Origin: Thiobacillus sp. | GTDB taxonomy: Bacteria > Pseudomonadota > Gammaproteobacteria > Burkholderiales > Thiobacillaceae | Direction: 5' to 3' | Assembly: GCA_030692355.1 (NCBI GenBank) | Contig: JAUYCF010000067.1 | Location: forward strand, 1 to 33,968 | DNA length: 33,968 nt | Shown here: in pieces, positions 1 to 33,968 of the stretch | How the letters are laid out: each line of letters opens with the position of its first letter | Position numbering within the stretch: the stretch's first letter is position 1 | Translations under genes and position numbers: made by a program | Notes under the pieces: generated by a model | What the model saw: the letters and a program-made list of their open reading frames with translations, nothing else | Databases searched by the model: none | Told to the model about the DNA's origin: nothing

Positions 1-1
1 C

Positions 2-142
2 AAGGCCGGCCTGTCGCTGGTGTCCGCCGTGCGCCAGGTCAGCGCCGAACTGGCGCCGCCGCTGGTGCAGGAATTCCAGCTCATGCAGCACGAACAGCGC
101 CTCGGCGTCAGCCTCGACGATACGCTGGAGAACCTGACCCAA
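2..142 (+). pseudogene. Type II secretion system F / TadB-TadC-like protein, 3' truncated by IS
   Basis: Reading from base 2, the frame gives about 46 residues of the soluble helical domain of the T2SS-F family (TadB, TadC, GspF). The pattern is G-L-S-x3-A-x10-P-L-x-x-E-F, followed by L-G-V-S-L-x-x-T-L-E-N-L. In the family this stretch is followed by an arginine-rich turn and membrane helices. Here the homology stops at base 141, exactly where the terminal inverted repeat of an IS begins. The frame then runs on into IS sequence to a stop at 383-385. The 5' end lies outside the window. The missing 3' part is not found beyond the IS, so the gene looks inactivated by insertion plus deletion. The exact subfamily (TadB or TadC) cannot be fixed from this piece. 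Confidence 0.6.
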
Positions 143-1642
143 TACTGTTCGTTTAGTCAGAAATCGCCTATATTTCAGCCATTGCCCCCTCGGGAGTGGA
201 AATGGCACGTACCAAAGCGGTATTGGGAGTCGGAGCACGGCTCAGCGACTACCTTAGCGCCAGCCTGCTGGCGCGTGTTTATCCAACAGAACGGGTTGAG
301 CAGATACTCGATGAACAAGGCGTCAACAGCCAACGCATCCGCAGCCTGCCGGCTTCCGTCACAGCGTACTACTGCATGGCTTTGAGCTTGTACCCCGAGG
401 CGGCTTACGAGGAAGTCTTTGCCGTCATCGCCCAGGGGTTGGCCTGGGCGCACGGTGGAACCGCCGCACCGAGCGTCGCCAAATCCTCCATCAGCGCCGC
501 GCGTAGCAAATTGGGCGTGGCGCCGCTGAAAGAGCTGCATCGACGTAGCTGCCTGCCACTAGCTGACGCGCAGCGGCAACCCGAAGCCTTTTATGCCGGA
601 TTGCGCCTGGTTGCCATTGATGGCAGCAACTTCGAAGTGCCGGACGAAGCAGCCAATGCGGCCGCGTTCGGCTATCCGGGCAGCCGCACCGGCCACGCCG
701 CCTATCCGCAGGCGCAATGTGCGGTGTTGGTGGAGTGTGCCAGCCACGCCATCCTTGGCGCAAATCTGGGGGCTTACCGCAGCGCCGAGTGGACCATATG
801 CAAACCCCTGCTGTCGCATTTGGATGCCACCATGCTGTGCATGGCGGATCGCGGCTTCAATGGCTATCGTTACTGGCAAGCAGCGCGCAACACCGGCGCG
901 CAACTGCTGTGGCGCTGCGCCTCCAACCGGCAATTGCCGGTGGTCACACCGCTGCCGGACGGCTCGTATCTCTCCGTTATCTACCCCGACGTAAAATCCC
1001 GTCGCACCCAGCAGGATGGAATCACGCTGCGCGTGATTGAATACAGTTTGCCTGGAATGCCCGAGGCGCAGGCGCGTTACCGGCTTCTCACCACCTTGCT
1101 CGACCCTGAGCGGGCACCCGCACTGGAGCTGGCTACGCTCTATCACCAGCGTTGGGAGGTAGAGGCAGTGTTCGACGAGTTGAAAACGCATTTGCAACAG
1201 CGTCGTCGGGTGCTGCGCAGCAAGACGCCCGATGGGGTTCGGCAGGAGTTCTATGGCTGGGTATTGGCGCATTACGCGGTGTGTTGGTTGATGTACCGGG
1301 CTGCCGATGCGCATCGCCTCAAACAGCGAAGTTTGTCGTTTACCGGGCATGTCCAGCTCATGCGACGCGCCCAACCCCGCTCCGTGGCATTTCCCCCCAA
1401 CGCGCCCCCGGTTGCGAAGGTGTTGGTTCAATGAGCTGCTGCGCGAGGCATCAAGATTGCGCTGTGTCAGCAGTCGTGGCTGGTCGAAGCCTCGAATGGT
1501 CAAGCGACGACATTCACCCTATGCCAGTCACGCCCGTCCAAGACCCCGAAGCCACAGAGGTGACCGCACCCCGGCTCTGCTTGACCCGATACCCTTGTCA
1601 AAGCGGTGGGGTGTCACACATGCAGTCTAAACGAACAGTATT
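141..1642 (+). mobile_element. IS4-family insertion sequence, 1502 bp
   Basis: Bases 141-156 and 1627-1642 are perfect 16-bp terminal inverted repeats (AATACTGTTCGTTTAG at the left end). They enclose a single transposase gene in the same orientation, and the natural transposase stop (1628-1630) lies inside the right repeat. Length, ends and the DDE enzyme fit an IS4-family element. The 13 bases on each side show no target-site duplication, and the gene interrupted on the left does not continue on the right. This suggests that an adjacent deletion or recombination followed insertion. Confidence 0.88.
202..1434 (+). CDS. IS4-family DDE transposase, C-terminus frameshifted
   Basis: This enzyme cuts and joins the IS ends. 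It has an IS4-type N-terminal domain (about residues 1-110) followed by an RNase H-like DDE domain. The first Asp is in VAIDGSNF, the second in CMADRGFNGY, and the Glu is in the Y-(2)-R-(3)-E-(6)-K signature YHQRWEVEAVFDELK. ATG 202 is preferred to GTG 196 because GGGAG at 192-196 is well placed for it. The frame stops at 1434, but the next frame carries the usual basic C-terminus of this group (W-F-N-E-L-L, then K-P-R-M-V-K-R) down to the stop at 1630. Removing one C from the C6 run at 1393-1398 joins the two. The catalytic residues are all upstream of the shift, so activity is uncertain rather than excluded. Confidence 0.88.
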   Translation: MARTKAVLGVGARLSDYLSASLLARVYPTERVEQILDEQGVNSQRIRSLPASVTAYYCMALSLYPEAAYEEVFAVIAQGLAWAHGGTAAPSVAKSSISAARSKLGVAPLKELHRRSCLPLADAQRQPEAFYAGLRLVAIDGSNFEVPDEAANAAAFGYPGSRTGHAAYPQAQCAVLVECASHAILGANLGAYRSAEWTICKPLLSHLDATMLCMADRGFNGYRYWQAARNTGAQLLWRCASNRQLPVVTPLPDGSYLSVIYPDVKSRRTQQDGITLRVIEYSLPGMPEAQARYRLLTTLLDPERAPALELATLYHQRWEVEAVFDELKTHLQQRRRVLRSKTPDGVRQEFYGWVLAHYAVCWLMYRAADAHRLKQRSLSFTGHVQLMRRAQPRSVAFPPNAPPVAKVLVQ

Positions 1643-1731
1643 TGGTAAGGTCCTGGGCCACGAAGGCGAATGGGACTGCGCGAAGAAAACCACGCCTCCA
1701 CCCTCGAGGCTCTGCTACCCTCCACTCCGCC

Positions 1732-2772
1732 ATGCGACTCTCTCAACTCCGACAACGTCTACGCGATCTGGGCGCTGCCCCCTGTCATGAGGGGCGCGTG
1801 CTGCGGGCGTGGGTGCAGGGGCGCTCGCTCGACACCAAGCGGCGGCGTGCCGAAGACTTCCTTCCCCTGGCGGTGCGCAATGCGCTGCCTGGCCTGTTCG
1901 ACGAATTGCGCGGCTTGGCGCGGGTGCATTCCGAGCACGCCGGCGAGGATGGCTCGGCCCGCTTGCTGGTGGCGCTGGCGGATGGCCAGACGGTGGAGAG
2001 CGTGCTGCTGCCGCGCGACGGCGTGTGCGTGTCGACCCAGGTCGGTTGCGCGGTGGGCTGCGTGTTCTGCATGACCGGCCGCGCCGGCTTGCTGCGCCAG
2101 CTCTCCAGCGCGGAGATCGTCGCGCAGGTGGTGCTGGCCCGCAGCTGTCGCCCGGTGAAGAAGGTCGTGTTCATGGGCATGGGAGAGCCGGCCCACAATC
2201 TGGACAACGTGCTGGAGGCCATCGAGTTTCTCGGCGTGGAAGGCGGCATCGGCCACAAGAACCTGGTGTTTTCGACCGTCGGCGACCGGCGCGTGTTCGA
2301 GCGCCTGCCGCAGTCCACGGTGAAGCCTGCCCTGGCACTCTCCCTGCACACCACCGATGCCGACCTGCGCTGCCGTCTGCTGCCCAGGGCGCCCGACATC
2401 GCGCCGGCTGAACTGGTCGAACTGGGCGAGGCCTATGCCCGCCGCACCGGCTACCCGATCCAGTATCAGTGGACACTGCTCGAAGGGATCAACGACAGCG
2501 AGGCCGAACTGGACGGGATTACCCGACTGCTGGCCGGCAAGTACGCGGTGATGAACCTGATTCCCTACAACAGCGTCGAGGGCGTCGAGGGCTTCGACTT
2601 CCGGCGCCCAAGCTGGGAGCGGGCGGCCGGGATGGCGCGCAGCCTGCACCGGCGCGGCGTGCTCACCAAGCTGCGCCACTCCGCGGGGCAGGATGTGGAG
2701 GGCGGTTGCGGACAGTTGCGGGCGCGGGTGCCGGGCGTGGCTGTCGGTTTCTCGCCCGCTGGCTTGCCCTGA
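1732..2772 (+). CDS. RlmN/Cfr-family radical SAM RNA methyltransferase
   Basis: This 346-aa protein belongs to the family that methylates adenine C2 or C8 in RNA (23S A2503 and tRNA) with two SAM molecules and a 4Fe-4S cluster. The cluster motif C-x3-C-x2-C is at Cys106, Cys110 and Cys113. A G-M-G-E-P-x-H-N-L SAM-binding stretch follows, and the second catalytic Cys is near residue 326 in GGCGQL. It is shorter than canonical RlmN (about 370-380 aa), with a reduced N-terminal helical domain. It matches a betaproteobacterial RlmN-like paralogue group, so I do not assign the symbol rlmN. ATG 1732 gives the typical start, although no Shine-Dalgarno sequence is visible. The IS ends 89 bp upstream, so the native promoter may have been replaced. 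Confidence 0.85.
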   Translation: MRLSQLRQRLRDLGAAPCHEGRVLRAWVQGRSLDTKRRRAEDFLPLAVRNALPGLFDELRGLARVHSEHAGEDGSARLLVALADGQTVESVLLPRDGVCVSTQVGCAVGCVFCMTGRAGLLRQLSSAEIVAQVVLARSCRPVKKVVFMGMGEPAHNLDNVLEAIEFLGVEGGIGHKNLVFSTVGDRRVFERLPQSTVKPALALSLHTTDADLRCRLLPRAPDIAPAELVELGEAYARRTGYPIQYQWTLLEGINDSEAELDGITRLLAGKYAVMNLIPYNSVEGVEGFDFRRPSWERAAGMARSLHRRGVLTKLRHSAGQDVEGGCGQLRARVPGVAVGFSPAGLP

Positions 2773-2836
2773 CCCTGACGGCGCCGTATAGCCGATTGCT
2801 TTCTTTAACGTTGATCAGCAAGGAAGCAAGAACACC

Positions 2837-3442
2837 ATGGATCCGAAGATCGTTATCAGGAGCGAAACCGATGTCGATGTGGACGCGATAACCGATGGGA
2901 CCGTCGCCGCATTCAAGACTCTGGAGATCAGCAATCACACGGAGCAGTTCATCATCGCGGCACTACGCGCCGCCAGGGACCTCTCGGTATCGCTCGTCGC
3001 GGAGGTGGATGGCCGTGCGATCGGGCACATTGCTTTCTCTCCCGTGACCATTTCGGATGGCACCCGGAACTGGTACGGACTTGGACCGGTTTCGGTGTTG
3101 CCGGCGTATCAGCGGCAAGGCGTTGGCAAAGCCCTGATACGGGAAGGGCTGTCACGGCTGAAAGCCATGAATGCGCAAGGATGTTGTCTTGTTGGACATC
3201 CGGATTACTACCGGAAATTCGGCTTCACCAACATGCCGGGACTGGTGCTTGAGGGCGTGCCACAGGAGGTCTTCTTCGCGCTGTCTTTCGACGGTAAGCT
3301 CCGCAGGGCAGCGTCGCTTTCCATGAAGGATTCAAAGCGGATGGCCAGCAAGCGGGTGCAACCGGACCGGGCTAGCTCAGACACCTTTTTCGCCTGGGCG
3401 TGTCCGGGATCAAACGGTGTGCGTCGTAATGGAATTCGCTGA
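2837..3442 (+). CDS. GNAT family N-acetyltransferase (YhbS-like), frameshifted near C-terminus
   Basis: This is an acetyl-CoA dependent N-acyltransferase of the YhbS-like group with unknown substrate. The acetyl-CoA pyrophosphate loop is Q-R-Q-G-V-G-K-A-L at about residues 94-102, and the family motifs GHPDYYRKFGF and GLVLEGVP follow. After F-D-G-K-L (about residue 155) the open frame is unlike the family and adds a basic tail to 201 aa. A different frame starting at 3301 encodes the expected ending (P-Q-G-S-V-A-F-H-E-G-F-K-A-D-G) and stops at 3373-3375. One missing base at about 3300 explains both facts. The intact protein would be about 179 aa. The core fold is complete, so residual function is possible. 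Confidence 0.8.
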   Translation: MDPKIVIRSETDVDVDAITDGTVAAFKTLEISNHTEQFIIAALRAARDLSVSLVAEVDGRAIGHIAFSPVTISDGTRNWYGLGPVSVLPAYQRQGVGKALIREGLSRLKAMNAQGCCLVGHPDYYRKFGFTNMPGLVLEGVPQEVFFALSFDGKLRRAASLSMKDSKRMASKRVQPDRASSDTFFAWACPGSNGVRRNGIR

Positions 3443-3509
3443 CCGTTCGCATCATCGCCGCGTGCATTGGAGCGTAGACTGTTCGTGCAACCCTGCATGA
3501 TGGAGAGTC

Positions 3510-4451
3510 ATGAAAGCTTCCTGGAAAGACAGCATCTACCTGCAACGGGAAGAGTTGGCGCGCATCCTGCGCGAGCCGATGGGGCAACTGGCCGGGCGTT
3601 GCGCGTCGGCATGGGGCGATTGCGCTGCGCTGGATGCGATTCTCGTGGAGCATTTCTCCAGCATTGAGCATTGCTCGTACCTGTACTGCATGGGAACTGA
3701 CGGTATCCAAATCAGCAACAACGTCGGCCAGCAGGGGATCGTGCCGGGACACCTCGGACGCGACCGCTCGCAACGCCCGTATATGAAGGAAGCAGTTCCG
3801 GCCTGGGGGTTTCTGCTCTCGGATGCGCACATCAGCTTGCTTGAACGCCGGCCTTCGCTTACGGCGCTCCAGGTCATGAGTCGGGATTCCCGGACGGTGG
3901 GCTATCTCGCGGCCGACTTCGACCTGCGCAATTTGCCGGTGACGTCTGAACTCTATGAAGAGCCCGGCTATTGGCGTCAGGTGAAAGGCGACCCGGCAAT
4001 CCGCGGCGCGGTGTTTCAGCAACACCGTGTGGAAAGTCCGATGGACCGCAATATGGACCAGGCGCTGGCGATCCTGGAGGAACTGCTGACGCAATGCGGC
4101 GTGTTTCAATGCCAGATCCACTTTTCCAGCAGCCAGGCCACGATCTGGACCGTTGAAGATCCGTTCCGTTATCGCATTCTGGATCATGAGGCCTTGAGCG
4201 ATCCGGACATCTGCCTGATCTATCCCACTCGCGATTACCCCTCCGATGCCGCGATCCCGCAGAACGATATCAAGCTGATTCTGAATGCCCTGAAGTCATT
4301 GCGCCTCACCGATCCGACTTTCTATCTGCGCATGGCCTCGATCAACATTTTCAATGGCATGGTCAGCGTGACTTTTTCATGTGATGGTTCACATTACATG
4401 CCGCACGTGGAGTTTCTGATGAAGGGCAATTCCTTTTGGTTCGGAGCCTGA
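3510..4451 (+). CDS. PDC (Cache-like) sensor domain protein
   Basis: A 313-aa protein without an evident signal peptide or membrane helix. Residues about 30-170 resemble a PDC/Cache ligand-sensing domain: an N-terminal helix, a Y-L-Y-C-M-G-x-D-G strand, the R-D-R-S-x-R-P-Y-M motif typical of Cache domains, and a strand ending in D-F-D-L-R-N-L. The C-terminal half has no recognised output domain. The ligand and partner are unknown. The start at ATG 3510 is supported by GGAG at about 3500. The gene stands alone and ends in a strong terminator. Confidence 0.7.
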   Translation: MKASWKDSIYLQREELARILREPMGQLAGRCASAWGDCAALDAILVEHFSSIEHCSYLYCMGTDGIQISNNVGQQGIVPGHLGRDRSQRPYMKEAVPAWGFLLSDAHISLLERRPSLTALQVMSRDSRTVGYLAADFDLRNLPVTSELYEEPGYWRQVKGDPAIRGAVFQQHRVESPMDRNMDQALAILEELLTQCGVFQCQIHFSSSQATIWTVEDPFRYRILDHEALSDPDICLIYPTRDYPSDAAIPQNDIKLILNALKSLRLTDPTFYLRMASINIFNGMVSVTFSCDGSHYMPHVEFLMKGNSFWFGA

Positions 4452-4462
4452 CAAGGACCACA

Positions 4463-4486
4463 GGGGCAGCGTGAGCTGCCCCCTTT
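4463..4486 (+). terminator. Rho-independent terminator after the PDC-sensor gene
   Basis: GGGGCAGC at 4463-4470 pairs with GCTGCCCC at 4475-4482 around a GTGA tetraloop. It is followed by a short T run (4484-4486) and begins 11 bases after the stop codon. Confidence 0.85.
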
Positions 4487-4585
4487 CGCTTGCACTACAG
4501 TACTAAAACGGAATCAGGCATCGCCACCGGGAACCTGACGCACGTCTTGTGAAAAATCATCGCCTTTCATCGATTGAGGTGCTTC

Positions 4586-4963
4586 ATGCGGACAAAAATC
4601 ATTGTGTATGCTGCGCTGCTTTCGCTGGGGTTCGTCATCCCGGCTTGGGCCACTTCACGCACCCTGCCTGTGTCGCCGGCCCAGGAGAACGAAGCGCCGC
4701 TCATGAATGAACCCCGGCAAGAACGGGTTACGCCACCGGTGCCGCCGCGCGGCCAGATGCTTTATGAGAATCACTGCATGTCCTGCCACGAAAGCGTCGT
4801 TCACATCCGTGGCAACCGCCGTACCCGATCGCTGGCGGAACTGCGGGGGAGGGTGTCGCACTGGGCAAACGCTTTGCCATTGCGCTGGGGCAAGGAAGAA
4901 GTCGAGGAGGTGGTGACCCACCTCAACGATCATTATTACAAGTTCGAATCCCGCCAGAAATGA
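4586..4963 (+). CDS. Small periplasmic class I cytochrome c
   Basis: A 125-aa secreted monohaem cytochrome. The Sec signal peptide spans about residues 1-23 (K4 followed by an IIVYAALLSLGFVIPA core, cleavage likely after A-W-A). A proline-rich linker follows, and the haem-binding C-M-S-C-H is at Cys64, Cys67 and His68. No Met is clearly placed as the distal ligand; the C-terminal half is helical and ends E-V-V-T-H-L-N-D-H-Y-Y. ATG 4586 is chosen over TTG 4574 because GAGGTG at 4576-4581 is a good RBS and gives a normal signal peptide. It probably acts as a periplasmic electron carrier. Its partner is not shown by the context. Confidence 0.85.
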   Translation: MRTKIIVYAALLSLGFVIPAWATSRTLPVSPAQENEAPLMNEPRQERVTPPVPPRGQMLYENHCMSCHESVVHIRGNRRTRSLAELRGRVSHWANALPLRWGKEEVEEVVTHLNDHYYKFESRQK

Positions 4964-4998
4964 AACAAGCGCAATCGAGAGGATGTGCCGATGCGTCT

Positions 4999-5172
4999 TA
5001 GTAAGGACGGTGCCGTCCGCGCGTCTGGGAGCATTACAGTATTTGACGTTGATGTGCAGGATCAGCACATCGCACCAATGCGCGGGGTTGTTGAGCGCCC
5101 CGTTGACGATGTCGAACGGATAATCGACTACGGCGTAGATTTCGCCCTTCAAATGGGTCGAAGATTGCGAGG
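4999..5172 (-). pseudogene. Inverted N-terminal fragment of a betaproteobacterial hypothetical protein
   Basis: Read on the minus strand, this segment encodes a stretch containing H-L-K-G-E-I-Y-A-V-V and then N-P-A-H-W-C-D-V-L-I-L-H-I-N-V-K-Y-C. I recognise this from memory as the N-terminal domain of an uncharacterised betaproteobacterial family. The C-terminal signature of the same family lies immediately to the right but on the plus strand. An RBS (GAGAGG, 4977-4982) and ATG 4991 on the plus strand probably mark the original start, so this piece is inverted relative to both ends of its gene. The family middle section is missing. Breakpoints are estimated near 5000 and 5150. Confidence 0.55.
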
Positions 5173-5430
5173 AATCCACTGCCCGATGGCCGCCCTGTTT
5201 ATATCAATGGGGTTCGCGGCGTGGTGGAACGCAACACCATGCGCTATTACCTGGCCATCGATGCCTGTTTTGACGCGTTGACCACATCGCCCGAGGATCA
5301 GTTGGAGCAACGATTGCAGAAGTGGTATCACAGCGCGGAACAATACGCCCGCCAGCTGCATGAAGTCGAACGGGATGATTACCTCGACATGAAACGAAGG
5401 GAGTACCAGCGCCAGCAGGTTGCGCAATAG
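5152..5430 (+). pseudogene. C-terminal fragment of the same hypothetical protein
   Basis: The plus-strand frame from about 5152 to the stop at 5428-5430 reads D-G-R-P-V-Y-I-N-G-V-R-G, then V-V-E-R-N-T-M-R-Y-Y-L-A-I-D, and ends in a charged tail with Y-L-D-M-K-R-R-E-Y-Q. This is the characteristic C-terminus of the family whose N-terminal domain lies inverted just upstream. A stop at 5104-5106 closes the frame on the left, and no RBS precedes the first in-frame GTG or ATG. The piece is therefore probably not translated as such. Family membership is from memory; the conflicting orientation is read directly from the sequence. Confidence 0.6.
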
Positions 5431-5517
5431 TTTCGGTGACTGCCTTGCTGGCCGCGTGTCGGGGAAGGCGAACGGCGCTTGAGCCGCGCCGCCCGGCAGG
5501 AATAGTCGGACCCCGCC

Positions 5518-7866
<2,349 letters not shown>

Positions 7867-8078
7867 GGTTCGGTCTGCTGAATGGTTCGGCCTCCGTGTC
7901 GCGAGGCCGATGGGTGAAGGGTACGGGTTGCGCATTATGCCGAATATCCTCAAAGCAGCGCACCACCTCTTCCAACCATTTACCCGGCAAAAAATGGGAT
8001 CATTGATCCATCCACCTGGGCTGAAACCTGCCCCGGCCTCCTCACAAACCGAAATAAACCCTTTCTATATCGATCGAT

Positions 8079-8507
8079 ATGAGCAACAACACTGTCCGCG
8101 CCCGACTGTCCCTCTCGTTCAAGGGCGAGACCTATGAACTCGATTCCGTCATCGACCTGGATGGATGTCTCGACGCGTCTGGCGAGGCGCCCGATTTCCA
8201 CCGGCTACTGGCCAGGGCGGCGGGGATCGATCCCTACTCGTACCTGTATGAAGTGCTGGAGACGCACGAGATCGCGTTCTCGGATGCCGCGGGTGTCGCG
8301 GCGCGAAGCTGTTGCGATGGCCGGTTCGACTGGACCCGATTCGAGCAGGAGCGGCGCGAGGAACAGGATTGGCAAGTTGTCAGGGCCATCGCGCAGCGGA
8401 TGCTGGGTGCGCGCGACCTGGACGCAGATCCGGACCTGTGGGCGGCCCTGCTGGCAGCGTACCGGGTGGGGAAGGCGAGCGGACTGAAACAGCCGGGGCC
8501 GAGTTAA
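8079..8507 (+). CDS. Conserved hypothetical protein, 142 aa
   Basis: A soluble, acidic protein with no signal peptide or membrane segment. The N-terminal part reads like a beta-rich domain (A-R-L-S-L-S-F-K-G-E-T-Y-E-L-D-S-V-I-D-L-D). The rest is helical with several Trp and Arg residues. I recognise no catalytic motif. ATG 8079 has only a weak upstream RBS. The stop overlaps by 4 bases the stop of the convergent EAL/HDOD gene, and tex is divergent on the other side. High third-position GC and a well-formed soluble protein support it being real. Confidence 0.7.
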   Translation: MSNNTVRARLSLSFKGETYELDSVIDLDGCLDASGEAPDFHRLLARAAGIDPYSYLYEVLETHEIAFSDAAGVAARSCCDGRFDWTRFEQERREEQDWQVVRAIAQRMLGARDLDADPDLWAALLAAYRVGKASGLKQPGPS

Positions 8508-9766
8508 CGCGGCGCGCCTGCTGGCGCAGCAGGCTCGGCTGTCGGCGCCACTTCGCTGGTCAGCTCCTCGGCCCAGGCAAGCGATTGCAGCTGGGCGAGA
8601 TTGACCTCTTCCGGGCTGGAGGCAATTTCGCCGGCGTAGCGGGCGATTTGCCCGAAATCGCCGCGCTCCGACGCTTCGGAGAGTTTGAGGAAGGGCGCAT
8701 AGGGCCCGGTCTGGTGGACCAGCGCCTGAACGATGGGGTCGGGCATGGGCAACTGTTCGAGCAGATAGGCGAGGGGGATTCCCATCAGCGGTTCGGCCAG
8801 GGAAAACAGCCCGGTCATGAACAGCTCGTCCTGAGCCTCGCGGTTGAGCCGGGATTGGCCGAGCAGTTCGCACAGGCGCCCGCGCGTGACGGCTGTCCGT
8901 GCCAGCAGGGCGTTGGTTGGCGTCGGGTTGGCGGTGATCAGCAGCAGCGCCAGCCAGCGATAAAGCGTCTTCAGTCCGATCTGGGTCAGGGCCTGGCGCA
9001 CGGTGTGGACGTGCTGCCGCAGGCCCGAGGCGGCGGAATTGGCGTAGCGCAACAGACGCAGGGTCAGGGCGGCATTGCGGCGCAAGGGCTCTTCGATCTC
9101 GCCCAGGTCTTCGCAGATCCGAACTTTGTTCATCAGGTCAAGAACCGCCAGCTGACCCGGCTGGATGGCCTTGTTGGCGAGATTCTCCGGGCGGGCGAAA
9201 TAATAGCCCTGAAAATACTGGATGCCGCTGTCGCGGCAGAGGTCGAACATCTCGCGGGTTTCGACCTTTTCGGCGATGAACTGGCCGCTGAAGTTGAGCC
9301 GGATGTGCGCGATGATTTCCACGGTCTTTTCGGGAGGCTGCTCGAGCATGTCGAGCTTCACGAAGTCGATCATCGGCAACAGAGGGCGGTATTCATCCAG
9401 GCAGACGAAATCATCCAGGGCAAAGCGGTAGCCGAGCTGCCGGAGTTCCCGGATGCGGGCGATCAGCACCGGGGTGACCGGTACGGTCTCGAGGATTTCG
9501 TAGACGACGTGGTGAGGCGGGAGCAGGCAGACGAAGTCGCTCATCAAGGTGGCTTCGTCCAGATTGATGAAGGCGAGCTTGCCCTGCAGCAGCCAGTCGG
9601 ATCCGAGACAGAGGGTGCTGCTGATAACCTCGACGCCGGCTTGCAGCTGACTGGTGATCTGGGCCGAGACGGAAGCCAGCGATTGCCTGAACAGGAGCTC
9701 GTAGGCAAACAGGCGATGTTCGGCATCGACGATGGGTTGACGTGCGAGAAAGGTTTCCTTGCCCAT
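8504..9766 (-). CDS. EAL-like / HDOD domain signalling protein (YuxH type)
   Basis: A 420-aa cytoplasmic signalling protein. Residues about 1-205 form a degenerate EAL domain: the EAL position reads Y-E-L-L-F, and later motifs L-D-D-F and E-K-V-E-T are partly kept. It is therefore probably a non-catalytic c-di-GMP-type or protein-binding module. Residues about 210-400 form an HDOD domain (L-R-L-L-R-Y-A-N-S-A, then G-L-K-T-L-Y-R-W). Such proteins are usually adaptors in stress, motility or c-di-GMP networks. ATG 9766 has a clear GAGGAG RBS. The tail is Ala/Pro-rich. Confidence 0.9.
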   Translation of the reverse strand: MGKETFLARQPIVDAEHRLFAYELLFRQSLASVSAQITSQLQAGVEVISSTLCLGSDWLLQGKLAFINLDEATLMSDFVCLLPPHHVVYEILETVPVTPVLIARIRELRQLGYRFALDDFVCLDEYRPLLPMIDFVKLDMLEQPPEKTVEIIAHIRLNFSGQFIAEKVETREMFDLCRDSGIQYFQGYYFARPENLANKAIQPGQLAVLDLMNKVRICEDLGEIEEPLRRNAALTLRLLRYANSAASGLRQHVHTVRQALTQIGLKTLYRWLALLLITANPTPTNALLARTAVTRGRLCELLGQSRLNREAQDELFMTGLFSLAEPLMGIPLAYLLEQLPMPDPIVQALVHQTGPYAPFLKLSEASERGDFGQIARYAGEIASSPEEVNLAQLQSLAWAEELTSEVAPTAEPAAPAGAPR

Positions 9767-10037
9767 CCGGCGCTCCTCGAAAAACTTGTTATGTATTTGT
9801 CATGCAGGCGCAGCATATCAGCTCAACCCGACCAAGGTGAGCTGGGGCCGTAAAGACGGCAGGGTGACTGGCACCCTGCCTGTTTACATCAAGGTTTGGC
9901 TTCGGTAGCCAGGGCGCTTGCTGCGATGGTGGAAACTGCCCCGGCAGTTGTTCCGCCTGCACTGGCGTGCGGCCGTCCTGGCGATCGCCAAATCCTGCTT
10001 GAGATAATATGCGCCGACAGGACAACTCAAGCACGCA
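9767..10037. other. Divergent intergenic region with a stable hairpin
   Basis: This stretch separates the EAL/HDOD gene (minus) from the HPP-CBS gene (plus) and holds no convincing ORF. GGCAGGGTG at 9858-9866 pairs perfectly with CACCCTGCC at 9872-9880 (5-nt loop), followed by TGTTT. This looks like a weak plus-strand terminator, but no gene reads into it. It could be an attenuator or the end of a short untranslated RNA, or chance. Confidence 0.4.
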
Positions 10038-11228
10038 ATGATGCTGACAAAATTTTTGCCCTACCTGATTGCCGAGTCCACGCCCCTGAGCATGGGCGAG
10101 AAATTGCGCGCCACCTTGGGCGCCTTTTTCGCCACGCTGGTCGTCGGCCTGGTCAGCAGCCAGTTTCTGCAAGGCAGCGGGCTGCATATCATGGTCACTT
10201 CCATGGGCGCTTCGGCGGTGCTGCTGTTCGCCGCGCCCCATAGCCCGCTCACCCAACCCTGGCCGCTGATTGGCGGGCACCTGATTTCCGCCTTCATCGG
10301 GGTTGCCTGCGCCATGCTGGTGCCGGATTTGTGGGCGGCCACCGCGCTGGCGGTTTCCCTCTCCATCCTGGCCATGCATCTCACCCACAGCCTGCATCCG
10401 CCGGGCGGCGCCATCGCCTTGATGGCCGTGCTGGGCAGGGACCATGGCATCGCCAGCGATTTTTCCTTCGTGCTCGCACCGGTGGGACTCAATGCCCTGC
10501 TGATGCTGGTCATGGCGCTGGTCATCAACAACCTGTTCGGGCGCCGCTATCCCGCTCGCGCTTATCCGGCCCGGGACACGAAGCATCGGCACGACGATCC
10601 CAGGCCCCTCGACCGCATCGGCATCGACAAGAACGATTTGCACCAGGCTTTGCGCGACATGGATGTGTACCTTGACGTCAGCGAGGCGGACCTGAAGCAG
10701 GTTTACCGCCGGGCCGGCATGCATGCCTACCAGCGCAAGATGGGAGAAATCACCTGTGGCGACATCATGTCGCGCGACGTCATCTCGGTCGATTTCGGCA
10801 CGGAACTGGAAGAGGCCTGGGCGCAACTGCGCCTCCACAAGATCGGCGCCATCCCGGTTGTGGACAAGGCGCGGCGGGTGATCGGCATCATCTCGCTGGT
10901 GGATTTTCTCAAACGCGCCAACCTCAAGACCTATGAAACCTTCGAGGACAAGCTGGTCAAGTTCATCCGCCGTACGCCCGGCGTCACCTCGGAAAAGCCG
11001 GAAGTCGTCGGCCAGATCATGGCCACGCCTGCAGTCACGGCGCCCGAGGATATGCATATCGTGGAACTGGTGCCCCTGCTCTCCGATCACGGTCTGCACC
11101 ATATCCCCATTGTCAACGCCGAGCAGCGACTGGTGGGAATGGTCACCCAGTCCGACCTGATCGCGGCGCTCTATGCTGGCGGCAGCCGGCCTGAAGGAGC
11201 GATGCCCGTCATTCCATCGATCACCTGA
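10038..11228 (+). CDS. HPP family membrane protein with two CBS domains
   Basis: A 396-aa inner-membrane protein. The first about 175 residues contain four or five hydrophobic helices and the family hallmark L-H-P-P-G-G-A-I-A-L-M. Two CBS domains follow, about residues 240-300 (starting D-I-M-S-R-D-V) and 325-385 (Q-I-M-A-T-P-A-V). CBS pairs usually bind adenine nucleotides. HPP proteins have been linked to nitrite transport in chloroplasts and cyanobacteria, but the substrate here is unknown. Two adjacent ATGs at 10038 and 10041 are possible starts, with no strong RBS. Confidence 0.88.
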   Translation: MMLTKFLPYLIAESTPLSMGEKLRATLGAFFATLVVGLVSSQFLQGSGLHIMVTSMGASAVLLFAAPHSPLTQPWPLIGGHLISAFIGVACAMLVPDLWAATALAVSLSILAMHLTHSLHPPGGAIALMAVLGRDHGIASDFSFVLAPVGLNALLMLVMALVINNLFGRRYPARAYPARDTKHRHDDPRPLDRIGIDKNDLHQALRDMDVYLDVSEADLKQVYRRAGMHAYQRKMGEITCGDIMSRDVISVDFGTELEEAWAQLRLHKIGAIPVVDKARRVIGIISLVDFLKRANLKTYETFEDKLVKFIRRTPGVTSEKPEVVGQIMATPAVTAPEDMHIVELVPLLSDHGLHHIPIVNAEQRLVGMVTQSDLIAALYAGGSRPEGAMPVIPSIT

Positions 11229-11305
11229 CGGTCTTCGGCAGACAGCTCCGCCGCCCCTGCCCATGGCCGGCTTCGCGGCTAATATAACGATTTCCGGGAG
11301 ATCCA

Positions 11306-11767
11306 ATGAACAAGCTTCTGCCGATCGCGGTGCTCGCCGTCGCCGCTTATTTCGCGTTTGCCCCGGGTCCCGACACGCCGGAAAGCCGTCAGGCAGCAGG
11401 CCTGCCCATGGTGTCTTCGACAGCGCCTGACGGTAACGATGCCGCCATCGAAAACGCCTTCTCCAACCGCCTTGGCAGCCAGCTGGTTGAAGGGAAGGGA
11501 ACGGTGGTGAAAATGCTGGCGGACGACAACGACGGCAGCCGGCATCAGCGCTTCATCGTCCGGCTGGATTCCGGGCGGACGCTGCTGATAGCGCACAATA
11601 TCGATCTGGCACCGCGCATCGACGGGCTACGCACGGGAGACACGGTGGCCTTTTACGGCGAGTACGAATGGAATTCGAAGGGTGGCGTGATTCACTGGAC
11701 GCATCACGATCCACAGGGTCGTCACCCCGCGGGCTGGATCAGGCACGATGGGCGGACTTATCAGTGA
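11306..11767 (+). CDS. DUF3465 family secreted protein
   Basis: A 153-aa protein with an N-terminal hydrophobic segment (L-L-P-I-A-V-L-A-V-A-A-Y-F-A-F-A) that is a signal peptide or membrane anchor. The mature part has the DUF3465 pattern: G-K-G-T-V-V-K, H-Q-R-F-I-V-R-L, L-L-I-A-H-N-I-D-L-A-P-R, and I-H-W-T-H-H-D-P at the end. The fold is likely a small OB-like beta barrel. No enzyme function is known to me. The RBS GGGAG lies just before ATG 11306. It may be co-transcribed with the HPP-CBS gene 77 bp upstream. Confidence 0.85.
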   Translation: MNKLLPIAVLAVAAYFAFAPGPDTPESRQAAGLPMVSSTAPDGNDAAIENAFSNRLGSQLVEGKGTVVKMLADDNDGSRHQRFIVRLDSGRTLLIAHNIDLAPRIDGLRTGDTVAFYGEYEWNSKGGVIHWTHHDPQGRHPAGWIRHDGRTYQ

Positions 11768-11902
11768 CCGGGAAACGGCTATTGCTGCCGGGCATCACGG
11801 GTTCAATTTTGCAGGCATCCGGAAAACACGGGGCGGATCGGACGCTTTTCCCCGAAGTCCCGCACCTCCGCGCGAGCCGGGCTTGCGGGGCCGGTGCCTG
11901 GG

Positions 11903-12940
11903 CTAAATCGCCGCCAGGATCTTGCGTGCCAGCCGCAGCATCCCGCTGGCCGACAGGTCTTCCGCATGGAAGCTCAGGTCGGTGGCCGAGGGGGCGTAAT
12001 TGCGGGATAGCGACTTCAAATAAGCCGGGTCGTAATGCTGTTCCAGCAGCACGGCCACCAGATCGGGCCAGGCCTGCCGGGTGGCCAGCGCCTGCCAGGC
12101 AGCAACGGTTTCGCTGCCGCGCAGCGCGGTGAGAAAGCCGAGCTGGCGGTTGATCGTCTCCGGGTCGTGCAGAAAGTGCGCGTAGTCTTCGGTCAGCAAC
12201 TGAACCCGTGCGGCCAGCGGTACGTCCAGCCGCAGGCAGGGGCTGGCGTGCATGGCCGCGATCAGCGCAGCGGGCACCCGCAGCGCACCGATCTTCTTGC
12301 TTTCCGATTCGACGAACACGGGTATGGCGGGGTCGAATCCGTTCAGCGCCGACCAGATGGCGCTCTCGAAATTTTTTTGCGACGGCTGGGCTTGCCCCGG
12401 CAGCGCCCCCAGCAGCGAACCGCGATGCGCGGCCAGCGCTTCGAGGTCAAGCACCTGGGCGCCCTCGCTGGCCAGCGCCAGCAGCAGGCGGCTCTTGCCG
12501 CTACCGGTGGGGCCGCTCACCACCCGGTAAGCAAACAGCGCCGGCAGGCGGGCGAGTTCGGCCACCACGTGGCGCCGATAGGCCTTGTAGCCGCCATCGA
12601 GCTGCGTCGCCGCGAAGCCGATTTTTTGCAGGATGTGCGTCAGCGACCCGCTGCGGCTGCCGCCGCGCCAGCAAACCACCAGCGGCCGGTATGACTTCGG
12701 CTTGTCGGCGAACCAGGTGTCCAGATGCAGCGCGATATTGCGCGCCACCAGCGCCGCGCCGATTTTCTTCGCTTCGAACGAGGACACCTGCTTGTACAGC
12801 GTGCCGACGCGCGCGCGTTCGGCGTCGCCCAGCACCGGGAGGTTGATCGCGCCGGGGATGTGGTCTTCGGCGAATTCGCCAGGGGAGCGGACATCGATGA
12901 TCTCATCGAAGGCCGCGAGTTCATCTACGGTGGCGGGCAA
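11903..12940 (-). CDS. mnmH: tRNA 2-selenouridine synthase
   Basis: This enzyme replaces sulfur by selenium at U34 of certain tRNAs via geranyl-thiouridine. An N-terminal rhodanese domain (about residues 1-125) carries the catalytic Cys90 in VVCWRGGSRSGS. A P-loop domain follows (GPTGSGKS at 143-150). The length of 345 aa is slightly short of typical (about 360-370). No ATG exists at the expected N-terminus. TTG 12940 gives the family start (P-A-T-V-D-E-L), and an upstream in-frame CTG is the alternative. The gene requires SelD elsewhere in the genome. Confidence 0.93.
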   Translation of the reverse strand: MPATVDELAAFDEIIDVRSPGEFAEDHIPGAINLPVLGDAERARVGTLYKQVSSFEAKKIGAALVARNIALHLDTWFADKPKSYRPLVVCWRGGSRSGSLTHILQKIGFAATQLDGGYKAYRRHVVAELARLPALFAYRVVSGPTGSGKSRLLLALASEGAQVLDLEALAAHRGSLLGALPGQAQPSQKNFESAIWSALNGFDPAIPVFVESESKKIGALRVPAALIAAMHASPCLRLDVPLAARVQLLTEDYAHFLHDPETINRQLGFLTALRGSETVAAWQALATRQAWPDLVAVLLEQHYDPAYLKSLSRNYAPSATDLSFHAEDLSASGMLRLARKILAAI

Positions 12941-12993
12941 GCTGGGCTCGACTTTCGGGGGAAACAGGGAATAGGTTCAGGTTCCCGCCATTG

Positions 12994-13173
12994 TTACACG
13001 GACGCGCTTGAAAACCGCGTCCGCCAGGCGTGAGTCATCTTGGCTCGGACCACGCCGGTGGCCATTCTGGCGATGTAGGGGGCAACTAACAAAGAGGTCA
13101 TGGCGAACGACAGCACAGTCGCTGCAGCCAGGACAAACGGGACGACCCGGCGCGATGCGCCGGCGTTTGATGC
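12994..13173 (-). other. In-frame continuation of the 57-aa ORF past a TAG, with a transmembrane segment
   Basis: After the TAG at 13176-13174 the same minus-strand frame stays open for 59 more codons to TAA 12996-12994. It contains a clear hydrophobic helix (V-V-P-F-V-L-A-A-A-T-V-L-S-F-A-M-T) and a basic end. Codon use looks coding. No RBS precedes the first internal GTG or ATG. A CGGCGC/GCGCCG hairpin lies between the two parts. It may be a separate small membrane-protein gene, a nonsense-mutated C-terminus or chance. Confidence 0.3.
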
Positions 13174-13347
13174 CTAAACGACTTTAAAGGTCGCGGGTTT
13201 GCGTTCTTCCTCGCGGCGGCTGGTGGCCGTGCGGCGATCTGCCGTGATGTATGCCGGCAACGCAGCATCGCGCGGTGCGACGCGACGGTCACCCAAACGA
13301 CGTTCCAGCGGAATGAACTCAACTTGATAAACAGGAAGGGCCGACAT
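13174..13347 (-). CDS. Small Arg-rich hypothetical protein, 57 aa
   Basis: This small gene has a textbook RBS (AAAGGAG, eight bases before ATG 13347). It encodes 57 residues with E-R-R-L-G-D-R-R and A-D-R-R-T-A-T-S-R-R-E-E-E-R. The spaced G/A-D-R-R repeats look like those in short uncharacterised betaproteobacterial proteins. There is no signal peptide and no cysteine. It lies between mnmH and smpB on the same strand. The strong RBS and GC-biased third positions are the main support; the function is unknown. Confidence 0.6.
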   Translation of the reverse strand: MSALPVYQVEFIPLERRLGDRRVAPRDAALPAYITADRRTATSRREEERKPATFKVV

Positions 13348-13464
13348 GATCTTGCTCCTTTTTGTCGATATCTCAACCCATACTAGTCAGGATGTCGACA
13401 GCCCGCAAGCGCAAATTTGACCGATTGGCAGATTATTTCATCCGTTTGTCGGCGCTGCTTTCAT

Positions 13465-13914
13465 TCACTTATGGGCGCTCCGCACCATGCGTTGTTTTTC
13501 GCGCTCCCACTCGCGGTCTTTTTCGGTCGCGCGCTTGTCGTGCTGTTTTTTGCCTTTGGCCAGGCCGAATTCAAGCTTGACGCGGCCTTTGACGTAGTGC
13601 AAGTCGAGCGGCACCAGGGTGTAGCCGGCGCGTTCGGTCTTGCCGATGAGCTTGTTGATTTCCGCCGCATGCAGCAGCAGCTTGCGCGAGCGCGTGGGGT
13701 CGGGATGGATGTGGGTGGATGCGGTGGACAGCGGGCTGATGTGGCAGCCGATCAGATAGACCGCGCCGTTCTTGACGACCACATAGGCTTCCTTCAGTTG
13801 CACCCGACCCGCGCGAATGGCCTTCACTTCCCAGCCTTCGAGCATGATGCCGGCCTCGAATCGCTCTTCGATGAAATAATCGTGAAAGGCTTTTTTGTTG
13901 TCGACGATGCTCAT
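13465..13914 (-). CDS. smpB: SsrA-binding protein SmpB
   Basis: SmpB binds tmRNA and places it in the A site of stalled ribosomes for trans-translation. The 149-aa protein has the full beta-barrel: [17 protein letters not shown] near the N-terminus, then [10 protein letters not shown], and the basic tail (about residues 125-149) needed for tmRNA accommodation. The ssrA gene is not in this window. It is divergent from ratA, a common arrangement in proteobacteria. Confidence 0.97.
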
Positions 13915-13964
13915 GGCTGACAGCTTGCGTACAATTCTTGATTTTACAAGGCTTTAGGTTAGAG

Positions 13965-14399
13965 ATGGCGCGTGTGCAAAAAAGTGTGCTGGTGGCGCAC
14001 ACCCCGGAACGCATGTTTGAACTGGTGGACCGGGTCGAGGAGTACCCCGCTTTCCTGCCATGGTGCGGCGGCACCGAGTTGAAGTGGCGCGATGAAGCGA
14101 GCACGGTGGCGACGATCCATATCGCCTATATGGGTATCCGCCAGAGCTTCACTACGGAAAACGCCAAAACCCATCCGCGCGAGATGCGGATCACGCTGCA
14201 GGATGGCCCGTTTTCCGAACTGGAAGGCGACTGGTTGTTTTCTCCGCTGGGGGAAGATGCCTGCAAGATCGAATTCCGTCTCGACTATGCGTTTTCGAGC
14301 CGGATGCTGGAAACCCTTCTGGCGCCGGTTTTCAGCCATATCACCAATACCTTCGTCGATGCCTTCGTGCGCCGCGCCGACGAAGTGTATGCCGCATGA
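13965..14399 (+). CDS. ratA: RatA / COQ10-type START-domain protein
   Basis: A 144-aa START-like lipid-binding fold of the polyketide cyclase/COQ10 group. E. coli RatA was described as blocking 70S assembly, but homologues bind coenzyme Q, so the toxin label is uncertain. Visible motifs are [18 protein letters not shown] and [12 protein letters not shown] 13965 is chosen over TTG 13938 because the family begins at A-x-V-x-K-S. It overlaps rnfH by ATGA, so the pair is translationally coupled. Confidence 0.93.
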
Positions 14400-14752
14400 A
14401 CGCAGCCACGATCAACGTTGAAGTCGTCTATGCCCTGCCGGCACGGCAGGCCCTGCTGCGCGTCCGCCTTGCCGAGGGTGCGACGGTGGAAGACGCCATT
14501 CGTGCATCCGGCGTGCTGGAAGCCTTTCCCGAGATCGATCTCACCCGGAACAAGGCCGGGATTTTCAGCAAGCTGGTCAAGCTGGATGAAAAAGTGCGCG
14601 ACCGCGACCGGGTGGAAATCTACCGCCCGCTAATCGCCGATCCCAAGGAAGTGCGCCGCAAGCGCGCGGAAGACGGCAAGGTAACCACCAAGGGCGGCGG
14701 CGAAGCCGCGCCGGGGAAAGTCGCCGAGACGGACAAGCCCCCGGCGGCATGA
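14396..14752 (+). CDS. rnfH: RnfH family ubiquitin-like protein
   Basis: A 118-aa beta-grasp protein of the RnfH/RatB family. The core (about residues 5-85) has [24 protein letters not shown], and [11 protein letters not shown] with the usual ending [10 protein letters not shown] Gly/Ala/Lys-rich disordered tail follows. The role is unknown beyond its steady linkage to ratA. Its ATG overlaps the ratA stop by 4 bases. A strong terminator follows 28 bases after the stop. Confidence 0.93.
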
Positions 14753-14772
14753 GCCGCACTGCCGGGTGCACC

Positions 14773-14812
14773 AAAAAAAAGGCCTTCCGGGTTCAACCCG
14801 GAAGGCCTTTTT
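14773..14812 (+). terminator. Bidirectional terminator between rnfH and the lipoprotein gene
   Basis: A perfect stem pairs 14781-14793 with 14795-14807 (GGCCTTCCGGG core, apex CAA). It is flanked by A8 on the left and T5 on the right. It can terminate transcription from both sides and sits between two convergent genes. Confidence 0.92.
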
Positions 14813-14828
14813 GCCGACGCGGACTAAC

Positions 14829-15164
14829 TTAATTGCCGACTTTGAGCGTCGGGTAGTTGAGCTGGGCCAAGCCTTTCTTGGCATGGTCGCTGGCCAGTTT
14901 GGACTGCTTGATCACCATGTCGCTATCGCTTTTGGCGGCAGCGGCCTCGGCAGCCTTCAGGGCAGCGTCGGCGGTCGTCCATAGCGCATTCTTGGCCTTG
15001 GCATCCTTGACCGCTGCCTGGGCGGCGCTGAGCGCTGCCTGCGCTTCGGCGCTGATGCCGGTCTTGGCCACAGCGGCCGTGTCGGCCGGCTTGGTTTCCG
15101 TACCGGCACAGCCAGACAGGCCCAGCAGGGCGGCGGAAGTCAGGGCAAGCAAAACTTTGGACAT
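14829..15164 (-). CDS. Alanine-rich lipoprotein
   Basis: A 111-aa protein with a lipoprotein signal (L-L-G-L-S-G-C, Cys19 lipidated). The mature part is mostly helical and very rich in Ala, Lys and Asp, with heptad-like spacing. It resembles small alanine-zipper or DUF4398-like envelope lipoproteins. ATG 15164 is preferred because of its GGAG RBS and normal lipobox; upstream in-frame starts would spoil the signal. Probable location is the outer or inner membrane, periplasmic side. No enzyme motif is seen. Confidence 0.85.
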   Translation of the reverse strand: MSKVLLALTSAALLGLSGCAGTETKPADTAAVAKTGISAEAQAALSAAQAAVKDAKAKNALWTTADAALKAAEAAAAKSDSDMVIKQSKLASDHAKKGLAQLNYPTLKVGN

Positions 15165-15337
15165 TGTTTTATCTCCTCGATTGATATGGCGTTCAGGAAT
15201 CGGGTTGTTGGCCGCACATCCTGGCAAGTCGAATGCTGACGCAAAGTTAGCCGCATCGGGTATGGGAGTCAACCGCCAGCCGTGCGATTGGGTTGGTAAA
15301 TTACGACCACGTGCTTGCGGGCGCGGCGATCGCCGGT

Positions 15338-15367
15338 TTGTGCGGGGCAGGGGCGGGCGCGTATAAT
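15338..15367 (+). promoter_or_regulatory. Probable sigma-70 promoter of guaB
   Basis: TATAAT at 15362-15367 matches the -10 consensus. TTGTGC at 15338-15343 is a partial -35 with an 18-bp spacer. It lies 24 bases before the guaB start codon, in the space divergent from the lipoprotein gene. Confidence 0.6.
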
Positions 15368-15382
15368 TCCGCTTTGCGTTAA

Positions 15383-16852
<1,470 letters not shown>

Positions 16853-16990
16853 GATTTAGGATTTAGGAATTAGGGGCTAGGGATTAGGGAAAGTCACGCT
16901 GCGCGTGGCTTTCTTTTTTCCCGGCGCCTAGCTCCTAGCCCTAGCCCTAGCCCTAGCCCTAGCCCCTAGCCCCTAGCCCCTAGCCCCTAA
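16853..16990. repeat. Telomere-like 6-7 bp tandem repeats in two complementary arms
   Basis: The left arm (16853-16889) is a degenerate 7-mer series of the AGGATTT / AGGGATT / AGGGGCT type. The right arm (16927-16990) is CCTAGC repeated about five times, then CCCTAGC three times and CCCTAAA. The arms are roughly reverse complements, so the region could fold as a long cruciform around the guaB terminator. It fills the whole guaB-guaA spacer and ends 3 bases before the guaA ATG. Confidence 0.9.
16890..16919 (+). terminator. Rho-independent terminator of guaB inside the repeat
   Basis: AAAGTCACGC (16890-16899) pairs with GCGTGGCTTT (16903-16912) with one mismatch, followed by C and T6 at 914-919. 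It lies between the two repeat arms. Confidence 0.85.
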
Positions 16991-16993
16991 AAA

Positions 16994-18556
<1,563 letters not shown>

Positions 18557-19108
18557 CGGGCATCCGAAGCGGAAAGAATTTGTTCAGCGCTATCCGTGGC
18601 TTGTCGGTTTTTGACAATCACTTCGGCAACATCGTCAATTGCGCGGATTTTCGGTGGTAAATGATTGATGCCGAAAGGATTTACACCTGTCACTTGTCGG
18701 CGGTTCACGCGTGCAGCGCGAAGATTTGACGGTAAATCTGACGGTGGATTTGTTTTTGAAATCTCGGTGTCTGCATTTACCGTCGCATCCGTGCGGCTTC
18801 AGACGGGGCGCTTATTTGACGGTAGAAAAGTGGGGCATTGGCTGACAGGCAAGTCTGCCGTCAGGCAGCATTGGTCTCATGCGGAATCATCCTGGTCCCA
18901 GGTAGCATTCATAATTCCGGATAAAGTCGCGTCAGCTTGATCCGCGCATCCGAAGTTGTAAATTCCCAGTTAATCTTTTTCAAGCTGTTGTTTCGGCCTC
19001 GCTCCCATGCAGCCACGTCGGCCTTCATGCTCTCTTCATGTTGCCTATTCGGCGGCCAAGGCATTGCCCCTTTTCCAGGATTATTTCTCCGAAAAGGCAG
19101 GCATGCCG
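18557..19108. other. Intergenic region after guaA with repeated TTTGACGGTAAAT boxes
   Basis: No convincing gene was found in 552 bases between guaA and the end of jetD. It is AT-richer than its surroundings. The box ATTTGACGGTAAAT occurs at 18724-18737. A variant follows 12 bases on (18736-18749), a reverse-complement copy lies at 18775-18784, and another direct copy at 18814-18827. An imperfect stem (19060-19076 with 19090-19107) lies directly behind the jetD stop and may end the jet transcript, although no clear T run is seen. Confidence 0.5.
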
Positions 19109-20251
19109 CTACAAAACACCTTCCTGTTCACCCTTGACGTTGTGTTCGCGCATGTAGCCAAGCAGTGCGGACAGGGAATCGGGCAGGGCGTTTTGCGCAA
19201 GTTGCGCGATGCGCGTCTGGTCCCAGGCATTGAGCGCGCTACGGCTGGGCACGCCTTGCAGGGTGGCGATGTCCATATGCCAGGGCTGCCAGTCGAGTCC
19301 GGCGGCTTGCCATAGCGCCCCGGCCTGCAGGGCGATGGCGATGCCGGCGGGGTCGGGGTCGCAGGCGATGGCGGCGGGGGCGGGTGCCAGCGTCAGCAAG
19401 TGCGCGACGGCTTCGCGCCACCAGCCGGGCGGAAAACCGGGCAGCCAGATCATGCCGGCGTCGGCTGCGCGCGTGCGCGCGACGCGCTCGAAGCTGGTGC
19501 GGTTTTCCACCAGATGCCAGCGGGCCGGCGTGCCGTCTGCGGACGTGGCGGCAGCCAGGGTGGTGGGGGTGAGGGCGCAAAAATCGGCGCAGGCGGCGAG
19601 GTCGAGCACGCCTTGGGGCAGGCGCAGGGTGACCGGCGCGGCCACCAGCAGTAAGGGTGTGTGGCGTTCGATTCCCCATGCGGCGAGATCGGTTGCGAGG
19701 GCCAGCCATGCCCATTCGGCGGAGGTGACCGCCTTGGTGGCGCCGCGCGCAAACAGGGCGAAGTCGCGCTGGGTGCCGCTGCGCTGCTCAAGCTGCCAGC
19801 GGGCGAGTGCCGTGGCCAGGTCGGCGCGGGCCAGCGCGGTTTTGGGCGGCAGCGCATCGAGCGCGTCGAGCAGCGGCGTATCCGGCGGCAGGGCGTCGCG
19901 AAGGGTTTGCCAGTTCGCGGCCATCGCATCCGCATCCGCGATGCCGAGCGCTGCGCGCAGGGTGGCGGGTTCCAGAAACTGCACCCGGTACGGCCACCAT
20001 TCCGCGCGTTCGAACTTTTCGGTCAGCACCACCCAGCCGTTATTCAGCAGCCAGTCGAGCAGCGCCTGCGCCAGATTCTGCCGCCCCACGCCCGCGTCGC
20101 CCTTGAGCGTTTCCCAGCGGCTGTCGCCGCCGCGCCTGGCCCAGCGTTTCAGCAGACTCCGCCAGTCGTCGGGCAGGGTGTCGAGCCCGCGCGGCGGCTG
20201 GTCCGAAACGCGCTGCCGCCGGGTTTTGCTCTGTGGGGTGATGCGCAGCAT
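19109..20251 (-). CDS. jetD: Wadjet nuclease subunit JetD (Toprim-like, DUF2220 type)
   Basis: JetD is the endonuclease of Wadjet/MksBEFG systems: it cuts plasmid DNA after the SMC motor has extruded it. The 380-aa protein has an N-terminal winged-helix/arm part (about 1-200) and a C-terminal Toprim-like domain. The metal-binding Glu249 is in L-V-E-N-R-T-S-F and the D-x-D pair Asp298/Asp300 in A-C-D-P-D-P-A-G. All acidic residues are present, so it should be active. Its start lies 2 bases after the jetC stop, so it is the last gene of a tight operon. The exact Wadjet subtype is not assigned. Confidence 0.88.
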   Translation of the reverse strand: MLRITPQSKTRRQRVSDQPPRGLDTLPDDWRSLLKRWARRGGDSRWETLKGDAGVGRQNLAQALLDWLLNNGWVVLTEKFERAEWWPYRVQFLEPATLRAALGIADADAMAANWQTLRDALPPDTPLLDALDALPPKTALARADLATALARWQLEQRSGTQRDFALFARGATKAVTSAEWAWLALATDLAAWGIERHTPLLLVAAPVTLRLPQGVLDLAACADFCALTPTTLAAATSADGTPARWHLVENRTSFERVARTRAADAGMIWLPGFPPGWWREAVAHLLTLAPAPAAIACDPDPAGIAIALQAGALWQAAGLDWQPWHMDIATLQGVPSRSALNAWDQTRIAQLAQNALPDSLSALLGYMREHNVKGEQEGVL

Positions 20252-20253
20252 GG

Positions 20254-23025
20254 TCAGTGCGCCGTTGAGGTGTCGCGCATCAACACCTTCACGCCCGGCG
20301 CCCAGGCCTCGCCCGGACGTTTCTTGAACGTCACCAGGGTGAGCGTCGCCGGGTCGTAGATGTTGACGTTGTGCGTGACCGGCGTGGTGAGCAGGTATTG
20401 CGCGCGGGTGGCCTTGAGAAAACCCGACACGCGCTCGATGTTGACGATGTCCAGGTGCGCGAAGGGTTCGTCGATGAAGACGAAGCCGCCGGGGCGCGAT
20501 TCCTCCATCATCAGGGCCACCAGCAGGATCAGCGATTTCATGACCTGCTGGCCGCCGGAGGCGTCGCCGTCGTTCATGCCCATGAAGCCCTTGGCGTCGA
20601 AATCGAAGCGCACCGCCAGCCCGGCCTGCGCCAGCGTGACGTCGTCGTTGCCGAGCGCCACCGCCTCGTGCTCGACCCTGATGCCGGCGACTTCGCCCAG
20701 GGTCTTGAGGTTCCTGGCGTAGCGGCCGACGGTGTGGCGCAGCACCGCGATGTAGTTTTCGCGCGCGGCGCTGGTTTGTTCGCTGGCGAGTTCGTTGTCG
20801 CGCCGGCGCGCAGCCAGATCGCGCTCCATCTGCTGGTAATTGGCGGCGATCTTGTCGCGCAGGGCGACCACGGTGTCGTCGGTTTCCCAGCTTTCGTCGG
20901 CGAACTTGGTGTCGATTTCGGCGAGGCGGCGGTCGACGTTGGTCGCGTCGCGCCATTTTTCCACCAGCTGCTGGTTGGCCGAAGCATCGTGCCAGGCGGG
21001 CGGGAACTGGCGGCGTTCGCGTCGCAGCCGCAGGCGGCGGCGGATCTGTTCTTCGCGACCGGCCCGGTTTTCGCGCTCGGCGGTTTCCCTGTCGAGTCTT
21101 GCGATATCGGCGTCGAGCCGGGTGCGGCGGGAGCGGGCGGCGGTCACGGCTTCGTCGGCGGCTTCGCGTTCCTGTTGCGCGGCGAGGACGCCGTTGTCGC
21201 GGCGGCGCAGCACCAGCGCTTCGTACTGGCTGCGCGCCTCGGCGAATTCGGCGGCGCGTTGCGCCAGCTGCGCGGCGGCGGTCTCGCCGGTCAACTGCGC
21301 CTTGATGCCGTGGATTTTCCCTGCGAGTTCGGCCTGCTGGGCCTTGAGCGGCGCAAGCTGCTTGTCGAGCCGGGCGCGCTCGTCGCGCAGCGCGTCGAGC
21401 CGGGCGCGGCCGAAGCGCGCCTGTTCCGGCGCGGCATGGCGGCCACCGCGCCGTTCGCGCAGATAACCGTTACGCGTGATCCAGTCCTCGCCGCGCGGCA
21501 GTTTGCTGCCCGCCGCGACGTCTTCGACGCGGCGGGTGCGCTCCAGCGTGCGCAGCAGCCATTCCGGCACGGGGCTGGAAAACCGCACCACTTCGAGCAG
21601 CGAACCTTGCGGCGCGAGACCGGCGGTCACGCAGTCAGGGACGATGAAATTGCGGTAGCGCTGTTTCTCGCCGAGCGCCATGGCGCGTTCGGCGTCGCGC
21701 GCGTGCTGCAGCAGCACGATGTGGGCGAAGGGCGCGAGCGCGGCCTCGACCGCCGGCTGCCAGCTCGCGTCGACGATCTCGACGACGTCGGTGAGCAGGT
21801 GGTGGGCGATGCCGGCCTGTGTCAGCGCCTGCCGGAACGCGGCGACGTCGTGGGGGTCGGCGCGGCGTCCGGCGGCGAGGTTTTCCAGCATCTCGTCGAG
21901 CTGACCCTGGCGCTGCTGCAGGCCGGCGATCCTGACCAGCAGATCGGCGCGCTGGGATTCGAGGCGCTCGATTTCGTTTGCGTCGGCGAGCTGTCCGCCT
22001 GCCGCCTGCGCCTGTTCCTGCAGCCGTTGCTGCTGTTTGACGAGGACTTCCCAGCCGCCGAGTTCGCGGTTGATCTCGTTGAGGGCGTTGTTCTGGATGC
22101 GCTCGTTTTCCGCAGCCGCCTGTTTGCGCAGCTGTGCCTGGGCGAGCGCGGCGTCGAGCGCGTCGGATTCGATGTGCAGCACGGCGCGCTCGGCGCGTTT
22201 GGCGCGCCAGTCGCGGCGCTGGGCGAGCAGCGTGCGCGCGGCATGGTCGGCCTCGCGCTGCAGCAGGCTGTGTTCGAGGCGCGGGCGGATTTCGCTGACG
22301 AGTTCGACGCGCTCCTGATTGAGGCGCTGCCATTCGCGGTAGCGGTTGACCTTCTGCTCGTGCTTTTCGAGATTGTTGCCGAGCGCTTCGAGCTGGTTTT
22401 GCCCGGCGTCGAGTTCGCGCGTGGTGTGTTCCTGATGGTGGCGCGCTTCCTGGTAACGGTCGAGCACGTCCTTGTCGCCGAACACCTGGAACACAAGGTC
22501 GAGCAGTTCGCGCGGGGACAGTTCGCACAGCTTGTCGGTCTGGCCCTGTTCGAGCGAGAGCACGCGGGCGATGGCGGGCGATAGCCCGGCGCCGTGGAGG
22601 ATGCGCTGGTAGTCGCGCACACCGAATTCCTCGCCCTGTTGTTCGAGGTCGGCCAGGGCGACTTCGCCGTCGGCGATCCAGTATTTGCGCGTCCAGTCGC
22701 CGCCTTTCTTGTCGATGCGGCAGGCGAGCGTGATGCGGTCGCTGGTGTAGGGCAGGCCGAACGGGCGGCGGCTGCTGCCCGGCGGGCGCTGGTTGTCGAT
22801 CACGCCGCGCAGCCAGCAGAAGTCTTCGCCGTTGCGGCGCACGTAGCGTTTGTAGTCGCGCTTTTTCGAGCAGTCCAGCGCCAACAGGGTACGCAGCGCG
22901 TCGAGCAGCGTCGTCTTGCCCGAGCCGTTGGGGCCGGAAATGGTGACGATGGAGGCGTCGAGCGGCAGGCGGAAACTGCGCCAGAAATCCCAGTGAACGG
23001 TTTCGAGTTCGAGCAGGCGGAACAT
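20254..23025 (-). CDS. jetC: Wadjet SMC-like ATPase JetC (MukB-like)
   Basis: The motor of the Wadjet complex is an SMC dimer that extrudes loops of DNA. The 923-aa protein has Walker A GPNGSGKT at residues 31-38. Long charged coiled-coil stretches follow, with a likely hinge in the middle (about 400-520). The ABC signature S-G-G-Q-Q is at 823-827 and Walker B G-F-V-F-I-D-E-P at 847-854. All ATPase motifs are intact. It is shorter than MukB (about 1480 aa), as usual for JetC. Its ATG shares a base with the jetB stop. Confidence 0.93.
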   Translation of the reverse strand: MFRLLELETVHWDFWRSFRLPLDASIVTISGPNGSGKTTLLDALRTLLALDCSKKRDYKRYVRRNGEDFCWLRGVIDNQRPPGSSRRPFGLPYTSDRITLACRIDKKGGDWTRKYWIADGEVALADLEQQGEEFGVRDYQRILHGAGLSPAIARVLSLEQGQTDKLCELSPRELLDLVFQVFGDKDVLDRYQEARHHQEHTTRELDAGQNQLEALGNNLEKHEQKVNRYREWQRLNQERVELVSEIRPRLEHSLLQREADHAARTLLAQRRDWRAKRAERAVLHIESDALDAALAQAQLRKQAAAENERIQNNALNEINRELGGWEVLVKQQQRLQEQAQAAGGQLADANEIERLESQRADLLVRIAGLQQRQGQLDEMLENLAAGRRADPHDVAAFRQALTQAGIAHHLLTDVVEIVDASWQPAVEAALAPFAHIVLLQHARDAERAMALGEKQRYRNFIVPDCVTAGLAPQGSLLEVVRFSSPVPEWLLRTLERTRRVEDVAAGSKLPRGEDWITRNGYLRERRGGRHAAPEQARFGRARLDALRDERARLDKQLAPLKAQQAELAGKIHGIKAQLTGETAAAQLAQRAAEFAEARSQYEALVLRRRDNGVLAAQQEREAADEAVTAARSRRTRLDADIARLDRETAERENRAGREEQIRRRLRLRRERRQFPPAWHDASANQQLVEKWRDATNVDRRLAEIDTKFADESWETDDTVVALRDKIAANYQQMERDLAARRRDNELASEQTSAARENYIAVLRHTVGRYARNLKTLGEVAGIRVEHEAVALGNDDVTLAQAGLAVRFDFDAKGFMGMNDGDASGGQQVMKSLILLVALMMEESRPGGFVFIDEPFAHLDIVNIERVSGFLKATRAQYLLTTPVTHNVNIYDPATLTLVTFKKRPGEAWAPGVKVLMRDTSTAH

Positions 23026-23714
23026 CAGGCGTTGTCCTCGGATGCGGGTTCAGGTGCGTCGTTTGGAACCGCTTCCAGCATGCCGCGTTGTTTGAGCAGG
23101 TCGGACAGCGCGCCTTCGAGGATGCGCGGCGCGAATTCGGCGTAGTCGAAAGCGAGGTCGAGCAGCGGACCTTCGTGGATGACCTTGTTGCGGCGTTCGA
23201 TAAAGCCCAGCCGCGACAGCTGCGGCAGCGCGAACTGTTGCAGCCGTGCCTTGCCGCCGAGCAGCTTGCCGTAGTCTTCCAGCAGCACGTTTTCGGGAAT
23301 GCCGCGCGAAGCGTCGTGTGCGGCCGGGGTGAGCTTCACCGTTTCGAACAGTTCATTCTGCGTGTCGGTCTGCGTCGATTCGCTGGCCATCTGGCGCTCG
23401 CGCTTGGGCAGGATGATGAGCGCCCACAGGATCACCAGCAGCGCGGCGGCATCCTTGGGCAGGCCGATGTTCGAGGCCTGCCAGGCGTCGTTCTGCTCGA
23501 ACACGGCAGCTTCGTGCTCGCGGGCGAGCGCGATCGAAATGTGGGCGGCGAAGGGCTGCGCGAGCAGGCGCAGGCCGCTGGCGGCGAGCCGGATTTCGAC
23601 CTCGTCGCGAAAGCTTGTGTCGACCAGCAGGCGGCGGACTTCGAGGTCTTCGCGCGGCAGGTGGCGCAGCGCCAGCAGCCGGGCGATCAGGCGGGCGGCG
23701 GGGTCAGTATTCAT
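23025..23714 (-). CDS. jetB: Wadjet JetB (MukE-like, DUF4194 type)
   Basis: JetB is the MukE/KITE-like winged-helix subunit that bridges kleisin and SMC heads. The 229-aa protein is helical, with a winged-helix-like stretch (L-P-Q-L-S-R-L-G-F-I-E-R-R-N) near residues 175-190 and an acidic tail. A Leu-rich core region (A-L-L-V-I-L-W-A-L-I-I-L-P) is typical of this family. Identification rests on fold-like features, size and position between jetA and jetC. Its ATG overlaps the jetA stop as ATGA. Confidence 0.85.
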   Translation of the reverse strand: MNTDPAARLIARLLALRHLPREDLEVRRLLVDTSFRDEVEIRLAASGLRLLAQPFAAHISIALAREHEAAVFEQNDAWQASNIGLPKDAAALLVILWALIILPKRERQMASESTQTDTQNELFETVKLTPAAHDASRGIPENVLLEDYGKLLGGKARLQQFALPQLSRLGFIERRNKVIHEGPLLDLAFDYAEFAPRILEGALSDLLKQRGMLEAVPNDAPEPASEDNA

Positions 23715-25039
23715 TGGGTTTCGTCCAGGTTTGCGTCGCGCGGGGACGCGCCATCATCCGCGGCATGTGGGGTGGAGAGAATGCGGCCGGCACTGATTCG
23801 CGCGACCTCACCGCGTCCGACCGCCTCCATTTCCTCTCCCCATTCCAGCGTCACCGGCAGCCCGGCGAGCGGCGCAAGCTCGGGGCCGATATTGGTTTCG
23901 CCAATCAGCGCGAGCAGCGACAGGCGGTACGAAGCCGCGCCGAAGTGTCCGCCGACGACGGTATCGGCAACGCTCGCGGACGAGGCCAGACCGGCCAGCA
24001 TGCGGGTGAGTTCGAGCAGTTCGCGCGGCGGCTCCAGCGGGATGTCGCGGGTGTATTCGATTTCGGCGGGCGCGGGCATCGCCGAGGTCTTGCGGTTGGG
24101 CTGCTCGCGCGTGACGAATTCCTCGGTGTTGTCGAGCATCACGTCGGGCAGCACAAAGCTGCATTCCGGCGTTGTCGCCAACTGTCCGTCGGCCAATGCC
24201 GCGAGGCTGTCGAGCGACCGGGTTTTCAGCCAGGCCGCGAGCTCGGAGGTGGATAGCCCGCCCTGCGACAGATGCACCTGCTGGCGCGCAATCGCAGCCA
24301 GTTCGCGCTGGAACACCGATGCCATGCGCAACAGCCGCGACTGGCGCTGGCCGATGCTTTGCGCCAGCCGCCAGCTGTCGTCGTCGAGGCCGGCGTCGCT
24401 GAGATTTTTCATCACCGCGTTGGCGCGGTCGAGCCATTGCTGCACCGAGGCCAGTTTGGATTGCGCGGCACGCAGGCGGAATTCCGAACCGGAGGCCACA
24501 GCCTGCGCAAACTCTTCTTCCAGTTCGCCCAGCCGTGCCAGGAGGTGGGACAAGGCTTCCGGTGCGAGCTTGCCGACTGCCGCCCCGGCCGCGACCTGCG
24601 CCGCCAGAAAGCCCAGTTCGCCGTCCTGTTCGGCGTTGAACGCCAGCAGATTCGACAGCGCCGACAGCACCATGCGGCCCTCGGTCGAGAGCTGATAGAC
24701 GCGGCGTTCGCTGTCCCACAACAGCAAGGCATGTTCGCGCAGCCGCGCCAGCACGGTGTTGAGCTTGGTCTGCGACAGGTAGGCGAAATGCGATTCGAGC
24801 TCGCGCGGCGTCCACTCCGGCGCGTCGGCACGCAGGCCGACTTCGCGCAACACCATGAGGCGGATCAGCACTTCCTCGTCGCCGCCGCGAAACAGCGCGA
24901 TCAGCGCGCCGATCAGCGGGCGCGCGGCAAGCAGCGGAAACAGCGGCGGGATGTCTTCCGCGATCAGGCCCGGGGCGAGAAATTCCGACAGGCTTTCCCG
25001 GGCTAGCTTGGTGGGGGGAATGCCGGCAGCGTCGGTCAT
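23711..25039 (-). CDS. jetA: Wadjet JetA (MukF-like kleisin)
   Basis: JetA is the kleisin that closes the SMC ring. The 442-aa protein starts with a winged-helix domain (about residues 20-130, with L-S-Q-T-K-L-N-T-V-L-A-R-L-R-E). A helical middle follows (about 140-290), then a C-terminal part that probably contacts JetC. It does not look like the DUF3375 type I JetA, so another subtype is likely; this is a judgement from memory. ATG 25039 is set by ATGA overlap with vapC, giving direct translational coupling to the toxin gene. Confidence 0.82.
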   Translation of the reverse strand: MTDAAGIPPTKLARESLSEFLAPGLIAEDIPPLFPLLAARPLIGALIALFRGGDEEVLIRLMVLREVGLRADAPEWTPRELESHFAYLSQTKLNTVLARLREHALLLWDSERRVYQLSTEGRMVLSALSNLLAFNAEQDGELGFLAAQVAAGAAVGKLAPEALSHLLARLGELEEEFAQAVASGSEFRLRAAQSKLASVQQWLDRANAVMKNLSDAGLDDDSWRLAQSIGQRQSRLLRMASVFQRELAAIARQQVHLSQGGLSTSELAAWLKTRSLDSLAALADGQLATTPECSFVLPDVMLDNTEEFVTREQPNRKTSAMPAPAEIEYTRDIPLEPPRELLELTRMLAGLASSASVADTVVGGHFGAASYRLSLLALIGETNIGPELAPLAGLPVTLEWGEEMEAVGRGEVARISAGRILSTPHAADDGASPRDANLDETQ

Positions 25040-25440
25040 GTGTCCTGAACCCAATTTTCGACCAAGAGTCCGGGGTAATCCCTGAAATCCGCTTCGTTGT
25101 TGGTGACGAGTGTGAGGCCGAGGCTGGCGGCGTGCGCGGCGACCAGGCGATCCAGCGCGTCGCGACGGCGGTCGCGGACGGCGGCGGCGAAAACCCCGTA
25201 TTTCACGGCGACAGTGTTATCGAGCGGCAGCACAGGCAGATAGGTCAGTAAATCATCCAGCGCACGCTGGGCCTCGTGCTTGATGCTTGGGTCACGCTCG
25301 ACGCCGTGTCGCAATTCAGCCAGGGTAACAACGGAGATAACCAGATCGCCATAATCAAATTCCTGAAAGCGGTGCAGCAGTTCGGGCGGATGGCGTTGGA
25401 TGAGGTGGACGCAGATGTTGGTGTCGAGCAAGTAGCGCAT
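25036..25440 (-). CDS. vapC: VapC-family PIN-domain toxin
   Basis: A Mg2+-dependent PIN-domain RNase of the VapC/FitB type, which usually cleaves tRNA or rRNA. The 134-aa protein keeps the acidic residues: Asp6 (L-L-D-T-N-I), Glu42 (T-L-A-E-L-R-H-G), Asp97 (L-D-R-L-V-A-A-H-A) and Asp118 (T-N-N-E-A-D-F). The ATG at 25440 comes 4 bases after the vapB stop. The stop overlaps the jetA ATG (ATGA), so toxin and Wadjet translation are physically linked. The toxin looks intact. Confidence 0.93.
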   Translation of the reverse strand: MRYLLDTNICVHLIQRHPPELLHRFQEFDYGDLVISVVTLAELRHGVERDPSIKHEAQRALDDLLTYLPVLPLDNTVAVKYGVFAAAVRDRRRDALDRLVAAHAASLGLTLVTNNEADFRDYPGLLVENWVQDT

Positions 25441-25444
25441 GAGC

Positions 25445-25744
25445 TTACTTGTCGCCCACCGGTTTGTACTCTGGACTGTTTTGATGAACCGCGGCGCTTT
25501 CACCGAAGCCGCTCCAATCGCGTTCTTTCTGCTCATGGAATTCGCGGCCTTCGGCCATAAAACCTGGCGGGAAGGCCGCGAACGCTTCGGCCAGCCCGGT
25601 CAGCTTGCGCTTGACGATCGGGCGCAGCACCAGGGTGTCGCCGACTTTTTCAATCTCGATATCCTGGCCGGCTTCGACGATGGCCAACTCCTTGGGAATG
25701 CGGACTGCCAGCGAGTTGCCGCTTTTGAAGACGCGTGTGAGCAT
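25445..25744 (-). CDS. vapB: VapB-family AbrB-type antitoxin
   Basis: A 99-aa antitoxin. Residues about 1-48 form the AbrB/SpoVT (swapped-hairpin) DNA-binding domain (K-S-G-N-S-L-A-V-R-I-P-K-E-L). The C-terminal half should wrap the VapC active site. ATG 25744 is preceded by AGGAGG with a short spacer. The upstream palindrome is a likely VapB(C) operator. It is the first gene of the vapBC-jetABCD run, 58 bases after the prfB stop. Confidence 0.92.
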   Translation of the reverse strand: MLTRVFKSGNSLAVRIPKELAIVEAGQDIEIEKVGDTLVLRPIVKRKLTGLAEAFAAFPPGFMAEGREFHEQKERDWSGFGESAAVHQNSPEYKPVGDK

Positions 25745-25756
25745 GGGGGCCTCCTG

Positions 25757-25774
25757 TGTATATACAGGATATAC
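25757..25774 (-). promoter_or_regulatory. Palindromic operator in front of vapB
   Basis: GTATAT (25758-25763) and ATATAC (25769-25774) form a perfect inverted repeat with a 5-base spacer. TGTATATACA (25757-25766) is itself a perfect palindrome. It lies just upstream of the vapB RBS and overlaps a probable -10, as expected for a VapBC autoregulatory site. It would control the whole six-gene run if no other promoter exists. Confidence 0.6.
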
Positions 25775-25802
25775 GTCTGCCACGCCGGGCGCAAGCCTTT
25801 GT

Positions 25803-26907
25803 TTACACGCCCTGTTTCAGGCTCGCCTCGATGAAGATATCGAGGTCGCCGTCGAGCACCTTCTGCGTGTTGGTGGCTTCGACGTTGGTACGCAGGTCCT
25901 TGATGCGCGACTGGTCGAGCACGTAGCTGCGGATCTGGTGGCCCCAGCCGACGTCCGCCTTGCCGGCTTCGAGCTTGTCCTGCTCGACCTGGCGGCGGCG
26001 CAGCTCGGCTTCGTACATCTTGGATTTCAGCATCGACATCGCCTCGGCGCGGTTCTTGTGCTGCGAGCGGTCGTTCTGGCACTGCACCACGATGCCGCTG
26101 GGGAGGTGGGTGATGCGCACCGCGGAATCGGTCTTGTTGATGTGCTGGCCGCCGGCGCCGGACGCGCGGTAGGTGTCGACGCGCAGGTCGGCCGGGTTGA
26201 TGTCGATCTCGAAGGAATCGTCGATTTCCGGATAGACGAATATGCTGGCGAAGCTGGTGTGGCGCCCGCCCGACGAGTCGAACGGCGACTTGCGCACCAG
26301 GCGGTGCACCCCGGTTTCGGTGCGCAGGGTGCCGTAGGCGTAGTCGCCCTCGATCTTGATGCTGGCGGATTTGATGCCGGCGACGTCGCCGTCCGATTCT
26401 TCCAGCAGCTCGGCCTTGAAACCCTTGCGTTCGGCGTATTTCAGGTATTGCCGCAGCAGCATCGACGCCCAGTCGCAGGCCTCGGTGCCGCCGGCGCCGG
26501 CCTGGATGTCGATGAAGCAGTTGTTGGGGTCGGCCGGGTGGTTGAACATGCGGCGGAATTCCAACGTGGAGACTCCTTTCTCGATGGCGGCGATGTCGGC
26601 CTGCACGGCGGCAAGGGTGTCGTCGTCGTTCTCCTCGCGCGCCATCTCGAACAACTCGCCAGCGTCCTTGAGGCCCGACGCCACGCGGTCGAGCACCAGC
26701 ACCACGTCTTCCAGCGACTTGCGTTCGCGGCCGAGTTCCTGCGCCTTCTCGGCGTCGTTCCAGAAATCCGGCGCTTCGGCCAGGCGGCTGACTTCTTCCA
26801 GGCGGTCTTTCTTTACTGCGTAGTCAAAGAAACCCCCTGAGTTGGGTGGCACGCTCGCCCAGGTCGGCGAGTTTGGATTCGATCTGATTGAGGCTTTCGG
26901 CTTCCAT
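25803..26907 (-). CDS. prfB: Peptide chain release factor 2, with programmed +1 frameshift
   Basis: RF2 ends translation at UGA and UAA. The first 27 codons (from ATG 26907) end at an in-frame TGA (26826-26824). The slippery CTT TGA C is preceded by the internal Shine-Dalgarno AGGGGG, the classical RF2 autoregulation site. Reading continues +1 as D-Y-A-V-K-K-D to the stop at 25803, giving 367 aa. The GGQ loop (G-A-G-G-Q-H-I-N) is present. The stop-codon recognition region contains S-P-F-D, as in the S-P-F type of RF2. Confidence 0.96.
26824..26842 (-). promoter_or_regulatory. RF2 recoding signal
   Basis: On the minus strand AGGGGG is followed by TTT, CTT, TGA and C. The internal Shine-Dalgarno spacing and the slippery CTT before the UGA match the known bacterial prfB recoding element. 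Low RF2 levels favour the +1 shift. Confidence 0.93.
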
Positions 26908-26921
26908 GATTGAGTGTGTGG

Positions 26922-28205
26922 CTAGGCGGAAAAGCCCCGGATTATAGCCCAGGCCGCGATCAGTCCCAGCCCCAGCGCGCCCATGCCTGCCATCGCATGG
27001 CGCGCCATCTGCCAGCCGCCGATGACCAGGGCGAGCATCGATTTGAAGAGCAGATTGGCCAGCACCGCGAGCGTGATGACGTTGACCAGAATCCCCACCG
27101 GCAGTTGGCCAAGATTGTGCAGACGCAGGCTGGACAGCGTGATGGCGTCGACATCGGTCAGCCCCGACAGCAGCGCCACCGCATACAAGCCGCGTGTCCC
27201 GAGCCAGTCGGACAGCCATGCCGCCGCCAGCAGCACCACGCCATACATCAGGCCGAATCCCAGCGCCGTGCGCAGCTCGGTTGGGTTGCCCATTGCCAGT
27301 GTGGGCAGTTCGCCCTGCGGCCGCAGCCGGTGCACGCCATACGCGGCGCCCAGACCGCCGACGATCAGCCCGCCGATCAGCACCGGCAACAGCTGCGGCA
27401 TCACCTCCGGGGCCAGCAGCGCAGCCAGCACGCCCAGGCGCACCAGCACCACCAGGTTGGCCAGCACGATGACGATGGCCGCAATCGGAATCATCGTGTC
27501 GCTGGCACGGGCGTGGCGGCTGAACGAGAGCGTGGTGGCGGTGGACGACACCAGCCCGCCGAGCAGGCCCAGCATCACCGCGCCGCGCTCCTGCCCGACC
27601 ACGCGCAGCGCGGCATAGCCCGCCAGCCCGACGCCCGCGACCAATACCACCATCCACCAGACCTGATGCGGGTTGATCGCCCCGTAGGGGCCGTAATCCC
27701 GGTTCGGCAGCAGCGGCAGGATGATCAGCGCCAGCACCGCGAACTGCAGCACCGACAGCAGGTCGCGCCGCGAGAGATGCTCGCTCAGGCCGCGCAGTTC
27801 CGGTTTGAAATACAGCAGCATGGTCGCCGCGATCCCCAGCATTACCGCCAGCTGGATTTCGTCGTGCCACACCAGAACGCCGAGGCCGTAGCACAGCAGC
27901 AGCGCCGCCACCGTCGTCGTGCCCGGGTCGCCGTCGGCGGTTTGCGGCGCATGCAGATAGGCCGCGATCATCATGCCGCCGACCAGCAGCAGGCCCACCG
28001 CGACCAGCCACGGCGCGCCCAGTTCGGTTGCCAGATGCGTTGTCAGCACGCCGAACAGCGCGGTCAGGGCAAAGGTGCGCAGCCCCGCTTTCGCTGCCGG
28101 GTTGCGCTCGCGCTCCAGTCCCATCAAGAGGCCGATCGCCAGCGCCACCACGTAGCGCGGCAGAGTGACCAGTTCGGCAGGCAGCCAGGCGATCAGTTCA
28201 TTCAT
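26922..28205 (-). CDS. MgtC/SapB-like DUF4010 membrane protein
   Basis: A 427-aa integral membrane protein with about 12 hydrophobic helices. The N-terminal third has the MgtC-like pattern (G-L-L-M-G-L-E-R-E-R, then G-L-R-T-F-A-L-T-A-L-F-G). The rest matches the DUF4010 part (S-S-T-A-T-T-L-S-F-S-R-H, T-D-V-D-A-I-T-L-S). Function is not established; an ion or metabolite transport role is only a guess. ATG 28205 gives the natural N-terminus. It ends 14 bases before the prfB start, so read-through into prfB is possible. Confidence 0.9.
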   Translation of the reverse strand: MNELIAWLPAELVTLPRYVVALAIGLLMGLERERNPAAKAGLRTFALTALFGVLTTHLATELGAPWLVAVGLLLVGGMMIAAYLHAPQTADGDPGTTTVAALLLCYGLGVLVWHDEIQLAVMLGIAATMLLYFKPELRGLSEHLSRRDLLSVLQFAVLALIILPLLPNRDYGPYGAINPHQVWWMVVLVAGVGLAGYAALRVVGQERGAVMLGLLGGLVSSTATTLSFSRHARASDTMIPIAAIVIVLANLVVLVRLGVLAALLAPEVMPQLLPVLIGGLIVGGLGAAYGVHRLRPQGELPTLAMGNPTELRTALGFGLMYGVVLLAAAWLSDWLGTRGLYAVALLSGLTDVDAITLSSLRLHNLGQLPVGILVNVITLAVLANLLFKSMLALVIGGWQMARHAMAGMGALGLGLIAAWAIIRGFSA

Positions 28206-28288
28206 TTCGGTTCGTCTTTCAGGCGGAAGAGGCAGTGCGTATCGCGGTTCGACGTTCCCCCGCTGGCGAATTTGCTTGAATGCTTTAA

Positions 28289-28310
28289 CTTTATTCGTGC
28301 CAGAATAAAG
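28289..28310. promoter_or_regulatory. Palindromic site between divergent genes
   Basis: CTTTATTC (28289-28296) and GAATAAAG (28303-28310) form a perfect 8-bp inverted repeat with a 6-base spacer. It lies in the 206-bp space between the DUF4010 gene and the small ORF leading into the GGDEF-EAL gene. It looks like a dimeric regulator operator; the regulator is not known. Confidence 0.5.
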
Positions 28311-28411
28311 CCACATCAGTCGAAAACAACAAATTTGGTTCGTGGAGATCGGTTTCCCGGCGAAGCGCGCTTGCGGGAGGCGATGCGGGCAACCAGGCAA
28401 AAGGAGGATAG

Positions 28412-28576
28412 ATGAATCAGGGATACCGCCGATTTTTTGTTGTTCGCGCACTGGCGCCGCGTGCGCTGGCGAGCGCCCGTAGCGGCCAGCCTCCCCTGAT
28501 GCGCGTTGGGGCGCATTCTCTGGATCCCGCACGGGAAGGGCTGGCCTCCCCGCATTTTTTGCCGGCCTTGTCATGA
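28412..28576 (+). CDS. 54-aa leader ORF coupled to the GGDEF-EAL gene
   Basis: ATG 28412 has a strong RBS (AAGGAGG, 28401-28407). The ORF runs 54 codons and ends in TGA, overlapping the downstream ATG at 28573 as ATGA. The downstream gene has no RBS of its own, so its translation probably depends on this ORF. The peptide is Arg/Pro/Ala-rich (R-R-F-F-V-V-R-A-L-A-P-R-A-L-A) with no recognised family. It may act as a leader or as a true small protein. The evidence for translation is the RBS and the overlap. Confidence 0.55.
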   Translation: MNQGYRRFFVVRALAPRALASARSGQPPLMRVGAHSLDPAREGLASPHFLPALS

Positions 28577-31428
28577 CGATGCGGCATTTGCCGCTGCGCA
28601 TCGCCTTGCCCCTGGGGCTGGCGCTGCTGGCGCTGGTGATGCTGGGCGTCTCGGTGGCGAATGCGTTGCACAAGCGCCTGGGACAGCTCGACCAGCAGGC
28701 CAGGGCGGATATCCTGATCCAGACGGAACATCTGGCGCGCATGGCGGAGCAGGGCTGGGAAACCAACCGCGGCCTGGTGGAAGACGATATGGCCGGGACG
28801 GCGACCGACCCGCGCGTGGAGGTCGTGCTGCTGCTCGACGACAGCGGCCGCGTGCTGGCGGCGGCCCATCGCACGGCCTGGCGCGGCAGGCTCGCTGCCG
28901 ACGTGCTGCCGGGTTTCGATATGCGCCGCTTTGCGCAAGAGAAACAAGCACGGCTGCCGGCGTTTTTTACCCTCAGCCCGGACGGCAGCCGGGTTGCCGC
29001 GACGCAGTATTTTCCGCGCCCCGCCGAATCCGAACCGCGGCAGTTGCGCAGCCAGCGACTGGGCATGGTGTATATCGGTTTCGATCTCACCCGCGAGCGG
29101 CGGGCAATGCGCGCTTTCGTGTTCAAGGCGCGCGCCCTTGACCTGATCGCCACCTTGTTGCTGATCGGCCTGCTGGGCTGGCTGCTGCATCGCTACCTGG
29201 CCATGCCGCTGGGTAATCTGGGCCGTGCGGCCAATGCCCTGCGCAGCGGGCAGCTGGATGTCAGGGTGCCCGAGCAGGGTCCGCAGGAGATCGCGGTGCT
29301 GGCCGGGAACTTCAATGCCATGGCGCGCGCCATCCAGGAGGCGCAGGAAAGCCTGGCCGCCAGCGAGGAACGGCTTGCCATCACCCTCAACTCCATCGGT
29401 GACGCCCTGCTGGCCACCGATACCGAAGAACGCATCACGCTGATGAATCCGGTGGCGGAAACCCTCACCGGCTGGCCCCAGGCCGAGGCCCTTGGACGTC
29501 GTATCGCCGAGGTGTTCGTGATCCGGAATGCGCTCACCGGCGAACCTTCGGAGATTCCGGTGACGCGCGTCATCCGCGAGGGGCGGGTGGTGGGGCTGGC
29601 CAACCACACCACGTTGCTGGCGCGAAATGGCGCGCGCTACCACATCGCCGACAGCGCTGCGCCGATTCGCAACGCACGGGGAGAATTGCAGGGTGTGGTG
29701 CTGGTGTTTCGCGATGTGTCGGAGGAATACCGGCTGCGCGAGGAACTGGCCAACAGCGAACTGCATTTCCGCGCCCTGGCCAACAGCGGACAGGCGCTGG
29801 TGTGGACGGCCGGGACGGACATGGAATTCGATTACTTCAACGAGCCCTGGCTGCGTTTCACCGGCCGCTTGCTGGAGCAGGAACTGGGACAGGGCTGGCT
29901 CGAAGGCGTGCATCCCGACGACCGTGCGCGCTGCACCGAGATCTATCGCGCCGCCTTCGACCGTCGCGAGCCGTTTTCCATGGAATATCGCCTGCGCCAC
30001 GCCAGCGGCGAGTACCGCTGGATCATCGGCCAGGGCAGCGCGCGCTTTGGCAGCCAGGGCCGGTTCCTGGGGTATATCGGACATTGCCTGGATGCCACCG
30101 AGGCCAGGCGTGCCGAGGCCGAAATCGAGCGCCTGGCCTACCATGACGCGCTGACCGGCTTGCCCAACCGGATTCTGTTCCTCGACCGGCTGACCCAGGC
30201 GCTGGCCGCCGCACGCCGCAAGCAACGCTGCGGCGCCGTGCTGTTCGTCGACCTCGACCAGTTCAAGCGCATCAACGATGTGCATGGCCATGCCATGGGC
30301 GATTCCGTCCTGCGCGAGGTGGCCGGGCGGCTGGAATACTACATGCGGCTGGGCGATACGGTGGCGCGGCTGGGCGGCGACGAATTCGTGATCCTGTTGC
30401 CTGATCTGGCGGCGAACCTCGAGGACACCGGCGCGCTGGCGATGACGGTGGCGGAGAAGATTCGCGGTGCGCTGGAAAACCCGATCGGCATCGACGGCCA
30501 GGAATACGTGACCGGCGCCAGCATCGGCATCACCCTGTTTCCCAAGGGTGCAGAAAGCGTGGAAGACCTCATGCGCGAGGCCGACACCGCCATGTATCGG
30601 GCCAAGGAGCGCGGCCGCAATGCCCTGGCCTATTTCGAGCCCGCCATGCAGGAAGCCGTTGTCGAGCGCTATGCCCTCGATCGCGAATTGCGCGAGGCGG
30701 TGCGCGAACGCAGCTTCGAACTCCACCTGCAATCGCAGGTGGATGGCGACGGCAAGGTGATCGGGGCCGAGGCCCTGGTGCGCTGGCGCCACCCGCGGCG
30801 TGGCCTCGTGATGCCGGCCAGCTTCATCCCGCTGGCGGAGGAGTCCGGTCTGATCGTGCCCATGGGGGAATGGGTGCTGCGCGAAGTCTGCCTGCTCATC
30901 GCCCGCCTCGACGCCGAGGGCCGCGGCCTGCGCATCGGCGTCAACGTCAGCCCGCGGCAGTTCCATCAGGCCGATTTCGTGCAACGGATCAAGGAAATCC
31001 TTGCCGCCACCGGTGCCGACCCGTCCTACCTCACGCTGGAAATCACCGAAAACCTGCTGATCGAACACGCCTCCGAATCGGTGGCGCGCATGACCGAACT
31101 GGGGGCGCTCGGCCTGCGCTTCTCCATCGACGATTTCGGCACCGGCTATTCGTCGCTGGCCTACCTCAAACGCCTGCCGCTATCCGAACTCAAGATCGAC
31201 AAGAGCTTCGTGCAGGACATTCCGCACGACCCCAACGATGTCGCGCTGGTGGAGACCATTCTCTCGATGGCGCACCATCTGCATTTCGAGGTGGTGGCAG
31301 AAGGGGTGGAAAACGAAGCCCAGCTTGCCTTCCTGCGCCAGCAGGGGTGCGAACGTTTCCAGGGATATTATTTCCATCGCCCGCTTGAGATGTGCGCTTG
31401 GGTCGGGCAGCTTCCGCCTGCGCACTGA
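28573..31428 (+). CDS. HAMP-PAS-PAS-GGDEF-EAL c-di-GMP regulator
   Basis: A 951-aa inner-membrane protein that could both make and break c-di-GMP. TM1 is at about 10-28, a periplasmic sensor domain at about 30-185, and TM2 at about 188-208. HAMP lies at about 209-262, with PAS domains at about 265-385 and 395-515. GGDEF is intact at 601-605, with an RxxD inhibitory site at 592-595. EAL is at 733-735, followed by downstream motifs such as D-D-F-G-T-G-Y-S-S. Both active sites look intact. The start at 28573 overlaps the leader ORF; Met3 (28579) is an alternative. Confidence 0.94.
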   Translation: MTMRHLPLRIALPLGLALLALVMLGVSVANALHKRLGQLDQQARADILIQTEHLARMAEQGWETNRGLVEDDMAGTATDPRVEVVLLLDDSGRVLAAAHRTAWRGRLAADVLPGFDMRRFAQEKQARLPAFFTLSPDGSRVAATQYFPRPAESEPRQLRSQRLGMVYIGFDLTRERRAMRAFVFKARALDLIATLLLIGLLGWLLHRYLAMPLGNLGRAANALRSGQLDVRVPEQGPQEIAVLAGNFNAMARAIQEAQESLAASEERLAITLNSIGDALLATDTEERITLMNPVAETLTGWPQAEALGRRIAEVFVIRNALTGEPSEIPVTRVIREGRVVGLANHTTLLARNGARYHIADSAAPIRNARGELQGVVLVFRDVSEEYRLREELANSELHFRALANSGQALVWTAGTDMEFDYFNEPWLRFTGRLLEQELGQGWLEGVHPDDRARCTEIYRAAFDRREPFSMEYRLRHASGEYRWIIGQGSARFGSQGRFLGYIGHCLDATEARRAEAEIERLAYHDALTGLPNRILFLDRLTQALAAARRKQRCGAVLFVDLDQFKRINDVHGHAMGDSVLREVAGRLEYYMRLGDTVARLGGDEFVILLPDLAANLEDTGALAMTVAEKIRGALENPIGIDGQEYVTGASIGITLFPKGAESVEDLMREADTAMYRAKERGRNALAYFEPAMQEAVVERYALDRELREAVRERSFELHLQSQVDGDGKVIGAEALVRWRHPRRGLVMPASFIPLAEESGLIVPMGEWVLREVCLLIARLDAEGRGLRIGVNVSPRQFHQADFVQRIKEILAATGADPSYLTLEITENLLIEHASESVARMTELGALGLRFSIDDFGTGYSSLAYLKRLPLSELKIDKSFVQDIPHDPNDVALVETILSMAHHLHFEVVAEGVENEAQLAFLRQQGCERFQGYYFHRPLEMCAWVGQLPPAH

Positions 31429-31444
31429 TCCGTAATCTCCAGAT

Positions 31445-31486
31445 GCAGAAAGACCCGCAAGCCTTGCAGCATGCGGGTCTTTCTGC
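31445..31486. terminator. Long-stem terminator between convergent genes
   Basis: Bases 31445-31459 pair perfectly with 31472-31486 (15 bp, GACCCGC core, 12-base loop). TTTCT lies within the right arm and AGAAA in the left. It follows the GGDEF-EAL gene and faces the BON gene, so it may serve both strands. Confidence 0.75.
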
Positions 31487-31540
31487 CCCCAAGACCTGGC
31501 CGAACTCAAGGTCCGGCCGCGTCCCTGGGGAAACGATGGC

Positions 31541-31855
31541 TTACTTGATCCGCATGTCGTTCTTGACGGATTTCACGCCGGCGACGCCGCGAGCAAGCTC
31601 AATCGCCCGGTTCGACGCAGCCTGCGATGAGACGAAACCGCTCAGTTGAACCACGCCCTTGAAGGTCTCGACGTTGATCTCCGTGGCCTTCGTCATGGGG
31701 TCTTCGATCAAGGCCGCCTTTACCTTGCCGGTGATGACGGTGTCGTCGATGTACTGGCCGGTTCCCGATCGCGTCTCAGTGGGCGCACACGCCACGACGG
31801 ATCCCAGCGCAACGGCCAGGAATGCTGCTGAAAGAACTTTGCTGAATTTATTCAT
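31541..31855 (-). CDS. BON-domain lipoprotein
   Basis: A 104-aa envelope protein. The lipoprotein signal has Cys23 (L-G-S-V-V-A-C). One BON domain fills the rest (D-D-T-V-I-T-G-K-V-K-A-A-L, V-V-Q-L-S-G-F-V-S-S, G-V-K-S-V-K-N-D). BON proteins such as OsmY and the Slp-like group bind phospholipid or peptidoglycan and are often stress-induced. ATG 31855 has a GGAG RBS. It is divergent from the DUF4398 pair, with which it may share regulation. Confidence 0.9.
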   Translation of the reverse strand: MNKFSKVLSAAFLAVALGSVVACAPTETRSGTGQYIDDTVITGKVKAALIEDPMTKATEINVETFKGVVQLSGFVSSQAASNRAIELARGVAGVKSVKNDMRIK

Positions 31856-32299
31856 GGTGGATTCTCCATAGGTAAGAAAAAAAAGAACTGCTTGGTGCCG
31901 GTTTCTCGCCGACAGGCTAGTGTCATGCGGCAGGGCCTGAATGGGCTTCGCCGCATATCGTGTTAAAGCCTTGATTAAATATAGTCAAAGAAGGCTTGAT
32001 CAAAATATAGTTTAAAAAACAGATAGGGTCGGTACGGTGGCGCACATAGCGCGGAAGGGTGTGGTGTAGTCAGACTGGGCTGCCGGACGCATGGCATCGT
32101 TATGTACGATGCCGCACAGACGCCCCCCCCTATCCTCCGTATTGTTGCCAGCAGGGAGAATGCATGACGTCGACTAAACGCAGGACGTCCGCCAAGTAGC
32201 CCCCTGCATTTTTTGACTACTATGATTAATAACGGCTGCAATCACACCAAGCCGTCATTGCAACGATTGTGTTCGATGTACAACTCAATGGATGAAAAG
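31856..32299. promoter_or_regulatory. Divergent regulatory region with a direct repeat
   Basis: In this 444-base space no gene was accepted. An AT-rich direct repeat occurs at 31968-31989 and 31993-32016 (both contain TTGAT, then AAATATAGT and a run of A), spaced about 25 bases, so on nearly the same helix face pattern. A hairpin GGCATCGT/ACGATGCC lies at 32093-32113. The repeat may bind a regulator of the BON and DUF4398 genes. Confidence 0.45.
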
Positions 32300-32704
32300 A
32301 TGATGAAAAACACACACCCCCCCAAATTGAATCAAATGGCGCGCAGGATTGGCATGGCTGCCGTGGCTGCCGTGGCTGTCATGGTAATGGCGGGTTGCGC
32401 GAGCACCCCGGCACCGACAGAGCAGATGGCCGTTTCCCGGGTCGCTGTCAGCAATGCAATGGGCGCCGGCGGCGCTGAGTTTGCACCGGTCCAGTTCAAG
32501 TCTGCTTCGGACAAGCTGACTGCTGCCGAGCGGGCCATGGCAGACAAGGATTTTGAGCTTGCCTTGAAGCTGGCGGAGCAGGCGGAGGTTGACGCCAGGC
32601 TGGCTGCGGAGATGGCGCGTTCAGTCAAGGCACAACGCGCCGCGGATGCACTGCAGGACGATATTCGCGTGCTGCGCCAGGAAATCGACCGTCAATCCAA
32701 ATAA
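32300..32704 (+). CDS. DUF4398-type lipoprotein
   Basis: A protein of about 134 aa with a lipobox at Cys33 (V-M-V-M-A-G-C). The mature part has the DUF4398 helical hairpin: P-V-Q-F-K-S-A-S-D-K-L-T-A-A-E-R-A-M, then A-L-K-L-A-E-Q-A-E-V-D-A-R-L. The start is uncertain: ATGs at 32288, 32300 and 32303 are all possible, none with a strong RBS. It is 18 bases upstream of the OmpA-domain gene, which begins with the same domain, so the two probably act together in the cell envelope. Confidence 0.85.
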   Translation: MMKNTHPPKLNQMARRIGMAAVAAVAVMVMAGCASTPAPTEQMAVSRVAVSNAMGAGGAEFAPVQFKSASDKLTAAERAMADKDFELALKLAEQAEVDARLAAEMARSVKAQRAADALQDDIRVLRQEIDRQSK

Positions 32705-32722
32705 CCGTCAATGGAGCTCAAC

Positions 32723-33832
32723 ATGAAAAAAAATCGATACCTTCCCCTGAGCCTGATCGCAGCTGCGATGCTCGCGGGCTGCACCACCCTCCCGCCGAAA
32801 AACACAGCGCTCGAGGACGCGCGCAGTGCTTACAGCAGCGCACGAACCAACTCCCAGGTCGTGACTCTGGCGCCGATTGAGTTGCAGAAGGCCGGCGAGA
32901 CGCTGAACAAGGCGGATGCGGCACTGAGCAAAGGTGACGATGCCGCGGTCAATCAGCTGGCCTATCTCACCAGGCAGCAAGTGGCGATCGCGCAGGAAAT
33001 CGCCAAGCGCAAAGCCGCCGAGGCGGCGGTTGCCAGTGCCAGTACCCAACGCGACCAGGTTCGCCTTGCGGCGAGAACGGCCGAAGCCGATGCGGCCAGG
33101 CGACAGACGGCGCTCGCGCAGCAAACTGCCGAGCAGCAAGCAGCACGTGACCGGGCGCTGATTGCGGCAAGGCAGGCTGAACTTGAGGAAGCCAGGCGGC
33201 AGGCGGCGCTCGCGCAGCAAACCACCGAGCAGCAAGCGGCCGCATTGGCGGCCGCCAGTGCCCAGGCGCAACGAGACGAGGCACAGATTGCGGCGAGACA
33301 GGCCGAACTCGAAGCGGCCAGGCAGCAGGCCTTGATTGCCCAGCAGACCGCCGAGCAGAAAGCGGCCGCCTTGGAGGCGGCCCGCGCCCAGGCGGAGCGT
33401 GACCAGGCAATGATTGCGCAGCAGGAACAGCAGCTCAGGGAGCTGGATGCCAAGCAAACGGCTCGCGGCATGGTGATCACGCTGGGCGACGTGTTGTTCA
33501 GCGTCAACAGGGCGGAGCTGTCGCCGGGCGGCGTGCGCAACGTGCAAAAACTGGCCGGTTTCCTCAACCAGTACCCGCAACGCAAGGTGTTGATTGAAGG
33601 CCACACCGACAGCACCGGCAGCCTCAGTATCAACCAGCCGCTCTCCGAGCGACGCGCCGATGCCGTACGGACGGCTCTGGTCGGCATGGGGATCGGCGGA
33701 GACCGCATTGAAACGCGTGGTTATGCCGATGCCCATCCGGTTGCCAGCAACAATACGGTCGCGGGTCGTCAATTGAATCGGCGCGTGGAAATCATCCTGT
33801 CCGACGACAGCGGCAACATCGTTCCGCGCTAG
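32723..33832 (+). CDS. OmpA-family lipoprotein with DUF4398 and coiled-coil repeats
   Basis: A 369-aa outer-membrane lipoprotein (lipobox M-L-A-G-C). The order is a DUF4398 domain (about 25-110), an Ala/Gln/Glu-rich coiled coil made of tandem units (about 115-235), and a C-terminal OmpA domain that binds peptidoglycan (E-G-H-T-D-S-T-G, then L-S-x-R-R-A-D-A-V and N-R-R-V-E-I). ATG 32723 is chosen because GGAG lies at 32713-32716. It probably links the outer membrane to the wall. Confidence 0.93.
   Translation: MKKNRYLPLSLIAAAMLAGCTTLPPKNTALEDARSAYSSARTNSQVVTLAPIELQKAGETLNKADAALSKGDDAAVNQLAYLTRQQVAIAQEIAKRKAAEAAVASASTQRDQVRLAARTAEADAARRQTALAQQTAEQQAARDRALIAARQAELEEARRQAALAQQTTEQQAAALAAASAQAQRDEAQIAARQAELEAARQQALIAQQTAEQKAAALEAARAQAERDQAMIAQQEQQLRELDAKQTARGMVITLGDVLFSVNRAELSPGGVRNVQKLAGFLNQYPQRKVLIEGHTDSTGSLSINQPLSERRADAVRTALVGMGIGGDRIETRGYADAHPVASNNTVAGRQLNRRVEIILSDDSGNIVPR
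33068..33415 (+). repeat. In-gene tandem repeats of the coiled coil
   Basis: There are three units: 33068-33163 (96 bp, shortened), 33164-33289 (126 bp) and 33290-33415 (126 bp). Each starts A-A-R-x-A-E and contains A-L-A-Q-Q-T or a variant. The 42-residue unit equals six heptads, so length changes keep the coil in register. Confidence 0.85.
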
Positions 33833-33968
33833 TGTAGTGTTGCATTCTGTTTGGAACTTATAGCCATGTAATAACGGCCTCGTAGGTCGGGTTTTAACCC
33901 GACATGTCGGGCTGAAGCCCGACCTACAAGGGATTGCACATAAGTGCCGTCAAGAATGCAGCACTACA
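33833..33968. repeat. 136-bp nested inverted-repeat element
   Basis: The outer ends 33833-33848 and 33953-33968 match as inverted repeats at 15 of 16 bases. Inside, GTAGGTCGGG (33882-33891) pairs with CCCGACCTAC (33918-33927), and each arm also forms its own small hairpin (TCGGG/CCCGA). This is a REPIN- or MITE-like shape. It starts immediately after the OmpA-gene stop codon. No ORF is present. It may also act as a terminator. Confidence 0.7.

Follow-up and report, generated by a model that had tools for sequence, protein, structure and literature searches.

A vapBC cassette and a divergent Wadjet-like operon probably share an insertion site behind prfB in Thiobacillus

In the 33,968-nucleotide stretch of Thiobacillus sp. 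DNA analysed here (the window), a vapBC toxin–antitoxin pair runs directly into four genes resembling a Wadjet system. Gene order, separability of the two modules, a conserved palindrome and a jetA start beside the preceding stop are all observed. We consider it probable that vapBC and jet are separate modules at a shared insertion hotspot behind prfB, with vapBC neutralising itself independently of jet. Because the modules come, go and swap order behind prfB in relatives, this arrangement is favoured over a built-in guard.

Results

Layout of the locus

The order vapB-vapC-jetA-jetB-jetC-jetD, all on the minus strand with spacings of +4, −4, −4, −1 and +2 nt, had been described in a sequence-only reading of the window and proved exact, with starts and stops present in all six ORFs at the coordinates below.

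25803–26852, minus strand: prfB, peptide chain release factor 2 gene (PCRF 5.3e-54 and RF-1 1.2e-42 on 25806–26795)
25758–25774, minus strand: palindrome GTATATCCTGTATATAC, presumed VapBC operator at the vapB promoter
25445–25744, minus strand: vapB antitoxin, 99 aa, MazE/AbrB-type DNA-binding domain (PF04014, 3.7e-10)
25036–25440, minus strand: vapC toxin, 134 aa, PIN domain (PF01850, 6.4e-18)
23711–25039, minus strand: jetA-like gene, 442 aa, presumed kleisin from position and size
23025–23714, minus strand: jetB-like gene, 229 aa, presumed KITE subunit
20254–23025, minus strand: jetC-like SMC ATPase, 923 aa (SMC_N 1.1e-15; PADLOC JetC1 2.3e-18)
19109–20251, minus strand: jetD-like Toprim nuclease, 380 aa (PADLOC JetD1 4.3e-13, residues 189–379)

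The same reading had taken the palindrome for the only evident promoter/operator, overlooking prfB, which ends 58 nt upstream of vapB on the same strand; VapB therefore need not be the only controller, and transcription from prfB into vapBC-jet is likely. Since the six genes are co-directional and overlap or abut, with the vapC stop and jetA start sharing 4 nt, one transcript can span vapBC and jet. A terminator scan of 18400–26000 gave seven sites, every one on the plus strand. The sigma-70 promoter scan returned no site even at vapB in this G+C-rich DNA and is thus uninformative on promoters. No Rfam family reached its gathering threshold within 18400–26900, and no direct repeats flanking the operon were found among the 20 largest of 49 repeat families in 18400–26000. 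The gene following jetD is guaA in the window; pepN or recQ was seen at that place in relatives.

The vapBC cassette and its palindrome

Profile searches confirmed a PIN-domain toxin preceded by an AbrB/MazE-type antitoxin gene. VapC scored 106.5 bits against its nearest NCBIfam model, of the tRNA(fMet) type (cut-off 140), and VapB 52.2 bits against NF040493 (cut-off 60); matches of VapC to solved VapC chains reached down to 2.8e-17; RNase action of VapC is predicted. The palindrome ends 13 nt ahead of vapB and was present upstream of all 13 related vapB genes examined, one copy carrying a single change; free-standing vapBC carries the same palindrome as the window copy. It is presumably the operator of the vapB promoter, consistent with VapBC autoregulation. 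Same-family vapB/vapC also occurred in stretches without prfB (10 of 18 family loci fetched).

The VapC carboxy-terminus differs with genomic position. The window protein ends in ENWVQDT, compared with ENWV in most of 12 relatives; among ten free-standing or downstream copies the end is ENWV in eight and ENWVQ in two. All three vapC copies ahead of jetA have lost the usual stop, gained 3–6 residues and overlap jetA.

Identity of the jet genes

The jetA-B-C-D order is that of Wadjet and is retained in relatives, and the JetA and JetB identities are presumed from position. JetC carries directly legible Walker A (GPNGSGKTT), signature (SGGQQ) and Walker B (FVFIDEP) motifs; it also matches LmuB (8.3e-18) and, weakly, one JetC chain in the PDB (8e-4). 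JetD residues E249, D298, D300, K373, E375, Q376 and E377 are invariant in an alignment of seven homologues. Its sole Pfam match is AAA_16 (1.3e-4, under the cut-off of that model); DUF2399 was detected in two of the seven homologues and JetD_C in one (3.6e-4, below cut-off), neither of them in the window protein.

JetA matched no Pfam, NCBIfam or Jet profile, the single PADLOC hit being JukB (0.0057), nor did it match the profile of presumed canonical JetA proteins, taken as neighbours of canonical DUF4194 proteins (one upstream row shorter than 250 aa was left out; window JetA entered one JetA alignment minus its first residue). Its PDB search gave a regulator match (7e-4), which we take to be a winged-helix protein, and its amino-terminus is unlike that at loci lacking vapBC. 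Window JetB likewise matched no profile; among 27 aligned homologues four showed weak DUF4194 matches (best 2.5e-4), and comparison with canonical DUF4194 proteins by hhalign yielded a probability of 3.6%. JetB relatives occur in Lysobacter and its kin, some of the Lysobacter ones being labelled DUF4194 by a source. PDB searches with JetA, JetB and JetD, as single sequences and alignments, retrieved no Jet chain. The earlier Wadjet label draws on weak matches of JetC and JetD, JetA and JetB matching no Jet model; together this points to a divergent Wadjet/MksBEFG-like system, for which plasmid restriction is predicted.

The prfB 3' side across the genus

Of 56 genus genomes, 49 supplied a total of 50 prfB loci for the survey, and in 20 of these loci prfB was followed by vapBC or window-type jet.

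prfB-vapBC-jet: 3 of 50 loci, window included
prfB-jet-vapBC: 4 of 50
prfB-jet without vapBC, 3' side seen: 4 of 50
prfB-jet, contig end inside jet: 3 of 50
prfB-vapBC without jet: 6 of 50
vapB remnants after prfB: 2 of 50
different jetA-like gene after prfB: 1 of 50
neither vapBC nor jet after prfB: 27 of 50

Both other vapBC-first loci lie on separate contigs (G452:C156 and G488:C49), whereas the four jet-first loci carry vapBC 3' of jetD with its own palindrome. The presumed jetA start coincided with the prfB stop or followed it immediately in all ten displayed loci without vapBC ahead (GTG in two), indicating that tight coupling is a property of jetA itself. The vapC-jetA junction is homologous in the window and G452 despite VapC alleles from different clades, suggesting that the junction has lasted or spread. 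At the G452 locus, jetD is matched by its last 33 codons alone; the jet genes of G452 and G460 look broken despite a neighbouring vapBC, both being draft assemblies. An N gap interrupts vapB in G450, one of the six genomes with vapBC and no jet. Further toxin genes were seen in the prfB neighbourhood, namely BrnT in L168 and a second PIN gene in L181.

Jet and prfB-linked vapBC co-occurred above chance in the genus (both 7, jet only 4, vapBC only 5, neither 29; Fisher p = 0.0035). The 45 rows of this table exclude G489, G448 and G487, where the 3' side of jet is out of view, G488:C105, with its other jetA-like gene, and G494, whose prfB piece is shorter than 500 nt. The hotspot itself could be the source of this association. 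Of six independent pairs on the prfB tree, an average of 4.4 agreed in direction, 0.1 ran opposite and 1.5 showed no difference; the tree-aware sign test had a median p of 0.125 (range 0.0625–0.375). Median dN/dS values of 0.13 for vapB (G450 excluded for its Ns), 0.21 for vapC, 0.14–0.18 for jetA-C and 0.28 for jetD, those for jet and prfB coming from up to eight chosen genomes, indicate purifying selection on both modules.

Loci outside the genus

A jetA homologue was present in 61 of 399 genomes of the order, own genome included. Within the detectable matches, none of the 60 order-level loci outside the genus had a co-directional VapC near jet, and one had a VapC-like ORF on the opposite strand about 3.6 kb away. 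The sequence-only reading had named, as one ground for its own refutation, a pairing confined to this strain and close relatives, and these loci largely bear that out. At 13 loci outside Thiobacillus/Hydrogenophilales prfB also precedes jetA, two of them with other DNA between, and window-like vapBC was absent from all 13. No JetD was found beside jetABC in the stretch fetched for 48 of the 60 order-level loci. In several relatives jetC is followed by a 384-aa ORF that was considered as a possible divergent JetD and discarded; the two copies displayed look like an RlmL-type methyltransferase. Class-wide, JetC was found at E ≤ 1e-60 in at least 2 of 369 genomes, own included, a lower bound as at most two candidates per genome were scored; among plasmids it matched two records, both partial and below 60% identity.

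Discussion

The most plausible history is that the prfB 3' side serves as an insertion hotspot where two independent modules landed. One would be an autoregulated VapBC cassette bringing its own promoter/operator; the other a divergent Wadjet/MksBEFG-like jetABCD with no space for its own promoter, whose jetA begins at or beside the stop of the preceding gene, ancestrally prfB and here vapC. With this division, the six genes would probably be read from the prfB and vapB promoters together, and their overlaps would allow translational coupling of a common transcript. VapBC would neutralise itself with no dependence on jet, and whatever effect VapB had on jet expression would be a side effect of position.

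A less likely contender is that vapBC is inert towards jet, but that addiction makes deletions spanning the locus costly, letting jet survive longer in either order. Such linkage would account for the co-occurrence and the retention of both orders, and fits the further toxin genes near prfB; however, four jet loci persist without vapBC, jet appears broken beside vapBC in the G452 and G460 drafts, and adjacency already follows from a shared site.

We regard as improbable a functional unit in which VapB levels govern toxin and Wadjet alike, or in which VapC acts against cells that lose jet. The vapC-jetA overlap at three loci, the positive co-occurrence and the purifying selection on both modules speak for it. 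What survives of the unit proposed earlier is a set of co-directional, overlapping genes standing vapBC-first at three loci, whereas an integrated regulator or guard is not supported: vapBC stands without jet in six genus genomes, jet lacks vapBC in four and vapBC follows jetD in four. The order swaps, the jetD remnant of G452 despite vapBC ahead, the lack of co-directional VapC at the 60 order-level loci and the same-strand prfB upstream argue likewise. We give equally low credence to a more specific version, in which selection would hold vapBC and the divergent JetABCD together: in the vapBC-first order, the missing vapC stop and the overlap with jetA would tie JetABCD synthesis to VapBC autoregulation, and a drop in VapB upon stress or plasmid entry would raise toxin and plasmid-cleaving complex together. 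An assembly artefact joining two loci, suggested by the draft status (117 contigs) and by guaA after jetD in place of pepN or recQ, can be practically dismissed, as a chimera at the vapC-jetA join is rejected by the same order on G452:C156 and G488:C49 and the prfB side is conserved.

Several known systems resemble parts of the locus. The MksBEFG of C. glutamicum is termed a Wadjet type I system in excerpts of PMC10123090. Like that type, the window has four genes A-B-C-D whose SMC ATPase and Toprim nuclease find their best Jet matches in PADLOC JetC1 and JetD1; unlike it, JetA and JetB match neither Jet profiles nor the canonical DUF4194 proteins and presumed JetA neighbours, JetC has 923 aa compared with 1097–1215 positions in the JetC1 models listed, and 48 of the 60 order-level loci yielded no JetD in the stretch fetched. 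Those jetABC loci recall the three-gene, nuclease-free MksBEF of Pseudomonas, from which the window differs by its full-length jetD. The cassette resembles type II VapBC of the tRNA-fMet group in its MazE/AbrB antitoxin, PIN toxin and palindrome, and departs from it in the lost vapC stop, the jetA overlap and the NCBIfam scores under cut-off. CreTA, too, is a toxin–antitoxin adjoining a defence system, whose antitoxin RNA works with Cascade so that Cascade loss frees the toxin, according to the excerpted text of PMC12737573. In six genus genomes window-type vapBC occupies the prfB site with no jet present, showing no such dependence of the antitoxin, and a CreTA-type guard is unlikely here. 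The sequence-only reading knew of no established VapBC-Wadjet unit, and none was found in the open-licence papers searched.

Two modules sharing one insertion site can thus mimic a convincing guard operon. The PADLOC and Pfam models used miss the JetA and JetB of the Wadjet-like family to which this locus points. Behind one housekeeping gene, Thiobacillus offers a natural series of vapBC-jet, jet-vapBC, each module alone and neither, which suits asking whether a toxin–antitoxin stabilises an adjoining defence system.

Gene organization of the vapBC–jet locus

The six genes are arranged as the sequence-only reading had described them, on the minus strand with successive spacings of 4, −4, −4, −1 and 2 nucleotides from vapB to jetD, and lie behind prfB, the gene for peptide chain release factor 2:

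25803–26852, minus: prfB, upstream of vapB and 58 nt away
25758–25774: palindrome, 13 nt before vapB
25445–25744, minus: vapB, MazE/AbrB domain in the product
25036–25440, minus: vapC, PIN domain in the product
23711–25039, minus: jetA
23025–23714, minus: jetB
20254–23025, minus: jetC
19109–20251, minus: jetD
downstream of jetD, convergent: guaA

All seven terminator-like sites listed in 18400–26000 are on the plus strand. The 3′ side of the prfB locus seems rearranged, as guaA follows jetD (18557–19108), whereas relatives with this side visible often have pepN or recQ, and the pepN of the window's own genome is on another contig (C51).

The Jet proteins form a divergent Wadjet-like family

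JetC matched SMC_N and JetC1 of the PADLOC defence-system models, with LmuB scoring nearly equally, and the JetD1 match of JetD covered its Toprim half. Acidic residues E249, D298 and D300 and a K-x-E-Q-E motif of JetD were invariant among seven homologues. No Pfam, NCBIfam or Jet model matched the window's JetA or JetB; the single PADLOC match of JetA was JukB (0.0057), and a weak DUF4194 match appeared in 4 of 27 aligned JetB homologues. No support came from comparing profiles with those of canonical DUF4194 proteins and their upstream genes. Canonical DUF4194 scored above the cut-off in 23 of 150 order genomes. In G032, G046, G056 and G077, a DUF4194 match elsewhere coexists with a window-type jetA. 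Given these matches elsewhere and the weak or absent Jet-model matches, the window's jet operon is a second, divergent Wadjet/MksBEFG-like family.

Counting the window's own genome, window-type JetA occurs in 61 of 399 order genomes, and JetC at a stringent limit in at least 2 of 369 class genomes; among the 120 of 2195 JetB relatives listed for G867, the more distant of the two, are some from Lysobacter and further named genera that lie outside the order. Within the family, window-type JetC was assigned to 15 of 117 genomes (14 of the genus plus G416) by reading the 30 with matches, the remainder being judged weak SMC-like matches. A JetD homologue was present in 12 of 60 order-level jet loci outside the genus (L211–L270; covering at most 4 kb of upstream and 12 kb of downstream sequence, some shortened by contig ends); the 48 with none found within the fetched stretch look like three-gene MksBEF-type operons. 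Gaps of about 450–810 nt between jetA and jetB (L216, L219, L222, L228, L229, L238, L254) or jetB and jetC (L216, L220, L223, L227, L231) have room for small additional genes within the operon.

Modules behind prfB in the genus

The DNA 3′ of prfB was compared across 50 prfB loci from 49 of 56 genus genomes. vapBC preceded jet in three (the window's genome G000, G452 and G488:C49, the G488 bin having two prfB loci) and followed it in four (G460, G461, G486 and G490, the last on two contigs). Four loci with the 3′ side visible carried jet without vapBC (G470, G451 on two contigs, G446, G455), six vapBC without jet (G447, G450, G457, G459, G465, G494) and two vapB remnants (G445, G471), and in three the contig ended inside jet (G489, G448, G487). 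Neither module was present in 27, with pepN next or near in 18 and other genes such as recQ in nine. The remaining locus (G488:C105, L206), the second of its bin, has a different jetA-like gene, just 49% identical to the window's. G403, of another genus, has prfB-vapBC without window-type JetC. Other cargo near prfB comprised a BrnT toxin (L168:1230–1511), a second PIN-domain gene beyond recQ (L181:3242–3670) and a DUF4276 gene directly preceding jetA (L043:8384–8971).

Junctions and allele exchange

Without vapBC in between, the presumed jetA start lay at the prfB stop or immediately behind it in 10/10 printed genus loci (GTG in two), which points to tight coupling to the preceding gene as a habit of jetA. 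VapC ended in ENWV (8) or ENWVQ (2) in ten free-standing and jet-first copies; the three vapBC-first copies ended in ENWVQDT, ENWVQNAWPK or ENWVRPA, each overlapping jetA. Three loci (L088, L099, L090), all from draft assemblies where sequencing error is possible, have seemingly broken jet genes: in G452 (L088) the jetD match comprises only the last 33 codons though vapBC stands in front, jetC is split in G455, and the jetA frame is broken in G460.

In the jetC tree, the three vapBC-first loci do not form one group: G000 is sister to vapBC-less G470, G488:C49 to G487, and G452 is placed without resolution near vapBC-less G451. The VapC tree has two clades, each with vapBC-only, vapBC-first and jet-first loci. 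The vapC–jetA junctions of the window and G452 are homologous, yet their VapC proteins belong to different clades, so recombination has probably shuffled alleles at this site. Comparison of window positions 25036–25744, with L088, L091 and L167 set against L092, L094 and L163, gave between-clade nucleotide identities of 30–63% per 60-column block in mid-vapC, 70–75% in the vapB 3′ block, and about 78–98% in the vapB remainder and vapC 3′ end. The VapB segment AAFPPGF/AMFTPDF varies together with the VapC allele. The two alleles look as if the toxin-antitoxin interface had been swapped by recombination.

Co-occurrence and recurrence

The prfB tree requires 10 changes to account for jet presence and 11 for vapBC presence. 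Both modules occurred together in 7 cases, jet only in 4, prfB-linked vapBC only in 5 and neither in 29 (Fisher p 0.0035, kinship ignored); of the six independent pairs in a kinship-aware comparison, a mean of 4.4 agreed in direction, 0.1 ran the opposite way and 1.5 showed no difference (p 0.0625–0.375). This is evidence against a purely neutral reading. A hotspot shared in certain lineages would explain the co-occurrence, as would an addiction effect of vapBC on adjoining DNA, and neither needs a regulatory link.

Outside the genus, none of the 60 order-level loci had a co-directional VapC by a model of 30 family VapCs plus the window's, which distant PIN toxins may escape. A single locus carries a VapC-like ORF, about 3.6 kb off and in the opposite orientation. 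Window-like vapBC was absent from 13 loci outside Thiobacillus/Hydrogenophilales (two contigs <4 kb). VapBC of this type is itself common: 43/117 genomes of the family contain VapC at E ≤ 1e-15, and prfB is missing from 10 of 18 fetched family vapB/vapC loci.

In CreTA, a toxin-antitoxin guarding CRISPR-Cas, the antitoxin RNA acts together with Cascade (PMC12737573). A HicA toxin survey reports SMC–HicA fusions and frequent clustering of toxin-antitoxin genes (PMC10865869). No VapBC–Wadjet unit appeared there, in PMC12375680 or elsewhere in the accessible parts of the open-licence literature searched.

Regulation of the locus

That VapB controls both modules, or that vapBC guards jet, as had been proposed, is unlikely given vapBC without jet, jet without vapBC and both orders behind prfB; nothing in the gene-order or sequence comparison shows dependence of VapC on jet or of jet on VapBC. 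Purifying selection acts on vapBC and jet alike. The best interpretation of the locus is that two modules of known kinds share the prfB hotspot. VapBC would regulate itself at the palindrome, JetABCD would be made from mRNA arriving from prfB plus the vapB promoter, and jet may be modulated to some extent, as a by-product, when VapB fluctuates.
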